Positions 1 to 64,000 of a DNA stretch of 64,000 nucleotides are shown piece after piece. A program made the position numbers and the translations under genes. Origin of the DNA: Mariniflexile litorale. Its GTDB lineage: Bacteria > Bacteroidota > Bacteroidia > Flavobacteriales > Flavobacteriaceae. Every line of letters starts with the position of its first letter. The first letter of the stretch is position 1. The notes beneath the pieces were generated by a model. It was not told the DNA's origin, did no database searches, and was given only the letters and a program-made list of their open reading frames with translations. The stretch spans positions 62,001 to 126,000 of the forward strand of contig NZ_CP155618.1 of NCBI RefSeq assembly GCF_031128465.2. The letters run 5' to 3'.

Positions 1-1
1 A

Positions 2-139
2 AGAAGGCCTTATAAAACGAATAGAAAAAATGTCCAAAATTTAAAACTTTTAGAGCAAAGTGGAAAACGTTTTAATGAAAATCAAAATCTTATTAATGAT
101 GTGAGAAGAGTTATTTTTGCAGATTATTGCTATAAATAA
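2..139 (+). CDS. C-terminal end of an unidentified protein, cut by the window edge
   Basis: An open frame enters from the left edge and ends at TAA 137-139, giving 45 codons. The peptide is basic and polar and ends RVIFADYCYK. It has no recognisable motif and I cannot assign a function. The AT-rich spacer that follows (140-196) separates it from the AraC-type gene. It may be a real C-terminus or chance reading frame; the absence of any stop over the whole available length is the only support. Confidence 0.35.
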   Translation, partial: RRPYKTNRKNVQNLKLLEQSGKRFNENQNLINDVRRVIFADYCYK

Positions 140-196
140 TTTTAATTTTTACTTAAATTTTTATTTAAGTAATTTTGATTATTAACTAATCACATA

Positions 197-961
197 ATGA
201 AATTTGAAACATACTTTCCGTTAGAAAAACTAAAACCTTACGTTAAGTATTTTGTTATATCTGAAAATGAGCTAGAAAACAAATATAAAGTATTTCCTTC
301 AACAAATTTGGTTATAGGGTTTCAATACAAAGGGCAACTTACAAGTCTAAAAAATGATACAGAAAATAAACTTGCCTCCGCTGGAATTACTGGAATCTCT
401 GATAGCTATAAAATTTTCAAAGGTTCCAAGAATATAGGAACAATTCTGGTATACTTCACCGAGGTGGGATTTGCCCATTTTTATTCCAATCCCGTAAATG
501 AGTTATTCAATTTAAGTATTTCATTAGACGATATTTTTCATCAAAGTAAAGTAAATGAAATTGAAGAAAAATTAACAATGGCTACTACAGACGAACAAAG
601 AATAATAATTACAGAGTATTTTTTACTTTCCCAACTCAAAGATATTGAAACCGATAAGCTAATTATAGAAGCTATAAGATTAATATATCTAAATAAAGGT
701 TTAATTAGAATAAAAGAGTTAAATGAAAAATTACATATTAGTCAAAGTCCTTTTGAAAAGCGTTTCAGAAAAATAGTTGGAACTACACCTAAAAAATTCA
801 CTTCTATTGTTCGTTTCAATAATATTCTTGATAGTCTTAACAAGACGCAATCACTTACTGAAATTGGATACGAAAACAACTTTTTTGATCAAGCCCATTT
901 TATCAAAAATTTTAAGCAATTTACAGGAGAAACTCCTGAAAATTTTAAACGTTTATTGTAA
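197..961 (+). CDS. AraC-family transcriptional regulator
   Basis: A 254-residue DNA-binding regulator. Residues 1 to about 140 form a sensor region like the DUF6597-type N-termini of Bacteroidota AraC proteins, with no close ligand-binding signature. Residues about 150-254 contain the two helix-turn-helix motifs of the AraC/XylS domain. The first is around IRIKELNEKLHISQSPF, and the second carries the family signature FDQAHFIKNFKQFTGETP. It stands alone with its own upstream spacer, and the T9SS-secreted protein follows 180 bp later. Its targets and effector cannot be read from the sequence. The family call is firm; the physiological role is unknown. Confidence 0.9.
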   Translation: MKFETYFPLEKLKPYVKYFVISENELENKYKVFPSTNLVIGFQYKGQLTSLKNDTENKLASAGITGISDSYKIFKGSKNIGTILVYFTEVGFAHFYSNPVNELFNLSISLDDIFHQSKVNEIEEKLTMATTDEQRIIITEYFLLSQLKDIETDKLIIEAIRLIYLNKGLIRIKELNEKLHISQSPFEKRFRKIVGTTPKKFTSIVRFNNILDSLNKTQSLTEIGYENNFFDQAHFIKNFKQFTGETPENFKRLL

Positions 962-1052
962 AAAAAAACATTTACGGTATAACAAAACCTTTTAATACTA
1001 CTCATACTAACTATTGTAATCAAAAAAACTTCATTAACATTATATGTGAATT

Positions 1053-1121
1053 TACTCGATACAAAAATATTTACCTTCATTACATTTCTCTATTCCATTT
1101 GAAAAAAGCTCCTCAATTTTG
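1053..1121 (+). promoter_or_regulatory. LytTR-type direct repeat and promoter of the secreted propeller gene
   Basis: Half-sites TCGATAC (ending 1062) and CTTCATTAC (ending 1083) are exactly 21 bp apart. A -7 box CAATTTTG (1114-1121) begins 31 bp after the second half-site. The same arrangement precedes the genes at 4982 and 6638. The first half-site here is the weakest of the set. LytTR regulators are known to bind direct repeats about two helical turns apart; assignment to the regulator at 8404 is inference. Confidence 0.5.
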
Positions 1122-1141
1122 AGTAAATAAATGAATCAATT

Positions 1142-2338
1142 ATGAATTTAATAATCAAATTGTTTGCATCAGCACTTATCTTATGCTATTTTTTAAATAG
1201 TAGTGCACAAGAATGGGAATTAGTCAAAGGTCTTCCGCAAATTGAATTTTCATCCATTATAAGTTCAAATAATAAAATTTATGCAGCAAGTCAAAATAAT
1301 TTATATGTTAGTAGTGACGGCGTAAATTGGCAAGTACAACAAATCCATCCTATTTCTATTTTACCCACATGTATGATTATTGTTAACAATCTACTCTATG
1401 TAGGGACTATGGAAAACGGCGTGTACTACAAAACACTAGCAACTGAATCTTCTTGGAGTCATGCTTTGTTAGGACTGCAAATAAGCTCATTTGAGATGCA
1501 CGATGGATCTCTGCATGTTTCGAGTTTGGGCTCTGGTGTATGGAAAAATGTATTGGGAACTTGGAACAATATGACGTTTAACTTAGCTACGTATTCATAT
1601 AATGTGAGTAAAATAAAATCTATAGATGGTACTCTTTTCGCTTTTGCAGGTTCAAATGGAACATTTTATAAATTTAATTCCAATACAAACAATTGGAAAG
1701 AATATTTTTATGGCGCAACATATGCTCCCGGATTAACAATTAATGACGCACTATTTACTAACAATACCATTCTCTTATCTAACGGCAATCGTTTATTACG
1801 CTCAGACGATAGTGGTGCAAGTTGGCACAATGATAATAGTCAGCTAACAAATGGTATACATCGCTTCTTGTTTAAAGGAGGTTCTTTTAATTATGCTGCC
1901 ACAATACTAGGTGACTATAATACCACCCAACTTCATAAAAGAACCAACAATGCAAAGTCACAAAGTAGCTGGGGAGATAATACTGAAACATTACCTTTTA
2001 TTTTTTATGAGATAACCGAGTTCAACCAAAAAATGTACATCGCGTCTAATCTTGGGATATTTGTAAAATCAAATAATGTACTAGATACCGACGACCCAAC
2101 CAAGATTCCTCTGAAAACTAAAATATTCCCTTCTCCTTCATCGAATGGGAGATTTACAGTGTTGTGCGAGGAAAAAATCGACAACCTTGAAATATTTGAT
2201 TTGAATGGAAAGAAAATTGTTTCAAAAAAAGAATGTAATAATAAACGAGAATTTATTACAATCCCAACAAAGGGAGTCTATTTGGTGAAAACAAAAACTC
2301 AAGATAAATCTGATGTTAAAAAAATTATAATACAATAA
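1142..2338 (+). CDS. T9SS-secreted beta-propeller-like protein
   Basis: 398 residues. An N-terminal signal peptide ends near NSSAQ (about residue 22). Residues about 25-315 hold repeated short blades of the sialidase or photosynthesis-stability-factor kind, with patterns such as VSSDGVNWQ and RSDDSGASWH. This suggests a secreted beta-propeller without evident catalytic residues. The last ~75 residues (from KIFPSPSSNGRF to the lysine-rich end) match a type A C-terminal sorting domain. The protein should therefore be exported by the type IX system and either anchored to the surface or released. The upstream repeats suggest LytTR control. Substrate or partner is unknown. Confidence 0.8.
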   Translation: MNLIIKLFASALILCYFLNSSAQEWELVKGLPQIEFSSIISSNNKIYAASQNNLYVSSDGVNWQVQQIHPISILPTCMIIVNNLLYVGTMENGVYYKTLATESSWSHALLGLQISSFEMHDGSLHVSSLGSGVWKNVLGTWNNMTFNLATYSYNVSKIKSIDGTLFAFAGSNGTFYKFNSNTNNWKEYFYGATYAPGLTINDALFTNNTILLSNGNRLLRSDDSGASWHNDNSQLTNGIHRFLFKGGSFNYAATILGDYNTTQLHKRTNNAKSQSSWGDNTETLPFIFYEITEFNQKMYIASNLGIFVKSNNVLDTDDPTKIPLKTKIFPSPSSNGRFTVLCEEKIDNLEIFDLNGKKIVSKKECNNKREFITIPTKGVYLVKTKTQDKSDVKKIIIQ

Positions 2339-2470
2339 AATAGATAAAAACTGGTCGCATAAAAACATCAAAAGTTAATGCCATACTCCAAATATGCAAT
2401 TCTCTTTTATATTTAATTAATTACTTCAGTATATGTTTTTAAACAACTCATGATTTTATTAGCAGTTAAA

Positions 2471-2905
2471 ATGAAATTTAAAAAATCACTTATGATTAAT
2501 TTTAGCTTTTGCTTTTGTTTAATTGCAATAATTTTATTAGAAAGTTGTGAAGCTCATTCAGGTTATTACTTTGAAAAAAGTCAATCAAAAGTAATCGATT
2601 CATTAAGGCATTTAGGCCACTATGAATATAACTCTAGACTGAATGATTCTTTGTGTATGGTACTGAATAATCCTAATAACAAACTGATGACTCCAACAAC
2701 TTATACTACCATTGTATCAATTACCAACAAGTTATCTAAGACAAAAAGTAGTGGTTGTTATGTTATTGACTGGCAAACATTAGAAACTAAACAAAATTTT
2801 ACCAATGTAATTCTATTAGAGTGGAATCCAAATGGCGGCATTATAATTAGAATGTTTACACGCAATAAGTACTTAAAAGAAAAACTTCCTAAACAATCTT
2901 TTTAA
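2471..2905 (+). CDS. Small hypothetical lipoprotein
   Basis: 144 residues from the chosen ATG at 2471; a longer frame starts at 2450. The later start puts the basic stretch KFKK directly before the hydrophobic core and gives a normal lipoprotein signal ending LLESC, so the mature protein begins at that Cys. The mature part is hydrophilic, with no family I recognise. It sits among unrelated single genes after the T9SS protein and before a GNAT remnant, so context gives no function. Confidence 0.6.
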   Translation: MKFKKSLMINFSFCFCLIAIILLESCEAHSGYYFEKSQSKVIDSLRHLGHYEYNSRLNDSLCMVLNNPNNKLMTPTTYTTIVSITNKLSKTKSSGCYVIDWQTLETKQNFTNVILLEWNPNGGIIIRMFTRNKYLKEKLPKQSF

Positions 2906-2929
2906 AAAACCGTCTAAAGAAGTAAAATT

Positions 2930-3267
2930 ATGATAACATTTAATACTCTTGAAAAAGCAGATCTAAATATTATTATAGAAGCTCTTAATACTGCCTTTTC
3001 AGATTATATTATTCCCTTAAAATTGATGAAAAAAACTTTTAAAAATAAATTTAAAAATGATAGAATTAATCTCAGCTATCCAGTTGGTAGATTTGAAAAT
3101 GAAAAATTAATTGATTTTATTCTTCATGGTTTTGATATCAGTGAAAGGAAAAAATACTATACAATGCTGACACTGGAGTTATCCCTGATGAAAGAGGACA
3201 GCAATTAACCACTCAGTTATACAATTTAATACTTCCTATGCAGTTTACAGGATTAACTCCTAAATAA
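2930..3267 (+). pseudogene. Frameshifted, truncated GNAT N-acetyltransferase
   Basis: The first frame (2930-3208) encodes a GNAT-type N-terminus beginning MITFNTLEKADL, with the AFSDYIIP motif of this acetyltransferase subgroup. The acetyl-CoA-binding segment continues in another frame from about 3160 (YNADTGVIPDERGQ, close to the conserved NAGTGVIPxxRGQ) and stops at 3265-3267. The frame change lies near a run of six A at 3149-3154. Even after correcting it, the second half of the acyltransferase domain is absent. The gene is therefore a decayed remnant and not merely a single-base error. The shift could in part be a sequencing error, but the truncation could not. Confidence 0.75.
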
Positions 3268-3359
3268 TTTCAAACATTTATTGCAATAAAAACGTTTTTT
3301 TACAATGACAAAGTTTTCTGTTACGGCATCTTTGTAACTGAACTTTAAATAATAGACAA

Positions 3360-3767
3360 ATGAGTAACCAACAAAAAATGTTTACATTAGAACAAATCAA
3401 AACCGCTCACAGTAAAGTAAAATCAGGTGCAGACTTTCCTGCATATATTCAAAATCTCAAAAAAATGGGAGTAACTTATTATGAAACTTTTGTGAGAGAT
3501 GGACATACAGATTATTTTGGTAATAACAATTACAAAGTAGTGTCACCAGCTATTTATGAAAAGTTAACTATTGTTGCAAAATCAAATGAAAAAGAATTTC
3601 GCATCCAATTAAAAAATCATCAAGATGGTAAAACTGATTATTTAACATTTTGTATGGATGCAGCAAACTCAGGTATTGAAAAATGGGGAGTATGTATAAA
3701 AAAAATGACTTGTATCTACTTCGACAGATTAAATGAAAAAATTTTAGTGGAAGAAATACCTCATTGA
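3360..3767 (+). CDS. DUF1398 family protein (YbcV-like)
   Basis: 135 residues with no signal peptide or membrane segment, so probably cytoplasmic. The sequence matches the DUF1398 family, known from E. coli YbcV and phage-associated homologues. The conserved parts are MFTLEQIKTAHSKVKSGADFP, GVTYYETFVRDGH and a C-terminal GIEKWGV...CIYFD segment. Length is normal for the family. The biochemical function is not known. It is a single gene with its own promoter region. Confidence 0.8.
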   Translation: MSNQQKMFTLEQIKTAHSKVKSGADFPAYIQNLKKMGVTYYETFVRDGHTDYFGNNNYKVVSPAIYEKLTIVAKSNEKEFRIQLKNHQDGKTDYLTFCMDAANSGIEKWGVCIKKMTCIYFDRLNEKILVEEIPH

Positions 3768-3928
3768 TATATAATAGAAATTGTAAATGAACACCTTTTA
3801 ATTTGCTTATAAAAAAAATACTTTTTTATACAAATTTGTATTTTTAACTAATTATGAATATTTTTTATCAACCATTTAAATAAGCTGCATATCACCTTTG
3901 AATAATAAAAACAGAGAAAATATTAAAT

Positions 3929-4552
3929 ATGAAAACACCAAATAAGGACATCATATTTCCATTAGAAAATTATAATAAACTTTGTTTTTTAAAAAATATA
4001 ATTACTAATCCTAATATCATAATTGGAGATTTTACTTATTATGATGATTTTGAGAATGTAAATAATTTTGAAAAAAACGTTAAATATCATTTTGATTTCA
4101 TTGGAGACAAATTAATAATAGGAAAATTTTGCATGATTGCTTCAAATGTGACATTTATAATGAACGGAGCAAATCATTTAACAAAATCAATAAGTTCGTT
4201 TCCTTTTGCTATTTTTGGAGAAGATTGGAAAGATGCAATGGATGGCAAAAATTATCCAACAAAAGGGAATACCGAAATTGGGAATGATGTATGGATTGGA
4301 TTTAATTCGACAATTATGCCTGGTATCAAAATTGGAGACGGAGCAATAATCGCAACAAATTCAACCGTCACAAAGGATGTAGAACCCTATTCAATTGTTG
4401 GAGGAAATCCAGCAAGAGAAATTAAAAAGAGATTTACAAAAAAGCAAATTGAAAAATTACTAGAGGTTAAATGGTGGGATTGGGAAATTGAAAAAATCAC
4501 AAAGAATGTACAAAATCTTACTGGTGAAAATATAGAAAACCTTATTGTTTAA
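3929..4552 (+). CDS. Vat/CatB-like xenobiotic O-acetyltransferase
   Basis: 207 residues of the left-handed beta-helix (hexapeptide) acyltransferase family. It uses acetyl-CoA to acetylate a hydroxyl, as in streptogramin A (Vat) or chloramphenicol (CatB) inactivation. Visible hallmarks are the NGANH segment with the expected catalytic His83, then GNDVWIGFNSTIMPGIKIGDG, then GGNPAREIKKRF and the KWWDWEIEKI tail. All are in the order and spacing of Vat enzymes, and the length is normal. It is a solitary gene ending in a strong terminator. Whether it confers streptogramin resistance or acts on another alcohol cannot be told from sequence. Confidence 0.85.
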   Translation: MKTPNKDIIFPLENYNKLCFLKNIITNPNIIIGDFTYYDDFENVNNFEKNVKYHFDFIGDKLIIGKFCMIASNVTFIMNGANHLTKSISSFPFAIFGEDWKDAMDGKNYPTKGNTEIGNDVWIGFNSTIMPGIKIGDGAIIATNSTVTKDVEPYSIVGGNPAREIKKRFTKKQIEKLLEVKWWDWEIEKITKNVQNLTGENIENLIV

Positions 4553-4629
4553 CAATTTAATAAACGAACGAATAACCGTTTAGCATTCCATACGGTTTAC
4601 ATCTTTTTCACATAAGTTTTAGAGCCAAA

Positions 4630-4661
4630 AAGCTAGGTCTTTCGACTTGGCTTTTATTTTG
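4630..4661 (+). terminator. Intrinsic terminator of the acetyltransferase gene
   Basis: A 10-bp stem pairs AAGCTAGGTC (4630-4639) with GACTTGGCTT (4644-4653), including two G-T pairs. The loop is TTTC, and a T-rich tract runs to 4661. It lies 77 bp after the Vat-like stop codon. Confidence 0.75.
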
Positions 4662-4795
4662 TTAAACCAAAAGGTCACTACAAAAGTATGCTTAATTTGT
4701 AATTAAAGGCAGTTTTAATCAATGGTTAAGCATCTTATTTACAGATATTAATATAACACAATCCATATTACTTTCTTTTATAAATTTTTATTCTT

Positions 4796-4865
4796 CTTTC
4801 ACTACAATTTTATTCCCTTTCATTACAATACATAAAAGTTACACAACAAAGTCGTTTTATTTTTG
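4796..4865 (+). promoter_or_regulatory. LytTR-type direct repeat and promoter of the DUF5689 lipoprotein gene
   Basis: CTTTCACTAC (4796-4805) and CTTTCATTAC (4817-4826) form a 9/10 identical direct repeat with a 21-bp period. A consensus -7 box TATTTTTG (4858-4865) starts 32 bp after the second copy. The rest of the 4553-4981 spacer holds only the upstream terminator and AT-rich DNA. The repeat is placed directly upstream of the expected -33 region, which suits an activator. Confidence 0.65.
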
Positions 4866-4981
4866 TTTCAAATAAAAAGCCTGCAGAAGCTGAAAAATCA
4901 TAATAATCAAAAAACGAACAATCAAAAAAGAGGAATATTGGTCAGTGTGGATTAATAATCCTAAAAAAAGCCATTTAAAAA

Positions 4982-6388
4982 ATGAAAGCATACCATTTTG
5001 CACGACTTGTTTTATACTTCTTTTCAACCTTTACCATAATAAGTTGTAGTGAAGACGAAGTAATTTACCAAGAACCTTCTAACAAAGTATCATTTGTTAA
5101 TCAATCACAAACAATTACTCAAGAAATGGAATCTATTTCTATTCCTTTAAAATTCGACCTCAAAGCTATTACCGGTGGATATATAACCATTGAACTAGCT
5201 GGTAATGCTGTTTACGGAAATGATTTCACCACCATACCACACGCAGTAAATAATAAATTGAACATTAACCTAGTAAAAAATACTAAAGACACAAGCTTTG
5301 TAGTATTGCGTAAAAATATCTTAACAACAGAAAAATTGATCAATTTTAAGTTAAGCAACCCAACCGAGGGTTTTTCATTAGGAAGTAGAATTAACTCTGA
5401 AGTAAAACTAACGGCTCAAACGCCTGTAAGTAACAAACTAAATTTTGATACCTCGTCAGGAACTATTTCCGAAGGTAATTCAACAGGAATTATAATTGGA
5501 TTAAATACAACCTCGACTGTATCTAATGGAAGTCATGCGAAAGTAAAACTTATAGTACCAGAAGGGATTTTGTATGGGACACATTTTTACACTATACCAG
5601 TAACAGTTTTAAACGAAATATCTCTAGAATTCAATCAAAATGCCCAAAGTACAAGTTTTAAAATCATACCAATAAATGACAATATAATCTTAGGTGATTA
5701 TTCAATAGGTTTTGAAATAATTGAGGCTGCAGGAGGTTTTGAGATTGGACCACACAAAGTATTTACAGCAACAATTCTTGAAAATGATAACGCTACGGGA
5801 ATTATTAATACCATAGCACAATTAAAATCAAAATTTAACAAAAATGGAGATAATTGGTACTTACCAAAAGATTATTTAATTGAAGGGGTTATAACATCGA
5901 ATGGAAACACCGCTGATAATAAATCGGTATATATTCAGGATTCAACTGGCGGTATTTTAATACAATTTACTACCCCTAACATATTCAGTTTAGGCGATAA
6001 AATAAGGCTAAACCTTGCAAGTGCAACTGGAACTTTAATTAATGGTCAAAAAGGTATAAATCAAGTGAATTTAAATGGCTTCGCTAAATATTCTGAAAAC
6101 GTATTTGTCATACCAGAAATAATTACAATCGCCCAATTTCGATCAGGAAATTATGAAGGTAAAAAGGTGAAAATTGAAAACGTAAAATTCATGAATGCGG
6201 ATAACAAAGAAACCTTCTATGGAAGTCGTATTATAAGACATGACGCAGATATGGCCGCTGTAATTACATATCAAACAGCTTCATTTTGGAACACAGTGCT
6301 TCCTCAAGGAACATTATCTATTACGGGAATTGCTGGAGATTGGGGTGCCCTTCTACCTCAAAAATACAGTCACGATATCAACTACTAA
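4982..6388 (+). CDS. DUF5689 domain lipoprotein with Calx-beta-like repeats
   Basis: 468 residues. A lipoprotein signal ends IISCS (Cys22), so the product is probably attached to the outer membrane. Residues about 35-150 and 155-270 are two similar beta-rich modules. Both have the pattern of a strand-rich start, an acidic or glycine segment (YGNDFTTIP; YGTHFYTIP) and a late TSFxxxxxN strand, resembling Calx-beta-type repeats. Residues about 275-465 match DUF5689, with the conserved SVYIQDSTGGILIQF core of an OB-like fold. Proteins of this kind bind or process extracellular polymers in Bacteroidota, but the ligand is unknown. The upstream direct repeat suggests control by the LytTR system that follows immediately downstream. 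Confidence 0.75.
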   Translation: MKAYHFARLVLYFFSTFTIISCSEDEVIYQEPSNKVSFVNQSQTITQEMESISIPLKFDLKAITGGYITIELAGNAVYGNDFTTIPHAVNNKLNINLVKNTKDTSFVVLRKNILTTEKLINFKLSNPTEGFSLGSRINSEVKLTAQTPVSNKLNFDTSSGTISEGNSTGIIIGLNTTSTVSNGSHAKVKLIVPEGILYGTHFYTIPVTVLNEISLEFNQNAQSTSFKIIPINDNIILGDYSIGFEIIEAAGGFEIGPHKVFTATILENDNATGIINTIAQLKSKFNKNGDNWYLPKDYLIEGVITSNGNTADNKSVYIQDSTGGILIQFTTPNIFSLGDKIRLNLASATGTLINGQKGINQVNLNGFAKYSENVFVIPEIITIAQFRSGNYEGKKVKIENVKFMNADNKETFYGSRIIRHDADMAAVITYQTASFWNTVLPQGTLSITGIAGDWGALLPQKYSHDINY

Positions 6389-6413
6389 CATATTAAAAAT
6401 TATGAAAAAACAA

Positions 6414-6456
6414 ATAGCTAATTGTTAAGGTTTTGCTTACGATTAGCTATATTTTT
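6414..6456 (+). terminator. Terminator after the DUF5689 gene
   Basis: ATAGCTAAT (from 6414) pairs with ATTAGCTAT (ending 6450) around an inner AAG/CTT stem. It is followed by a T-rich tract (6450-6456). It lies 26 bp beyond the stop codon at 6388. Confidence 0.6.
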
Positions 6457-6506
6457 ATTTAAGTCTGAAAAGATCACTAAAGTTAGTGTTTTCAGACTTA
6501 AATAAA
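6454..6506. repeat. Long perfect inverted repeat with nested inner stem
   Basis: The 18 bases at 6454-6471 are perfectly complementary to 6489-6506. The 17-base loop itself contains a second stem (CACTA...TAGTG). The structure abuts the preceding terminator and lies just upstream of the LytTR direct repeat of the next gene. It could act as a second, bidirectional terminator or as an insulating hairpin. Confidence 0.65.
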
Positions 6507-6517
6507 TTTCACTGATA

Positions 6518-6586
6518 GGTTCGTTACTAAACAATTAACTTTCATTACTTAAATATGTTTTTTTTTCAATTTTAAAATTAATTTTG
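6518..6586 (+). promoter_or_regulatory. LytTR-type direct repeat and promoter of the lytS-like operon
   Basis: TTCGTTAC (6520-6527) and TTCATTAC (6541-6548) repeat with a 21-bp period. A perfect -7 box TAATTTTG (6579-6586) starts 31 bp after the second copy. The operon downstream encodes the LytTR regulator, so this would be autoregulation. Confidence 0.65.
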
Positions 6587-6637
6587 ATTTTCTAACTTAA
6601 TTTATAATCGAAATGTTACTTTATCAATGGTTCCAAC

Positions 6638-8407
6638 ATGAAACTAGGTTTATTTAATTTACCGTTTAAAGGTTGCGTTATTCTTCTTTTTTTGATCTTT
6701 CTATCAAAAAACACCTTTGCTCAAGTAGCAAAATATTCCGATTATCAAGAAAGACTAAGCGCATTGATTAGGGAAACAACAAATAATCCTGAAAAGGGTA
6801 TAAAAACTTCTGATTCACTCCTCATTATTGCAAAAAACATAAATGATATAAATAATTACGCCATCACAATGCTTGCAAAAGGTGCGGCACTTTCTTTCAT
6901 GGGCAATAACAGTGAAGCACTTAAAATAGAAATGAAGGCATATGTTATTTTTGATTCAATAAACGACGTTACAGGAAAGGCCTTAAGCTTACTCAATATA
7001 GCTTATGTACAAATGCATCTTAAAAAATATAGAAAAGCACAAGATTATTTACTTCAAGCTTTAAATATTACTGATAAAGACAATAGCAAGCTATTAACAA
7101 ATATCTATGCAAATTTAGCAAGTTCTTCCGTTGAGTTGAAACAATACAATGAAGGGATCAAGTATTATCAAATGGCATTATCTCATTTCAAAAAAATCGG
7201 AAACTATTATGGTGTCTCTATTACATACCATGGAATTTCTATTGCCTATCGAAAACTAAAAGACAATGCCCTTGGTAAAAAATATGGACTCTTAGCCCTA
7301 GCCTATCAAAAGAAAACCAATTCCGATTACGCACTCTCAATGATTGCTTTGAATTTAGGTGATATATACCTTGAGCAAGGTCAATTAGATTCTTCAAAAA
7401 ATTATTTAGACATTGGTGGTAAGGCGTCTAAAAAAATAAATTATCCATATCATAAGGAAAATTATTATGAAAATATGGCTAAGTGGTACCAACTCAAAAA
7501 AGATTACAAAAATGCATTTGAATATTACAAAAAATTTTCGGTGATCAAGGACTCCATATATTCCTTTGAAAATGAAAAGGCCAGCAGTGAAATCGAAGAA
7601 AAATTCCAGAATGAATTAAAAACCAATGAGATTAAATTATTAAAAACTCAAAAAGAATTGGCCATTGCTGAAGTTGAAAAAAATAGATTCTGGGCACTTA
7701 TTTTAATTTTAGTAACCATTTTATGTATGACTACCATTGTCGTTTTATATCAAAATTATAAAGGGAATAAAAAATCCCATGAGTTGCTAAAGTTAGAAAA
7801 AGTACAGCTAGCCGAAAGAAACCAGCTTCTTGAAAGTGAAAACATCTTGGTGCAATTTGAAACATTGAGAACCCAAGTAAGTCCCCATTTTTTATTTAAT
7901 TCTTTGAATGCACTAACGTCATTGATTAAAACTGATAAAGAGAAAGCATTACGGTTTACTAAAGAATTTTCTAAAATTTTTAGAAACACATTAGAATTAA
8001 AAAAGAAAAATCTTACTACTTTAAAAGAAGAGCTAGAACATGTGAATGCTTATTTATATCTCCAAAAAATGAGATTTGACTCCAATCTAAACACAAACAT
8101 CAATATTGATTCGGAATTTTTTTATGATTATCTACCTCCTTTTTCTTTACAAATGGTCATTGAGAATGCGATTAAGCATAATATTATTACAATTGAATCG
8201 CCTTTAAAAATAGAAATAAAAACCAAAGATTCTTTTTTGGTTGTTACCAACAATCTTCAACCTAGGCAAATTACCGAAGATTCTACCAAAACAGGTGTAA
8301 AAAATATTATATCACGTTACAAATACATTTCGGAGTTAGAACCAACATTCGAGGTTATTGATAACCTTTTTTATGTAAAACTCCCCCTAATAAAAGAAGA
8401 ATCATGA
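6638..8407 (+). CDS. LytS-type sensor histidine kinase with TPR sensor region
   Basis: 589 residues. A signal peptide or first membrane helix ends near NTFAQ. TPR-like helical repeats cover about 60-310 and should lie in the periplasm. A membrane helix lies at about 352-375 (FWALILILVTILCMTTIVV) and a coiled linker follows. The rest is a PF06580 kinase domain with the H-box PHFLFNSLNAL (His417) and an N-box IENAIKHN in the ATP-binding part. This class phosphorylates LytTR regulators. Its stop overlaps the start of the regulator gene by four bases (ATGA), so the two are translated together. The signal sensed is unknown. Confidence 0.9.
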   Translation: MKLGLFNLPFKGCVILLFLIFLSKNTFAQVAKYSDYQERLSALIRETTNNPEKGIKTSDSLLIIAKNINDINNYAITMLAKGAALSFMGNNSEALKIEMKAYVIFDSINDVTGKALSLLNIAYVQMHLKKYRKAQDYLLQALNITDKDNSKLLTNIYANLASSSVELKQYNEGIKYYQMALSHFKKIGNYYGVSITYHGISIAYRKLKDNALGKKYGLLALAYQKKTNSDYALSMIALNLGDIYLEQGQLDSSKNYLDIGGKASKKINYPYHKENYYENMAKWYQLKKDYKNAFEYYKKFSVIKDSIYSFENEKASSEIEEKFQNELKTNEIKLLKTQKELAIAEVEKNRFWALILILVTILCMTTIVVLYQNYKGNKKSHELLKLEKVQLAERNQLLESENILVQFETLRTQVSPHFLFNSLNALTSLIKTDKEKALRFTKEFSKIFRNTLELKKKNLTTLKEELEHVNAYLYLQKMRFDSNLNTNINIDSEFFYDYLPPFSLQMVIENAIKHNIITIESPLKIEIKTKDSFLVVTNNLQPRQITEDSTKTGVKNIISRYKYISELEPTFEVIDNLFYVKLPLIKEES

Positions 8408-9153
8408 AGGCTGTAATCATTGAAGACGAAAAATTAGCATCAGACTATTTAGAAACCTTACTTCAAAAGAATAGTTTTAACATAGATGTTATAAAAATTA
8501 TTGATAATGTAAAAGATGCCATCCAATGGCTTTCACAACACACCGTAGATATCATTTTCCTAGACATCCATTTAGGTGATGATACTAGCTTTTCTATTTT
8601 TGAAAAACTACACATTAACACGCCTATCATTTTCACAACAGCCTATAATGAATACGCAATAAAAGCTTTTAAACTTAACAGTATTGATTATTTGCTAAAG
8701 CCAATAGATGAAGACGAATTGAGAGCTTCAATTGATAAATTGAAAAAAAGAATTTTAAACTCCAATCCATTTGACATGCAGAAACTTTTGGAGGTTATGC
8801 AACAAAAGGAAGATTATCAGGAGCGCTTCATGGTCGTTAGTGGACAAAAAATAAAAAGTATTCTTATTGATCAAGTGGCATATTTTTTGTCTGAAGGACG
8901 CTATATAAAATTAGTAACTAATAACAATGAAAAATACCTCTTGGACCAATCATTGGAAAACCTAGAAAACAAGTTAAATCCTAATTATTTTTATCGTGTA
9001 AATAGACAAGTCATAGTAAGTTTTACTAGCATTCAACAGATGATTGTTTGGTCTAAAAGTCGTGTGAAATTAGAATTAAATCCTATAACCGAGTTTGATG
9101 TTATTGTCAGTATTGATAAATCCGGTGAGTTTAAAAAATGGCTTAATCGATAA
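8404..9153 (+). CDS. LytTR-family response regulator
   Basis: 249 residues. The receiver domain (about 1-120) has the acidic pocket at IIEDE, the phosphoacceptor Asp54 in IIFLDIHLGDD, and the KPIDEDEL segment. A LytTR DNA-binding domain occupies about 145-245, seen as VAYFLSEGRYIKLVT and NPNYFYRVNRQVIVS. It overlaps the kinase gene by 4 bp and forms a LytS/LytTR pair with it. Direct repeats with a two-turn period before this operon and two nearby secreted-protein genes are plausible binding sites. No transmembrane segment is present. Confidence 0.92.
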   Translation: MKAVIIEDEKLASDYLETLLQKNSFNIDVIKIIDNVKDAIQWLSQHTVDIIFLDIHLGDDTSFSIFEKLHINTPIIFTTAYNEYAIKAFKLNSIDYLLKPIDEDELRASIDKLKKRILNSNPFDMQKLLEVMQQKEDYQERFMVVSGQKIKSILIDQVAYFLSEGRYIKLVTNNNEKYLLDQSLENLENKLNPNYFYRVNRQVIVSFTSIQQMIVWSKSRVKLELNPITEFDVIVSIDKSGEFKKWLNR

Positions 9154-9217
9154 ATACCACCATAATTATCTATAACAAATAAAGACTGAAAAATCAGTAT
9201 TCTTCACATTTATAGCA

Positions 9218-9248
9218 CTTGTATAACAAAATTTATTCCTTTCATTAC
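9218..9248 (+). promoter_or_regulatory. Orphan LytTR-type direct repeat
   Basis: CTTGTATAAC (9218-9227) and CTTTCATTAC (9239-9248) have the same 21-bp period as the other three sites. However, there is no clear -7 box at the expected distance and no rightward gene follows; the neighbours converge. The second half-site and its left flank (TTTATTCC) strongly resemble those at 4809-4826. Confidence 0.45.
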
Positions 9249-9252
9249 ATTC

Positions 9253-9285
9253 AGTAATATTGGATATCTAAATCCAATATATTAC
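9253..9285. terminator. Hairpin between convergent genes, possible bidirectional terminator
   Basis: ATATTGGAT (9257-9265) pairs perfectly with ATCCAATAT (9272-9280). AGTA/TACT extends the stem past a two-base bulge. It lacks a strong T tract on either side, so the terminator role is tentative. It lies between the LytTR gene and the convergent LuxR-type regulator gene. Confidence 0.4.
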
Positions 9286-9407
9286 TCAATTTCACAATAC
9301 ATAAAACTCTAGCTATTGCTTGGGTTTTCTTAGTATCTCTTTGTGATGCTATTCACAATTATTTAAGTTTGTCTCAAAATTCATGAGCGCTATCATACAA
9401 TCATGTA

Positions 9408-10034
9408 TTAATTGAGCCGTTTAGGATTTTTTCTTATCCATAATAATAAGGCATTTTGGGTAGATTTAATCTTAAGTTTACGAATGATATTGGAGCGGTG
9501 TTTTTCTACAGTTCTTTTGGAAATGAAAAGATGGTCTCCTATTTGAGAGGATGACCAGTCTTTTGCTAGGTAACGTAAAATTTTAAGTTCTGTAGGTGTT
9601 AATTTTTCAATAGCATTATCGTCACCAGATATATAAATTTCTTCATTGAGATTTTTACTGGTATAGGTATTCCCACTTTTTACAGCACTTATGCAAGTTT
9701 CTATTTCGCTTAAAGCATCGTCCTTTAAAATATAACCGCTAATGGTTGTACCTATTTGTTTAATTATGGCTTCCTCTTTATGAAGTGTTAGAATAATAAT
9801 TTTAGTAGATATTTTGTGCTTTTTACACAGTTTAGCTATTTCTAATCCATTCAATTTTGGCATATCAAAATCCAAAATCGCAATATCTGGTTGTTGTTTT
9901 AAAATGGCATTATAAGCGCTATTACCATCGTTTGCCGTGTCTAGAATAATAAAATCTTTGGTCTTAAGAAAATGTGCTGTACCATTTAATAGCAAAGGGT
10001 GATCGTCTGCTAGAATTAGTGTTGTTTTTTTCAT
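9408..10034 (-). CDS. NarL/FixJ-type response regulator
   Basis: 208 residues. The receiver domain has the acidic pair in LADDHPLL, the phosphoacceptor Asp55 in AILDFDMPK, and a conserved Lys in YILKDDALSE. A LuxR-type helix-turn-helix covers about 145-205 (LTPTELKILRYLAKD...SKRTVEKHRSNIIRKL). Its start overlaps the stop of the kinase gene by four bases (ATGA), so the pair is cotranslated. It should bind DNA as a dimer after phosphorylation by the adjacent kinase. Targets are unknown, and no carbohydrate genes adjoin it. Confidence 0.93.
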   Translation of the reverse strand: MKKTTLILADDHPLLLNGTAHFLKTKDFIILDTANDGNSAYNAILKQQPDIAILDFDMPKLNGLEIAKLCKKHKISTKIIILTLHKEEAIIKQIGTTISGYILKDDALSEIETCISAVKSGNTYTSKNLNEEIYISGDDNAIEKLTPTELKILRYLAKDWSSSQIGDHLFISKRTVEKHRSNIIRKLKIKSTQNALLLWIRKNPKRLN

Positions 10035-13000
10035 GCCGTAGGTACAGTTATTGTTATAATGGTTCCTTTTTGGGGTGCAGAAGAGATTTCTAATTGTGCA
10101 TCAATATATTGAGTACGTTCTTTTAAGGTTTTTAAACCCAGACTTAATATGCTATTCTCATAGGTCTTAGGATCAAACCCTTTTCCATTATCCTTTAATA
10201 TAAAATAAATATACTTTTGACTTTTTGTAACTTGTAAATTACAAGCTGTAGCGTCTGCATGTTTTACAACATTAGAGATACTCTCTTGTATCATTCTAAA
10301 AATAAAAATTTCTTTTTCCTTGGGAATAACACCTTGTATTTCATCTATCTCGGCAGAGAAAAAAGTAGGAGCATTTTTTTGAAAAGCATCAATAACATTA
10401 TGTAGAGATTGCGTAAGCCCTAATTGCTCAAATTGAAAAGGGTGTAAATTATGAGACATATTACGCACCTCATTAATAGTATCTTCAACAAGTGTAAGAT
10501 CATTTTTTTGTATGCCTTGTTTCATGAGTATGGTATTTTTAAGAAGCAATAATTTTTGCCCAATACTATCATGAAGTTCCTTTGCAATACGGGAGCGGTC
10601 ATTTTCTTGTGTATTAATCAATTGAGTCGCAAATTGTTCTTTAAGTTTATGTCGTTTTTTGAGTTGGAGAACGTACCAATAGCCCAAAAGCCCTAATAAT
10701 AAGGTTAGCATAAGATAAAACCAAACTGATTTATAGAAAAAGTCTTTAGCTCTAATTTTTAAGTAGAGCGATTCACCAATTTTTTGCTGTGTAGCATCTA
10801 CGGCTTCTATTTCGAGGATGTAATCTCCAGAGGCAAGGTTTATAAGGTTTACTTCGTTCTTTTTGGTTAATAAACTCCATGCTTGCTTGTTAAGTCTATA
10901 TCTGTAACTTATTGATTCATTAATAAAAACTCCAAATAAACCAAATTGCACCATTAGGTTACGGTTTTCTTCGGGTAAGTTTATTTTTGAGATCTTACTT
11001 AATTTTTCAGAGCTCAGCTCTAATATTTGAGTTTTAGTCTCTTTGTTGTAATATCTTAGAGCGGAAAATTTTAAGGTGGCATTAATAGCTGTTTTACTGA
11101 GGGAATCGGGGTGAAAATAGTTTAACCCTTTTAAGGTTCCTACCAAAAAATACCCATCTTCAGTTATTGCAGCACTATACCGATTACTTTCATTATAACT
11201 CATCCCATCATTTTCACCATAACGTGTGGTACTTTTGTTTTTTGGATTAAATACCACTATTCCCGAAAAGGTGTTTAGCCATATACGTTTCTGCTTGTCT
11301 AATAAGAAGCTGGCTATACTAGCTTGTAGGTCGTCTTGGTATAGTAATTCAAAACTTTTAGTTATTGGATTAAAATGATACAGTTTTCCAGAACGACTTC
11401 CCACGAGTAGTCCATAAGGATCTGTATAATCAATAGAAAGCAGGAAATTATCGTCTGCATTATCATTAATTTTATAAACGATAGCTTGTTGGGCTTCATA
11501 AACTAATAAACCGGACCCTGTAGCGCCATAAATAATGTCATCTTTTTTAACTATGTGTTGCACATCTAAAGTATCAGTATCTGCCAAAACAGTATGTGTT
11601 CCAGTAGCCTTATCAAACTTCATTAATTTATAAGCATAGGTTCCGTAGTATATCGAAGTACTATCTTCTACCATTGTAGCCACAGGATAATGAATATAAC
11701 TTTTTAACGTTCGATACTTATCGTTTACGTGAACGATCCCCTTGTTATAAGAGCTCCAATAACCTTCCGATGTCTTGAAAAACCCTCTATTCTGATCAGG
11801 AGAATAGGACACGCCTTTTAAGGTTACGTCATAATTAAACGCTTCTTTTGTTTTAAGATTTATTTTAAACCAACCTTTATTTTCTGTAGCCACTAGTGCT
11901 TCTTCCTTACCTAAAGGTAAAATACCACGTATGGAATAATTATTTAGGAAAATAGAAAAATTAGGACTTTCAAAAATAATATGATGCAGCTTACCTTCGT
12001 TAGCAATAAAAACTTCTTTTTCAAAATTTCTTGAAGCAGTATGTGGGATATTTGTAAGCTTTAGATCATAGCTAAAATCAGGGCGATCCAAATCTTTAAG
12101 GTATCGTAAAATACGTAAACCATTCTTTCTAAGCTCTATTTTAAGCGTATTCCCCTTAGAGTCGTTACGAATAGTATTATTTACTAGCGCAAATACACTC
12201 TCATTAAATACGGTATTAAAAATATCGGTTTTATGCCATGTTCTTAGATCTGGATCGTATTGGTAGTAATCGTTTTTTCCAACAAAAAAATTTGCATATA
12301 CATGCCCTTTGTGTTTAAACATCGAGCCTATGGTTAATTTATAATCAATTAATGATGGGTCTACCCCAAGTGCTTTACTTTCTAAAACACTTTTAAATGT
12401 TCCGTCACTATCAAAGGTAAGTACTCCTGAACGATCATTCACAATAAAATGGTCATCAAACGCTGCGAGACTTGTAACATAGATATGTTTTCTATTAGGT
12501 ATCGTACTTAATTTCGTTATTTTTAAATCATTACTTAATTTAAGTATAAAATTGTTTTCATTATTACTAATAAAAATCAAAAACGCTTCCTTGTATGGAA
12601 AGAATGATAGTTGAAAAAAACCAAAATTTTTAAGTTGAGGAAGAGGTATTGGAGTAAATATTAGCGTTCTAGGGTTTAGAAGGTATAATTTTGAATTTTC
12701 TTTGGCTTCAAAAAAAACATAAAACAGTCCATCCGCTCTTTTTTTTATATAAGTATTTTCAAATAAAACACCCTCGATGTTTGGCAGTGCAATATCTTGA
12801 AATAAACTGCCGTTAAAACGTTGTATAGCAGCCTTACTAACATTTAACTTAAATTCATTAGGGTCTGGTGATATTCCACTTATCCATAGCCAGTCTTGAT
12901 CATCAAATACCACCGATTGAATATCTACAATTTTAAAACCATCTTGAGCCGTATATACGTTATGATTTTGTGGAGTGTTTTTTATAATGCTACTTTGAGC

Positions 13001-13063
13001 ATTTACCTCTGGTAAAAGAAAAGATAAACAAAATATAATATATGAAATATAAGCTCTTCTCAA
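10031..13063 (-). CDS. Propeller-type sensor histidine kinase (Reg_prop, Y_Y_Y, HisKA_3)
   Basis: 1010 residues from the chosen start. Order of parts: signal peptide ending near EVNAQ; two seven-bladed-propeller-type regions of 'two-component regulator propeller' repeats (to about 700); a Y_Y_Y immunoglobulin-like domain (about 710-775); a membrane helix WFYLMLTLLLGLLGYWYVL; a HisKA_3 dimerisation domain with RIAKELHDSIGQ (His831); and an ATPase domain with DNGKGFDP. The frame can open at TTG 13090, but that codon is the end of a -7 box TATTTTTG on this strand. The TTG at 13063, just before the RR of the signal peptide, is therefore a better start; there is no ATG. It pairs with the overlapping LuxR-type regulator. 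Such kinases usually sense periplasmic ligands. Confidence 0.85.
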   Translation of the reverse strand: MRRAYISYIIFCLSFLLPEVNAQSSIIKNTPQNHNVYTAQDGFKIVDIQSVVFDDQDWLWISGISPDPNEFKLNVSKAAIQRFNGSLFQDIALPNIEGVLFENTYIKKRADGLFYVFFEAKENSKLYLLNPRTLIFTPIPLPQLKNFGFFQLSFFPYKEAFLIFISNNENNFILKLSNDLKITKLSTIPNRKHIYVTSLAAFDDHFIVNDRSGVLTFDSDGTFKSVLESKALGVDPSLIDYKLTIGSMFKHKGHVYANFFVGKNDYYQYDPDLRTWHKTDIFNTVFNESVFALVNNTIRNDSKGNTLKIELRKNGLRILRYLKDLDRPDFSYDLKLTNIPHTASRNFEKEVFIANEGKLHHIIFESPNFSIFLNNYSIRGILPLGKEEALVATENKGWFKINLKTKEAFNYDVTLKGVSYSPDQNRGFFKTSEGYWSSYNKGIVHVNDKYRTLKSYIHYPVATMVEDSTSIYYGTYAYKLMKFDKATGTHTVLADTDTLDVQHIVKKDDIIYGATGSGLLVYEAQQAIVYKINDNADDNFLLSIDYTDPYGLLVGSRSGKLYHFNPITKSFELLYQDDLQASIASFLLDKQKRIWLNTFSGIVVFNPKNKSTTRYGENDGMSYNESNRYSAAITEDGYFLVGTLKGLNYFHPDSLSKTAINATLKFSALRYYNKETKTQILELSSEKLSKISKINLPEENRNLMVQFGLFGVFINESISYRYRLNKQAWSLLTKKNEVNLINLASGDYILEIEAVDATQQKIGESLYLKIRAKDFFYKSVWFYLMLTLLLGLLGYWYVLQLKKRHKLKEQFATQLINTQENDRSRIAKELHDSIGQKLLLLKNTILMKQGIQKNDLTLVEDTINEVRNMSHNLHPFQFEQLGLTQSLHNVIDAFQKNAPTFFSAEIDEIQGVIPKEKEIFIFRMIQESISNVVKHADATACNLQVTKSQKYIYFILKDNGKGFDPKTYENSILSLGLKTLKERTQYIDAQLEISSAPQKGTIITITVPTA

Positions 13064-13087
13064 GTGGTTAGATTTGTTATGGGCACA

Positions 13088-13095
13088 CAAAAATA
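13088..13095 (-). promoter_or_regulatory. -7 promoter box of the propeller kinase operon
   Basis: Reading leftward, TATTTTTG is an exact TAnnTTTG match placed 25 bp before the TTG at 13063. Its last three bases are the TTG with which the longest reading frame opens, which argues against that start. Confidence 0.45.
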
Positions 13096-13284
13096 ACTAA
13101 CTTTTCTAATATGAGACTATGGCTTTATTGTTTTTCATTTTAAACGATTATATCTGGATTTTTATCTTACTTGTTTGTAAAAACACCCTTTCCTTATTAA
13201 GTGCACTTAATTCACTATTTTAGCTTGTAATCAAATATTTCTTCTCAAAGTATTGGGCAGATAAAGAAAAAATAGCTTTGCATA

Positions 13285-15201
13285 TTAATAAATATCACCC
13301 TTTTTTATACCCAACTTTTTTATTTTAGAATTCAAAGTAGACGTTGGTATTTTTAATATTTCAGAAGCTCCACCTTCACCATAAACTTTGCCTTTACATA
13401 ATTTTAAAACAGATAATATATAATCGCGTTCCATGTCTGCAAGCGGTTTTAATTCATTAGATGCACTATTACTATTTTTAATATTTATAGTGTTAAGAGG
13501 TTTGTGTAACTCATTTATAGTACTGCCTTTTGCTAATAAAACACTTCTTTCTATGTAGTTCTCTAACTCCCGAATGTTTCCTGGCCAAGAATAATCTATC
13601 ATTTTTTGGAGCACAAAATGGGATACATCCATTTTCACATTGGAAAATTTAGCGATAAAATAGTCGACTAAAACAGGGATATCATCTTTTCTATCTCTTA
13701 ATGAAGGTGTGTTAATCGGAAAAACATGTAATCTATAATAAAGATCCAGCCTAAACTTCCCTGCTTCAACCGCTTCTTCTAAATTTTTATTAGTTGCAGC
13801 AATGACTCTCACATCTATGGAAATGGTTTTATTGGTACCTATACGTTCAATTTCCTTTTCTTGTAAAACCCGTAAAAGTTTCACCTGCATTTCTAAGGGC
13901 ATTTCTCCTATTTCATCTAAAAAAATAGTACCTCCATTTGCTTGTTCAAATTTACCAATTCGAGTTTCTGTAGCTCCTGTAAACGCACCTTTGTCATGAC
14001 CAAATAAAGTAGACTCGATTAAATTTTCTGGTATGGCGCCACAATTGATTACTACAAACGGTTTGTTTGAACGGGGTGAAAATTCGTGGATGCTTTTTGC
14101 AAATAATTCTTTCCCTGTTCCACTTTCACCCATAATTAACACTGAAGTTGTCATGGGAGCCACTCGTTTTATATCATCAAAGATGTTAAGTAGCTGAAAG
14201 CTATTTCCTATTATTTTTTTAAAACCTATGTATTGCTCAGTAGACGTGATTGGTATTTTAGGCTGTATTGTTGTTTCTATATTTTGTGTTTCTGATTCTA
14301 ATAAGGGCGACAGTATTTTTATAAAAATAGTACTGAATTTTTGAATTACATCTAATTGTGTTCTTAGAAAAACTTCATTTTTCCTATTGTAAAAAGAAAG
14401 GTTGAGTTTTAAGTTTTCTCCAAAATCAAAAGAAACAAACATACTAGATTGTGCCTGAAAGCAGTTCGCTATAAGCTTTTCAAACGGATACTTAACCTGT
14501 AACTCTTCAAATTGGGCATTGTTAAAAATCTCTGACACATCTTCAAACATTCCTTCTGCTTGTATTTTTTTAAGGGTAGTTATGTCTTCTCGTGATATGT
14601 TAGAAAATTCTTGAAGACCAATAATTTGGTAATCTTGAAGACCAATTCTATTAAAACCTAAGGATAAGTTTATATGGTCACCTTTTAGACCCATCTGTAA
14701 ATAATCGAAAGGAATATTTGTTTGAAATGCTTTAGCAATTTCAGTGAATGTATCTTCCCATTTTGGATGTTTAGGAATTCTATTCAGTTTTTCAATGAGT
14801 TGTTGTTCTAACTGAGAGTTAAAATTAAGATTATGCTCAACATGGTATGATGCAATTTCTAAAGTAATAAGAAGGTCTTTTTCTCTAAAGGGTTTTACTA
14901 AAAACCCATAGGGTTTGGTCGCTTTAGCTTCGTCTAATATTGTTTTATTAGAATAAGCTGAAAGGTATATGAAAGGAATACCCATTACCTGAAGTTTTTT
15001 CGCTAAATCAATACCCGTCAATTTCCCCTTTAAATGAATATCCAATAATACCATATAGGGCATTTGTTTATCAATAAGCTGAAGGGCTTCATTAACAGAA
15101 GATGCTATCCCAATAATATTATAATTTTGATTTTTTAAAAAGCATGCCAAGTCATTGGCTACAATAAATTCATCTTCTACAATTAATATGTTTTTGTTCA
15201 T
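13285..15201 (-). CDS. Sigma-54-dependent response regulator (REC, AAA+, Fis-type HTH)
   Basis: 638 residues. The receiver domain (about 1-120) has the phosphoacceptor Asp54 in VLLDIHLKGK. A middle region (about 135-320) is of unassigned fold, possibly GAF-like. The sigma-54 AAA+ domain (about 325-550) has Walker A GESGTGKE (from 358), the GAFTGA loop at 405-410 that contacts sigma-54, and the Walker B-like TIFLDEIGEM. A Fis-type helix-turn-helix is at the end (GGASEILKIPTSTLNSKIKKL). The preceding kinase gene on the same strand ends 13 bp upstream. It should open sigma-54 promoters on phosphorylation. I found no convincing GG-N10-GC promoter by eye. Confidence 0.93.
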   Translation of the reverse strand: MNKNILIVEDEFIVANDLACFLKNQNYNIIGIASSVNEALQLIDKQMPYMVLLDIHLKGKLTGIDLAKKLQVMGIPFIYLSAYSNKTILDEAKATKPYGFLVKPFREKDLLITLEIASYHVEHNLNFNSQLEQQLIEKLNRIPKHPKWEDTFTEIAKAFQTNIPFDYLQMGLKGDHINLSLGFNRIGLQDYQIIGLQEFSNISREDITTLKKIQAEGMFEDVSEIFNNAQFEELQVKYPFEKLIANCFQAQSSMFVSFDFGENLKLNLSFYNRKNEVFLRTQLDVIQKFSTIFIKILSPLLESETQNIETTIQPKIPITSTEQYIGFKKIIGNSFQLLNIFDDIKRVAPMTTSVLIMGESGTGKELFAKSIHEFSPRSNKPFVVINCGAIPENLIESTLFGHDKGAFTGATETRIGKFEQANGGTIFLDEIGEMPLEMQVKLLRVLQEKEIERIGTNKTISIDVRVIAATNKNLEEAVEAGKFRLDLYYRLHVFPINTPSLRDRKDDIPVLVDYFIAKFSNVKMDVSHFVLQKMIDYSWPGNIRELENYIERSVLLAKGSTINELHKPLNTINIKNSNSASNELKPLADMERDYILSVLKLCKGKVYGEGGASEILKIPTSTLNSKIKKLGIKKGDIY

Positions 15202-15214
15202 TATGCTTTTGATA

Positions 15215-17443
15215 TTAAAAATTTTGAGTATAAATATCAGAAAATGTCTTGTTTACAAATACTATTTCGATTAAGGTTCCTTCTTTATTTTTTATCTTAA
15301 AATCCCCATCTAGTTGATTAGTAAGCCCTTTAATTAAAGTCATTCCTAATGAAGACGACGTATGCCATGAAAATGAATCTGGAATACCAACACCATTGTC
15401 TTTAATGGATATAAAATAATTGTTTATTTGTTTTTTCATTATTACGGTAATCATTCCTTTTTCTTGATTTGGGAAAGCATATTTTATGGCATTTGTAATC
15501 GCTTCGTTTAAAATTAAACCCACAGGAATCGATTGATTTTCTTGTAACATAATATGTTCTATCTCTAACTTAAAATCAATATTAGAATTCATATCTAAAC
15601 TATCTTTTAAATAGCCTATTAAATCTTTTATATAAGAATTCATATCAATAAGTGTGGCATTCTCTGTTTTATAAAGTTTTTGATGAATTAAAGAAATAGC
15701 AAATAATCGATGTTGGCTATTTTTTATAGCTGAAAATGCTTCTGGATTTTTAATATAATTAGATTGTGTATTAAGTAGACTCATAACTATTTGAAGGTTG
15801 TTCTTAACACGATGGTGAATTTCTTTTAGAAGCCACTCCTTTTCCTTCAACAGTTCTTGAAGCGATGTATTTTGTTGTGCGATCTCTCCTTTTTGACTTA
15901 CAAGTAAACGATTTGTTCGTTGTTTACTATTATAACTTCGATACAGCAAAAGGCTAACTATAAAAAAAAGAATTAATCCTCCAAATACAAAATTTTTCAA
16001 AATGGTTGTTTTTGCTAATTTACTATTCTGAATTAAATTTTCATTTTTTAAAGATTGGATATCATGTTCTTTTTTTACGGTTTCATACTGAATTTGTAAT
16101 TCTTCAATTTGTCTACTTTTTGTTTCATTAAAAATGGAATCATTTAATTCCTTATATCTTTGATAATATTTTATGGCAGATTTATAATTTCCTAAAGCGG
16201 AATCTGTTTTAAACAACATTAAGTTTGCTTTTACTTTATTAGAAACACTAGAAGTTCCTGCTGGAAATTCTAAAGATTTTAAAAGAAGTACTTTAGCCTT
16301 AGTATAGTATTCTTGCTCTACATAGAATGTGCCTATTTTAAGATATGCTAATGAAACATGTCTGGGCACAGGGGTGTTTTCAGAGTCTTTTTGATAAAGT
16401 GCTATCATATTAGCAAAATGTTTTTCTGCTAATTTTTTATTTCCCACTGCATCGTAAACATAACCTTTAGCTTCTTCTATGGTAGGTTGATTTGATGATG
16501 CATCTAAAGGAGCAACGCTTAAAATGAGATCTAAAGCTTCTTGTTTTCTATTTAAAATGAGTAATTCTTTACTTGCAATATTGATAATGTGATATAACAA
16601 TGTTCTGTCTTCAGGACTTTTTATTTTAATAGCCTTATGATACCATTCTAAACTTTTTTCATGATTGCCTATGGCGCTATAATTTTCGCCTACAAAATGA
16701 TAATATAATTGGGCATTTAAAGTATCCTTTGTGCTTTCCATGCTTTTAACACACTCAAGCGAATAATAAAGACTTTTCTCCAAATTGCCTTGAATATTTT
16801 GAACTAACTGTAGTAAATGATAGGTGTGGTGTAGATTTCGGTAATTGACAGATTTATATAATGCTAAAGCTTCTAACAATTTGTTGTTAGCTAATATTAA
16901 CTTTCCGTCGTTTAAATAACAATGCGCCATATGATTCAAAACATCTGCTTGATTTTTTTTTGAATCTAGTTTTGAATAGATACTTAAGGACTTATTAAAT
17001 ATTTCATTTATTTCTTCGTAACTCTTTATTTTATTTTCTTTAAGAAATAAAGCATTACCCAGTTCCATCAAAGTATTTGCTTCACTCCATTGGTCATTTG
17101 TTTTATTAAAATAATTAATAACACGGGTATAATTTTCAATTCCTTTAGGATAATCATTTTCTTTAAATGCCAGTTTTGCTAGATAATGCAGGCTTTTATT
17201 TTCTAAATATTTATTATTACTAGATTGAGAAAGTTTTAAAGATTTTTCAAAATAATAGAACGCACTATCAGCACTTTCGGATTTATTTAAATAGCCACTT
17301 CCAATATTTAATAAAGAATCTATTGTAGATTCTAATAGCCCTGTATCAAATTTTTTTAAATCTACATTTTTAGAAGTTTCTTGTTGTTGTTTTTTACAAG
17401 CAACAATAAGAAAGAAAATTAAAACTACTTTTTTCACATTCAT
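15215..17443 (-). CDS. TPR-containing HWE/HisKA_2-type sensor kinase, lipoprotein-like N-terminus
   Basis: 742 residues. The N-terminus LIFFLIVACKKQ looks like a lipoprotein signal (Cys16). About ten TPR-like repeats fill residues 40-440. A coiled coil leads to a membrane helix at about 478-500 (FVFGGLILFFIVSLLLYR). The HisKA_2 domain holds EIHHRVKNNLQ, with the probable phosphoacceptor His543, and is followed by an ATPase domain with NEAITNAIKYAF and DNGVGIP. It lies 13 bp upstream of the sigma-54 activator gene and almost certainly phosphorylates it. A lipid anchor combined with an internal membrane helix is common in Bacteroidota TPR kinases. The signal is unknown. Confidence 0.9.
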   Translation of the reverse strand: MNVKKVVLIFFLIVACKKQQQETSKNVDLKKFDTGLLESTIDSLLNIGSGYLNKSESADSAFYYFEKSLKLSQSSNNKYLENKSLHYLAKLAFKENDYPKGIENYTRVINYFNKTNDQWSEANTLMELGNALFLKENKIKSYEEINEIFNKSLSIYSKLDSKKNQADVLNHMAHCYLNDGKLILANNKLLEALALYKSVNYRNLHHTYHLLQLVQNIQGNLEKSLYYSLECVKSMESTKDTLNAQLYYHFVGENYSAIGNHEKSLEWYHKAIKIKSPEDRTLLYHIINIASKELLILNRKQEALDLILSVAPLDASSNQPTIEEAKGYVYDAVGNKKLAEKHFANMIALYQKDSENTPVPRHVSLAYLKIGTFYVEQEYYTKAKVLLLKSLEFPAGTSSVSNKVKANLMLFKTDSALGNYKSAIKYYQRYKELNDSIFNETKSRQIEELQIQYETVKKEHDIQSLKNENLIQNSKLAKTTILKNFVFGGLILFFIVSLLLYRSYNSKQRTNRLLVSQKGEIAQQNTSLQELLKEKEWLLKEIHHRVKNNLQIVMSLLNTQSNYIKNPEAFSAIKNSQHRLFAISLIHQKLYKTENATLIDMNSYIKDLIGYLKDSLDMNSNIDFKLEIEHIMLQENQSIPVGLILNEAITNAIKYAFPNQEKGMITVIMKKQINNYFISIKDNGVGIPDSFSWHTSSSLGMTLIKGLTNQLDGDFKIKNKEGTLIEIVFVNKTFSDIYTQNF

Positions 17444-17736
17444 TATGTAGTATATGACCTATGGATTCTCTTGTAAAGTTAATTAAAAAACACAAGGGAT
17501 TTAATACCATATGTATGTTGTATTCAAAATTGCTGCCATGATCTAAATTACTAAAAAACAGCATTTTGTGTTTTTAAACTTTTGGCTTATTGCGCTATGT
17601 AACAAAACGTATCACAAATTAGCGATATATCACCAATAAACAATAACACTCAAAACAATAAAATATTGATTTTCAATAACTTGAAACAAAGGAACATCAT
17701 TTGTTAAGCCTCAAATAACTCTACTAAATTTATTTC

Positions 17737-17780
17737 TTGTTCTAGTTCAATGCGTATATGTTTAATTAGAGTCAATTTTG
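17737..17780 (+). promoter_or_regulatory. Fnr-like dyad plus -7 box before the alpha/beta hydrolase gene
   Basis: The dyad TTGTTCTAGTTCAA (17737-17750) has the 5-N4-5 form of Fnr-type operators, with CTAG in the centre. The -7 box CAATTTTG (17773-17780) begins 29.5 bp from the dyad centre. Two further copies, at 20726 and 26528, have identical spacing. The promoter lies so close to ATG 17791 that this codon would be almost leaderless. The remainder of the 17444-17736 spacer is AT-rich without other recognised sites. Confidence 0.7.
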
Positions 17781-17823
17781 AAATATAAAAATGAACAATA
17801 ATTCACAATATAAAATTAAAATT

Positions 17824-18645
17824 ATGGGAAAATTAAAATTAAAAGACGGAACAGAAATTTATTACAAAGATTGGGGCACAGGACAACCTCTTGTTTTTCA
17901 TCATGGATGGCCACTATCAAGCGATGACTGGGATTTACAAATGATATTTTTTGTGAATCAAGGTTACAGAGTTATTGCGCATGATCGTAGAGGTCATGGT
18001 CGCTCCACCCAAACAGCCATTGGAAATGACATGGATACCTATGCTTCTGATGTTGCTGAAATTGCTGAAGCACTCGATTTAAAAAATGCTATACACATTG
18101 GGCATTCCACAGGTGGTGGTGAAGTCATTCGGTATGCTGCTAAATTTGGAAAAGGTCGTATTGCCAAAGCGGTGCTAATAAGTGCTGTTACACCTATCAT
18201 GGTTAAAACAGATCATTATCCAGATGGCGTTCCTATGCAAGTATTTGATGAAATCCGCTTAAATACGGCTACAAATCGTACTCAGTATTTTCGAGACTTT
18301 ACAACTCCGTTCTTTGGGTATAATCGCAAAGGCGCAAAAGTATCTCAAGCCGTTATGGATAATTGGTGGCGTCAAGGTATGATGGGTGGCATCAAAGCAC
18401 ATTATGATTGTATCAAAGCCTTTTCTGAAACAGATTTCACAGAAGATTTAAAAAGTGTGGATATTCCTGTATTGGTTATGCATGGAGATGATGATCAAAT
18501 AGTGCCTATTGCATCAACCGCCGAAATTGCTGTAAAGCTTTTAAAAAACGGAAAACTCATTTCATATCCTGGCTTTCCTCATGGTATGCCAACAACGGAA
18601 GCTGACACTATAAATAAAGATTTATTAGACTTTATAAAATCTTAA
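17824..18645 (+). CDS. Alpha/beta hydrolase of the non-haem chloroperoxidase/arylesterase type
   Basis: 273 residues from ATG 17824. The longer frame from 17791 begins only 11 bp after the -7 box. The MGKLKLKDGTEIYYKDWG start is also the usual beginning of this family. The nucleophile elbow is GHSTGGGE (Ser95). The oxyanion region is FHHGWPLSSDDW, the acid lies in MHGDDDQIVP, and the catalytic His in YPGFPHGMP. It has no signal peptide, so it acts in the cytoplasm. Homologues hydrolyse small esters and can show perhydrolase activity in vitro; the natural substrate is unknown. The dyad upstream places it in the same regulon as the YceI and MhqO-like operons. Confidence 0.88.
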   Translation: MGKLKLKDGTEIYYKDWGTGQPLVFHHGWPLSSDDWDLQMIFFVNQGYRVIAHDRRGHGRSTQTAIGNDMDTYASDVAEIAEALDLKNAIHIGHSTGGGEVIRYAAKFGKGRIAKAVLISAVTPIMVKTDHYPDGVPMQVFDEIRLNTATNRTQYFRDFTTPFFGYNRKGAKVSQAVMDNWWRQGMMGGIKAHYDCIKAFSETDFTEDLKSVDIPVLVMHGDDDQIVPIASTAEIAVKLLKNGKLISYPGFPHGMPTTEADTINKDLLDFIKS

Positions 18646-18685
18646 TAGTAAGAAAAGAATTTGGTGACTTTTGAATAAATAAAGT

Positions 18686-18732
18686 AAAATGGAATTATCT
18701 TTTAACTGGTGGGTTATTGATAATTCCATTTT
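18686..18732. terminator. Bidirectional terminator hairpin between convergent genes
   Basis: Fourteen bases AAAATGGAATTATC (18686-18699) pair perfectly with 18719-18732. The loop is 19 bases, and the A and T ends serve both strands. It lies between the hydrolase stop (18645) and the stop of the leftward small lipoprotein gene (18740). Confidence 0.75.
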
Positions 18733-18739
18733 CAATTAA

Positions 18740-19021
18740 TTATTTAATAATTTCTATAGATTTAGAGACAAGTATTGGAGGGTAGGTTTCTATCATTTTT
18801 ATTATTTCTAATTTTATTTTATTCCCCTCCTCTACCTTAACAAAATTACCATTTGGAATACTAATAACAGTAGTGTAAACATTATTTTTTGAATCTTTTA
18901 AATATAAAGTCTGCCCATCTTTGCCTTGTTCAATTTTTGTAATCGTGTATTTATTAGTTTCTTCCATAGTTTTACAACCTAAAAAAAGAGTGATGATGAT
19001 AATGGTTATTACTGCTTTCAT
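18740..19021 (-). CDS. Small hypothetical lipoprotein
   Basis: 93 residues from the ATG at 19021. The frame extends to 19057, but the extra 12 residues (with MCDVYF) precede a clean lipoprotein signal MKAVITIIIITLFLGC, so the inner ATG is preferred. After the Cys comes a short beta-rich domain with EQGKDGQTLYLKDSKN and VVISIPNG-like strands, which might be a small OB- or SH3-like barrel. No family is recognised. It is transcribed divergently from the Crp/Fnr-type regulator gene, with only 99 bp between the starts. Confidence 0.6.
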   Translation of the reverse strand: MKAVITIIIITLFLGCKTMEETNKYTITKIEQGKDGQTLYLKDSKNNVYTTVISIPNGNFVKVEEGNKIKLEIIKMIETYPPILVSKSIEIIK

Positions 19022-19120
19022 TGTGTTTTTTTTTGAGTAAAAGTAAACATCGCACATTATTTATTATAATTTAGTAGGAGAATATTTTTTTGTAAAAAGA
19101 ACATGTAATTTTTTAAACGT

Positions 19121-19705
19121 ATGCATTCAACCATAGACCATAATATATCAAAATTTGTTTCATTTACAGATGAAGAATTAAACATATTTCATGAGCTATT
19201 AACTATAAAAACAGTTTCTAAAAAAGAATACTTGTTACAAGAAGGTGATATTTGCGAGTTTGAAGCTTTTGTAATACAAGGATGTTTAAGAAAATATTAT
19301 ATCAATGAAAATGGTGCTGAAGTGATTGTCCAATTCGCTATTGAAGACAGTTGGACAAGTGATATCGCTAGTTTTTCAGATCATAAACCCAGCCATTTCT
19401 TTATTGAAGCATTAGAAAATTGTAAACTTTTAATTTTAACACCTACTAGTAAAGAAAAATTACTTTCAAGTGTTCCTAAATTCGAGCGTGTTTTTCGAAT
19501 TTTAGTACAACGTCATCTATCTGTTACACAAGATCGTTTGGTAAATACAATTGCCAAAACAGCTCCCGAGAAATATCTTGATTTTTTAGAACATTATCCT
19601 ACGATTCCCCAAAGAGTTGCCCAACATTACATTGCTTCCTATTTAGGTATTTCTGCCGAATTTTTAAGTAAAGTTAGAAAACGACTTGCTAAACCTAATA
19701 ATTAG
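19121..19705 (+). CDS. Crp/Fnr-family transcriptional regulator
   Basis: 194 residues. A cyclic-nucleotide-binding-type beta-barrel covers about 10-115 (KKEYLLQEGDICEFEAFVIQGCLRKYY). A long dimerisation helix follows, then a compact helix-turn-helix near the end (RVAQHYIASYLGISAEFLSKVRKRL). No FeS-ligating cysteine cluster is present and the phosphate-binding signature of cAMP receptors is not intact, so the effector is unknown. The recognition helix keeps Glu and Ser in the E-x-x-S positions used by Fnr, with Lys where Fnr has Arg. It lies amid the operons carrying TTG-N8-CAA dyads and is their best candidate regulator (inference). Confidence 0.88.
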   Translation: MHSTIDHNISKFVSFTDEELNIFHELLTIKTVSKKEYLLQEGDICEFEAFVIQGCLRKYYINENGAEVIVQFAIEDSWTSDIASFSDHKPSHFFIEALENCKLLILTPTSKEKLLSSVPKFERVFRILVQRHLSVTQDRLVNTIAKTAPEKYLDFLEHYPTIPQRVAQHYIASYLGISAEFLSKVRKRLAKPNN

Positions 19706-19917
19706 GTAAAAACACTTACCAAACTTCTTCAGTTCCTATTTCTCTAAATATCGCTGTTTCTCTAAAACATTAACGACATACCAATAATACAACACACTCA
19801 AAAACACATAAATAACTGTAATTCAAAACAATGAACTAATGGCATTTCTTTTGAATGTTTTATGATGTTGTGAAAGTAGGAAGGTAAATTCCTTAATAAT
19901 TCACAAGGTTCTAAAAC

Positions 19918-20700
19918 ATGAATGCTAGTAAGAAAGTTTATTTTATAACGGGTGCTTTTGTTAATAGTACGAGTTGGGATCTATGGAAAGCCTACTTTGA
20001 ATCGAAAGGATACTATGTTGTAATTCCAATTTGGCCTACTAAAGAAGGAACAACAAAAATATTAAAAGATAAACATCCTGATTCCATTTTAGGGACACTC
20101 ACACTACATGAACTCTTTACTTTTTATTCAGAATTAATTAAACAAGAAAAGGAAAAACCAATAGCTATAGGTCATTCGGTAGGCGGCTTAATTGTTCAGA
20201 TATTACTTCAAGAAAATCTTTTATCTCTGGGAGTTGCTATTCATTCCGCTGCTCCAAAAGGAGTCATCAGTTTCCAGTTTTCTTTTTTCAAATCACTTTG
20301 GAAACCTTTTGGAATGTTTAAATCAAAAAACACGCCCCATTTAATGTCTTTAGAAGAATGGCAATATGCATTTACGAATAACATGAGTTTATATGATCAA
20401 AAAGAGACTTACGAAAAATTCCTAATTCCTGAATCAAGAAGAATTATTAGAGGACTCTTTACAAACGCTGCTAAAGTTAAGTTTAATAAAAAAATGCAGC
20501 CTTTGCTTTTCGTTGCTGGTAGTCATGACAACTTAATGCCTGCTAACTTAAATTTTCTGAACTACAAAAAATATAAAAATTCAATATCTGTAACCGATTA
20601 TAAGGAATTTGAAGGAATCAATCATTTTGTTTTGGGAGGAAAACATTGGGAACAAACGGCTAATTATATAATCAATTGGGTAAAACAACATGAGAATTAA
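19918..20700 (+). CDS. Alpha/beta hydrolase
   Basis: 260 residues, no signal peptide. The fold is seen from the N-terminal VYFITGAFVNSTSWDLW oxyanion segment, the nucleophile elbow AIGHSVGGL (Ser87), the acid in AGSHDNLMPA and the catalytic His in FEGINHFVLGG. It resembles lysophospholipase-like or non-specific esterases of Bacteroidota; the substrate is not predictable. It sits alone between the Crp/Fnr-type gene and the YceI operon, just before that operon's dyad promoter. Confidence 0.85.
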   Translation: MNASKKVYFITGAFVNSTSWDLWKAYFESKGYYVVIPIWPTKEGTTKILKDKHPDSILGTLTLHELFTFYSELIKQEKEKPIAIGHSVGGLIVQILLQENLLSLGVAIHSAAPKGVISFQFSFFKSLWKPFGMFKSKNTPHLMSLEEWQYAFTNNMSLYDQKETYEKFLIPESRRIIRGLFTNAAKVKFNKKMQPLLFVAGSHDNLMPANLNFLNYKKYKNSISVTDYKEFEGINHFVLGGKHWEQTANYIINWVKQHEN

Positions 20701-20725
20701 TTAAAAAAACAGAAGCTATGTTTTC

Positions 20726-20769
20726 TTGTCCTAGTTCAATGTACAGCTTTTGTATAAATAGCAATTTTG
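20726..20769 (+). promoter_or_regulatory. Fnr-like dyad plus -7 box before the yceI operon
   Basis: The dyad TTGTCCTAGTTCAA (20726-20739) and a -7 box CAATTTTG (20762-20769) are again 29.5 bp apart, centre to box. A longer flank (TTTTCTTGTCCTAGTTCAAT) is shared almost base for base with the site at 26528. Confidence 0.75.
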
Positions 20770-20818
20770 TAATGTAATAATTAAGTAATCAAATATTAAT
20801 TAAATAAAATTTAAAATT

Positions 20819-21349
20819 ATGGCAACTACAAAATGGACAATTGATCCAACACACTCAGAAATTGGTTTTAAAGTAAAACACATGATGTTTACTAACGTTT
20901 CAGGAAAGTTTCAAGAATTTGAAGCATCTGCTGAAACCGAAGATGGTTTTTTTACAAACACAAACTTTGAATTTACTGCTAAGTCTAATTCTATATCTAC
21001 AGGGAATGCAGATAGAGATAAGCATTTAGTAAGTGGTGATTTCTTTGATGTTGAAAATCATCCAACAATAAGTTTTAAATCAAAATCTTACACTAAAATA
21101 TCTGAAGGAGCGTATAAACTCATAGGAGATTTAACGCTACGAGGTGTTACAAACTCAGTAACTCTAGATGTTGAATTTCATGGTACTGCCAAAGACCCAT
21201 GGGGAAATGAAAAAGCTGGATTTGGGATAAATGGAAAAATAAACCGAAAAGATTGGGGATTAAACTGGAATTCTGCACTTGAAGCTGGTGGCGTTTTAGT
21301 TGGTGAAGAAATTAAATTAAACATAGAACTACAGTTCGTAAAACAATAA
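20819..21349 (+). CDS. YceI family lipid-binding protein
   Basis: 176 residues. It matches the YceI domain over its full length: WTIDPTHSEIGFKVKHMMFTNV at the start, SGDFFDVENHPTISFKS in the middle and FGINGKINRKDWGLNWN near the end. The fold is a lipocalin-like barrel known to bind polyisoprenoid-type lipids. Unlike the E. coli protein it has no signal peptide, so it is probably cytoplasmic, as in many Bacteroidota. It is the first gene of an operon under the TTG-N8-CAA dyad, 37 bp before the isochorismatase gene. YceI genes are often induced in stress operons. Confidence 0.92.
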   Translation: MATTKWTIDPTHSEIGFKVKHMMFTNVSGKFQEFEASAETEDGFFTNTNFEFTAKSNSISTGNADRDKHLVSGDFFDVENHPTISFKSKSYTKISEGAYKLIGDLTLRGVTNSVTLDVEFHGTAKDPWGNEKAGFGINGKINRKDWGLNWNSALEAGGVLVGEEIKLNIELQFVKQ

Positions 21350-21386
21350 TAATTAATCAATCTATTAACAATTAAAATTAAACATT

Positions 21387-22076
21387 ATGAAAACATTATT
21401 TTCAACACTCATCATTGCTTTTATAAGCACATTAGGATTTGCTCAAAAACCAAGTTCAGAACTTTTAAATCCAACAAACCATGCATTGGTTTTAATTGAT
21501 CATGAAGGTCAAATGGCGTTTGCAACCTCAAGTATTTCAATTACAGAGCTTAGAAACAATACAGCCATAGTAGCTGGTGCATCAAAAATATTTAATATAC
21601 CTACTGTGGTAACAACGGTGGCAGAAGAATCTTTTAGTGGGCCTGTCTTTCCAGAAATTGAAGAATTTTATCCACAAGCAACGTCTAATTACATAGATAG
21701 AACAACGATGAATACATGGGAAGATGTAAATGCCTATAAAGCAATCACAGGAAAAGGTAAAAAGAAACTAGTTCTGGCAGGCTTATGGACGAGTGTATGT
21801 ATTGTTGGTCCAGCACTATCTGCAAAAGCTGAAGGCTATGATGTGTATGTGATTACGGATGCTAGTGGTGATGTTTCTAAAGAAGCGCATGAACAAGCTG
21901 TTTCAAGAATGATACAAGCCGGTGTAAAACCAATGACCTCCATGCAATATCTTTTAGAATTACAAAGAGATTGGGCACGAAGTGAGACTTATGTACCAGT
22001 AACCAATTTAGTTAAAAAGTATGGTGGTGCTTATGGCTTTGGAATTGTTTATGCTCATAAAATGTTAAAACATTAA
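21387..22076 (+). CDS. Exported isochorismatase-like (YcaC-type) hydrolase
   Basis: 229 residues. The first 19 residues (MKTLFSTLIIAFISTLGFA) are a signal peptide, so the enzyme should be periplasmic. This is unusual for the cytoplasmic YcaC group it otherwise resembles. Asp38 in LVLIDHEGQM and Cys138 in LAGLWTSVCIVG occupy the positions of the catalytic Asp and Cys of cysteine hydrolases. GYDVYVITDASGDVSKEAHEQAV is close to YcaC. The substrate is unknown; hydrolysis of an amide or carbamoyl compound is likely for the family. It is the second gene of the YceI operon, and a terminator follows its stop. Confidence 0.85.
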   Translation: MKTLFSTLIIAFISTLGFAQKPSSELLNPTNHALVLIDHEGQMAFATSSISITELRNNTAIVAGASKIFNIPTVVTTVAEESFSGPVFPEIEEFYPQATSNYIDRTTMNTWEDVNAYKAITGKGKKKLVLAGLWTSVCIVGPALSAKAEGYDVYVITDASGDVSKEAHEQAVSRMIQAGVKPMTSMQYLLELQRDWARSETYVPVTNLVKKYGGAYGFGIVYAHKMLKH

Positions 22077-22081
22077 TTAAT

Positions 22082-22112
22082 AATAGCCTTATGAAAATAA
22101 GGCTATTTTTTT
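22082..22112 (+). terminator. Intrinsic terminator (attenuator) inside the yceI operon
   Basis: AATAGCCTTA (22082-22091) pairs perfectly with TAAGGCTATT (22098-22107) around TGAAAA, followed by T to 22112. It covers the ATG at 22091 where the longest downstream frame opens, showing that the real start must be later. Readthrough would supply the genes from 22121 to 26490. Confidence 0.8.
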
Positions 22113-22120
22113 CTACACTC

Positions 22121-23914
22121 ATGAAAACACTATCTAAAATAATAATGCTATTTTTTCTTGTCGGTTTTATGGCTTGTAAAAATAAAACAGAACAATCTCT
22201 GGAGGCTCCTGCAGACTTAATAGTTTATAATGCGAAAGTAACTCTAGAAAAAGAAGGCGATTTTGCTGAAGCCTTTGCTGTAAAAGACGGAAATTTCTAT
22301 AAAATTGGAAATTCAGATGACATACTAAAACTTAGAGGAGAAAATACGCAAGTCGTTGATGCTAAAGGCAAAACAGTTATTCCTGGACTTAATGATTCCC
22401 ATACGCATTTAATTAGAGAAGGATTGAATTACAATTCTGAATTGCGATGGGATGGTGTAACAACCATACCAGAAGCTTTAAAAATGCTAAAAGAACAATC
22501 CGAAAGAACTCCAGAAGGACAATGGGTTCGTGTTATTGGAGGTTGGGGTGAATTTCAATTTAAAGAAAGACGCTTACCAACTCTTGAAGAAATTAACGCA
22601 GCTGTACCAGACAAACCAGTATACATTATGTATTTGTACTCTCTAGGGTATTTAAACCAAAAAGGCATTGAAACCTTGGGTTATAACGCTTCAACAAAAT
22701 ATCCGGGAGGTGAAATTGAATTTAAAAATGGAAAACCAACTGGATTGCTTGTTGCAAAACCAAGTGCGCTCATACTTTATAAAACCCTCACAAAGCTTCC
22801 AAAACTGTCTTATGAAGAGCAGTTGAATTCAACACTTCATTATTACAGAGAATTAAACCGATTAGGTGTTACAAGTGCTATTGATGCTGGTGGAGGTGGT
22901 CAATATTATCCTAACAATTACAGTGTTTCAAAAGAACTAGCTGAACAAGGAAAACTCAATGTAAGAACATCCTATTATCTGTTTGCTGTTGATAAAGGAA
23001 CTGAAAAGGAGTTTTTTAACACCTGGGTAAATCAACTAAAATCTGGTGCTAATGATGATATGTTTAAACCTAACGGCTATACCTATGAAGGTGCTGGAGA
23101 AAACTTAACATGGGAAGCTGCCGATTTTGAAAACTTTTTGGAACCCAGACCTGAATTGCACGATGTCATGGAAAGTGAATTGGATTCCATAGTGACCATC
23201 ATTGCTAAAAATCAAGCACCTTTTAGAATTCATGCAACGTATAACGAATCTATTGAACGTTTTTTAAATGTCTTTGAAAATGTTGATAAAAAATACCCGT
23301 TTTTAAATAAAGTACGATGGATTATAGATCATGCTGAAACTATAAACGATGCCAATCTTCAACGCATAAAACGTTTGGGTGGTGGTATTGCTGTGCAAGA
23401 CAGAATGCTTTTTCAAGGGGAATACTTTGTAGATCGTTATGGGGCTGAAGCTGCAAAACACACGCCTCCTATTGCAAAAATTATAGATATGGGAATCCCT
23501 CTTGGTTTTGGTACCGATGGAACCCGAGTAGCTAGTTACAACCCTATGCTAACGCTATACTGGGCTATTTCGGGGAAAACATGGGGAGGTTTTCAATTGT
23601 ACGATAACAATAATAAAATTTCAAGGTATAAAGCTCTTGAAGTTTTTACTAGCGGAAGTGCTTGGTTTTCTAATGAAGAAACGGTAAAAGGTTTTATTAA
23701 AAAAGGGATGTATGCAGATTTTGCAATTCTTTCAGATGATTATTTCACGATGCCAGAAGAGGCTATTAAAAATTTAACCTCCCATTTAACGGTAGTGAAT
23801 GGTAAAGTGGTATATGCTGCAAACGATTTTAAGTCTCTAGACCCTGCTATACCCGAAGTAATTCCTAGTTGGTCTCCTGTTAAATATTTTGGTGGTTATC
23901 AAAATAACAAATAA
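22121..23914 (+). CDS. YtcJ-like metal-dependent amidohydrolase, lipoprotein
   Basis: 597 residues from ATG 22121; ATG 22091 lies inside the terminator stem. The lipoprotein signal ends VGFMACKN. It is an Amidohydro_3-type enzyme with metal ligands in NDSHTHL, a later WIIDHAETI and FGTDGTRV, and a small beta sandwich built from both ends. YtcJ relatives hydrolyse amide or cyclic ureide bonds of varied small molecules; the substrate cannot be inferred. The export signal implies a periplasmic or membrane-anchored enzyme. It follows the exported isochorismatase, so the operon may encode a periplasmic detoxification pathway (inference). Confidence 0.87.
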   Translation: MKTLSKIIMLFFLVGFMACKNKTEQSLEAPADLIVYNAKVTLEKEGDFAEAFAVKDGNFYKIGNSDDILKLRGENTQVVDAKGKTVIPGLNDSHTHLIREGLNYNSELRWDGVTTIPEALKMLKEQSERTPEGQWVRVIGGWGEFQFKERRLPTLEEINAAVPDKPVYIMYLYSLGYLNQKGIETLGYNASTKYPGGEIEFKNGKPTGLLVAKPSALILYKTLTKLPKLSYEEQLNSTLHYYRELNRLGVTSAIDAGGGGQYYPNNYSVSKELAEQGKLNVRTSYYLFAVDKGTEKEFFNTWVNQLKSGANDDMFKPNGYTYEGAGENLTWEAADFENFLEPRPELHDVMESELDSIVTIIAKNQAPFRIHATYNESIERFLNVFENVDKKYPFLNKVRWIIDHAETINDANLQRIKRLGGGIAVQDRMLFQGEYFVDRYGAEAAKHTPPIAKIIDMGIPLGFGTDGTRVASYNPMLTLYWAISGKTWGGFQLYDNNNKISRYKALEVFTSGSAWFSNEETVKGFIKKGMYADFAILSDDYFTMPEEAIKNLTSHLTVVNGKVVYAANDFKSLDPAIPEVIPSWSPVKYFGGYQNNK

Positions 23915-23917
23915 ACC

Positions 23918-24220
23918 ATGAGAAGTTACGATACGCTAACGGAAGCCATAAATTCAAAGCAAACAGAGGGTTATACTTTTGATTTTAACTTGAAAAGTTC
24001 CATATTGGAATGCAAAACTTTAAATAAAACATTTAAACCTAATGAGTTTAATGTCGATGTATTTTATCGATTTGAAGGCGATTCAAATCCTGATGATTCT
24101 TCTATCCTTTATGCCATTCAAACAGCATGTGGCATTAAAGGTTTATTGGTTGATGCCTATGGTGTTTATAGTGATTCTTTAACTGCTGAAATGATTCAAA
24201 AACTAAAAATTAGTCACTAA
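23918..24220 (+). CDS. Small conserved protein often misnamed phosphoribosylpyrophosphate synthetase
   Basis: 100 residues, cytoplasmic. It belongs to a Bacteroidota family with the conserved start MRSYDTLTEAIN, FRFEGDSNPDDSSILYAI-like core (here YRFEGDSNPDDSSILYAI) and LLVDAYGVYSDSL. Databases often call it a PRPP synthetase, but it has none of that enzyme's nucleotide or ribose-phosphate motifs and is a third of its length. The function is unknown. It starts 4 bp after the amidohydrolase stop and precedes DoxX by 20 bp, so it is part of the same operon. Confidence 0.8.
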   Translation: MRSYDTLTEAINSKQTEGYTFDFNLKSSILECKTLNKTFKPNEFNVDVFYRFEGDSNPDDSSILYAIQTACGIKGLLVDAYGVYSDSLTAEMIQKLKISH

Positions 24221-24240
24221 TTTTTATCAAAACAATAGTT

Positions 24241-24675
24241 ATGAAACAGTTTTTAAAAAAAATGACCACAACCGCTTTAGAAGGAAAACAAGTTCATGCA
24301 GCACTTCTGTTTTTTAGGATAATAGTGTCGCTAGAACTTATTATTGTACATGGTTTTAAAAAAATTGGAATTGGCGTTGAAGTATCAGAAATGGTGCCTA
24401 ATCCTTTAGGTTTACCAGAAGGAATCAATGAGTTTCTAGCCATAAGTGCCAATATAGGGTTTCCTGTTTTTATCATTCTAGGGGTATTTACGCGGTTATC
24501 CGTACTGCCCATTTTGGCAGTAACGCTTACGGGCTATTTTATCCTTCATGCTCATGACGCTTTATTGATTAAAGATGTGCCATTTATGTACTCCGTTTTC
24601 TTTCTATTTATACTAATAATAGGACCTGGTAAATATTCCATTGATGCTTTCATCCATAAAAAAATATCACCATGA
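24241..24675 (+). CDS. DoxX family membrane protein
   Basis: 144 residues with four predicted membrane helices. The DoxX signature is visible in ALLFFRIIVSLELIIVHGFKKI, GFPVFIILGVFTRLSVLPIL and YSVFFLFILIIGPGKYSID. DoxX-type proteins are linked to quinone and thiol redox stress in other bacteria, which fits this block, but the chemistry is not established. Its stop overlaps the start of the YdcZ-like gene by four bases (ATGA). Confidence 0.88.
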   Translation: MKQFLKKMTTTALEGKQVHAALLFFRIIVSLELIIVHGFKKIGIGVEVSEMVPNPLGLPEGINEFLAISANIGFPVFIILGVFTRLSVLPILAVTLTGYFILHAHDALLIKDVPFMYSVFFLFILIIGPGKYSIDAFIHKKISP

Positions 24676-25121
24676 AAACACAATTAATTTTAATTCTAAC
24701 GGCCATAATAGCGGGTGCTGTTTTACCATTTCAAGCCGTATTAAACATTCAACTTGGCAAAACCGTACATCAACCCGTTTTTGCTGCATTTGCATCTTTT
24801 GTAATAGGTTCTATTGGGTTGCTAATCTATTTAGTAATTATAAAATTTGATTTCTCAACAATTTCACAAGTAAAAAACGCCTCATCGGTGGTGTGGTTAG
24901 CGGGTCTTTTAGGAGCGTTTTATGTAGCTGCAGTCATAGTTTTAGCTCCTAAACTGGGCACTGCTTTAACTTTTGGTTTGGTCGTTGCAGGACAAATGAC
25001 AGTATCTTTAATTTTAGATCATCATGGGTTTTTGGGGTTACCAATAAAGGAAATTAATTGGCAAAGAGTAGCAGGTGTTATTTTACTATTAATAGGAGTC
25101 GTTATCATTCGGAAATATTGA
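24672..25121 (+). CDS. YdcZ/DUF606 family small membrane transporter
   Basis: 149 residues, five hydrophobic segments. It matches the DMT_YdcZ (PF04657) half-size drug/metabolite transporter family. Typical segments are ILTAIIAGAVLPFQAVLNIQLG, then VVWLAGLLGAFYVAAVI and ALTFGLVVAGQMTVSLILDHHG. Proteins of this size are thought to work as homodimers. The substrate is unknown. It is translationally coupled to DoxX and ends 4 bp before the porin gene. Confidence 0.87.
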   Translation: MKTQLILILTAIIAGAVLPFQAVLNIQLGKTVHQPVFAAFASFVIGSIGLLIYLVIIKFDFSTISQVKNASSVVWLAGLLGAFYVAAVIVLAPKLGTALTFGLVVAGQMTVSLILDHHGFLGLPIKEINWQRVAGVILLLIGVVIIRKY

Positions 25122-25125
25122 TATC

Positions 25126-26490
25126 ATGAAATCGGGAATGGTTTTCTACTTGACGTTTATCATAGCTTTAAGCTATAATTCTGGTTTTTCACAAGATGAT
25201 AAAGCATTAGAATTTCATCTGCTTGGACAAGATGATGACGGGTCTTTTTTAAGTGAGCAGAAACATAAGTCCGCTTACGAAAGTTTCAAATGGATAGATT
25301 TAGGAGATGAAAACTCTTTATCATTTGGTGGTGGCTATCGTTTTCAAATAGAAAATTTTGTGAATCAAGATTTTTCAAACCAAGATAATGAAGATAATAT
25401 CTGGTATTTAAACCGATTCCTTTTGCATTCACATTTAAAACTAGGAAACCAATTTGAGTTGTATTCCGAATTAAGTTCTAGTACAACAATCAATAAAAAA
25501 GATTTAGCTCCTGTTGATAAGGATGAATTGTCAATCAATCAAGTATTTGTGAAATACCATTTTAATTCCCATTGGAGTTTCCTTTTAGGAAGAGAAAATC
25601 TAAAATTTGGAAGCAGAAGACTTATAGATATTCGTGAAGGCCCCAACGTAAGACGTTCCTTTGATTTAGCAAGATTGGATTATACCACTCAAAACACACA
25701 GGTGACTACTTTTTTTTCAATACCAGTACAACTTCAACCGAAGGTTTTTGATAATGATTTTTTGAATTTTAACGAAACCTTCAGTGGCGTGTATGCGACA
25801 AAGTCTTTCAATAAATCTTTAAACATAGACCTGTACGGATTTTATCAAAAAGATAATAGTGTTAATTATAATAGTGGTTTAGCAAATGAAAGAAGATATA
25901 CTTTGGGGACAAGGTATTTTGGAACCATAAACTCATTCACATTTAATAATGAAATGGCTTATCAATTTGGCCAGTTTGGAGAACAAAATATTCGGGCTTA
26001 TACATTATCGTTGCAAGGTGAAGTTGCATTTAATTTTCTCGCAGACAAATCGGTTTTAGGTTTAAAAACTGAAATTATTAGTGGTGACAAAAACAGTAAT
26101 GATACCACCCTAAAGACCTTTGATGCCCTGTACCCAAGAGGCGCTTATTTTGGAAAGGTAGCGAAATTTGGACCCTCTAATTTAATTGATGTTCACCCGT
26201 ATATTAATGTAAAAAAAGGCAATTGTTATGTGGAGTTAGACTATGATGTGTTTTGGAGATATTCAGTGTCTGATGGTGTTTACGGTGCTTCTTTACTTTT
26301 AGATTTTCCATCAACGAATAACAAAGCATTTATAGCGCAACAAATTGGAACGCTTTTGGGCTATGATATTAATAATCATTTTAATATAGAATTTGAAACC
26401 AATATCATTTTTCCAGGCGATTTTTTAAAGAACAGTAATTTATCGGCGACACTTTTTCATGCCGTAATTACGACCGAATTTAAATTTTAA
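25126..26490 (+). CDS. Outer-membrane porin of the alginate-export (AlgE-like) family
   Basis: 454 residues. A signal peptide ends near SGFSQ. The rest alternates aromatic and polar residues in beta-barrel strands and ends in FKF, the typical outer-membrane C-terminus. It matches the alginate_export domain (PF13372), with LGRENLKFGSRRLIDIREGPNVRRSFD near residue 160. The domain name comes from AlgE, but no alginate biosynthesis genes are present. A general anion or small-solute channel is more likely. It is the last gene of the operon starting at 20819 or 22121. Confidence 0.85.
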   Translation: MKSGMVFYLTFIIALSYNSGFSQDDKALEFHLLGQDDDGSFLSEQKHKSAYESFKWIDLGDENSLSFGGGYRFQIENFVNQDFSNQDNEDNIWYLNRFLLHSHLKLGNQFELYSELSSSTTINKKDLAPVDKDELSINQVFVKYHFNSHWSFLLGRENLKFGSRRLIDIREGPNVRRSFDLARLDYTTQNTQVTTFFSIPVQLQPKVFDNDFLNFNETFSGVYATKSFNKSLNIDLYGFYQKDNSVNYNSGLANERRYTLGTRYFGTINSFTFNNEMAYQFGQFGEQNIRAYTLSLQGEVAFNFLADKSVLGLKTEIISGDKNSNDTTLKTFDALYPRGAYFGKVAKFGPSNLIDVHPYINVKKGNCYVELDYDVFWRYSVSDGVYGASLLLDFPSTNNKAFIAQQIGTLLGYDINNHFNIEFETNIIFPGDFLKNSNLSATLFHAVITTEFKF

Positions 26491-26527
26491 AATAATGGGT
26501 CTCTCGGTTATTAACCAGAATGTTTTC

Positions 26528-26571
26528 TTGTCCTAGTTCAATGCACAGCTTTGAATATGGGAGTAATTTTG
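26528..26571 (+). promoter_or_regulatory. Fnr-like dyad plus -7 box before the mhqO-mhqD-like operon
   Basis: The dyad TTGTCCTAGTTCAA (26528-26541) and an exact -7 box TAATTTTG (26564-26571) have the same 29.5-bp centre-to-box spacing as the sites at 17737 and 20726. Confidence 0.78.
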
Positions 26572-26596
26572 AATAAACAATTAAAAACATAAAATC

Positions 26597-27529
26597 ATGG
26601 AACATAAAATTCAAGGCTTGCATCATATTACAGCTATTGCAGGCGACGCAAAACGCAATTATAATTTTTATACAGAAGTTTTAGGATTGCGATTTATTAA
26701 AAAGACAGTCAATTTTGACGATCCAAAAACCTATCATTTTTATTTTGGAGATGAAATTGGAAGCGCAGGAACTATTTTAACTTTTTTCCCATGGGGAAAT
26801 TCAATTCCACAAGGTAGACGAGGCTCTGGGATGGCAACCGAAATTGGCTATTCAGTACCTAAAGGCAGTTTAGAATTTTGGGTGGAGCGATTTGAAAAAT
26901 ATAACGTAATTTATAATAAACCCGCACAGAAATTTGGAGAACACTATCTTACTTTTTTAGATCCTGATGGGTTGAAATTTGAGCTTGTTGAAACTGATGA
27001 TACTAGAAAACCTTGGGTAACCAATGAAGTTACTGTAGAAAATGCAACCCGAGGATTTCATAATATCACCATTACTTTAAATGACATCAAAGGAACAGCC
27101 AATGTGTTAACATCCATCTTTGGTTACGAATTAGTGTCTCAAGAAGCCAATCGATACCGCTATGTTGTAGATACCGTTGATCATGCATCTATAGTTGATT
27201 TAGTAGAATTACCTTCAGAAAAAAGAGGGCATGTGGCAAATGGTACCGTTCATCACGTAGCATTTAGAGTAAAAGACGATGAAACTCTTATGTACTTCCG
27301 TGAAAAAGTAGAAGCTGCAGGACTTAACATTACGCCACAAATAGATAGAAATTACTTCCACTCATTATATTTTAGAGAACCAGGCGGTGTATTATTTGAA
27401 ATAGCAACTGATAATCCTGGTTTTATGGTTGACGAATCTGTTGAAGAATTGGGCATGAATTTAAAATTGCCAGCTCAATATGAGTCACGTAGAAGTGAGT
27501 TAGAAAACCATTTAGTAAAACTTAATTAA
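26597..27529 (+). CDS. Ring-cleaving dioxygenase of the glyoxalase (VOC) superfamily, MhqO-like
   Basis: 310 residues, two VOC modules (about 5-130 and 150-275). Candidate metal ligands are in GLHHITAIAGD, VHHVAFRVKDD and VLFEIATDNPG. It matches the MhqO/MhqA group of extradiol-type dioxygenases that open hydroquinone and catechol rings in quinone resistance. It is followed after 7 bp by an MhqD-like hydrolase, reproducing the mhqO-mhqD pairing of Bacilli. It is the first gene under the 26528 dyad. It is cytoplasmic, and the exact aromatic substrate is unknown. Confidence 0.88.
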   Translation: MEHKIQGLHHITAIAGDAKRNYNFYTEVLGLRFIKKTVNFDDPKTYHFYFGDEIGSAGTILTFFPWGNSIPQGRRGSGMATEIGYSVPKGSLEFWVERFEKYNVIYNKPAQKFGEHYLTFLDPDGLKFELVETDDTRKPWVTNEVTVENATRGFHNITITLNDIKGTANVLTSIFGYELVSQEANRYRYVVDTVDHASIVDLVELPSEKRGHVANGTVHHVAFRVKDDETLMYFREKVEAAGLNITPQIDRNYFHSLYFREPGGVLFEIATDNPGFMVDESVEELGMNLKLPAQYESRRSELENHLVKLN

Positions 27530-27536
27530 TTATGTT

Positions 27537-28163
27537 ATGAATTATCAACCTTTAAAATACATATACCAACCCTCTGGAAACCCTGAAGCATATACACTAT
27601 TACTGCTTCATGGGACTGGTGGTGATGAAACGGATCTTATTCCTTTAGCTAAAAATTTTGGAAACAACTTTAATATATTAAGTGTAAGAGGAAATGTATT
27701 AGAACATGGTATGCCTCGTTTTTTTAGACGTATTGGAATGGGCATTTTTGATGAAGAAGATCTAAAGTTCAGAACGCATGAATTAGTAAACTTTATTAAA
27801 GAGATTGCTTCAAAAGAAGGGTTTAATAGTACAAAGCTTATTGCTTTAGGGTACTCCAATGGAGCCAATATTGCAGGTTCAACATTAGTACTTCATCCCG
27901 ATTTTTTATCTGGAGCTATTTTGTTTAGGCCTATGCTTCCTTTTAAGCAAATGCCAGCATTTCAAGCTACTAAAAAGGTTCCTGTTTTTATAAGTTCAGG
28001 AAATTTGGATGGCATGGTTAGTATGTCAGAAATTCAAAATTATACAAATTTATTAGAAGCGAATCACTTCAATATAGAACAACATCAATTGAATACAGGA
28101 CATAATTTAACGGAAGAAGATGTGGCACTGGCTGTAAAATGGGTACATACTAATTTTAAATAA
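27537..28163 (+). CDS. MhqD-like carboxylesterase
   Basis: 208 residues of the phospholipase/carboxylesterase alpha/beta fold. HGTGGDETDLIPLA is the oxyanion segment, GYSNGAN the nucleophile elbow (Ser107), GNLDGMVS the acid (Asp158) and LNTGHNLTEED the His (His189). PRFFRRIGMGIFDEEDLKFRT is typical of MhqD proteins induced by quinones and diamide. It probably hydrolyses products of the preceding dioxygenase or thiol esters; this is inference from family and context. It is 7 bp from the MhqO-like gene and 5 bp before the cupin gene. Confidence 0.87.
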   Translation: MNYQPLKYIYQPSGNPEAYTLLLLHGTGGDETDLIPLAKNFGNNFNILSVRGNVLEHGMPRFFRRIGMGIFDEEDLKFRTHELVNFIKEIASKEGFNSTKLIALGYSNGANIAGSTLVLHPDFLSGAILFRPMLPFKQMPAFQATKKVPVFISSGNLDGMVSMSEIQNYTNLLEANHFNIEQHQLNTGHNLTEEDVALAVKWVHTNFK

Positions 28164-28168
28164 TAACT

Positions 28169-28522
28169 ATGGATTTCAAAATAACCAGGGTATATTCAGA
28201 TACCAAAGGCGAAACACACTTTGAGGATCTGAATATTCCTTTAAATAATAAAGGGGACATAGGATTTCTTTCTGAAGCTCAAAAAGCAAATACAATCATT
28301 TTTAGAAAAGTAACAGAAACCTATGATTATAATTTTCATGTCTCACCTTCCCGTCAATATGTTATTTTATTAGATGGTGAAATTGAAATTGAAACGTCTT
28401 TAGGAGATAAGCGCACGTTTCAATCTGGAGAAATCTTATTGCTTGAAGATATAACAGGCAAGGGACACAAAACAAAAAACATAAAGACCCAAGTTAGGTC
28501 ATCATTATTTATTGAACTATAA
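28169..28522 (+). CDS. Small cupin protein
   Basis: 117 residues, a single cupin-type barrel. The second motif is visible (GDKRTFQSGEILLLEDITGKGHKTK) and the first is partial (HVSPSRQYVILLDGEIEIET). It has His residues in both, so metal binding is possible but not certain. It is the third gene of the MhqO operon. Its role is unknown; cupins beside quinone-degrading enzymes are sometimes accessory dioxygenases or sensors. Confidence 0.75.
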   Translation: MDFKITRVYSDTKGETHFEDLNIPLNNKGDIGFLSEAQKANTIIFRKVTETYDYNFHVSPSRQYVILLDGEIEIETSLGDKRTFQSGEILLLEDITGKGHKTKNIKTQVRSSLFIEL

Positions 28523-28541
28523 TAATTTTTAAAATAAGAAA

Positions 28542-29030
28542 ATGAAAACATCAACAGGAAATTTAAGCAAAATTGGTTTAAACGAAAAACGAAGCGAAAA
28601 ATTGGCAGAAATGTTAAATGATTTACTTGCTAATTACTCTATATTTTATCAAAATGTTAGAGGCTATCATTGGAATATTCAAGGAGAGAAGTTTTTTGAA
28701 CTACATATAAAATTTGAAGAACTTTATAATAATCTTTTTCTCAAAATAGATGATGTCGCAGAACGTATACTTACCTTAGGTTTTAAACCTAACTATAAGT
28801 TTACTCAATATCTAAAGACTTCGGCTATTTTAGAAAGTAACAAAGTAACTAATGGACAAAACTCGATAGAAGAAATTCTTAAATCCTTACAAACAATTTT
28901 AACGAAACAAAGACTTATACTCGATGTATCTGCCGATATAAATGACGTAGGAACAAATGCCTTAATGAATGACTATATCAGTGAACAAGAAAAGCTAGTA
29001 TGGATGTATTCAGCTTATTTAAAAGTTTAA
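28542..29030 (+). CDS. dps: Dps family miniferritin
   Basis: 162 residues forming a four-helix ferritin-like subunit. The ferroxidase residues follow Dps spacing: His43 in GYHWNIQG, His55, Glu59 (Asp in many homologues), Asp70 and Glu74 in IDDVAERILTLG. It oxidises iron with peroxide, stores it in a 12-mer and protects DNA. It follows the cupin gene by 19 bp and may be cotranscribed with the quinone-resistance genes, linking electrophile and peroxide defence. Confidence 0.9.
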   Translation: MKTSTGNLSKIGLNEKRSEKLAEMLNDLLANYSIFYQNVRGYHWNIQGEKFFELHIKFEELYNNLFLKIDDVAERILTLGFKPNYKFTQYLKTSAILESNKVTNGQNSIEEILKSLQTILTKQRLILDVSADINDVGTNALMNDYISEQEKLVWMYSAYLKV

Positions 29031-29218
29031 AAACTATGTAGTAGAAACTCATACTAAACAAAAATCTGCTTAACCTAATGAAGAAAAAATATCTTTTTAT
29101 AATGATATCAGCCACGTCAAAAAAGTTTTAAATTCGTATCTTCCCTACTCCATAAATACTGTCTTTTGTTTATAAAAGTTAGATTATTCATAAATAAAAG
29201 TAAACAATACCTTTTTAA

Positions 29219-29249
29219 TTGATAATTAATTTTTGTAGTAATATCTTTA
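29219..29249 (+). promoter_or_regulatory. Candidate promoter of the glutamate-synthase-like gene
   Basis: TTG (29219-29221) and TATCTTTA (29242-29249, one mismatch to TAnnTTTG) are separated by 20 bp, the normal spacing for Bacteroidota promoters. The ATG is at 29272. Confidence 0.4.
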
Positions 29250-29271
29250 GCGTTTATTTAAATACGAAAAC

Positions 29272-30861
29272 ATGCAAGCACGTAAACTGTTCATTTTAAT
29301 TTCCACAATCATAATTGTTACAATTGTAGGAATAGCTTTTTTTTGGCTTCCCATTTTATGGCTCTTTATTTTCGTATGTCCTTTAATTTTAATGGGGGTT
29401 TTTGATATTTTTCAAAAAAAGCGGACTATTAGAAGAAACTTTCCATTAATAGGTCGCTTCAGGTATATGTTAGAGTCTATTAGACCTGAAATCATGCAAT
29501 ATTTTGTTGAAACGGATACACAAGGGAGACCAATAAACCGTATATTAAGGTCTTTAGTATATCAAAGAGCAAAAGGTGAAAATGACACAGAACCCTTTGG
29601 CACCCAGATGGATATCTACCATTCCGGATATGAATGGATGGAACACTCTATGTATGCAAAAAACAACCCGAAAGACATAGGCAAATTTCCACGTTTATTA
29701 ATCGGTGGCAAGGATTGTAAACAACCATATTCCTCTAGCCTATTGAATATTTCGGCTATGAGTTTTGGTTCTTTAAGTAAGAATGCCATTTTAGCTTTGA
29801 ACAAAGGAGCCAAAATGGGGAATTTTGCCCATAATACTGGTGAAGGAGGCATAAGTGATTATCATCTAGAACATGGCGGAGACCTGATCTGGCAAATTGG
29901 AACAGGCTATTTTGGCTGTAGAAACGAAGACGGCTCCTTTAATGAAAAAACTTTTAAGGAGAATGCTACTAGGCCTCAGGTTAAAATGATAGAAATAAAG
30001 TTATCTCAAGGAGCTAAGCCAGGACACGGAGGTATTTTACCAGCCATCAAGAATACTGAAGAAATTGCAAAAATAAGGCACATTCAACCTGGAGTTGCAG
30101 TACATTCTCCGCCATCTCATTCCGCTTTCTACGATCCCATACAATTTATGCATTTTATACAAAAGCTTCGCGATCTTTCAGAAGGAAAACCAGTTGGTTT
30201 CAAACTGTGTCTTGGTCGTAAACAAGAGTTTATGGATTTTTGCGAGGCTATGATTTATACAGGCATCCTACCCGATTTTATTACCGTAGATGGTGGTGAA
30301 GGTGGAACCGGTGCAGCTCCTGTAGAATTTTCAAATTCCATGGGAATGCCTTTACGAGAAGGATTGATTTTTGTTCATGATACCCTCGTTGGCTTTGGAT
30401 TAAGAAAAGAAATTAAAGTCATTGTTGCTGGAAAAATAATAACAGGGTTTCATATGGTTAGAGCTATAGCTCTTGGTGCAGACGGCTGTAATAGTGCACG
30501 TGCCATGATGCTTTCTATTGGCTGTATTCAAGCATTACAATGCAATAATAATACGTGTCCTGTGGGTGTTGCTACCCAAAATCCTTCTTTAGTTAGAGGG
30601 TTAGTCGTTGAGGACAAAGCTCTAAGAGCAAATCGTTTTCATGAAGCAACCATACATAGTTTTTTAGAACTCGTTGCTGCAGCAGGACTTAATAGCCCAG
30701 ATGAATTAACAAGAAATCATATTAGTAAAAGAGTTGGGTTGTATGATGTACAGACTTACGAAGATATTTATCCATATATGGAAGAAGGGTCATTAATTAA
30801 TATTGATACAATTCCTGAAAACTATAAAAAATTTTTCCACCTTACTCGTATTATGAAATAA
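29272..30861 (+). CDS. Membrane-anchored FMN-binding glutamate synthase family protein
   Basis: 529 residues. Two N-terminal membrane helices (about 5-45) are followed by a PF01645 Glu_synthase TIM barrel. It has SAMSFGSLSKNAILALNKGAK, SQGAKPGHGGILPA, the FMN-binding TVDGGEGGTGAAP, and CNNNTCPVGVATQNP. The glutaminase and N-terminal amidotransferase domains of true GltB are absent, and so is a partner GltD. The reaction is therefore not the classical one and the physiological substrate is unknown. Standalone proteins of this type are widespread in Bacteroidota. Confidence 0.88.
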   Translation: MQARKLFILISTIIIVTIVGIAFFWLPILWLFIFVCPLILMGVFDIFQKKRTIRRNFPLIGRFRYMLESIRPEIMQYFVETDTQGRPINRILRSLVYQRAKGENDTEPFGTQMDIYHSGYEWMEHSMYAKNNPKDIGKFPRLLIGGKDCKQPYSSSLLNISAMSFGSLSKNAILALNKGAKMGNFAHNTGEGGISDYHLEHGGDLIWQIGTGYFGCRNEDGSFNEKTFKENATRPQVKMIEIKLSQGAKPGHGGILPAIKNTEEIAKIRHIQPGVAVHSPPSHSAFYDPIQFMHFIQKLRDLSEGKPVGFKLCLGRKQEFMDFCEAMIYTGILPDFITVDGGEGGTGAAPVEFSNSMGMPLREGLIFVHDTLVGFGLRKEIKVIVAGKIITGFHMVRAIALGADGCNSARAMMLSIGCIQALQCNNNTCPVGVATQNPSLVRGLVVEDKALRANRFHEATIHSFLELVAAAGLNSPDELTRNHISKRVGLYDVQTYEDIYPYMEEGSLINIDTIPENYKKFFHLTRIMK

Positions 30862-31128
30862 TCTATAAATCAAATGATTTTAAAATATTTCTTAAGATCA
30901 TTCTTAACAAAGTAGCAAATCATCAAAAAGATTTTTAATGCATCTTTAATGTCTTGGTTTTTTTCTATATTTTTTCCGCCAAAATAAACCATCTTCTATT
31001 GATTGGTTTTTCTATACTAAAAATTAGATAAAGACTTATTGTTTAACGAAATTCTTAAAAAGTAAAATTCATATTTAATATAATGCACAAAAAATAATTG
31101 AACAGAAAGTTGTTTCAATTCTTTTTTG

Positions 31129-31156
31129 TAAATTTACTAACCATTTGGTTAAACCA
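31129..31156 (+). promoter_or_regulatory. TetR operator overlapping the exporter promoter
   Basis: A -7-like box TAAATTTA (31129-31136) is followed directly by the dyad TAACC-ATTT-GGTTA (31138-31151). A second overlapping dyad is TGGTT-A-AACCA (31146-31156). Both lie between promoter and the ATG at 31167, an ideal site for autorepression by the TetR protein. The rest of 30862-31128 is AT-rich with no further signal I can support. Confidence 0.6.
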
Positions 31157-31166
31157 TATAGTTGGA

Positions 31167-31781
31167 ATGAAAAAAATAAAAGACGAAACCACCGAAGAAC
31201 AAATATTAGACGCAGCAAAAAATGTATTTCAATCTAAAGGAATGGATGGCGCACGTATGCAAGAAATTGCTAATAAAGCAGGAATTAACAAGGCAATGCT
31301 GCATTATTACTACAGAAGTAAGCAATTACTATTTGAAGCTGTTTTTAAAAGCGCATTTTCATTATTAGCACCTCAATTAAATGCGGTTTTAAATGATGAT
31401 GCGTCTATTGAAAACAAGGTTAGAAACTTTACTTCAAACTATATTTCGTTTATAGCTAAGCATCCTTATTTACCAAATTTCGTCATTCAAGAACTCAATA
31501 GAAATCCTGAGTTTATTATAAAGTTGAAAGAAAATCCAAACTTTTTAAACCTTGATAAATTCAAAGTTCAAGTAGAAGATGAAGTGGAGAAAGGCATTAT
31601 AAAACCGATTAGTGCAGAACAATTATTCATCAATATTATGGCATTAAATATTTTTCCATTTGTAGCAAAACCGTTGCTTATGGCATTTACAAATACAGAT
31701 GACGACGCCTACAAACAACTGATAGAAGACCGCAAAACAGAAGTTGCCGACTTTATTATTAATTCTATAAAGCACAAATAA
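31167..31781 (+). CDS. TetR/AcrR-family repressor of the exporter operon
   Basis: 204 residues from ATG 31167. The frame opens at 31098, but that stretch contains the promoter and operator, and it adds a hydrophobic segment foreign to the family. The N-terminal TetR helix-turn-helix is clear (TEEQILDAAKNVFQSKGMDGARMQEIANKAGINKAM is its span, about residues 6-45). The C-terminal part is the ligand-binding domain, with an ERxxEV-free variable sequence. The next gene starts 1 bp after its stop, so it heads an efflux operon in the manner of CecR upstream of ybhGFSR. The ligand is unknown. Confidence 0.9.
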   Translation: MKKIKDETTEEQILDAAKNVFQSKGMDGARMQEIANKAGINKAMLHYYYRSKQLLFEAVFKSAFSLLAPQLNAVLNDDASIENKVRNFTSNYISFIAKHPYLPNFVIQELNRNPEFIIKLKENPNFLNLDKFKVQVEDEVEKGIIKPISAEQLFINIMALNIFPFVAKPLLMAFTNTDDDAYKQLIEDRKTEVADFIINSIKHK

Positions 31782-31782
31782 T

Positions 31783-33033
31783 ATGAAACAATTATTAATC
31801 ATTTTATTACTCTTAATTGGGCTGCCAAATGTTGCACAACAGAGTATCTCTTTAGAAGAATGCTACATTTTGGTGACAGAAAATTATCCATTAGCAAAAC
31901 AGGCAAAACTTTTAGATACGCAAAATAAATTGGATTTAGAAGTTATTTCTACTTCAAAATTACCACAGCTAAGTTTAGATGCGCAAGCCACCTATCAATC
32001 GGATGTAATAGAATTCCCTTTAGCAATTTCAGGAATCGAACCATTAAACAAGGACCAATATCGTGCTACAGTTTCTGTAAATCAACTCATTTATAATGGA
32101 GGCGCAACAGATGCGTCTTTAGATTTAAAATCCGCCCAATTAAAAACGAAACAAAAACAAATAGAAGTCAGTTTATACCAACTAAAACAACAAATTAATC
32201 AACTTTATTTTTCTGTTTTATTAACGCAAGAATCTCAGTTATTATTAAAAGCTAAACAGAGCCAATTAAAAGCGAAACTTGGGGAAGTACAATCAGGAAT
32301 TAAGTATGGTGTTATTTTACCAACTTCTGACAAGGTTTTAGAAGCTGAATTATTAAAAATAAACCAACAATTTAACGAATTAGAAAGCAATAAAGCAATG
32401 CTTATTGAAACATTATCTAGTTTAATAAGTCAACCATTACATGCTTCAACAACATTTCAAAAGCCACTTTTAGAAATACGATTGCAAACAGAAATAGTAA
32501 GACCAGAATTAGAATTGTTTCAATTTAAAAAAGAAGAAATTGAAAATTCAGTAAGCCTTTTATCAAAACAAAATACACCCAAATTACTTGGTTTTGCAAC
32601 AGGTGGTTACGGAAATCCAGGATTAAATATGTTGGATAATTCGTTTCAAACATTTTATACCGTTGGTGTTAAAGTAAATTGGACTGTTTTCGATTGGAAT
32701 GCTAACAAAAAGCAAAGAGCATCTTTAGCTATCAGTAAAGATTTTGTAGAAAATGAAACCGAAATTTTTAGACTCAATACTAACATTGCGCTAAATCAAC
32801 AACAAAAAGAAATCGATAAAATTGAAGCATTTATTACTTCAGATTTAGAAATAATTAACCTTAGAAAAGAGGTTTTGAAATCGGCAGATTCGCAACTTAA
32901 AAATGGTGTGATTACGTCTTCGGCATACATCACAGAGCTTACTAATTTATACGAAGATGAAAATACCATGGTAAAGCATAACATTCAGTTACAATTGGCA
33001 AAAGCAAATTACAATGTCATTAAAGGACAATAA
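31783..33033 (+). CDS. TolC-family outer-membrane efflux protein
   Basis: 416 residues. A signal peptide ends near PNVAQQ, followed by two repeats of long alpha-helical hairpins with outer-membrane strands (QRYRATVSVNQLIYNGG-like region about residue 95 and VGVKVNWTVFDWNANKK about 300). It forms the trimeric exit duct of a tripartite pump. It sits between the TetR gene and the adaptor gene, so it serves the ABC exporter encoded downstream. After its stop is a palindromic repeat (33045-33116). Confidence 0.88.
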   Translation: MKQLLIILLLLIGLPNVAQQSISLEECYILVTENYPLAKQAKLLDTQNKLDLEVISTSKLPQLSLDAQATYQSDVIEFPLAISGIEPLNKDQYRATVSVNQLIYNGGATDASLDLKSAQLKTKQKQIEVSLYQLKQQINQLYFSVLLTQESQLLLKAKQSQLKAKLGEVQSGIKYGVILPTSDKVLEAELLKINQQFNELESNKAMLIETLSSLISQPLHASTTFQKPLLEIRLQTEIVRPELELFQFKKEEIENSVSLLSKQNTPKLLGFATGGYGNPGLNMLDNSFQTFYTVGVKVNWTVFDWNANKKQRASLAISKDFVENETEIFRLNTNIALNQQQKEIDKIEAFITSDLEIINLRKEVLKSADSQLKNGVITSSAYITELTNLYEDENTMVKHNIQLQLAKANYNVIKGQ

Positions 33034-33044
33034 AAGAAAAAACA

Positions 33045-33116
33045 TACAGATTCAACAGATAAACGCAGAAAAATTAGAGTCAAAAAAATCAGCGAAGATC
33101 TTTGTGATCTGTGGGA
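33045..33116. repeat. Palindromic repeat element, copy A
   Basis: The left arm at 33045-33069 (ACAGATTCAACAGATAAAC core) and right arm at 33089-33116 (ATCTGTGGGA end) are imperfect inverted copies. They belong to the same family as copies B and C around the GxxExxY gene. The element fills the TolC-adaptor spacer. No coding capacity. Confidence 0.6.
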
Positions 33117-33133
33117 AACAAAAAATATAAAAC

Positions 33134-34030
33134 ATGAACACACACATATATATATTAGGATTAGGCAGTATACTTTTTACTTTGTTTTCTTGCGGAAACG
33201 ATAACGGAAAAGCAGATGGTTACGGAAATTTTGAAGCGACAGAAATAACCATTTCTGCAGAAAATAATGGAAAACTAATGCAGTTTGCTATTAACGAAGG
33301 AGATAAACTTCAAAAAGAACAATTTATTGGTTATATAGATACTATTCCGTTAACATTAAAACGTGAGCAGTTAGAAGTTTCTAAAGCTGTAATTGCTTCA
33401 AAATCTAAAGGCGTCTTATCTCAAATAGCAGTTTTAAATTCAAAATTAAAAACTGCAAACACAAATAAAATACGAGCTCAAAACCTTATAAAGGATAATG
33501 CAGGAACACAAAAACAATTGGATGATGTTCTTGGTGAAATGGATGTTATTAAAAGCCAAATTAGAAGTGTCGAAATTCAAAATGCACCTGTTGTGAATGA
33601 GCTTAAATCTATTGATGTTCAGTTAAAACAAATTGACGATCAAATCCAGAAAAGTAAAATTACAAACCCTTTAAACGGAACTGTTTTAACAAAATACGCA
33701 GAACCAAATGAAATTACTGCTTTTGGGAAACCGCTTTATAAAATCGCAGATTTAAGCACCATGCAATTACGTGTTTATATTAGTGAAACACAATTAGCCA
33801 ATATTAAAATAGGACAAGAAGTTACGGTTAAAATTGATGATGCAGATGCGATGAAATCGTATAAGGGAACGATTAGTTGGATAGCTTCGGAAGCAGAATT
33901 CACACCCAAAATAATTCAAACTAAAGAAGAACGTGTGGCATTAGTTTATGCTGTAAAAGTAGACGTTAAAAACGATGGCAGCTTAAAAATTGGAATGCCT
34001 GCAGAACTATGGATAAATACTGTAGAATGA
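33134..34030 (+). CDS. HlyD/YbhG-like periplasmic adaptor of an ABC exporter
   Basis: 298 residues. The lipoprotein signal ends LFTLFSCGND. A split biotinyl-lipoyl domain surrounds a long coiled-coil hairpin (about 65-165), followed by a beta-barrel domain with PLNGTVLTKYAEPNEITAFG and LRVYISETQLANIKIGQEV. It matches YbhG-type membrane fusion proteins that couple an ABC-2 exporter to TolC. Its stop codon overlaps the ATG of the first ATPase gene by four bases. Confidence 0.88.
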   Translation: MNTHIYILGLGSILFTLFSCGNDNGKADGYGNFEATEITISAENNGKLMQFAINEGDKLQKEQFIGYIDTIPLTLKREQLEVSKAVIASKSKGVLSQIAVLNSKLKTANTNKIRAQNLIKDNAGTQKQLDDVLGEMDVIKSQIRSVEIQNAPVVNELKSIDVQLKQIDDQIQKSKITNPLNGTVLTKYAEPNEITAFGKPLYKIADLSTMQLRVYISETQLANIKIGQEVTVKIDDADAMKSYKGTISWIASEAEFTPKIIQTKEERVALVYAVKVDVKNDGSLKIGMPAELWINTVE

Positions 34031-34929
34031 GTATTATAGTTTCTAACATATCAAAATCTTACAAAAGCGTAAAAGCTTTAGAGAACATTTCTTTTGAAGT
34101 AAAAGAAGGGGAGCTTTTTGGACTTATTGGTCCGGATGGCGCAGGTAAAACAACATTGTTTAGAATTTTAACAACGCTGTTAATTGCTAATGAAGGCTCT
34201 GCAACGGTTGCTTATTTTGATGTGGTTTCAGACTATAAAAAGATTCGTAATAATGTTGGCTATATGCCAGGAAAGTTTTCTCTCTATCAAGATTTAACGA
34301 TTGAAGAAAACTTAAATTTCTTCGCAACCATTTTCGGAACCACCATTCAAGAAAACTACGATTTAATAAAAGAAATTTATGTTCAAATAGAGCCTTTTAA
34401 AGAGCGTCGTGCTGGTAAATTATCTGGTGGAATGAAACAAAAGCTGGCTTTATGTTGTGCTTTAATTCATAAACCAAAAGTGTTGTTTTTAGACGAACCA
34501 ACAACAGGAGTTGATCCAGTGTCGAGGAAAGAATTTTGGGACATGCTAAAACGTTTGCAGCAAAAAGGTATTACCATTTTAGTATCTACACCATATATGG
34601 ATGAAGCTGCTTTGTGTGATAGAATTGCATTAATTCAAAACGGTAAAATTTTACAGATTGATACACCTCAAGCTATTGTCAAACATTACCCAAAGCAAAT
34701 TTATAACGTACGTGCAAATGATACGTATCAATTACTCAATAGTTTAAATGCCTACAAACATAACCATAGTGTGTATCCTTTTGGTGAATTTGTACATTAT
34801 ACTGATAGTAGAGAAGATTTTAATCCGAAAGATTTAATAGACTATTTAGAGTCTAAAAACTTATCGAATATAAAAATAGAAAAAACCGAACCAACCATTG
34901 AAGATACCTTTATGGAATTAGCTAAATAA
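34027..34929 (+). CDS. ABC exporter ATPase, like the N-terminal half of YbhF
   Basis: 300 residues from ATG 34027, which overlaps the adaptor stop (ATGA). The frame extends to 34009 inside the adaptor gene. Walker A GPDGAGKTT, with the Asp typical of the YbhF N-terminal half, the signature LSGGMKQKLALC, Walker B VLFLDEPTTGVDP, and an H-loop position occupied by TPYMDEA (Pro instead of His: STPYMDE). The missing H-loop His suggests a degenerate ATP site. The stop overlaps the start of the second ATPase gene. In E. coli both are one protein; here they are separate genes. Confidence 0.88.
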   Translation: MSIIVSNISKSYKSVKALENISFEVKEGELFGLIGPDGAGKTTLFRILTTLLIANEGSATVAYFDVVSDYKKIRNNVGYMPGKFSLYQDLTIEENLNFFATIFGTTIQENYDLIKEIYVQIEPFKERRAGKLSGGMKQKLALCCALIHKPKVLFLDEPTTGVDPVSRKEFWDMLKRLQQKGITILVSTPYMDEAALCDRIALIQNGKILQIDTPQAIVKHYPKQIYNVRANDTYQLLNSLNAYKHNHSVYPFGEFVHYTDSREDFNPKDLIDYLESKNLSNIKIEKTEPTIEDTFMELAK

Positions 34930-35657
34930 TGAAAAACGAAAACGTCATAGAAGCTCAAAATTTAACCAAAATGTTTGGTGATTTTACAGCAGTAAATGCC
35001 ATTTCTTTTAAAGTTAAAAAAGGAGAAATATTTGGATTTCTAGGAGCCAATGGAGCAGGAAAAACAACAGCGATGAAAATGCTAATAGGCATTTCTAAAC
35101 CAACTTCAGGAGCTGCTAAAGTAGCTGGATTTGATGTATTTACTAATGCAGAAGATATCAAGAAGAACATTGGTTATATGAGTCAGAAATTTGCTTTATA
35201 TGATGATTTAACGGTTAAAGAAAACATTACATTCTTTGGCGGAATTTATGGTTTATCAAGAAAAAGTATCAAAGAGAAATCTACAATTTTAATAGAAGAG
35301 TTAGGACTAGAAAAGGTGGCGAGTAAATTAGTAGGTTCCTTACCATTGGGTTGGAAACAAAAACTATCCTTTTCGGTGTCTTTGCTTCACGATCCTAAAA
35401 TTGTGTTTTTAGATGAGCCAACAGGTGGAGTCGATCCAATTACGAGACGTCAGTTTTGGGAAATGATTTACAAAGCAGCCAATCAAGGCACAACCGTTTT
35501 TGTAACTACGCATTATATGGATGAAGCTGAGTATTGCGATCGTGTGTCTATAATGGTAAACGGAAAAATTGAAGCTTTGGATACACCTAAAAAGCTTAAG
35601 CAACAGTTTAACGTTGCCAATATGAATGATGTGTTTTTAAAACTAGCAAGAGGATAG
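34929..35657 (+). CDS. ABC exporter ATPase, like the C-terminal half of YbhF
   Basis: 242 residues. Walker A GANGAGKTT, Q-loop YMSQKFALYDDLTV, signature LPLGWKQKLSFS (degenerate LSGGQ), Walker B IVFLDEPTGGVDP and an intact H-loop TTHYMDEA. The two ATPases therefore have complementary weak points: the first lacks the H-loop His, and the second has a degenerate signature. This is the pattern of a heterodimer with one catalytic site (inference). It shares the A of its ATG with the previous stop. Confidence 0.88.
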   Translation: MKNENVIEAQNLTKMFGDFTAVNAISFKVKKGEIFGFLGANGAGKTTAMKMLIGISKPTSGAAKVAGFDVFTNAEDIKKNIGYMSQKFALYDDLTVKENITFFGGIYGLSRKSIKEKSTILIEELGLEKVASKLVGSLPLGWKQKLSFSVSLLHDPKIVFLDEPTGGVDPITRRQFWEMIYKAANQGTTVFVTTHYMDEAEYCDRVSIMVNGKIEALDTPKKLKQQFNVANMNDVFLKLARG

Positions 35658-35663
35658 AGAATT

Positions 35664-35735
35664 TCCCGCAGATTTCTCAGATTTTCGTAGAAAAGGACTT
35701 AAAAAAATCTGCGTTTATTCGCGAGATTTGTGGGA
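35664..35735. repeat. Palindromic repeat element, copy B
   Basis: The 28-bp left arm (35664-35691, starting TCCCGCAGATTTC) and right arm (35708-35735, ending GATTTGTGGGA) are complementary at 18 of 28 positions. It starts 6 bp after the second ATPase gene and ends 16 bp before the GxxExxY gene. Confidence 0.7.
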
Positions 35736-35751
35736 GTAAAATCAAATAATT

Positions 35752-36138
35752 ATGGAAGATAAAACAGAAAACGACATTTCATATATAATCAGAGGAGCAA
35801 TTTTTAAAGTCTATAATGAATTAGGCCCGGGTTTATTAGAGTCTGTATACGAAGCTGTTTTAATGTATGAATTAGAGAAGCAAGGGTTATCTCTTAAAAA
35901 GCAAGTACCATTGCCTGTATTTTATGATGGTATTGAATTTGAAATAGGCTTTAGATTGGATTTATTAGTAAATAATAAAGTGATAATCGAAATTAAATCG
36001 GTAGAAACTTTGTCTAAAGTACATCACAAACAAGTTTTGACTTACTTAAAAATTTCAGAATTAAAACTAGGCATTTTAGTGAATTTTAATGTAGAGGATA
36101 TAACAAAAGGAATTTTCAGAAAAGTAAACGGTTTATAA
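35752..36138 (+). CDS. GxxExxY protein (PD-(D/E)XK nuclease fold, PF13366)
   Basis: 128 residues. The name-giving motif is GLLESVY near residue 27. The nuclease-like core is FRLDLLVNNKVIIEIKS, whose Asp and E-x-K match the PD-(D/E)XK pattern, followed by KVHHKQVLTYLKISE. The length is normal and the gene looks intact. No biochemical role is established for the family. It lies inside an exporter operon between the ATPase and permease genes, flanked within 6-16 bp by palindromic copies B and C, and has no obvious link to export. It is probably an inserted unit. Confidence 0.88.
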   Translation: MEDKTENDISYIIRGAIFKVYNELGPGLLESVYEAVLMYELEKQGLSLKKQVPLPVFYDGIEFEIGFRLDLLVNNKVIIEIKSVETLSKVHHKQVLTYLKISELKLGILVNFNVEDITKGIFRKVNGL

Positions 36139-36144
36139 AAAATA

Positions 36145-36282
36145 TCCCGCAGATTTCACAGATCTACCCAGAAAAAAGTAAGAATAACTGTTAAAATAAA
36201 CTGTGGTTATTTGCGAAATCAGTAAGAAACCAAACAGAGTAACAAACAAAAAAATCTGCGGTAATCAGCGAAATCTGCGGGA
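36145..36282. repeat. Palindromic repeat element, copy C
   Basis: The 28-bp left arm (36145-36172, starting TCCCGCAGATTTCACAG) and right arm (36255-36282, ending GCGAAATCTGCGGGA) are complementary at 22 of 28 positions. They are separated by 82 bp that contain a further degenerate GCGAAATC copy. It starts 6 bp after the GxxExxY stop and ends 8 bp before the permease ATG. Confidence 0.75.
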
Positions 36283-36290
36283 AATAAAAA

Positions 36291-37397
36291 ATGAAAAGAT
36301 TCATAGGCTTCATAAAAAAAGAATTCTACCACATTTTTAGAGATAGACGCTCGTTGTTTATACTCTTCGGAATGCCAATAGCACAAATTATGCTATTTGG
36401 TTTCGCGATTACCAATGAAATAAACAATGTAGATATTGCAGTTTTAGATCATTCTAAAGATGCAACAACAAAAGAAATTATTAATAAGATTTCAACTTCA
36501 AAATACTTTAGTATCAATCAATTCATTGACAGAGAAGCAGATATTGAAACTATTTTCAAAAAAGGAAAAGTAAAAGCAGTTTTAAATTTCGAGGAAGGTT
36601 TTAGTAAAAACTTAATTAAAAACAACAAAGCAACTATCCAAATTATTACAGATGCAACAGATCCAAATACTGCAAATACGATAAGTAATTATGTCAACGC
36701 CATTCTTCAACAGTATCAAAAAGGATTGAATAAACACATCACCATTGCCTATCAAATTGTACCAGAAACAAGAATGGTTTATAATCCAGAATTAAAAAGT
36801 GTATACATGTTTGTTCCTGGCGTTATGACTATTATTTTAATGTTAGTTTCCGCAATGATGACCTCCATTTCTATTACAAGAGAAAAAGAATTAGGAACCA
36901 TGGAAATCCTTTTGGTATCACCAATAAAACCAATTCAAGTTATTATTGGTAAAGTATTTCCGTATATTTTTCTATCTATTATAAACGCCATTGTCATTGT
37001 TGTTTTAAGCATATTTATATTTAAAATGCCAGTTCAAGGAAGCTTGTTTTTATTAGCTTTTGAAAGTGTTTTATTCATAATTACAGCATTAGCTTTAGGT
37101 ATTTTAATCTCAACAATTTCTGCGACACAACAAACAGCCATGATGATTTCTTTAATGGGATTAATGCTACCAGTAATTCTATTATCAGGTTTTATTTTTC
37201 CAATCTCAAGCATGCCTTTACCATTGCAAGTGATTAGTAACATCATTCCTGCAAAATGGTTTATCATCATCATAAAAGGGATTATGCTAAAAGGTGTAGG
37301 ATTGCAATATTTATGGAAAGAAACCTTGATTTTAGTCGGAATGACTATCTTTTTTATTGGATTAAGTGTAAAGAAATATAAAATTAGACTAGAATAA
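36291..37397 (+). CDS. ABC-2 type exporter permease (YbhS-like)
   Basis: 368 residues. It has an N-terminal membrane helix (LFILFGMPIAQIMLFGFAI), a large periplasmic domain (about 45-170), and five C-terminal helices starting at MFVPGVMTIILMLVSAMMTS. The ABC-2 signature REKELGTMEILLVSPI is visible. It forms a heterodimer with the next permease, and the genes abut (stop 37397, start 37398). It corresponds to YbhS/YbhR, which export cationic drugs in E. coli; the substrate here is unknown. Confidence 0.88.
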   Translation: MKRFIGFIKKEFYHIFRDRRSLFILFGMPIAQIMLFGFAITNEINNVDIAVLDHSKDATTKEIINKISTSKYFSINQFIDREADIETIFKKGKVKAVLNFEEGFSKNLIKNNKATIQIITDATDPNTANTISNYVNAILQQYQKGLNKHITIAYQIVPETRMVYNPELKSVYMFVPGVMTIILMLVSAMMTSISITREKELGTMEILLVSPIKPIQVIIGKVFPYIFLSIINAIVIVVLSIFIFKMPVQGSLFLLAFESVLFIITALALGILISTISATQQTAMMISLMGLMLPVILLSGFIFPISSMPLPLQVISNIIPAKWFIIIIKGIMLKGVGLQYLWKETLILVGMTIFFIGLSVKKYKIRLE

Positions 37398-38519
37398 ATG
37401 AAAATAATTTTATACATCATACAAAAGGAGTTCAAGCAAATATTTAGAAATAAAGGCATGCTTCCTATCATTTTTGTTTTACCATTATTACAGCTTGTTA
37501 TATTATCGAATGCTGCTACATTTGAAGTAAAAAATATCAAATTTGGTTATATTGATAATGATCATACATCAACATCTAGAGCGTTAGTTGAAAAATTTAA
37601 TGCATCTACTTATTTTAATGTTTTAACAGATTTTCCTTCCGAAGCATTAGCAAATTCTTCGATGTTAAAAGGAGAAGTGGATGTGCTTTTACAAATTCCA
37701 CACTATTTTGAACGCGATTTACAAAAAGAAAAACATAACAATTTAGGCGTAACAATAAATGCGATTGATGGCGCAGCAGCAGGTGTTGAAAATGTATATA
37801 TCACACAAATTGTACAACGCTTTAATCAAAACATAAAAGTAGATATATTGCAAGTTTCAGATAAACAAATACAACCAATTGCTATAGAGACTATTCCATT
37901 ATTTTGGTATAATAAAACTTTAAATTATAAAACCTTTATGGTTCCTGGCATACTGGTTTTACTAGTAACCATGATTACGCTCTTCCTTTCAGGAATGAAT
38001 ATTGTCCGCGAAAAAGAAATTGGTACCCTAGAGCAAATCAACGTTACTCCAATAAAAAAAAGTCAGTTTATTATTGGAAAACTTTTTCCGTTTTGGGTTA
38101 TAGGAATGGGTTTACTAACTGTTGGCTTAATTTTAGCAAAAGTCATTTTTAATATTCCAATAATTGGGAGTTTACCACTCTTATATTTATACACATCTAT
38201 TTATATTTTAGTGATTTTAGGAATCGGTTTATTCATTTCCAATTTTACAAACACACAACAACAAGCCATGTTTATAGCTTGGTTTTTTACTGTTATTTTT
38301 ATTTTAATGAGTGGTTTATTTACACCTATAGAAAGTATGCCAAAATGGGCGCAAACCATAACAGAATTTAATCCAATAAAATATTTTGTAGAAGTGATGC
38401 GTATGGTGATGCTTAAAGGTTCTGGTTTTATGGATATTCTTCCGCAGTTATTAAAAACATTGCTCTATGCTTTTATTATGAATGCTTTAGCCGTTTGGAG
38501 TTATAAAAAAACAAATTAA
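37398..38519 (+). CDS. ABC-2 type exporter permease (YbhR-like)
   Basis: 373 residues with the same topology as the preceding permease. It has one N-terminal helix, a periplasmic domain, and a C-terminal bundle beginning MVPGILVLLVTMITLFLSG, with the signature REKEIGTLEQINVTPI. It is the last gene of the TetR-TolC-adaptor-ATPase-ATPase-permease-permease operon. It begins directly after the previous stop, so translation is coupled. Confidence 0.88.
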   Translation: MKIILYIIQKEFKQIFRNKGMLPIIFVLPLLQLVILSNAATFEVKNIKFGYIDNDHTSTSRALVEKFNASTYFNVLTDFPSEALANSSMLKGEVDVLLQIPHYFERDLQKEKHNNLGVTINAIDGAAAGVENVYITQIVQRFNQNIKVDILQVSDKQIQPIAIETIPLFWYNKTLNYKTFMVPGILVLLVTMITLFLSGMNIVREKEIGTLEQINVTPIKKSQFIIGKLFPFWVIGMGLLTVGLILAKVIFNIPIIGSLPLLYLYTSIYILVILGIGLFISNFTNTQQQAMFIAWFFTVIFILMSGLFTPIESMPKWAQTITEFNPIKYFVEVMRMVMLKGSGFMDILPQLLKTLLYAFIMNALAVWSYKKTN

Positions 38520-38527
38520 TTGCTTGT

Positions 38528-38571
38528 GTAACAAAGGTAGCTGTACCTTTTCTTAGTTGAAGTTATCTTTA
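38528..38571 (+). promoter_or_regulatory. GTAAC-type dyad and promoter of the SQR-like gene
   Basis: GTAAC-AAAG-GTAGC (38528-38541) is an imperfect copy of the perfect dyad at 41389. Its centre is 29.5 bp before a -7-like box TATCTTTA (38564-38571). An overlapping inverted repeat AAAGGTA-GCTG-TACCTTT (38533-38550) is followed by T and could instead end the exporter transcript. The two readings are not exclusive. Confidence 0.45.
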
Positions 38572-38586
38572 TTAAAATTTACAATC

Positions 38587-40044
38587 ATGTCTAAAATCGT
38601 CATTTTAGGAGCAGGTATTTCTGGTCATGTTTCAGCAGCACATTTGCGTAGAAAATTGTCTAAAAAACATGAAGTTCTGGTGGTATCTCCTAACAGCAAT
38701 TACCAATGGATTCCTTCTAATATTTGGGTAGGAATTGGAAGGATGAAGTCTGAAAAAATATTGTTTCCATTAGCTCCTTTATACAAAAAAAAAGGAATTG
38801 GTTATAAACAAGCAAAAGCGATTTCATTTTTTCCTGAAGGAGATAAAAATGAAACAAAACCATATGTTTTAGCCGAATATGTAGCAGGAAAGAACAAAGG
38901 GGAGCAAGAAAAAATAACCTACGATTATTTAATTAATGCAACAGGGCCAAAACTAAATTTTGAAGCAACTCAAGGTTTAGTTCCTGGAGAAAACAAGACC
39001 TATTCTGTTTGTACTTATACACATGCAGGTCAAGCGTGGAAAGGTTTGAATGAAGTCATTCAAAAGATGAAAGCTAGCAAAAAAGCTAAAATTTTAATTG
39101 GTACCGGTCATGCAAAGTCAACCTGTCAAGGTGCGGCTTTTGAGTATATATTAAATGTAGAGCAAGAATTACGTAAACATAATGTACGTGATATGGCGGA
39201 AGTCACTTGGATTTCTAACGAATATCAATTAGGCGATTTCGGAATGGATGGCATGCTATTAAGCTATGGAAGCATGACCATGAAATCTCACGAAATGGTC
39301 GAAATGATTTTTGAAGACAGAGACATTAAATGGATTCTTGGAGCTGGAGTTGAAAAAATTGAAGATGGTCTAGCACATTACGAAAATCTGGAAGGAGAGC
39401 ATAAAACTGAAACCTACGATTTTGCCATGTTAATTCCTTCGTTTTCTGGTCATGGATTTAAGGCCTATGATAAAAATGAAAACGACATCACAGAAAAACT
39501 CTTTAAAGGGTTTATGATTGTGGATGCCGATTATACACCAAAACCTTATGAAGAATGGTCTGTAAAAGATTGGCCAGAAACCTATCAAAATCCGAGTTAT
39601 AAAAACATTTTTGCTCCAGGAATTGCATTTGCACCTCCACATGCTATCTCAAAACCAAGAACAAGTAAAAATGGAACCGTTATTTCACCAGCCCCACCAA
39701 GAACGGGAATGCCATCTGGTATTACTGCAAAGTTGGTAGCAGATAATATTATAGATTCTATAAAAAGTGGTAAAGAGTCTTTAAACCATAAAGGATCTAT
39801 GGGGAATATGGGAGCAGCTTGTATTGCTTCTGCTGGTTACGGAATAACAAAAGGTAGTGGAGTAAGTATTACAACCTATCCAATTGTTCCAGATTACGAA
39901 AAATATCCTAAAACACAAGGACGGCAATTAGGAAAAACTTTCGGAGAAATTGGTTTAGCAGGTCATTGGTTAAAGTTGGCTTTGCATTATGCCTTTATTT
40001 ACAAAGCAAAAATGAAACCTTTTTGGTGGTTGATTCCTGAGTAG
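38587..40044 (+). CDS. Sulfide:quinone oxidoreductase-like flavoprotein
   Basis: 485 residues from ATG 38587. The frame opens at 38557, but the extra 10 residues overlap the promoter, and MSKIVILGAGISGH is the natural N-terminus with the FAD-binding GxGxxG. The architecture is that of two Rossmann domains. Conserved SQR elements include YQWIPSNIWVGIG near residue 43, INATGPKLNFE, and Cys residues in SVCTYTHAGQAW, STCQGAAFEY and AACIASAG, which could form the redox-active sulfur site. It lacks a signal peptide and would be peripheral to the membrane, passing electrons to quinone. True sulfide oxidation versus a related dehydrogenase role is not proven. Confidence 0.82.
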   Translation: MSKIVILGAGISGHVSAAHLRRKLSKKHEVLVVSPNSNYQWIPSNIWVGIGRMKSEKILFPLAPLYKKKGIGYKQAKAISFFPEGDKNETKPYVLAEYVAGKNKGEQEKITYDYLINATGPKLNFEATQGLVPGENKTYSVCTYTHAGQAWKGLNEVIQKMKASKKAKILIGTGHAKSTCQGAAFEYILNVEQELRKHNVRDMAEVTWISNEYQLGDFGMDGMLLSYGSMTMKSHEMVEMIFEDRDIKWILGAGVEKIEDGLAHYENLEGEHKTETYDFAMLIPSFSGHGFKAYDKNENDITEKLFKGFMIVDADYTPKPYEEWSVKDWPETYQNPSYKNIFAPGIAFAPPHAISKPRTSKNGTVISPAPPRTGMPSGITAKLVADNIIDSIKSGKESLNHKGSMGNMGAACIASAGYGITKGSGVSITTYPIVPDYEKYPKTQGRQLGKTFGEIGLAGHWLKLALHYAFIYKAKMKPFWWLIPE

Positions 40045-40099
40045 ATTAAACGTTTGGATTATCGAATCTACAAATAAACGAATTAAAAATAATAGTAAA

Positions 40100-40237
40100 A
40101 TGACACAAAGAATATCAAAATATCAAAGATTTAAAATGATGAATCCTATCATTCAGTTTTTCAAATTCATTTATTTAAGTATAAAAATAATGATGGTGGT
40201 AGCTGGAGGACATGGAGGCACGAGAAAAGTAAACTGA
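40100..40237 (+). CDS. Small 45-residue protein downstream of the SQR-like gene
   Basis: ATG 40100 to TGA 40235-40237 with a typical A-rich leader (AATAATAGTAAAATG). The product is basic at the start (TQRISKYQRFK). It has one amphipathic or hydrophobic helix (PIIQFFKFIYLSIKIMMVVA) and a glycine-rich basic tail GGHGGTRKVN. It lies 55 bp after the SQR-like stop and is followed by a strong terminator, so it probably ends that transcript. I do not recognise a family. A membrane-associated accessory peptide is possible. Confidence 0.5.
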   Translation: MTQRISKYQRFKMMNPIIQFFKFIYLSIKIMMVVAGGHGGTRKVN

Positions 40238-40267
40238 TGTGGTTATCAGTTTTTTGGTTGGTTAGTA

Positions 40268-40308
40268 AAAAGGCACTTATAGGCAATTATAAGTGTCTTT
40301 TTCTTTTG
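40268..40308 (+). terminator. Intrinsic terminator after the SQR-like operon
   Basis: AAAAAGGCACTTATA (40267-40281) pairs with TATAAGTGTCTTTTT around GGCAAT, with one G-T pair and a T-rich tail. It lies 30 bp after the small gene's stop and just beyond the convergent gene's end. Confidence 0.75.
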
Positions 40309-40320
40309 TATGTAACGCAG

Positions 40321-41319
40321 TTAATTTCCTTTTATACGTTGCCATAATTCGGTTAACAGCTTTTTACCATCACGACTATCTTTAGGTGCTTCATTAAAAG
40401 TAACTTTACCAGAAGCGTCAATATCTAATCTATATTTAAAAACAAAATTTTCAGATTTTGGAGCTAAACTTAGCAAACCAAATCGTAAATCGTTAAAATA
40501 AAGCGTATCATCCTTTTTATTAATAGTGTACCAACCTTCAGAAATAGCAATCATACGTTTTACACTTTCATTTTCAACAAGATCACCTAATAATTCATGG
40601 TTTTTAGTATAGCTTTCAAAAGGGATTGGTTGGGTATCAAAAAACGAATAATTCCCAAGTAAATAAGCATCTTCAGTTTGTACATTAACACTCCAAAGGA
40701 TGGTGTTTAAAGGTGAAGGTCTGGTGTCTATTTCTAAATAATCTATGTTTTGAGTTTTTAAAGCAGATTCAAATTGAATAAACGCCATCCATTTTAAAAG
40801 AAATGTAAGTATTAAATAAGAAGTACTTATTATCAAACCCATCTTATTATAGAAACGTCGCTTTTCAGAGGTGCGTTTTTGTCGCATAGCCAAAATTAAA
40901 AACACTAAAAAAGGTAACGTATAAAGAGGATCTATAACAAAAATGGTCTTAAATGCCAATCGTAAATCAAAGGGCCAAAATAATTGAGTTCCCCAAGTAG
41001 TGTGTGCATCTAAAATAGGATGTGTTACAAATGACCAAAAAAATAACCAAAACCAACTTTTAAAATTTTTAAACGTTTCATACCGCGATACTATCCAAGC
41101 CAAAATGGGTGCAAAAAGCAAAGAAAACACAATACTATGTGTGAAACCACGATGTATGGCAAGAGCAGAAACTGTATCTGTAAAATATGAAGCAAAGACA
41201 TCCAAATCTGGAATCGTGCCTGCAATGGCCCCATAAAGCATCGCTTTATTTCCTGCTTTTTTGCCTAAAATAGCTTCTCCAACAGCTGCTCCTAATACAA
41301 TTTGAGTCAATGAATCCAT
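40321..41319 (-). CDS. YdjM-like membrane-bound metal-dependent hydrolase (DUF457)
   Basis: 332 residues. About four N-terminal membrane helices carry the motifs AIHRGFTHSIVFSLLFAP and HPILDAHTTWGTQLFWPF. The His and Asp residues of these are the family's proposed metal site (PF04307, YdjM). A soluble C-terminal half (about 190-332) follows and is typical of the longer Bacteroidota members. The enzymatic activity is not established. It is transcribed leftward, divergent from the RND operon. Confidence 0.85.
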   Translation of the reverse strand: MDSLTQIVLGAAVGEAILGKKAGNKAMLYGAIAGTIPDLDVFASYFTDTVSALAIHRGFTHSIVFSLLFAPILAWIVSRYETFKNFKSWFWLFFWSFVTHPILDAHTTWGTQLFWPFDLRLAFKTIFVIDPLYTLPFLVFLILAMRQKRTSEKRRFYNKMGLIISTSYLILTFLLKWMAFIQFESALKTQNIDYLEIDTRPSPLNTILWSVNVQTEDAYLLGNYSFFDTQPIPFESYTKNHELLGDLVENESVKRMIAISEGWYTINKKDDTLYFNDLRFGLLSLAPKSENFVFKYRLDIDASGKVTFNEAPKDSRDGKKLLTELWQRIKGN

Positions 41320-41388
41320 ATACTTTACAAAAGTAGGCTATACAAATTAAATAACATACAATACTTTTTTATATACAGTATTTTGATA

Positions 41389-41433
41389 AGTAACCTTTGT
41401 TACTGACCAATAGCTTTTATCACTCTATTTTTG
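41389..41433 (+). promoter_or_regulatory. GTAAC-N4-GTTAC dyad and promoter of the RND efflux operon
   Basis: The perfect dyad AGTAAC-CTTT-GTTACT (41389-41404) has its centre exactly 29.5 bp before a consensus -7 box TATTTTTG (41426-41433). The arrangement is the same as at the Fnr-like dyads of the stress block and at the SQR-like gene. ATG follows at 41456. Confidence 0.7.
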
Positions 41434-41455
41434 TTCTATCAAATTATTTAGATTA

Positions 41456-42763
41456 ATGAAAAACACATATCTACCCATATTTTCTTTTTTATTATTGAGT
41501 CTTTCCATACAAGCACAAAAGCAAGTGGCTATATCGAAATATGAAGTCTTTTCTAGAGTTACAGACCAAAACACTTCTATTAAAATTTCTCAACAAGAAT
41601 TTAATGCAGCCAAAGCAGATTACAGACAAACAAACGCTGTGTTTTTACCAAATATTACAGCAAGTCATACGGTAATAGCAACGACTAATCCTTTAATGGC
41701 TTTTGGTTCTAAATTGAATCAGGAAATTTTAACACAGAGTGATTTTAACCCTGCTTTGTTAAACAATCCTTCTCAGATTGAAAACTACGCTACAAAGTTA
41801 GAAATTCAGCAGCCATTAATCAATTTAGATGGCATTTACCAACGCAAAGCAGCCAAATCTAAAATGGAAGCCATGTCATTAAAAACAGAACGCACACAAG
41901 ACTATTTAGTGTTTGAAGTAGACAAAGCTTACATGCAATTGCAATTAGCCTATAAAGCAGTAGATGTTTTAGAAAAAGCGTTAGAAGTAGCAAATGCCAA
42001 CAAAAAATTAGCAGATGATAGTTTTAAACAAGGTTATTTACAACGTGCAGATGTGTTGAATGTAGAAGTACGAGTTACTGAAGTTCAAAATCAATTACAA
42101 ACGGCTAAAAGTAATGTGCAAAATGCCTCTAACTATTTGTCTTTTTTAATGAATGATGAAAGCTATGTGGTGTACACACCAACCGATGAATTAACCATCG
42201 CAGCCTTTACCTTGACAGATAAATCAGTTTCAGAAAGCCGATCTGATATCAAAGCCATGCAATTAGCATCAAACGCTTATGAAGCAATGAATAAAGCTGA
42301 TAAAATGACTTTTTTACCACGTTTAAACGCTTTTGGAAGTTACGAGTTATATGATGATAAAATTTTTCAAGGAGATGCAAATGGGTATTTATTTGGAGCA
42401 CAACTAAGTTGGGATATTTTTCAAGGATCTAAACGTTTTGGAAAAGTTCAAAAAAGTAAAGCCGAATTTGAAAAATCGAAATTAGAATACAAACAATACG
42501 TATCTCAAAGTAATTTAGAATTAAACAAAGCAAAACGCGCTTTTTTAGATGCTGATAATACCTTAAAACTAACAACTTTAGCATTACAACAATCTGAAGA
42601 ATCTTTAAGAATTAGAACCAATCGATTTAAAGAAGGTTTAGAAAAAACATCCGATTTATTAATGGCAGAAACGCAATATGCTCAAAAGCAATTGGAATAC
42701 TATCAAACCATTTTCGAATACAACTATACACAAGCGTATTTACAATTTTTAACTAAAGAATAA
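41456..42763 (+). CDS. TolC-family outer-membrane efflux protein
   Basis: 435 residues. A signal peptide ends near LSIQAQ. TolC-type helical repeats follow, with YATKLEIQQPLINLDGIYQRK near residue 115 and GYLFGAQLSWDIFQGSKRFGK near 310 marking the two outer-membrane strand pairs. It is the first gene of an operon with an adaptor and an RND pump, and its duct should serve that pump. It is 8 bp from the adaptor gene. Confidence 0.9.
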   Translation: MKNTYLPIFSFLLLSLSIQAQKQVAISKYEVFSRVTDQNTSIKISQQEFNAAKADYRQTNAVFLPNITASHTVIATTNPLMAFGSKLNQEILTQSDFNPALLNNPSQIENYATKLEIQQPLINLDGIYQRKAAKSKMEAMSLKTERTQDYLVFEVDKAYMQLQLAYKAVDVLEKALEVANANKKLADDSFKQGYLQRADVLNVEVRVTEVQNQLQTAKSNVQNASNYLSFLMNDESYVVYTPTDELTIAAFTLTDKSVSESRSDIKAMQLASNAYEAMNKADKMTFLPRLNAFGSYELYDDKIFQGDANGYLFGAQLSWDIFQGSKRFGKVQKSKAEFEKSKLEYKQYVSQSNLELNKAKRAFLDADNTLKLTTLALQQSEESLRIRTNRFKEGLEKTSDLLMAETQYAQKQLEYYQTIFEYNYTQAYLQFLTKE

Positions 42764-42771
42764 TTTTTAAG

Positions 42772-43893
42772 ATGAAGAAATATATATTCCTATTAAGCCT
42801 AACTACAGCCTCCTTTTTTATAACAAGTTGTGGTAGCGAAGACAAAAAAGTGGTTGCAGATAATTCGCCTGCAATTCGCGTAAAAGTGCATCAAGTTACA
42901 GCAAATGGTAAAAGTCCTTTTTTGAGTGTAAGCGGTAAAATTCAATCTTCAAATAGTGCAGATTTAAGTACTAGAATGATGGGTTATGTAAACAAAGTAC
43001 ACGTAAATGTTGGCGATAAGGTACGTAAAGGACAATTATTAGTCTCAATTAATAATAGTGATTTACAAGCTAAAAAAGCACAAGTAAATGCTGGAATTAC
43101 TGAAGCGACTGCTGCTTTTAACAATGCTCAAAAAGATTACAACCGTTTTAAAAATTTATTTGCAGATAATAGTGCATCCCAAAAAGAAATGGATGATATG
43201 ACTGCTAAATTTGAAATAGCTAAAGCGCGTTTAGAAGCTGCTAATCAAATGAAAAATGAAGTTAACGCACAATTTGCTTACAGCAATATTACAGCACCTT
43301 TTAACGGAACAGTGACTAGTAAAAACGTAGAAACTGGAAATATGGCAAATCCTGGAGTGCCATTAATAAGTATTGAAACGCCTGGAAATTTTGAAGTGAT
43401 GGCCATGATTCCTGAAACTGAGATTTCTGCTATTAAAAAAGGAACTACAGTTAATGTATTGGTAAAATCGATTAGCAAAACCTTGAAAGGAAAAGTAAAA
43501 GAAGTGAGTACTTCTGCTAAAAATACTGGTGGACAATATTTAGTGAAAATAGATTTAGATAAAACGGATGCCAATATTTTATCAGGCATGTTTACTACAG
43601 TTCAATTTCCTGTGGAAAGAAAAGCAACGTCATCAATGGTTTTAATTCCTACAGATGCTATTGTAACCAACGGACAATTATCTGGAGTGTATACAGTAAG
43701 CCAAAGCAATACAGCACTGTTACGTTGGTTGCGATTAGGTAGAACTTTTGGAGATCAAGTGGAAGTTTTATCTGGTTTAAATGCTGAAGAAGCATACATT
43801 GTTTCAGCTGAAGGAAAACTGTTTAATGGCGCGAAAATTATTCCATCCTCAATCCTTCCCAAAGGGAAGGAAGCCAGTGTGAAAATTAAGTGA
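42772..43893 (+). CDS. RND efflux periplasmic adaptor, lipoprotein
   Basis: 373 residues. The lipoprotein signal ends FFITSCGSED. Lipoyl halves (VNKVHVNVGDKVRKGQLLVSIN near 75 and ITAPFNGTVTSKNVETGNMA near 175) flank a coiled-coil hairpin and precede a barrel domain and a membrane-proximal domain. It links the inner-membrane pump to TolC. The last ~15 codons contain a GC-rich perfect hairpin (43853-43871), so the C-terminal SILPKGKEA may derive from a repeat insertion. Confidence 0.9.
   Translation: MKKYIFLLSLTTASFFITSCGSEDKKVVADNSPAIRVKVHQVTANGKSPFLSVSGKIQSSNSADLSTRMMGYVNKVHVNVGDKVRKGQLLVSINNSDLQAKKAQVNAGITEATAAFNNAQKDYNRFKNLFADNSASQKEMDDMTAKFEIAKARLEAANQMKNEVNAQFAYSNITAPFNGTVTSKNVETGNMANPGVPLISIETPGNFEVMAMIPETEISAIKKGTTVNVLVKSISKTLKGKVKEVSTSAKNTGGQYLVKIDLDKTDANILSGMFTTVQFPVERKATSSMVLIPTDAIVTNGQLSGVYTVSQSNTALLRWLRLGRTFGDQVEVLSGLNAEEAYIVSAEGKLFNGAKIIPSSILPKGKEASVKIK
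43853..43871. repeat. Short GC-rich hairpin within the adaptor's 3' end
   Basis: TCCTTCCC-AAA-GGGAAGGA is a perfect 8-bp stem inside the coding sequence. A similar CCCTTTCC-ATT-GGAAAGGG hairpin occurs 130 bp downstream. Both stand out from the AT-rich surroundings. Confidence 0.6.
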
Positions 43894-43925
43894 TATAAAT
43901 ATGCTGTAAGTACTCATTGTTGTCG

Positions 43926-43947
43926 GTTTGAAGAAGCTTCTTTAAAC
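43926..43947. repeat. 22-bp near-perfect palindrome in the adaptor-pump spacer
   Basis: GTTTGAAGAAGCTTCTTTAAAC is self-complementary except for one pair. It lies in the 106-bp spacer between the adaptor stop and the hairpin that precedes the pump gene. It might be a protein site or part of a composite repeat; no -7 box follows. Confidence 0.5.
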
Positions 43948-43990
43948 TATAAAAAAAATAAATATTAACTAAAAATAACCCATAACATTT

Positions 43991-44009
43991 CCCTTTCCAT
44001 TGGAAAGGG
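43991..44009. repeat. GC-rich hairpin just before the pump gene
   Basis: CCCTTTCC-ATT-GGAAAGGG, a perfect 8-bp stem, ends 14 bp before the ATG of the pump gene. The longest pump frame opens with TTG inside this hairpin, so that start is not credible. The stem could limit translation or transcription of the pump relative to its adaptor. Confidence 0.6.
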
Positions 44010-44023
44010 TTAGGGATAGGAAT

Positions 44024-47000
44024 ATGAAAGAAGGAATCGCAGGTAAAATTGCCAAAGTCTTTATGCAGTCGAAGCTTACAGTGCTTTTAATGATTGTATT
44101 TATGGTGGTTGGTGTGTACAGTTCGTTTTTAATTCCACGTGAAGAAGAACCACAAATTGATGTGCCTATGGCAGACATTTTTGTGGGTTATCCCGGAGCA
44201 AGTCCTACGGAAGTGGAATCGCGCGTAATTAAACCTTTAGAGCAATTAATTTCGAATATTAAAGGTGTGGAATATGTGTATTCTATGTCCATGAAAGAGC
44301 AAGGAATGGTCATCGTTCAGTTTTATGTTGGCGAAGATATTGAGCGTTCTTTTGTGAAATTATACAACGAAATTAACAAGCACATGGACCAAATGCCAGC
44401 TGGTGTAACATTTCCCTTAGTGAAAACACGTGCGATTGATGATGTGCCAATGTTGGGATTAACGTTGTGGAGTGAAAATTATGACGATTACCAGTTAAAC
44501 CAGATGGCTCAAGAGTTAGAAGCCGAAATTAAGAAGATAAACGACGTCGCTATTACGCATAAAATTGGTGGTAGAGATCGTCAATTACGTGTGGTTTTAG
44601 ATAAAGATAAATTGGCTGGAAGCGGATTGGATTTCTTGTCGGTTTCGGAAATGATCAAATTGAATAACAGCCAATTAAGTGCTGGTAGTTTTGATAAAAA
44701 TGATACTGAATTTTTAGTAAATACAGGTGCTTTTTTAGCTTCGGTTACAGATGTTGAAAATTTGGTGGTTGGTGTACAACAAAATCAGCCAATATATTTA
44801 AAACAAGTTGCAACAATAATTGATGGTCCAGAAGTACCACAAAATTATGTGAGTTTAGGTTTTGGAAAAGGTAGTGAAAAAGCATCGGAATACAGATCAG
44901 AGTATCCAGCTGTTACCATTTCAGTTGCTAAAAGAAAAGGAGCTGATGCCATGAAAATTGCAGATGTTATTATTGATAAAGTAGAACATTTACGTAGCAC
45001 TCTAATTCCTGATGATGTACATGTTGAAGTGACTAGAAATTATGGTGAAACGGCATCAAATAAAGTTTCCGAGCTTCTATGGCATCTTATAGGCTCTATA
45101 TTTGCAGTAACTCTAGTGGTTATGCTAGCCATGGGTTGGCGTGGTGGTTTGGTTGTGTTTTTATCAGTCCCAATTACATTTGCATTAACCTTATTGAGTT
45201 ACTATATGCTCGACTACACGCTAAACCGAATCACCTTATTTGCTTTAGTATTTGTAACAGGAATTGTTGTAGATGACTCCATTATTATTGCTGAAAATAT
45301 GCACAGGCATTTTAAAATGAAACGCTTGCCTTTTAAACAAGCTGCTTTATATGCCATTAACGAAGTTGGAAACCCAACCATATTAGCAACATTTACGGTT
45401 ATAGCATCCGTTTTACCTATGGCTTTTGTATCTGGATTAATGGGACCGTATATGGCACCAATGCCAATTGGAGCTTCTATTGCTATGATATTATCTTTAT
45501 TTGTAGCCTTAACGATTACACCTTATTTAGGTTATATTTTCTTAAGAGAAAAAGATAAAAAAGGGGTAGAAGAAAAACCAGAAAAACCTGTTGAAGAAAC
45601 TTTAATTTATAGGGTTTACAACAAATTCGAACGTCCTTTATTAGAAAACAAAAAGATACGGTGGATGTTTTTAGGAGGAACATTTATCCTCTTAATGGCT
45701 ACAATGGTCTTGTTTTTCACTAAATCTGTTGCTGTGAAAATGTTGCCTTTTGATAATAAAAATGAATTTCAAATCGTGATAGATATGCCTGAAGGAGCCA
45801 CATTGGAACGTACAGGAGTTGTAACACAAGAAATTGCTCAGTATTTATCCACACGGCCTGAAGTAGTGAATTACCAAAATTATATTGGCACCTCTGCCCC
45901 TATTACTTTTAACGGTTTGGTACGTCATTACGATTTACGTGGTGGGAGTAATATGGCAGACATTCAAGTGAATTTATTGGATAAAGAAGAACGTAGTGCT
46001 CAAAGTCACGATATTGCTAAATTATTGCGTCCAGACATTCAAAAAATTGCTTCAAAATACCATGCGAATGTAAAATTAGTAGAAGTACCACCTGGACCAC
46101 CAGTACTGTCAACCATTGTTGCCGAAATTTATGGTCCTAATTACACCGAGCAAATTAAAATTGCAAATAGTATTCAAAATATCTTAAAAAACACAGATGA
46201 CGTGGTTGATATCGATTGGATGGTGGAGGCAGATCAAACCGAATATCAATTCAACATCAATAAAGAAAAAGCAATGTTATATGGCGTTGCACCACAGCAA
46301 ATTGCATACACGATGAATATGGCGTTATCTAACAGAGCCATTACTAATTTGTATGATGAAAATGCTATAAATCAAGTTGGTTTGATATTGGCTTTAGATG
46401 AAAAAGAAAAATCGACTATTTCTGATATTTCGCAATTAAAAGTGAAATCAAAACAAGGAAATATGGTGCCAATTGCCGATTTAGTTGATATTAAACAAAC
46501 CACTGCGGCAAAAAGTATTTACCACAAAAATCAAAAACGGGTCGTGTACGTTATGGCTGATATGGCGGGTGAATTAGAAAGTCCTGCATATGCTATACTT
46601 GGAATGGAGGAAAAACTAAAAGAAATTCCATTACCAAAAGGCTACGAGATTAACGAGATGTATTTAGGTCAACCCGATTTTGAAGATAATTACACCGTAA
46701 AATGGGATGGTGAATGGCAGATTACTTTAGAAGTATTTAGAGATTTAGGAATTGCTTTTTTAGGTGCCATTATTTTAATTTATATTTTAATTGTTGGATG
46801 GTTTCAAAACTTCAAAGCACCAATAGTTATGATGGTTGCAATACCATTATCATTAATCGGAATTATTTTAGGTCACTGGATTATGGGCGCTTTTTTTACA
46901 GCAACTTCTTTTATTGGAATGATTGCGTTAGCAGGAATTATGGTTAGAAATTCAGTATTACTTATCGACTTTATCAATTTAAGAACAGCTGAAGGTGTAC

Positions 47001-47218
47001 CATTAAAACAAGCCGCTATTGAAGCAGGTGCAGTACGTACAACTCCTATTTTATTAACAGCAGGAACCGTTGTTATTGGAGCATTCGTGATATTATTTGA
47101 TCCCATATTTCAAGGGTTAGCCATTTCGTTAATGGGAGGGACAATTGTTTCAACCATATTAACATTGTTGGTTGTGCCCCTTGTGTATTACATGATAGAA
47201 AAGAAAAATCATAAATAA
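44024..47218 (+). CDS. RND-family efflux pump permease
   Basis: 1064 residues from ATG 44024. Twelve membrane helices occur in the RND pattern, with two large periplasmic loops. Conserved segments are SFLIPREEEPQIDVPMADI near residue 30, then GYPGASPTEVESRVIKPLE, FVTGIVVDDSIIIAENMHRH (the helix 4 acidic relay residues) and GMIALAGIMVRNSVLLIDF. It is a proton-driven inner-membrane pump of the AcrB/heavy-metal broad group; the substrate class is not obvious. It works with the preceding adaptor and TolC. A PII-like gene and a DUF2892 gene follow in the same operon. Confidence 0.92.
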   Translation: MKEGIAGKIAKVFMQSKLTVLLMIVFMVVGVYSSFLIPREEEPQIDVPMADIFVGYPGASPTEVESRVIKPLEQLISNIKGVEYVYSMSMKEQGMVIVQFYVGEDIERSFVKLYNEINKHMDQMPAGVTFPLVKTRAIDDVPMLGLTLWSENYDDYQLNQMAQELEAEIKKINDVAITHKIGGRDRQLRVVLDKDKLAGSGLDFLSVSEMIKLNNSQLSAGSFDKNDTEFLVNTGAFLASVTDVENLVVGVQQNQPIYLKQVATIIDGPEVPQNYVSLGFGKGSEKASEYRSEYPAVTISVAKRKGADAMKIADVIIDKVEHLRSTLIPDDVHVEVTRNYGETASNKVSELLWHLIGSIFAVTLVVMLAMGWRGGLVVFLSVPITFALTLLSYYMLDYTLNRITLFALVFVTGIVVDDSIIIAENMHRHFKMKRLPFKQAALYAINEVGNPTILATFTVIASVLPMAFVSGLMGPYMAPMPIGASIAMILSLFVALTITPYLGYIFLREKDKKGVEEKPEKPVEETLIYRVYNKFERPLLENKKIRWMFLGGTFILLMATMVLFFTKSVAVKMLPFDNKNEFQIVIDMPEGATLERTGVVTQEIAQYLSTRPEVVNYQNYIGTSAPITFNGLVRHYDLRGGSNMADIQVNLLDKEERSAQSHDIAKLLRPDIQKIASKYHANVKLVEVPPGPPVLSTIVAEIYGPNYTEQIKIANSIQNILKNTDDVVDIDWMVEADQTEYQFNINKEKAMLYGVAPQQIAYTMNMALSNRAITNLYDENAINQVGLILALDEKEKSTISDISQLKVKSKQGNMVPIADLVDIKQTTAAKSIYHKNQKRVVYVMADMAGELESPAYAILGMEEKLKEIPLPKGYEINEMYLGQPDFEDNYTVKWDGEWQITLEVFRDLGIAFLGAIILIYILIVGWFQNFKAPIVMMVAIPLSLIGIILGHWIMGAFFTATSFIGMIALAGIMVRNSVLLIDFINLRTAEGVPLKQAAIEAGAVRTTPILLTAGTVVIGAFVILFDPIFQGLAISLMGGTIVSTILTLLVVPLVYYMIEKKNHK

Positions 47219-47229
47219 AAACTAATAAA

Positions 47230-47535
47230 ATGAAATTAGTCATAGTTACAGCAGTAGAACAGTTTCAGAAAGATGTTTTGAAATTATTTAAGAATGCAAA
47301 TATTGAAAATTTTAGTAGTTCAGATATTGATGGATACAAAAACGGATCCTCTCTATTAATGACTTCTAATTGGTTTTCTTCAGGAAAAGGAGGTAATGAG
47401 TCTAGCTTGTTCTTTTCTTTTACAGATGATGAAAACATTGATGATTTATTTAATTTAATAAAAGAATTTAACAAAAATTTAGAAACGAACAATCCAATAA
47501 AAGCCGTGGTTGTTCCTATTGAAAAATTTATATAA
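47230..47535 (+). CDS. Small PII-like protein of the RND operon
   Basis: 101 residues, cytoplasmic. The alternating strand-helix-strand pattern (MKLVIVTAVEQFQKDVLKLF at the start, SSLFFSFTDDENIDDLFNLIKEFN in the middle, PIKAVVVPIEKFI at the end) suggests the ferredoxin-like PII/CutA fold. Small PII-like proteins, including the DUF3240 type, are known next to metal RND pumps, but the family here is not certain. It starts 11 bp after the pump stop and 17 bp before the DUF2892 gene. A sensor or regulator of the pump is plausible (inference). Confidence 0.65.
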   Translation: MKLVIVTAVEQFQKDVLKLFKNANIENFSSSDIDGYKNGSSLLMTSNWFSSGKGGNESSLFFSFTDDENIDDLFNLIKEFNKNLETNNPIKAVVVPIEKFI

Positions 47536-47552
47536 ACTTAAAATCAATTAAA

Positions 47553-47738
47553 ATGTTAAACACATATTTTAGAATTATTGTAGGTACCATGGTATTATTG
47601 AGTGTGGTACTTACCGTTTATGTAAACCAAAACTGGATGTGGTTTACTGTATTTATTGGTATAAATTTAATCCAGTCTGCATTTACAAAATGGTGTCTAT
47701 TGGAAACGATTTTAATAAAATTGGGTGTAAAACATTAA
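47553..47738 (+). CDS. DUF2892 (YgaP-type) small membrane protein
   Basis: 61 residues, two membrane helices (YFRIIVGTMVLLSVVLTVYV and WFTVFIGINLIQSAFTKWC) and a short tail with LLETILIKLGVK. This matches DUF2892, the domain found at the C-terminus of the YgaP rhodanese and as a standalone protein beside sulfur-metabolism genes. It is the last gene of the RND operon. The Cys in SAFTKWCLLE is conserved in the family. Its presence together with the SQR-like gene upstream hints at a sulfur-related role of this region. Confidence 0.85.
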   Translation: MLNTYFRIIVGTMVLLSVVLTVYVNQNWMWFTVFIGINLIQSAFTKWCLLETILIKLGVKH

Positions 47739-47896
47739 AAATCTAATTTTGCTTGTAAATACCATGGAATCCATTCAAAACATCCTAAAAGAAAGTAAAA
47801 ATTTAAAAATTCACTTATAAGGTTGGATTTAATAGTTTTTAAAACTATGGGATTTTTACATTTAAAACACCTACCTTGTCTTTTAAAGAAGAATTA

Positions 47897-50002
47897 TTAT
47901 TTCATCTTTACAATTGTATTAAGTTTAATTTCTTTAGAAGAAGAACCTACTTGAATTCTAAATTTTCCGGATTCTGCTTTCCATTGTTTAGTATTAATAT
48001 CCCAAAAAGAGAAAGAGCGATTATTTAATACAATTTCTATCTGTTTTGATTCTCCAGGCTGGAGATAAACTTTTAAAAACCCTTTTAACTCCTTCTCAGG
48101 TCTTGGCACACTAGAATCGATATCAGATACATAAACTTGTACAACTTCAGATCCTGCAACCTTACTTGTGTTTTTTACTTCAAAAGATACTATAACCTCA
48201 TTATCTGATGTAAATGATTGGGGAGTAACATGTAACTTTTTATAAGAAAAATTAGAATACGACAAACCATGTCCAAAAGGGAATAATGGCTCAACCTTTT
48301 TGGAATCATACCAGCGATAACCAACAAAAACACCTTCATTATAATTTACATCATAAACAGGGTGTTCGTGTTCTGGTGTTGGGTCGGTTACCTCTTCTCC
48401 AGTTGGAAGATAAGGGTATCCTAAAGTATTTTCAAAATGTTTTTCAATAGAAATAGGTAATTTACCGGAAGGATTTGTTTTTCCAGAAAGAATCTCTGCT
48501 AATGCCACATTTCCAATTTGACCAGGATACCATCCATATATTATAGCTGCAACTTTATCAGCCCAATTTGTCATTTTAATACCAGACCCCGAATTTACAA
48601 TAACAATAGTATTTTTATTTGCTTCTACTATTTTAAGAATTTGATTTTCATCTTCTTCTGGCAGATTAAATGGTCTATCAGAACCTTCTTCATCAAAAGT
48701 TCCAATACTAGCTAATACAATATCCGCTTGTTTTAATTCATCTATACTTGGTTTTTCTTTATACTCTATTTGGTTACCAAATTCAGTTTTAAGGGCGTCT
48801 AATAAAACAACATTATTATAACCTTTTACATAAGCAGCACCTCCACCTCTTGCAAATTTAGCAGCATATTTTCCTGTAATAAGTATTTTATGATTTTTGG
48901 CTTTTGATAGAGGAAGAATTGCATTTGAATTTTTTAATAAAATAGTTCCTTCTCTTGCTGTATTTAATGCTACTAGTTCATGAGCATCATAATTAACGTC
49001 TCCATTCATTTTTGTGCTATTATAAATTCCCATAGCAAAACAAGTTCTTAAAATACTTTTTGCCATTCGATCTATATCAGATTCGAGCACTTTTCCTTGG
49101 TCAATTTTTTCTTTAATTCCTTTTAATGAAGTAGCCCAAGGCATTTCTAAATCAAGTCCAGATTTTGAAACCTTTTCTCCATCATAAACAGACCACCAAT
49201 CACTCATAACAAGCCATTTAAAACCTAAATCCTTTTTGAGTAATTTGTTTATTACATAATGACTCTGACCCGTCCATTCTCCATTAATTTGGTTATAAGC
49301 AGTCATAACAGCTAAGGCGCCAGCGTCAATTCCTGCTTCAAATGCAGGCATATATATTTCCTGTAAAGCACGTTCATCCACTATCGAATTACTTCTTCGA
49401 CGTTTAAACTCTGTTTGATTACCAAGAAAGTGCTTTAAAGTAGCTATCGTACCAGTACTTTGAAGACCTTTAACATAGTTCTCAATCATTCGAGCTGCAA
49501 GAAAAGGATCTTCTCCAAAATATTCAAAATTTCTTCCATTCTGTGAAATACGATATATATTCATCCCAGGACCTAATAAAACACGTATGTTTCCTGCACG
49601 ACATTCTTCTCCTATACTTTTTGCGTAATCATGCGAAAGTTGAGGATTCCATGTTGAGGCGAGCAAAATTGGAGCAGGAAATGCAGTTGATTTCTCTATA
49701 CCTACCCCCCATTTAACTTTACCTTTTTCATCCCAAGCTAATCGCACTCCCTGAGTTGCATCTGCTGTAATTACAGGTGGAATATTAAGCCGCTTTATAC
49801 CTCTTATTAACATATCGTCTCCTGCTATTAATTCTATTTTTTCGTCCAGAGTCATTTGTTGCAAGATTTCGTTTGCTTTTTTATCTGCTTCTTCAAAATT
49901 TAACGTAGTATTAAACGGTTTAATGGTTTGACAATAGCTATTAAAAACCATTAAACCTAATATTAATAGGAGTGGCATTTTTATTGTTATATTTCTTATC
50001 AT
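47897..50002 (-). CDS. Glycoside hydrolase family 3 enzyme
   Basis: 701 residues. A signal peptide covers residues 1 to about 25 (MPLLLILGLMVFNSYCQ). The (beta/alpha)8 domain has the nucleophile Asp268 in WLVMSDWWSV. Substrate-binding motifs KHFLGNQTEFKRRRS and LGPGMNIYRISQNGRNFEYFGEDP are typical of beta-glucosidase/beta-xylosidase-type GH3. The alpha/beta sandwich domain has GGGAAYVKGYNN and the family's IVVNSGSGI segment. A fibronectin III-like C-terminal domain covers about 590-695. It removes sugars from non-reducing ends of glycans, in the periplasm or at the cell surface. It is the second gene of a leftward operon after the sulfatase (71 bp), in a polysaccharide utilisation locus. Confidence 0.92.
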   Translation of the reverse strand: MIRNITIKMPLLLILGLMVFNSYCQTIKPFNTTLNFEEADKKANEILQQMTLDEKIELIAGDDMLIRGIKRLNIPPVITADATQGVRLAWDEKGKVKWGVGIEKSTAFPAPILLASTWNPQLSHDYAKSIGEECRAGNIRVLLGPGMNIYRISQNGRNFEYFGEDPFLAARMIENYVKGLQSTGTIATLKHFLGNQTEFKRRRSNSIVDERALQEIYMPAFEAGIDAGALAVMTAYNQINGEWTGQSHYVINKLLKKDLGFKWLVMSDWWSVYDGEKVSKSGLDLEMPWATSLKGIKEKIDQGKVLESDIDRMAKSILRTCFAMGIYNSTKMNGDVNYDAHELVALNTAREGTILLKNSNAILPLSKAKNHKILITGKYAAKFARGGGAAYVKGYNNVVLLDALKTEFGNQIEYKEKPSIDELKQADIVLASIGTFDEEGSDRPFNLPEEDENQILKIVEANKNTIVIVNSGSGIKMTNWADKVAAIIYGWYPGQIGNVALAEILSGKTNPSGKLPISIEKHFENTLGYPYLPTGEEVTDPTPEHEHPVYDVNYNEGVFVGYRWYDSKKVEPLFPFGHGLSYSNFSYKKLHVTPQSFTSDNEVIVSFEVKNTSKVAGSEVVQVYVSDIDSSVPRPEKELKGFLKVYLQPGESKQIEIVLNNRSFSFWDINTKQWKAESGKFRIQVGSSSKEIKLNTIVKMK

Positions 50003-50073
50003 TTTTTATTTAATTGTGAGTTATAAAATCACTTTTTTTGATTTTATAACAGATTGATATCTACTGTTTATTC

Positions 50074-51588
50074 TTAAATTTTTCCGATCGGTCTGTTTTC
50101 TTTTCCTTTTACATTTGTTAATGCATCTCCTAGTTTAATTCTCATATCATCGGCAAGGGATTTAATCACCTCAACTACTTCTGGGTTTTCAACTGCTACA
50201 TTCGTAGTTTCACTTATATCTATAGATAAATTATAAAGCTCTATATCATCCATAATTTTATATTCGTAATTAACAGGGTATCCATTTTCACCTCCTAGGC
50301 GACTATTCAAAGTGCGATACCTATGAGGAAAATACATTTTCCAGTTTTTATACCTTACTCCATGAAGCTCATTTGTATGATAATAAAAATAATAAGCTTC
50401 TTGTGGACTTACAGTAGACTCTCCTGTCCAAATATTCCATACACTTTTTCCATCAATGATACTTTTAGGAAGTGAAGATTTTGTTATTTCAGCAATAGTT
50501 GGTAAAATATCAATATTCATTATTGGGATGTTAATAGTTCTCCCTAATTTAATTTTTTTTGGATAGTATATAATACAAGGTTCTCTATGTCCTCCTTCTA
50601 ATGAGGTGCCTTTTCCTTCTCTAAAGGGATAAGCAGAACCTGCATGGTCTCCATAACTTAACCACGGACCATTATCTGAAGTAAAAATGACTATTGTATT
50701 TTCCTCAAGATTATTTTCTTTTAATGTTTTTAATATTTGACCTACAGACCAATCTATTTCCATAATCACATCACCATACAACCCTCTTTTTGATTTTCCT
50801 TTAAACTTGTCTGAAACATACAATGGAACATGGGGTTGTGGATGGGCTATATATAAGAAAAAAGGATCCTTTTTATTCTTCTTAATAAAGTCAATACTTC
50901 TTTCTGTAATTTGAGTTGTAAGTAAAGATTGATTGGTCAATGTATCAATAATCGTATTATTATCATATAAAGGAAGTGGGCCATAATTAGACCCTGCCCC
51001 TTGATCTGGGTGAAATGGCCACATATCATTAGAATAAGGAATACCAAAATACTCATCAAAACCCTGATTGTTAGGCATGAACATAGAATGATCTCCCAAA
51101 TGCCATTTTCCAAAAATACCGGTATGATAACCAGCTGCTTTCAACATTTCGGCTATAGTGATTTCTGATAAACTTAACCCTATTTTACTATTAGGAGGAT
51201 ATGCACCATGTACACCAACTCGATTAGGATAACACCCCGTAAGGAGGGCAGCTCTAGATGCTGAACAGATTGGTTGTGCCGTATAATAATCAGTTAATCG
51301 GATGCCATTTTTAGCCATTTTATCTAAATGAGGTGTTTCAATATTTGGAGATCCGTAACACCCTAAATCTTCATACCCTTGATCGTCTGTTAAAATGATA
51401 ATTACATTGGGTTTATCATCCTTTATTTTTTTTTCCCTTTCTAAAAATTGATGATGTTTACAAGAAATAATACTCAATAAAAAAGAGAAAATACATAATA
51501 CTCTTTTTTTTCTACCTACTAATATTAAGTTCAAATTTGTCACTACCAAGCGAAACAATGTCAATAAAACTAGATTTGTTGTTCTCAT
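50074..51588 (-). CDS. Family S1 sulfatase
   Basis: 504 residues as opened at ATG 51588. Metal ligands lie in LTDDQGYEDLG (Asp68, Asp69). The active-site motif CSASRAALLTG has Cys108 as the residue converted to formylglycine. HLGDH and FTSDNGPW complete the site. A lipoprotein signal ends LLSIISCKH, but it is preceded by about 25 odd residues. A TTG at 51534 (MNLILVGRKKRVL...) would give a more normal signal. The enzyme removes sulfate esters from a polysaccharide before or along with the GH3 enzyme. No formylglycine-generating enzyme is in the window. A 16-bp LacI-type palindrome lies 60 bp upstream of the ATG. Confidence 0.92.
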   Translation of the reverse strand: MRTTNLVLLTLFRLVVTNLNLILVGRKKRVLCIFSFLLSIISCKHHQFLEREKKIKDDKPNVIIILTDDQGYEDLGCYGSPNIETPHLDKMAKNGIRLTDYYTAQPICSASRAALLTGCYPNRVGVHGAYPPNSKIGLSLSEITIAEMLKAAGYHTGIFGKWHLGDHSMFMPNNQGFDEYFGIPYSNDMWPFHPDQGAGSNYGPLPLYDNNTIIDTLTNQSLLTTQITERSIDFIKKNKKDPFFLYIAHPQPHVPLYVSDKFKGKSKRGLYGDVIMEIDWSVGQILKTLKENNLEENTIVIFTSDNGPWLSYGDHAGSAYPFREGKGTSLEGGHREPCIIYYPKKIKLGRTINIPIMNIDILPTIAEITKSSLPKSIIDGKSVWNIWTGESTVSPQEAYYFYYHTNELHGVRYKNWKMYFPHRYRTLNSRLGGENGYPVNYEYKIMDDIELYNLSIDISETTNVAVENPEVVEVIKSLADDMRIKLGDALTNVKGKENRPIGKI

Positions 51589-51647
51589 AATCTTTGATAA
51601 TTCTTAGCCTATATAAACTTTTATACAATAGTTTATATTTTAGTAAA

Positions 51648-51663
51648 ACTAAATCGATTTAGT
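51648..51663. promoter_or_regulatory. LacI-type operator before the sulfatase-GH3 operon
   Basis: ACTAAATCGATTTAGT is a perfect 16-bp palindrome with the central CG typical of LacI-family sites. It is the core of the 36-bp palindromes at both susC promoters. The rest of 51664-52185 shows no gene and no other site I can support. Confidence 0.65.
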
Positions 51664-52185
51664 GACATTAAAAAATAAATATTTGATTTTTATGAATTCT
51701 TTATCTAAGATGAATAAAACTTATTAATATAATTTACTTTCAGACCGGAAATCTCTGTATTTGAAACCATTGAAAAGGATGGAATTAACAAGGCTAAAAC
51801 TCCTTTTAGCTATCTAAATGTATCCATATATTTACAAATACAATACTTTCACTAGACTAATTAAACTAAAAGGAATTATATACTCTTATAATGTTTATAT
51901 AACTTAATTATTAATCATGGTTTATATGATTAGTCATAAAACCATTAATGACTCCCTCCCCTGCCATTTATTATTAAAATTATATATTAATACACTAACA
52001 CATTTACAGCAATTGCTACAAACATATAATTCTTGAAGACATGTTAACCAAATAGTAAAAGAATGCTTAGCGATAAATAACATTGTAGAATTCACCATTA
52101 AGAGTTCCTATCTTATTGATACAATACGCAGAGGATGATCTAATTATATAATTAATAATTTGTTTGTTACAATAAAGTTAATATA

Positions 52186-52221
52186 TTTACAATTCACTAA
52201 ATCGATTTAGTGAATTGTAAA
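52186..52221. promoter_or_regulatory. 36-bp perfect palindromic operator at the first susC promoter
   Basis: All 18 base pairs from 52186 to 52221 are symmetric, with core ACTAAATCGATTTAGT and ends TTTACAATTC/GAATTGTAAA. A TATATTTA -7-like box overlaps its left end and the ATG is 27 bp beyond. Binding would block transcription initiation. The flanking GCAATAAAGTTAATATATTT-like sequence is shared with the second susC promoter. Confidence 0.75.
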
Positions 52222-52247
52222 ATATAACTAAACTATACTCTTAATTA

Positions 52248-55200
52248 ATGAAAAAAACCAAACAAACAAAAGAAACACCATTGCTGACTATGGTGTCTTT
52301 GAAGCGCAAAAAAGAAAGACACAAAATTGCTATTATGTTAGGAATTATAATTTTTTGTCTTATTCAAACTAATGCTTTTGCTTTTTATCAGCAAAATGAT
52401 CAAATTGTTATTACTGGAATTGTTACTGACTCTAAAGGAATTCCATTACCTGGAGTTAATGTTTCTGAAAAGAATACAAACAATGGTGCCATTACCGATT
52501 TTGATGGTAATTTTACTATTAAAGTATCTTCTCAAAATTCAGTATTAGTTTTTTCTTATGTTAGTTTAAAAACATTAGAAATAACTGTTGGACAAAATAC
52601 GAAACTTAATATTCAACTTGAAAACGATCCTCAATCATTAGATGAGGTGGTTTTAGTGGGTTATGGTAGCCAAAAAAGAATAAGTGTCGTAGGAGCACAA
52701 TCTACTATTAAACCTCAAGAACTTAAACAACCTGTAGCTAATATTAGCACTATGCTTGCAGGTAGAGTTGCCGGATTAACAGGTGTGCAACGTGATGGTT
52801 TACCTGGGTATGATGGTGCCGACATTTGGATACGTGGTATTTCTTCTTTTGGAAACGCAAAGCCCTTGGTATTAGTCGATGGGGTGGAGAGGTCCTTAGA
52901 TAATTTAAATCCAAATGATATTTCATCTTTCACAATACTAAAAGACGCATCAGCAACTGCTGTTTATGGTATTCGTGGTGCAAATGGAGTTATTCTTATA
53001 GAAACAAAAAAAGGCACATTAGGCAAACCCAAAGTTACAGTAGACTATAATGAAGGTGTTACTTTTTTCACCAAAGTACCTGAACTAGCCAATGGAGAGA
53101 CCTATATGAGGTTAGCTAATGAGGCTCTAACTACTCGTGGTCAAATACCTAGATACTCAGAAGAGTATATTCAAAATACCGTTAATAAAGTAGATCCATT
53201 TTTATATCCCGATGTGGATTGGATAGATGCTGTGTTTAATGACTTTGGTAGAAATCGTCAAGGTTTTGTTAACGTATCTGGTGGTTCTGAAGATGCAGTA
53301 TATTATGTATCTGTTGGGTATTATGATGAAACGGGGTTGTTTGTTACAGATGGGTTTGAGGATTACGATTCTGACACTAGATTTAAACGTTATAATTTTA
53401 CATCAAATTTAACGGTAGATATTACAAAAACCACTAAAGCTCATGTAGGTGTACAAGGTTATGTATCCGATGGCACTTATCCTGGTGCAGGAGTTGGATC
53501 CGTTTTTAGTGCTGCTATGGAAGCTCCTCCTGTGGTTTATCCAGTTCTATATCCTGGAGGCTTTGTTCCAGGGAGAAGCTCGAATGGAGGGCTAAGAAAC
53601 CCTTATGCTGATGTGGCACGTAGAGGATATCAAAATCAAATAAAAAACAACTTAAACTCAAATTTACGTTTAACTCAACAATTAAATTTTTTAACAGAAG
53701 GTTTGTCATGGACTGGTATGTTTGCTTTTGATACTTATAATCAGCAATACATAACGAGAAATAAAAGAGAAACAACCTATTTTGTAGATGAAAATTTCCC
53801 ATACACTGAAGATGGAGAATTGTTGCTGAATGAAACCTATCTAGGGCAAAATTATTTAGGATATGACAGAAGTAATGGAGGTAATAGAAAGTTCTATATA
53901 GAAACATCCTTTAGTTACAATCGTGATTTTGATAAACATTCGATTAGCGGTTTATTTTTATATAATCAGTCTGATTACGTTGATGCTTTTGCTGGAGATT
54001 TTATAGGCTCTATTCCCTTTAGAAATAGAGGTGTTGCAGGTCGAGCTACTTATGCTTATGACGATAAATACTTCTTTGAAGTTAATGCAGGTTACAACGG
54101 TTCTGAAAATTTTGCACCATCAAATCGTTATGGTTTCTTTCCCTCCCTAGCTTTTGGTTGGGTGGCTTCAAATGAGAAGTTTTTTGAGCCAATAAGCAAT
54201 ACTATTAGTTATTTAAAAATTAGATATTCTGATGGGCTTGTAGGTGATGAATCTGGAGCTGGTAGATTTGCTTATCTTGATAGAGTGGATCAAGCTGGAG
54301 GCTTTGGATATACTTTTGGTGAAAATGCCACGGGTCAAGATGGTATTCGTGAAACTTATTATGGTGTAGATGTTGCTTGGTCTGAATCAAGAAAGCAAGA
54401 TTTAGGTATTGAGATGAATCTATTTGACAACAAACTTCAACTTATTTTTGATGTATTTAAAGAACATACAGAAGGAGCATTCCTCCGTAGAAGAGATTTG
54501 CCTAATTATTTAGGGCTTACCGGAGATCCTTATGGAAACCTAGGAATTGTGGAGAATAAAGGTTTTGATGGAAGTATTAACTTTAGTAATTCTTTTGGAG
54601 ACTTTAATCTAGGATTTAGAGGTACCTTCTCGTATAACAGAAATAACATTCTTAAAAATGGAGATCCAAAACAACTTTACGATTGGCAAGACCGTATAGG
54701 GACTCCATTATTAGCAATATATGGCTTAGAAGCATTAGGATTGTATTCTCTTGACGACGATTCTAACGGTGATGGTTTCATTACTTCAGATGATGGTGAT
54801 TTTCCAGAACAGTTTGGTCAAATAATGCCTGGAGATATTAGATATAGAGACCTTAATGAGGATGGTAAAATTGACTCTTATGACCAAAAAGAAATTGGGC
54901 AAGGAGATGTTCCTGCACTTACCTATGGGTTTGGGGTCACGGTAGAATGTAAAGGTTTGGATATTAGTTTATTTTTTCAGGGACAGAATGAAGCCGATAG
55001 AATAATAAACGGAGGAGGTATTAGACCATTTGATGGTGGTGGTGGTACTACAAACCTTTATGCCATAGCCGAGGACAGATGGACACCTGAAAATGATAAT
55101 TCAAACGTTTTTTACCCAAGGTTGTCTTTTGGAGATACTGGTATAGGTCAAAATAACAATTCTCAAACGAGTACTTGGTGGTTGAGAGATATTGACTTTT

Positions 55201-55409
55201 TAAGGTTAAAAACTGCTGAAATAGGCTATTCATTCCCAGAAAAGTTTTCTAGCAAATTTGGAATAGAAAACACACGAATATACATGCGGGGAACAAACTT
55301 ATTTACCTTAAGCAAATTTGATCTTTGGGATCCAGAATTAAATACTAGTAATGGAGCAACTTATCCTAATATTTCAGTAATATCTTTTGGTTTTAACGTA
55401 TTATTTTAA
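52248..55409 (+). CDS. SusC/RagA-type TonB-linked outer-membrane transporter
   Basis: 1053 residues. An extended basic N-terminus precedes the signal sequence (cleavage near TNAFAF, about 45). The carboxypeptidase-regulatory-like domain (about 53-135, VITGIVTDSKGIPLPGVNVSEK) is followed by the TonB box and plug (about 140-260, DEVVLVGYG...RISVVGAQS; VLVDGVERSLDNLNPNDI; ASATAVYGIRGANGVILI). A 22-strand barrel runs to the C-terminal FGFNVLF. With the following SusD it imports glycan fragments using TonB energy. The first ~150 residues are nearly identical to those of the second SusC at 59933, whereas the barrels differ. Confidence 0.95.
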   Translation: MKKTKQTKETPLLTMVSLKRKKERHKIAIMLGIIIFCLIQTNAFAFYQQNDQIVITGIVTDSKGIPLPGVNVSEKNTNNGAITDFDGNFTIKVSSQNSVLVFSYVSLKTLEITVGQNTKLNIQLENDPQSLDEVVLVGYGSQKRISVVGAQSTIKPQELKQPVANISTMLAGRVAGLTGVQRDGLPGYDGADIWIRGISSFGNAKPLVLVDGVERSLDNLNPNDISSFTILKDASATAVYGIRGANGVILIETKKGTLGKPKVTVDYNEGVTFFTKVPELANGETYMRLANEALTTRGQIPRYSEEYIQNTVNKVDPFLYPDVDWIDAVFNDFGRNRQGFVNVSGGSEDAVYYVSVGYYDETGLFVTDGFEDYDSDTRFKRYNFTSNLTVDITKTTKAHVGVQGYVSDGTYPGAGVGSVFSAAMEAPPVVYPVLYPGGFVPGRSSNGGLRNPYADVARRGYQNQIKNNLNSNLRLTQQLNFLTEGLSWTGMFAFDTYNQQYITRNKRETTYFVDENFPYTEDGELLLNETYLGQNYLGYDRSNGGNRKFYIETSFSYNRDFDKHSISGLFLYNQSDYVDAFAGDFIGSIPFRNRGVAGRATYAYDDKYFFEVNAGYNGSENFAPSNRYGFFPSLAFGWVASNEKFFEPISNTISYLKIRYSDGLVGDESGAGRFAYLDRVDQAGGFGYTFGENATGQDGIRETYYGVDVAWSESRKQDLGIEMNLFDNKLQLIFDVFKEHTEGAFLRRRDLPNYLGLTGDPYGNLGIVENKGFDGSINFSNSFGDFNLGFRGTFSYNRNNILKNGDPKQLYDWQDRIGTPLLAIYGLEALGLYSLDDDSNGDGFITSDDGDFPEQFGQIMPGDIRYRDLNEDGKIDSYDQKEIGQGDVPALTYGFGVTVECKGLDISLFFQGQNEADRIINGGGIRPFDGGGGTTNLYAIAEDRWTPENDNSNVFYPRLSFGDTGIGQNNNSQTSTWWLRDIDFLRLKTAEIGYSFPEKFSSKFGIENTRIYMRGTNLFTLSKFDLWDPELNTSNGATYPNISVISFGFNVLF

Positions 55410-55419
55410 AAAAAATATC

Positions 55420-57219
55420 ATGAAAAAAATAGTATTAACAATTTTAGTATTAACAGCAGTATCATGCAACGATGATTTTTTTGATCAAGTACCAGACGAT
55501 CGACTAACTTTTGAAGAAACATTCTCCAAAAAGAACACTGCAGAAATGTATTTAACATCTGTTTATAACCATATGCCTAGTAATTTCGATCAACGTTACT
55601 CGGCAAGTAATTCAGTTCCCGCAACTGGTGGTTCTGATGAAGGAGAGTATATATGGTCCTTTCATTTAGGTAATTACTTCAATATAGGTGACTGGAACCC
55701 AACAACACAGCATGTAAGTACTTTATGGTCTAACTTTTATAGAGCAATTCGGTCTGCATCAACTTTCATACAAAATATTGATCAATGTCAAGATTGTACT
55801 CCAACTGATATAGAAAAATATATAGCTGAAGCAAAAGTACTCAGAGGCTTCTATTATTATAATCTCATAAGACTATATGGTCCTGTTATAATTATGCCAG
55901 AAATACCCGTAGAAGCAGATGCCGATTTAACAACTTTAGGACTAAGAAGAAATACTTTAGAAGAATGTGTAAATTATATAATTAGTGATTTAGATCAAGG
56001 AATTGCAGTATTGCGTAAATATAACCAAGGAAGTGACGATGTAGGTAGAATGGATGACCCGTTTGCTATGGCAATTAAAGAAAAAACCTTATTATTCTAC
56101 GCAAGTCCTCTATTTAATGGAAATTCTGATTATGCTTCTTTGGTAAATGATGAAGGAGTTTCTTTAATCCCTCAAACAACCGATGTGAATAAATGGAAAT
56201 TGGCAGCTGATGTTGCTAAAGAATTTATTAACACCTATGTACCTAAAACCTTTTCTCTTTATAGAGAATACGACTCAAATGGCACATATAGTCCATATAT
56301 GTCTTGTAGAAACGTAATGCTAAAAGATTTTAATTCAGAAATGATTTATTCAAGAATACGTGGTGGTAACTCTCATTTTTACGAATGTACACCCTATCAT
56401 ATTGGTTACCCTGCTGAGGTACGAGGAGGAGGAGGTTTGAGTCCTACCCAAGAAATGGTTGATGCCTATTTTATGGCTAATGGACGTTCAATAGATGATC
56501 CTGCATCTGGTTATCAGGAAACAGGGTTTACAGATTATCAAGCGCCTTTTGACTTTGAATCCAGATCCACATTTAATCAATGGGTAGGTAGAGAGCCAAG
56601 ATTTTATGTAGGAATTACATATAATAATAGTTTATGGATTGATAGAACATATGGAAACGTTGTTACAACAATGTGGTTCGCTGGTAATTCAGGAAAACAG
56701 GTGGGAGCAAATGATTACCCTCCAACCGGTTATTTAATAAGAAAGTTTGTACCCGCTGAATATTGGAAAAATGCTGGAGGTAGAACAACAATTCCTTATT
56801 TAAGACTTGCAGAAATTTATTTAGATTATGCTGAAGCTTTAAATGAATACGACCCAGGAAATTTAGATATTTTAAAATATTTAAACATTATAAGGGAAAG
56901 AGCTGGTATAGCATTATATGGTGAAGATTTAATTGCTCCTGCAAACCAAACAGAAATGCGCGAAGCCATTAGAAAAGAAAGACGCGTTGAACTCGCTTAC
57001 GAAAGCGTTAGGTATTTCGATGTAAGAAGGTGGAAAATTGCTGAAGATGTTTTAGCTGGACCTTTCCATAGCATGGATATTAATGCTACTAATGAAGCTG
57101 ATTTTTACAAAAAAATAATTTTTGAGCAACGTGTATTTAACAAGAATCATTATTTATGGCCAATACCACAAGATGAACTTAACAGTAACACGGCTTTAAA
57201 ACAAAATCCAGGTTGGTAA
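55420..57219 (+). CDS. SusD/RagB-type surface glycan-binding lipoprotein
   Basis: 599 residues from ATG 55420. The frame opens 33 bp earlier inside the susC end, but the lipoprotein signal MKKIVLTILVLTAVSC begins at 55420. Typical SusD features are the TPR-like N-terminal half (AEAKVLRGFYYYNLIRLYG near 150) and the C-terminal LRLAEIYLDYAEALNEY, RERAGI and KERRVELAYESVRYFDVRRWK, ending LWPIPQDELNSN. It caps the SusC barrel and captures oligosaccharides. It starts 10 bp after the SusC stop. Confidence 0.95.
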   Translation: MKKIVLTILVLTAVSCNDDFFDQVPDDRLTFEETFSKKNTAEMYLTSVYNHMPSNFDQRYSASNSVPATGGSDEGEYIWSFHLGNYFNIGDWNPTTQHVSTLWSNFYRAIRSASTFIQNIDQCQDCTPTDIEKYIAEAKVLRGFYYYNLIRLYGPVIIMPEIPVEADADLTTLGLRRNTLEECVNYIISDLDQGIAVLRKYNQGSDDVGRMDDPFAMAIKEKTLLFYASPLFNGNSDYASLVNDEGVSLIPQTTDVNKWKLAADVAKEFINTYVPKTFSLYREYDSNGTYSPYMSCRNVMLKDFNSEMIYSRIRGGNSHFYECTPYHIGYPAEVRGGGGLSPTQEMVDAYFMANGRSIDDPASGYQETGFTDYQAPFDFESRSTFNQWVGREPRFYVGITYNNSLWIDRTYGNVVTTMWFAGNSGKQVGANDYPPTGYLIRKFVPAEYWKNAGGRTTIPYLRLAEIYLDYAEALNEYDPGNLDILKYLNIIRERAGIALYGEDLIAPANQTEMREAIRKERRVELAYESVRYFDVRRWKIAEDVLAGPFHSMDINATNEADFYKKIIFEQRVFNKNHYLWPIPQDELNSNTALKQNPGW

Positions 57220-57304
57220 TTTATTCATCCAGAGTCAATTTATATTGTGTTAGTTTATCAAGAAGCCTTCTTCATTGAAGCAGGGTTTTTATAAAAAAAT
57301 AAAG

Positions 57305-57442
57305 ATGATAATTTTAAAAATAATGATATTCCCTACTCTACTTATGTTAGTCTTAACTTCTTATGTTAAGATAAATAATAAAGTTTCAGTTGATTATATA
57401 GATAAAACTCCTGGTGAAAATAATTTAAAAAACACAAAATGA
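57305..57442 (+). CDS. Short 45-residue ORF, possible remnant of a secreted GH43-type protein
   Basis: ATG 57305 to TGA 57440-57442, in the spacer between SusD and the discoidin lipoprotein. It begins with a signal-like stretch (MIFPTLLMLVLTSY), then NNKVSVDYIDKTPGENNLKN. The KTPGENN stretch resembles the start of secreted GH43-type enzymes, in which the catalytic domain follows, but here a stop occurs. It may be a vestige, a small exported peptide, or chance. The flanking 57220-57304 and 57443-57485 are AT-rich with nothing recognisable. Confidence 0.3.
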   Translation: MIILKIMIFPTLLMLVLTSYVKINNKVSVDYIDKTPGENNLKNTK

Positions 57443-57485
57443 TATTGCATCATTTTTAAAATAATAATATTAAAATAAAAAAATC

Positions 57486-59300
57486 ATGAAGAAAATTTTA
57501 AATTCTACACTAGTACTGATGGTAACTTTGGTATTATTTTCATGTACAGAAGATGGCTTTAATTTAAAAGGCTATCCAGATTCAGTAATAAATGATGACC
57601 CACCTGGATCTCCTCCAAGAGGTCTTAAAGAAAATTGGAATGGGCATTCAGATGTTTTGAACCGTAAATATTTCGATACCTATTTAGCTGTCTATTATGG
57701 AAATGAAGTAAATCGGGAAATTGAATGGCCATATGCTTTTATAAGCGATTCATGGAAATCTGTCATAAACAATTATGGGGATTTTGGAGATGAAGGAAGT
57801 AGACTTTACGCAGTAATACATGAAGATTTAAGTTCTGAATCTTATATATCAACTTATTTTGATGAAGTATCAAATTTCCAAAGCCTTATAGATATATCTT
57901 TAGAAGGAGCTGAAATAGATACTAATAATAAAGATAGAATAGTATTTCTCATAGAAAATCTTGTAGAAAGTTCAGTAAAAGGGGTTAAAGGAGCCATAGG
58001 AAAAGAACTTTGGAAAGATCAGTTTGCCAAGATTTTTGCATACGATATTTATAAGGACATGGGGCTTGACGCTGACGCTCAACGCATTTACGATGCAGCT
58101 ATAGCCGAAGAAGTATCCTATCCTTCAGCTAATATTTTTTGGTTTAGAGATTGGTTTTTACCATTGTATGAAAATTATAATGGCTCAGTAATTTTTAGTA
58201 ACTTTTTTAAACTACTTTCAGAAAAATACCCCCTAACCGGAAACTCATATTCAAGAGACCTCAATTTAGGAGAAATGATTCACTTTTTTAGTGGTGCCAC
58301 TGGTGAAGATTTACAACCACTAGCAGAAATAGCTTTTGGCTGGAATGATGTATATGAAGAGTTATTGTTTCAAGCTAAAGCAAAATTCCCAGATCTTAAC
58401 TATCCTTTCGATCCTGTTACTGAAGTAATAGATGTAACCAACCAAGGAGTACTTTCAGTAAGTAGAGACAATAATGGAGGGCCAAGCCATAAAGAAGGTT
58501 CTCCAAAAGTTATTGATGCTAGTGTTGATTCAAAATTCTTAGTTGACAAATATCCTAATGAACCTATTTGGATTCAACTACAATATGCTGAACCTGTAGC
58601 TATTAGTCAATATTCAATCTCATCTGCAAATGATGCTCCAGACAGAGACCCTAGAAAATGGGAGTTAACTGGATCAAAGGATGGCATAAACTGGGTTAGT
58701 TTACATACTAAAGAAAACGAAGCCTTTAGTGGCAGGAAGCAAACTAAAACCTACTCATTTTCTAATGAAGAAGAATATAGCTTTTATAGACTACACATTC
58801 ATGAAAATGGTGGTAGTAGCCTTATGCAAGTTTCAGAAATCAGATTTTTCTCAATTCAAGAAATTAGAGAGTTGGATTATACTGGAGATGCTACTTTAAC
58901 GGTAAGTACAGAAAATATAAATGGTTCTGATGGAGCAGAAGGATCACTTAAAGCAGTAGATGGGGATGTAGAAACAAAATTTCTTGTTGATTTTTCAGGT
59001 TCTCTGTGGATGCAACAAGAATTAGCTGAAGCTAAAGTAATAACCCGGTATACAATCACTTCAGCTGATTCTGCAGTTGATAGAGATCTCAAAACTTGGG
59101 AGTTTCAAGCTTCTAATGACGGAAGCGCATGGGAAACATTAGATACACAAACAGACCAGAGCTTCCCAAACCGGCGTCAAACAATAACCTTCCCAATTTC
59201 TAACAACACAGAGTATCTGTATTACAGGATAAGTATTAGCGAGAATAATGGAGGTAGTTCTATACAATTAAGTGAGTGGAGATTAATAGGGCCCAGATAA
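57486..59300 (+). CDS. Lipoprotein with two F5/8 type C (discoidin) domains
   Basis: 604 residues. The lipoprotein signal ends VLFSC (Cys20). Residues about 50-310 form a helical, Trp- and Tyr-rich domain (with NIFWFRDWFLPLYENYNGS and GEMIHFFSGATGEDLQ). It is faintly like basic secretory protein-type domains but without an HExxH zinc motif. Two tandem F5/8 type C domains follow (about 320-460 and 465-604), each with a KVIDxxVDxKFLVD-like and RKWELxGSxDGxxW-like pattern. Such domains bind glycans. The protein is probably a surface glycan-binding component of the locus. A strong terminator follows. Confidence 0.82.
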   Translation: MKKILNSTLVLMVTLVLFSCTEDGFNLKGYPDSVINDDPPGSPPRGLKENWNGHSDVLNRKYFDTYLAVYYGNEVNREIEWPYAFISDSWKSVINNYGDFGDEGSRLYAVIHEDLSSESYISTYFDEVSNFQSLIDISLEGAEIDTNNKDRIVFLIENLVESSVKGVKGAIGKELWKDQFAKIFAYDIYKDMGLDADAQRIYDAAIAEEVSYPSANIFWFRDWFLPLYENYNGSVIFSNFFKLLSEKYPLTGNSYSRDLNLGEMIHFFSGATGEDLQPLAEIAFGWNDVYEELLFQAKAKFPDLNYPFDPVTEVIDVTNQGVLSVSRDNNGGPSHKEGSPKVIDASVDSKFLVDKYPNEPIWIQLQYAEPVAISQYSISSANDAPDRDPRKWELTGSKDGINWVSLHTKENEAFSGRKQTKTYSFSNEEEYSFYRLHIHENGGSSLMQVSEIRFFSIQEIRELDYTGDATLTVSTENINGSDGAEGSLKAVDGDVETKFLVDFSGSLWMQQELAEAKVITRYTITSADSAVDRDLKTWEFQASNDGSAWETLDTQTDQSFPNRRQTITFPISNNTEYLYYRISISENNGGSSIQLSEWRLIGPR

Positions 59301-59310
59301 AATCCCTTAG

Positions 59311-59348
59311 AAAAAACCATCGGTTATAATAATCGATGGTTTTTTTAT
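59311..59348 (+). terminator. Intrinsic terminator ending the first susC operon
   Basis: AAAAAACCATCG (59311-59322) pairs with CGATGGTTTTTT (59334-59345) around an AT-rich loop, continuing into T to 59347. It lies 10 bp after the discoidin gene's stop. Confidence 0.85.
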
Positions 59349-59353
59349 TAATT

Positions 59354-59369
59354 AACTAAATCGTTTTGT
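59354..59369. promoter_or_regulatory. Degenerate LacI-type half-operator
   Basis: AACTAAATCG is intact, but the right half reads TTTTGT instead of ATTTAGT. It lies directly after the terminator, some 500 bp before the second full operator; it may be an auxiliary site or a relic. The rest of 59370-59869 is AT-rich DNA in which I see no gene. Confidence 0.3.
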
Positions 59370-59869
59370 TTATTTAAAAAAAATAAGACAATCATTAATT
59401 TCAAAATATTTTGTTTTGCTACTTAAAACTAAATTTTAATAGTAGTCATTAGAAAAAAGGAGATGCTCCTTTTAGTGATAATACTAAGCTAAAATCGTCT
59501 GGAAAAGTAACAATCTTCAGTACAGACGCATTTTTGATTTAAACAATACAATCTAAAAAAAAATTGGATTTTAAAACTTCGTTAAAACAGCAATGTCATT
59601 ATTTATCAAATAATGACAACAAAATTGAATCTAAATTTATTTTACTTCGCTTTTATCAATAAAAAATATTCTTCCTTTTTTAGTGATTATTTAATACAGC
59701 TAACTACACTTATTTTTTGAGTTTTATTCAATTTGCTATTTAAGTATATTAAGACCTAAAATAAGGTAAACAATAAATTTAGCTTAGTGACAGAAGTGAA
59801 ATTTTTATTTAACATAAAAATAATGTAATTAAATAATTAATAGTTTGTTAGTTGCAATAAAGTTAATAT

Positions 59870-59905
59870 ATTTACAATTAACTAAATCGATTTAGCTAAT
59901 TGTAA
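59870..59905. promoter_or_regulatory. 36-bp palindromic operator at the second susC promoter
   Basis: Symmetric at 17 of 18 pairs (mismatch 59880/59895), with the same core and ends as the operator at 52186. The upstream promoter sequence (about 59833-59875) is also nearly the same. The ATG is 28 bp beyond. Confidence 0.75.
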
Positions 59906-59932
59906 ATAATAACTAAACAAAACTATTAACTA

Positions 59933-62900
59933 ATGAAAAAAACAGAACAAATAAAAGAAACACCATCACTAGCTATGATGTCTTTGAAGCGTAAAAAAAA
60001 AAGATATAAGATTTCGGCTATTTTAGGATTTTTAATTTTTTGTCTTACTCAAACTAATGCTTTTGCTTTTTATTTGCAAAGTAACCCTATTGTAATTACT
60101 GGAATTGTAACAGATTCTGAAGGGATTCCTTTGCCAGGAACTAATGTATCAGAAAAGAATACAAACAATGGCGCTATTACCGATTTTGATGGTAATTTCA
60201 CTATAAAAGTATCATCTCAAAATTCAATATTAGTTTTTTCTTATGTTAGCTTGAAAACAGTAGAAATTACAGTTGGACTACAAACAAGAATTAATGTGGT
60301 ACTTGAAGAAGATAACCAAAAACTTGACGAAATAGTACTTATCGGTTATGGTAGTCAGCAAAGAAAAGCAGTATCTACTGCTGTCACCAAAGTAAAATCT
60401 AATGACTTTAATCAAGGTGTCGTTTCATCTCCTTTAGATTTAATACAAGGTAAAGTCGCTGGCCTACAAATTACCCGTCCTAGTGGCAACAATCCTAACT
60501 CGAGTGTAGCTATACAACTAAGAGGTATTACTTCCTTAACTGGTTCTTCTTCTCCGTTAATAGTTATTGATGGTGTTCCAGGAGGAAACTTAGATCTCCT
60601 TCAGCAAAATGACATTGAATCCTTTGACGTTTTAAAAGATGGTGCAGCTGCTGCAATTTATGGTACACGTGGTACAAATGGAGTTATTTTAATTACGACT
60701 AAAAAAGGAAAGAAAGGACAAAGTAGCTTTAATTATTCTACATTCTTGTCAAAAGACTATGTAAATACTAAGCCTAACTTTTTATCAGCTGATGAATTTC
60801 GCCAAGCCATAACTGATGGTATTATCAGTGCTGATAATGATTTGGGTTCATCTACAGATATATTTGATGAATTAGTAAATGAATCTAATTTAACACAATA
60901 TCACAACTTTGTAGCTTCCGGCGGAAGTGAAACAGGTACTTATAGAGCATCTATTTATTATAAAGACTCCCAGGGCATTGCTTTAGAGAATGGACGTGAA
61001 GAATTTGGTGTTAGAGGTAGCTTCAACCAATCGGGCTTAAATGATAAATTTGAATTTGCTTCTAGTGTTGGCGTAAATATCAACGATGCTAATCTTTTAG
61101 GCGGGGGTCAATTTGGTATTGTAACAGATTGGAATCCTACCGCTCCTATTTTTGCAGAACCAGGAGGAGATCTCAATAATGAAGGTCTGTATGGTTATTA
61201 TCAACCTGTAAATGGTTATAATCCCTTTTCAGAATATAAGAATCGCATAAATCAAAGAAAACAACTTACCTTTTCTGGTGATATAAAATTAAGTTATGAA
61301 TTTATACCTGGTTTTGTCGCATCTATATTTGGCTCGTACCAAAGAAATTCATGGGATGATAGACGTTATAGATCTACCCAAGATTATGCCCAATATAATT
61401 CCGGAAGTGAATATAAAGGCACAGGATATGCCTACAAGGGAAATCACTTAGATTTTACCAAAACGCTTGAACCTACAATAGTCTATAATAAAGATTTTGG
61501 TGATAGCTTCTTTGAATTTTTAGGAGGATATAGTTACCAATATGCCACTACTGAAAATTATTCTGTAGATAATAGTGGTTTTTATACAGATGGTTTTCAG
61601 GATTGGAACCTTGGAGCAGGTAATGCTATTACTGATGAATTACTTCCCGATCCAAATCTTTCTAGCTTTAAAGAAGATAATACGTTGATTGCTTATTTTT
61701 CAAGATTGAGCTATAATTATAAAGATCGTTATTTTTTACAGGCTTCTGTTAGACATGAGGGATCGTCCAGATTTGGAGCAAACAATAAGTGGGCAACTTT
61801 TCCTGCAATTTCTGGAGCATGGGTGATCTCAGATGAGATGTTTATGAAAAATGTTGACTTTGTAAAAAATTTAAAACTTAGAGCAGGTTATGGTGTGACT
61901 GGTAATCAAGGTATTCCCAATTATCAATCTATTGTAACACTGGGTACTGGAGGTAAATATCCAATTTTTGTTGGAAATGCAATTGACCCTACTTATTTTC
62001 AAACATATGGTCCTGTTAAAAACCCCAATCCCAATCTTAAATGGGAAACAAAAAAAGAATTTAACATAGGTTTAGATTTTGGAACGTTTTCGAACAGATT
62101 AACTGGTTCCATAGATATATACTCAAGAAAAACAGAAGATTTACTTTTAAACTATGATGTGCCACAACCTCCATTTGTTCAAAGTAGTATTTATACAAAC
62201 GTAGGTGATATAAAAAACAAAGGGTTAGAATTAAGTCTTAGTTATCGTATTATTAACAAAGGAGATTTTTCATGGACTGCTGATTTTGTAGGAAGTTATC
62301 AAACCAATGAGTTGAGTAAATTATCTAATCAGATTTTTGCTGCTGAGGAATTATTTGGTGGAAACATTGGAAACCCAGGGAACTTAGGCAATGCTATTAG
62401 AAACACAGAAGGTGGTCCTATCGGAAATTTTTATGGCAAACGCTTTGCTGGATTTACAGCGGATGGCAAATGGTTATTTCATAAGGCAGATGGAACTATT
62501 GGAGGTGTGAGTGATATGGTAGATGAAGACAAAGAAATAATAGGCAATGGTTTACCTAAATACTACGCTTCTTTCACAAACACTTTTAAATATAAAAACT
62601 TGGATTTAACTATTTTCTTTAGAGGTAAATTCAAGTATGATATCTTAAATACTGTAGATATGTTTTATGGTAACCAAAATCTGAAGCCAGGCATACTCAC
62701 TTCAGCATTAGGGCAATATAGCCAGATTAGCCAAGCACCTCAATATTCAGATTATTATTTGGAAAGTGGTGATTTCATCAAATTAGATAATATAACCTTA
62801 GGTTACAATTTTAATTTACCAGACAAAAGTCCAATTACTGGTCTGCGTATTTTTGGTAGTGCAAGGAACTTAGCAACTTTTACTGGATATACTGGTAGAG

Positions 62901-63001
62901 ATCCTGAAGTTCAAGATACAGGTCTATATCCAGGGATAGATGATAGAGATTTTTATCCACGTACTACTACCATAACGGCAGGAATTAATATCAATTTTTA
63001 A
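59933..63001 (+). CDS. Second SusC/RagA-type TonB-linked outer-membrane transporter
   Basis: 1022 residues. It has the same extended N-terminus, signal (TNAFAF) and carboxypeptidase-like domain as the first SusC. A plug follows with KLDEIVLIGYGSQQRKAVSTAV, IVIDGVPGGNLDLLQQNDI and AAAIYGTRGTNGVILI, then a barrel of clearly different sequence ending TAGININF. It pairs with the SusD that follows 11 bp later. The distinct barrel suggests a different oligosaccharide, or a different size class, from the same polymer. Regulation should match the first SusC because the operator and promoter are shared. Confidence 0.95.
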   Translation: MKKTEQIKETPSLAMMSLKRKKKRYKISAILGFLIFCLTQTNAFAFYLQSNPIVITGIVTDSEGIPLPGTNVSEKNTNNGAITDFDGNFTIKVSSQNSILVFSYVSLKTVEITVGLQTRINVVLEEDNQKLDEIVLIGYGSQQRKAVSTAVTKVKSNDFNQGVVSSPLDLIQGKVAGLQITRPSGNNPNSSVAIQLRGITSLTGSSSPLIVIDGVPGGNLDLLQQNDIESFDVLKDGAAAAIYGTRGTNGVILITTKKGKKGQSSFNYSTFLSKDYVNTKPNFLSADEFRQAITDGIISADNDLGSSTDIFDELVNESNLTQYHNFVASGGSETGTYRASIYYKDSQGIALENGREEFGVRGSFNQSGLNDKFEFASSVGVNINDANLLGGGQFGIVTDWNPTAPIFAEPGGDLNNEGLYGYYQPVNGYNPFSEYKNRINQRKQLTFSGDIKLSYEFIPGFVASIFGSYQRNSWDDRRYRSTQDYAQYNSGSEYKGTGYAYKGNHLDFTKTLEPTIVYNKDFGDSFFEFLGGYSYQYATTENYSVDNSGFYTDGFQDWNLGAGNAITDELLPDPNLSSFKEDNTLIAYFSRLSYNYKDRYFLQASVRHEGSSRFGANNKWATFPAISGAWVISDEMFMKNVDFVKNLKLRAGYGVTGNQGIPNYQSIVTLGTGGKYPIFVGNAIDPTYFQTYGPVKNPNPNLKWETKKEFNIGLDFGTFSNRLTGSIDIYSRKTEDLLLNYDVPQPPFVQSSIYTNVGDIKNKGLELSLSYRIINKGDFSWTADFVGSYQTNELSKLSNQIFAAEELFGGNIGNPGNLGNAIRNTEGGPIGNFYGKRFAGFTADGKWLFHKADGTIGGVSDMVDEDKEIIGNGLPKYYASFTNTFKYKNLDLTIFFRGKFKYDILNTVDMFYGNQNLKPGILTSALGQYSQISQAPQYSDYYLESGDFIKLDNITLGYNFNLPDKSPITGLRIFGSARNLATFTGYTGRDPEVQDTGLYPGIDDRDFYPRTTTITAGININF

Positions 63002-63012
63002 TATTTATTGAC

Positions 63013-64000
63013 ATGAAAAAAACAAACTTATATAAAATAAAAGGTCTTCTTTTACTCGTAATCACGTTTGGGTGCACAAATTTAGATGAAACGACGTATT
63101 CGGAATTATCAGCAAGCAATTTTTATAAAACCGAATTAGAACTCATACAAGCAAACTTAAGACCATTTACCCACATGCAAGCATGGCTAGCTTGGTCAGG
63201 ACAAAGTGCCTACTATTATCATAGTGAACTTTCTGCCGACCAAACTGCTTGGCCTCAGAAAGGAAGGCATGCGTATGATAACGGAGACCATATCCGGCAA
63301 CACTACCATACATGGACTGATCAAGAAAGCCGTTTAAACAACACTTGGAGATTAATGTGGACTGGTTTAGGCTATGTCAATACAGCTATAGAAAATATAG
63401 AAGCAGTAAATCCCCTAGCTATAGGAGTTGCCCCAGAACGACTGGCATCAATAGTAGCAGAAGCGAAGGTACTTAGAGCATATCACTACATGAAAATTAT
63501 GGATTTGTGGGGTAATGTGCCAATTGTTACAACAGTAGGTATACCCAACGATCCTCCAACCGCTGATCGTAAAGAAGTATTTGCTTTTATTGAGCAAGAA
63601 CTTCTTGATAATGTTGAAAAGTTACAACTATTATCTCCGAAGCTAATTGGAAGAATGTCAAGAGCTGTAGGATATTCAATGCTTTCAGAACTTTATCTCA
63701 ATGCTGAAATATGGTCTGGAACACCCCGCTGGGAAGACTGCATTACTTATTCCGATAAAATTATTAATGGAGAGGGAGGTGCGTTAACAGGAAACATAGT
63801 CCTTGATCAAGATCCTTTAGGCCCATTTAATAATACAAACCATAAATCTCCAGAGAATATATTTCAATTTCCGTTTAGCCGTAAAAATGATTTTGGGTAT
63901 GATTGGAGGTCTTTCTATATGGGCTTCTCAAACATGACTGCTGCATTAGATGTTAACTTTTCTGGCAATAACGCTTTTGTAGTGATACCAACGGCATTTA
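63013..64000 (+). CDS. Second SusD/RagB-type lipoprotein, cut by the window edge
   Basis: An open frame from ATG 63013 to the edge, 329 codons. The lipoprotein signal ends LLLLVITFGCTN (Cys21). SusD features include NTAIENIEAVNP, AEAKVLRAYHYMKIMDLWGNVPI near residue 155 and MSRAVGYSMLSELYLNAEIW. The C-terminal third lies beyond the window. It starts 11 bp after the SusC stop and is the glycan-binding partner of that transporter. Confidence 0.92.
   Translation, partial: MKKTNLYKIKGLLLLVITFGCTNLDETTYSELSASNFYKTELELIQANLRPFTHMQAWLAWSGQSAYYYHSELSADQTAWPQKGRHAYDNGDHIRQHYHTWTDQESRLNNTWRLMWTGLGYVNTAIENIEAVNPLAIGVAPERLASIVAEAKVLRAYHYMKIMDLWGNVPIVTTVGIPNDPPTADRKEVFAFIEQELLDNVEKLQLLSPKLIGRMSRAVGYSMLSELYLNAEIWSGTPRWEDCITYSDKIINGEGGALTGNIVLDQDPLGPFNNTNHKSPENIFQFPFSRKNDFGYDWRSFYMGFSNMTAALDVNFSGNNAFVVIPTAF

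Follow-up and report, generated by a model that had tools for sequence, protein, structure and literature searches.

The window considered here is a stretch of 64,000 nucleotides from Mariniflexile litorale (C1:62001-126000 of a 4.52 Mb genome in a single contig), in which a small gene of the GxxExxY family lies inside an export operon. According to its scores, the product belongs to TIGR04256 (146.5 bits, cut-off 35) and to PF13366 (PDDEXK_3; 145.5 bits, cut-off 22). The preliminary description had placed this gene between ATPase and permease genes, with palindromes 6-16 bp away; ORF positions and family scores bear out the first statement, and the sequence gives distances of 16 bp on the 5' side and 6 bp on the 3' side. 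A hairpin-framed GxxExxY gene in a gap of an export operon is confirmed (Table 1).

Table 1. Positions, in the window, of the GxxExxY gene, its neighbours and the associated hairpins and arms
Feature	Position	Strand	Remarks
Third hairpin, gene-free	33042-33118		-14.2 kcal/mol; z -2.6; 3/200 shuffles as stable
ABC transporter ATPase (upstream neighbour)	34929-35657	+	PF00005, 98 bits
5' hairpin	35660-35737		-26.3 kcal/mol; z -4.0; equal stability in 1/200 shuffles
5' arm of whole unit	35661-35691	+	Iterated CGCAGAT-type words; pairs with 36255-36285
GxxExxY gene	35752-36138	+	128 aa; predicted PD-(D/E)XK nuclease fold, nearest Cas4/RecB-type nucleases; TIGR04256, PF13366
3' hairpin	36140-36286		147 nt; -43.1 kcal/mol; z -8.5; 0/200 shuffles as stable
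3' arm of whole unit	36255-36285	+	Complementary words; ends 5 nt before next start codon
ABC-2 permease (downstream neighbour)	36291-37397	+	PF12698, 177 bits
Second ABC-2 permease	37398-38519		Follows first permease

Both palindromes flanking the gene are real, although they match less evenly than had been described, the downstream one being much longer with 82 nt between its arms. The outer arms of the two also pair with one another across the gene, as an inverted repeat of 31 nt (84%). A third copy without a gene had been reported in the same operon; it is present, at a junction between genes that we take to be TolC-like and HlyD-like, but is clearly weaker and more diverged. Among nine relatives with both neighbours of this junction, all of them with GxxExxY-bearing operons, the gap measures 8-12 bp in five and 77-387 bp in four. 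The pattern GCGNAATCTGCGGGA has four sites in the window at up to three mismatches (1.18 expected, four being reached by 2 of 100 shuffles), and genome-wide it gives 12 matches at up to two mismatches versus three for the backwards control; at no more than one mismatch the genome holds four sites, three of them in this operon. No clear target-site duplication was found at the ends of the unit; the filled junctions of the window type in three loci (L023, L027 and L028) repeat ATGA plus a few A, in an A-rich region where part of the repeat is dictated by the stop and start codons.

Two further observations concern similar repeats. In a Formosa genome (L025, 566-957), the presumed TolC/HlyD junction is filled by three similar repeats with ATCTGCGGGAAATAAAACAAG. 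Elsewhere in the genome of the window, palindromic repeats with inverse word order, of the AGTGGGATAAT...ATTATCCCACTGATT type, occur near C1 positions 3527500, 2056570 and 204570 (L017, L018 and L020); these differ from the window arms in word order and look like a separate family.

In an alignment of 25 unbroken GxxExxY sequences (30 minus five broken copies), G27, E30, Y33, E80, K82, Q94 and Y98 are invariant and D70 is nearly so (at least 90%), and both the family signature and the PD-(D/E)XK residues are conserved. The predicted structure of the window protein (pLDDT 94.8) has as its best solved-structure match 4ic1 (SSO0001; E 9.2e-4, Z 9.3, rmsd 3.5, 98 aligned), which we take to be a Cas4-family nuclease. 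This match is modest support, because best Z values of 7-8 are common without true kinship; the fold list also has a Holliday-junction resolvase (1gef, Z 6.5) and a structure titled as an fdxN element excision controlling factor protein (2okf, Z 5.8), both with scores of the size regarded as common. A profile search of solved-structure sequences found nothing significant (best E 0.072), PADLOC gave weak matches only (best PDC-M36A at E 0.0024, with two Cas4 at E 0.011 and 0.017), and PHROGs gave phrog_1706, annotated as 'CRISPR/Cas system associated', at E 1.4e-5. A fold near the Cas4/RecB and lambda-exonuclease type is predicted with modest support, and the protein is a putative nuclease; to our knowledge, GxxExxY proteins have no established role. 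The accessible part of the full-text literature (including PMC8934634) yielded no tie between the GxxExxY/PDDEXK_3 family and flanking hairpins.

The distribution of such flanks was studied with a flank score, defined as the best local match between the 270 bp upstream of a gene and the reverse complement of the 250 bp downstream. Eighty-five GxxExxY loci were scored, namely 56 of 72 listed matches, left after removal of the weakest 16 (mostly fragments), plus the whole of another listing of 29. Their median is 29, versus 19 for arms paired across loci, 18 for shuffled flanks, 20 for window ORFs (n=45) and 19 for neighbour ORFs (n=146). Scores of at least 27, the 95% level of all 191 control ORFs, are found at 57 loci, and scores of at least 31, the 95% level of the cross-locus pairs, a fairer control in which non-coding composition is kept, at 36; the loci below these cut-offs number 28 and 49, respectively. 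In a second set, made of the best 30 loci from 247 Bacteroidota genomes (122 of which hold the family) and including three near-copies, the same two levels are reached by 22 and 18 loci, with a median of 32 versus 19 across loci; the neighbour control of this set, of 27 ORFs only, has its 95% level at 40, which 7 of the 30 loci attain. Palindrome enrichment at GxxExxY genes, as the preliminary description had led us to look for, is therefore seen in both sets as inverted flanks that are commoner than at other ORFs.

Read by eye, the 5' arm is made of two to four repeats of a short word, the complement of which makes up the 3' arm. The word differs by locus, being CGCAGAT in the window unit and CGCAAAG, CACAGAG, CACGAAT, CACGGAT or a rarer one elsewhere; five classes, defined after the flanks were read, accommodate 74 of the 85 loci. 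The sense word stands on the 5' side and its complement on the 3' side in 64 of the 85, versus 17 with the opposite arrangement. Mapped on a tree of the 85 proteins, word, recurrent gene context (slot) and genome require 10, 3 and 32 changes, respectively; if the unclassed rows are treated as a sixth class, the word requires 17 changes, versus 49.1 on average after shuffling (none of 200 shuffles gave so few), a clustering that is inflated by near-copies among the loci and is not seen in the CACGGAT class. When each of the 74 classed loci is compared with its closest protein relative from a different genome and a context that is not homologous, the two agree in word in 60 cases (in 1000 permutations, 19 on average and 32 at most), and related proteins in unrelated contexts are up to 81% identical. 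Pairs within one genome have a common word in 8 of 23 cases (chance 26%), that is in none of 13 at less than 45% protein identity and in 8 of 10 at 45-60%. Because the word is common to nearest relatives from other genomes and contexts and rarer in same-genome pairs, the arms would be tied more closely to the lineage of the protein than to the host; the effects of host and clade can be separated only in part, because of the frequent sharing by same-genome pairs at 45-60% identity. In this comparison, a protein clade tends to keep its word in unrelated contexts and genomes alike.

Iterated words in variable number might also be produced at operon junctions when replication slips and switches template, with a hairpin nuclease kept to clear or repair the resulting arms. 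The predicted fold, near exonucleases of the Cas4/lambda-exonuclease type, would suit such a role, and arms do match best within their own locus: the median match is 30 for own arms, 24 for cross pairs with the same word and 19 for those with another word, and the own-arm match exceeds half of the same-word pairs at 52 of 74 loci and nine tenths of them at 29. We nevertheless consider slippage an improbable origin, which leaves unexplained both the association of word and clade across genomes and the fact that the arms border the gene.

The preliminary description had compared the arrangement with REP elements mobilised by RAYT transposases, and there are likenesses, namely short imperfect palindromes and the existence of gene-bearing and gene-free copies. 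In its strict form the analogy fails: the words follow the GxxExxY clade and not the genome, and the Y1 transposase genes lie elsewhere. The genome has seven Y1 matches, none of them within the window range, and the CCGCAGAT word is found at none of the five of these loci that were read with 1500-base flanks, one of which has a single CRCAGAT match. REP palindromes bear a GTAG or CGTC tag at their end, according to the accessible text of a published account (PMC3733652); inspected by eye, the outer ends of the window's two hairpins have neither tag directly at them. Membership of the REP/RAYT group was rejected on Y1 linkage (five of the seven loci read), the low copy number in the genome and the missing end tags. 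A looser version, in which a Y1 (RAYT/IS200-like) transposase mobilises REP-type palindromes in trans and the GxxExxY gene is a passenger or bystander, could draw on the Y1 genes present in the genome and on the gene-free hairpins, but has little probability in our view given the word-clade association, the Y1 loci read and a motif that is not high-copy in its own genome. Three of the Y1 matches, at C1:2452973, 2905870 and 2953385, have identical scores and are perhaps IS200-like.

Taking the longest ORF nearby as the neighbour on each side, GxxExxY genes lie between co-directional genes in 69 of the 78 loci with both neighbours, for which the 34 of 47 window ORFs in this position are a rough baseline. 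Four contexts recur, ATPase/permease (14 loci), map/methyltransferase (14), tsaC/CCA-adding enzyme (5) and alaS/GSCFA protein (4), where the gene names other than those of the ABC genes are our own assignments from reading the sequences; under a two-sided rule, 48 of the 85 loci are in none of the four. The genome of the window has a second GxxExxY copy, which is broken (L016, C1:471773-472086); its neighbours are presumably tsaC-like and CCA-adding-enzyme-like genes, a context in which other genera also appear to carry GxxExxY copies.

Orthologues of the window junction were collected from the 30 of 149 genomes with the permease at 50% identity or more. Five of these operons contain a GxxExxY gene, so that the gene is by no means conserved in the operon of all relatives, and 12 are closed, the permease start overlapping the ATPase stop in 11 and the gap being 0 in one. 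The remaining junctions have a gene-free hairpin (one, G079), an IVP gene (one, G100), other inserts of 42-171 bp (eight) or were left uncalled (three). Empty sites in orthologous operons, which the preliminary description had suggested looking for, are available here and also at the map/methyltransferase junction, and G079, read by eye, shows that a palindrome lacking the gene can stand at this junction. Within the genus, six genomes were searched, three having the permease and five GxxExxY; the junction is filled in G149 and not in G118. Certain rows are not independent, G001 and L024 being identical in permease sequence, as are L027 and G149.

That GxxExxY might contribute to the function of the export operon is suggested by its presence at the ATPase/permease junction in several genera. 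With 22 of the 30 orthologous operons devoid of it at this junction (three more being the uncalled ones) and with the family in many other contexts, we regard this as very improbable.

A more substantial competitor is that GxxExxY is an old, vertically inherited accessory gene, with hairpins that serve the host between cistrons, by processing of the mRNA, by insulation or for stability, and with a patchiness due to repeated loss, deletion re-closing the junctions. The sense orientation suits an RNA role. At the window junction, gene and operon diverge alike (identities of 78-96% for GxxExxY and 85-97% for the permease) and the operons with the gene group together on the permease tree, with 7 changes versus a shuffled mean of 12.2; because of this neighbour-like divergence and this clustering, the window junction alone does not show transfer. 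Vertical inheritance with loss is possible there, and transfer of the whole operon would also fit.

The map/methyltransferase junction was read in 90 cases out of 145 genomes with the methyltransferase. Here 25 junctions measure 0-26 bp, 13 hold GxxExxY (two as remnants), 8 measure 31-120 bp, 39 have longer inserts and 5 are without a recognised map. Those with GxxExxY seem to be dispersed over the host tree, which is weak: on the map tree (84 rows) the 13 filled rows need 13 changes (shuffled mean 12.3), of which well-supported branches force only 4, with 48 of 81 inner branches unresolved. They also belong to two or more protein clades that differ in their words. In addition, relatives with the same word occur in unrelated contexts and 5 of the 29 copies in one locus listing are broken, all of which makes us judge the vertical explanation unlikely. 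Comparison of these sequences shows that a junction can be filled, closed, occupied by a hairpin without a gene or occupied by a different unit, and that some copies decay.

The other unit is the IVP (four-helix-bundle) gene. The IVP gene in the window junction of G100 scores 67 bits with TIGR02436 and 61 bits with PF05635 and has inverted arms of its own (29 nt, 76%). IVP genes were found in 118 of 149 Flavobacteriaceae genomes; taking the best match in each of 30 genomes, 15 of the 30 loci have a flank score of at least 27 (median 27 versus 18 across loci), and the gene stands between co-directional genes in all 29 loci with both neighbours. At one locus (L177, G039:C3:45293-45613), it lies between genes that we take to be groES and groEL. 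The IVP family, which is unrelated to GxxExxY, shares with it the anatomy (in 15 of the 30 loci), the type of junction and, in G100, the very junction, so that the phenomenon is wider than the preliminary description proposed.

IVP proteins are also those of intervening sequences (IVS) in 23S rRNA. In Coxiella burnetii, according to the accessible text of one article (PMC4990558), the IVS has a 28-bp terminal stem with an S23p/IVP ORF in the loop, and tandem GACAGAT heptamers, two or three by strain, just upstream of this ORF; it is excised by RNase III, and S23p is argued probably not to be produced in Coxiella. The same source terms the IVS a selfish element, with origin, function and mobility unclear as of 2016 (PMC4990558). 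As far as this partial account allows the comparison, the window unit resembles the rRNA IVS in its terminal inverted repeats, in the ORF in the loop and in the short words before this ORF. It differs in lying between protein genes and not in an rRNA helix or gene, and in encoding a GxxExxY nuclease-fold protein that is unrelated to IVP (PF05635). The part of the literature that could be searched, mostly open access and without bioRxiv preprints, contained no description of intercistronic GxxExxY or IVP hairpin units.

A second comparison is with homing insertions. In the accessible portion of a study of CPR bacteria, LAGLIDADG proteins of elements inserted in rRNA genes cluster by site even in distant hosts, and the elements are patchy, with related proteins at other sites too (PMC11270868). 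GxxExxY units are similar in their patchiness and in having related proteins at other sites. Their proteins may also group by insertion site in distant hosts: the protein tree has 3 slot changes, the map tree forces only 4 of its 13 changes on well-supported branches, and presence at the window junction is clustered by permease. Unlike the LAGLIDADG elements, the GxxExxY units have a protein of PD-(D/E)XK fold, predicted near Cas4, and are inserted between cistrons.

On balance, we find it somewhat more probable than not that the GxxExxY gene and its two arms form a mobile, or recently mobile, IVS-like unit at a stop/start junction and that the encoded protein is the partner of this unit. The most likely mechanism would be a homing-like, nuclease-driven spread, and we infer movement, cleavage and RNA processing of the unit. 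The unit would copy itself into the same junction of other hosts and would now and then enter a new one, the nuclease of Cas4/RecB fold recognising its own arms, the junction DNA or both and starting the transfer. Pairing of the arms in single-stranded DNA or mRNA would make the gene the loop of a long hairpin, and sense insertion between cistrons would spare the host genes and borrow the operon promoter.

A broader proposal, which we put forward tentatively and which could nearly as well be right as wrong, is that these units represent a widespread class of selfish intercistronic hairpin units at the stop/start junctions of conserved bacterial operons. The class would involve at least two unrelated proteins (GxxExxY and IVP), words co-evolving with the protein and homing-like spread, and the rRNA IVS, which have been known for decades, would be a special case in which the insertion fell within an rRNA helix. 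If gene and arms do move as one, many small genes annotated as 'GxxExxY' or 'four helix bundle' would represent a single kind of mobile element; filled and closed junctions would then be natural test material, and a recognition code between protein and hairpin could be read from word versus clade.

Two minor observations may be added. The 39 of 90 map/methyltransferase junctions (L193-L282) with other inserts of more than 120 bp may point to a general insertion hotspot. In Aequorivita (L029, about 3781-4704), CGCAGAT-type hairpins form a tandem array around the GxxExxY gene.
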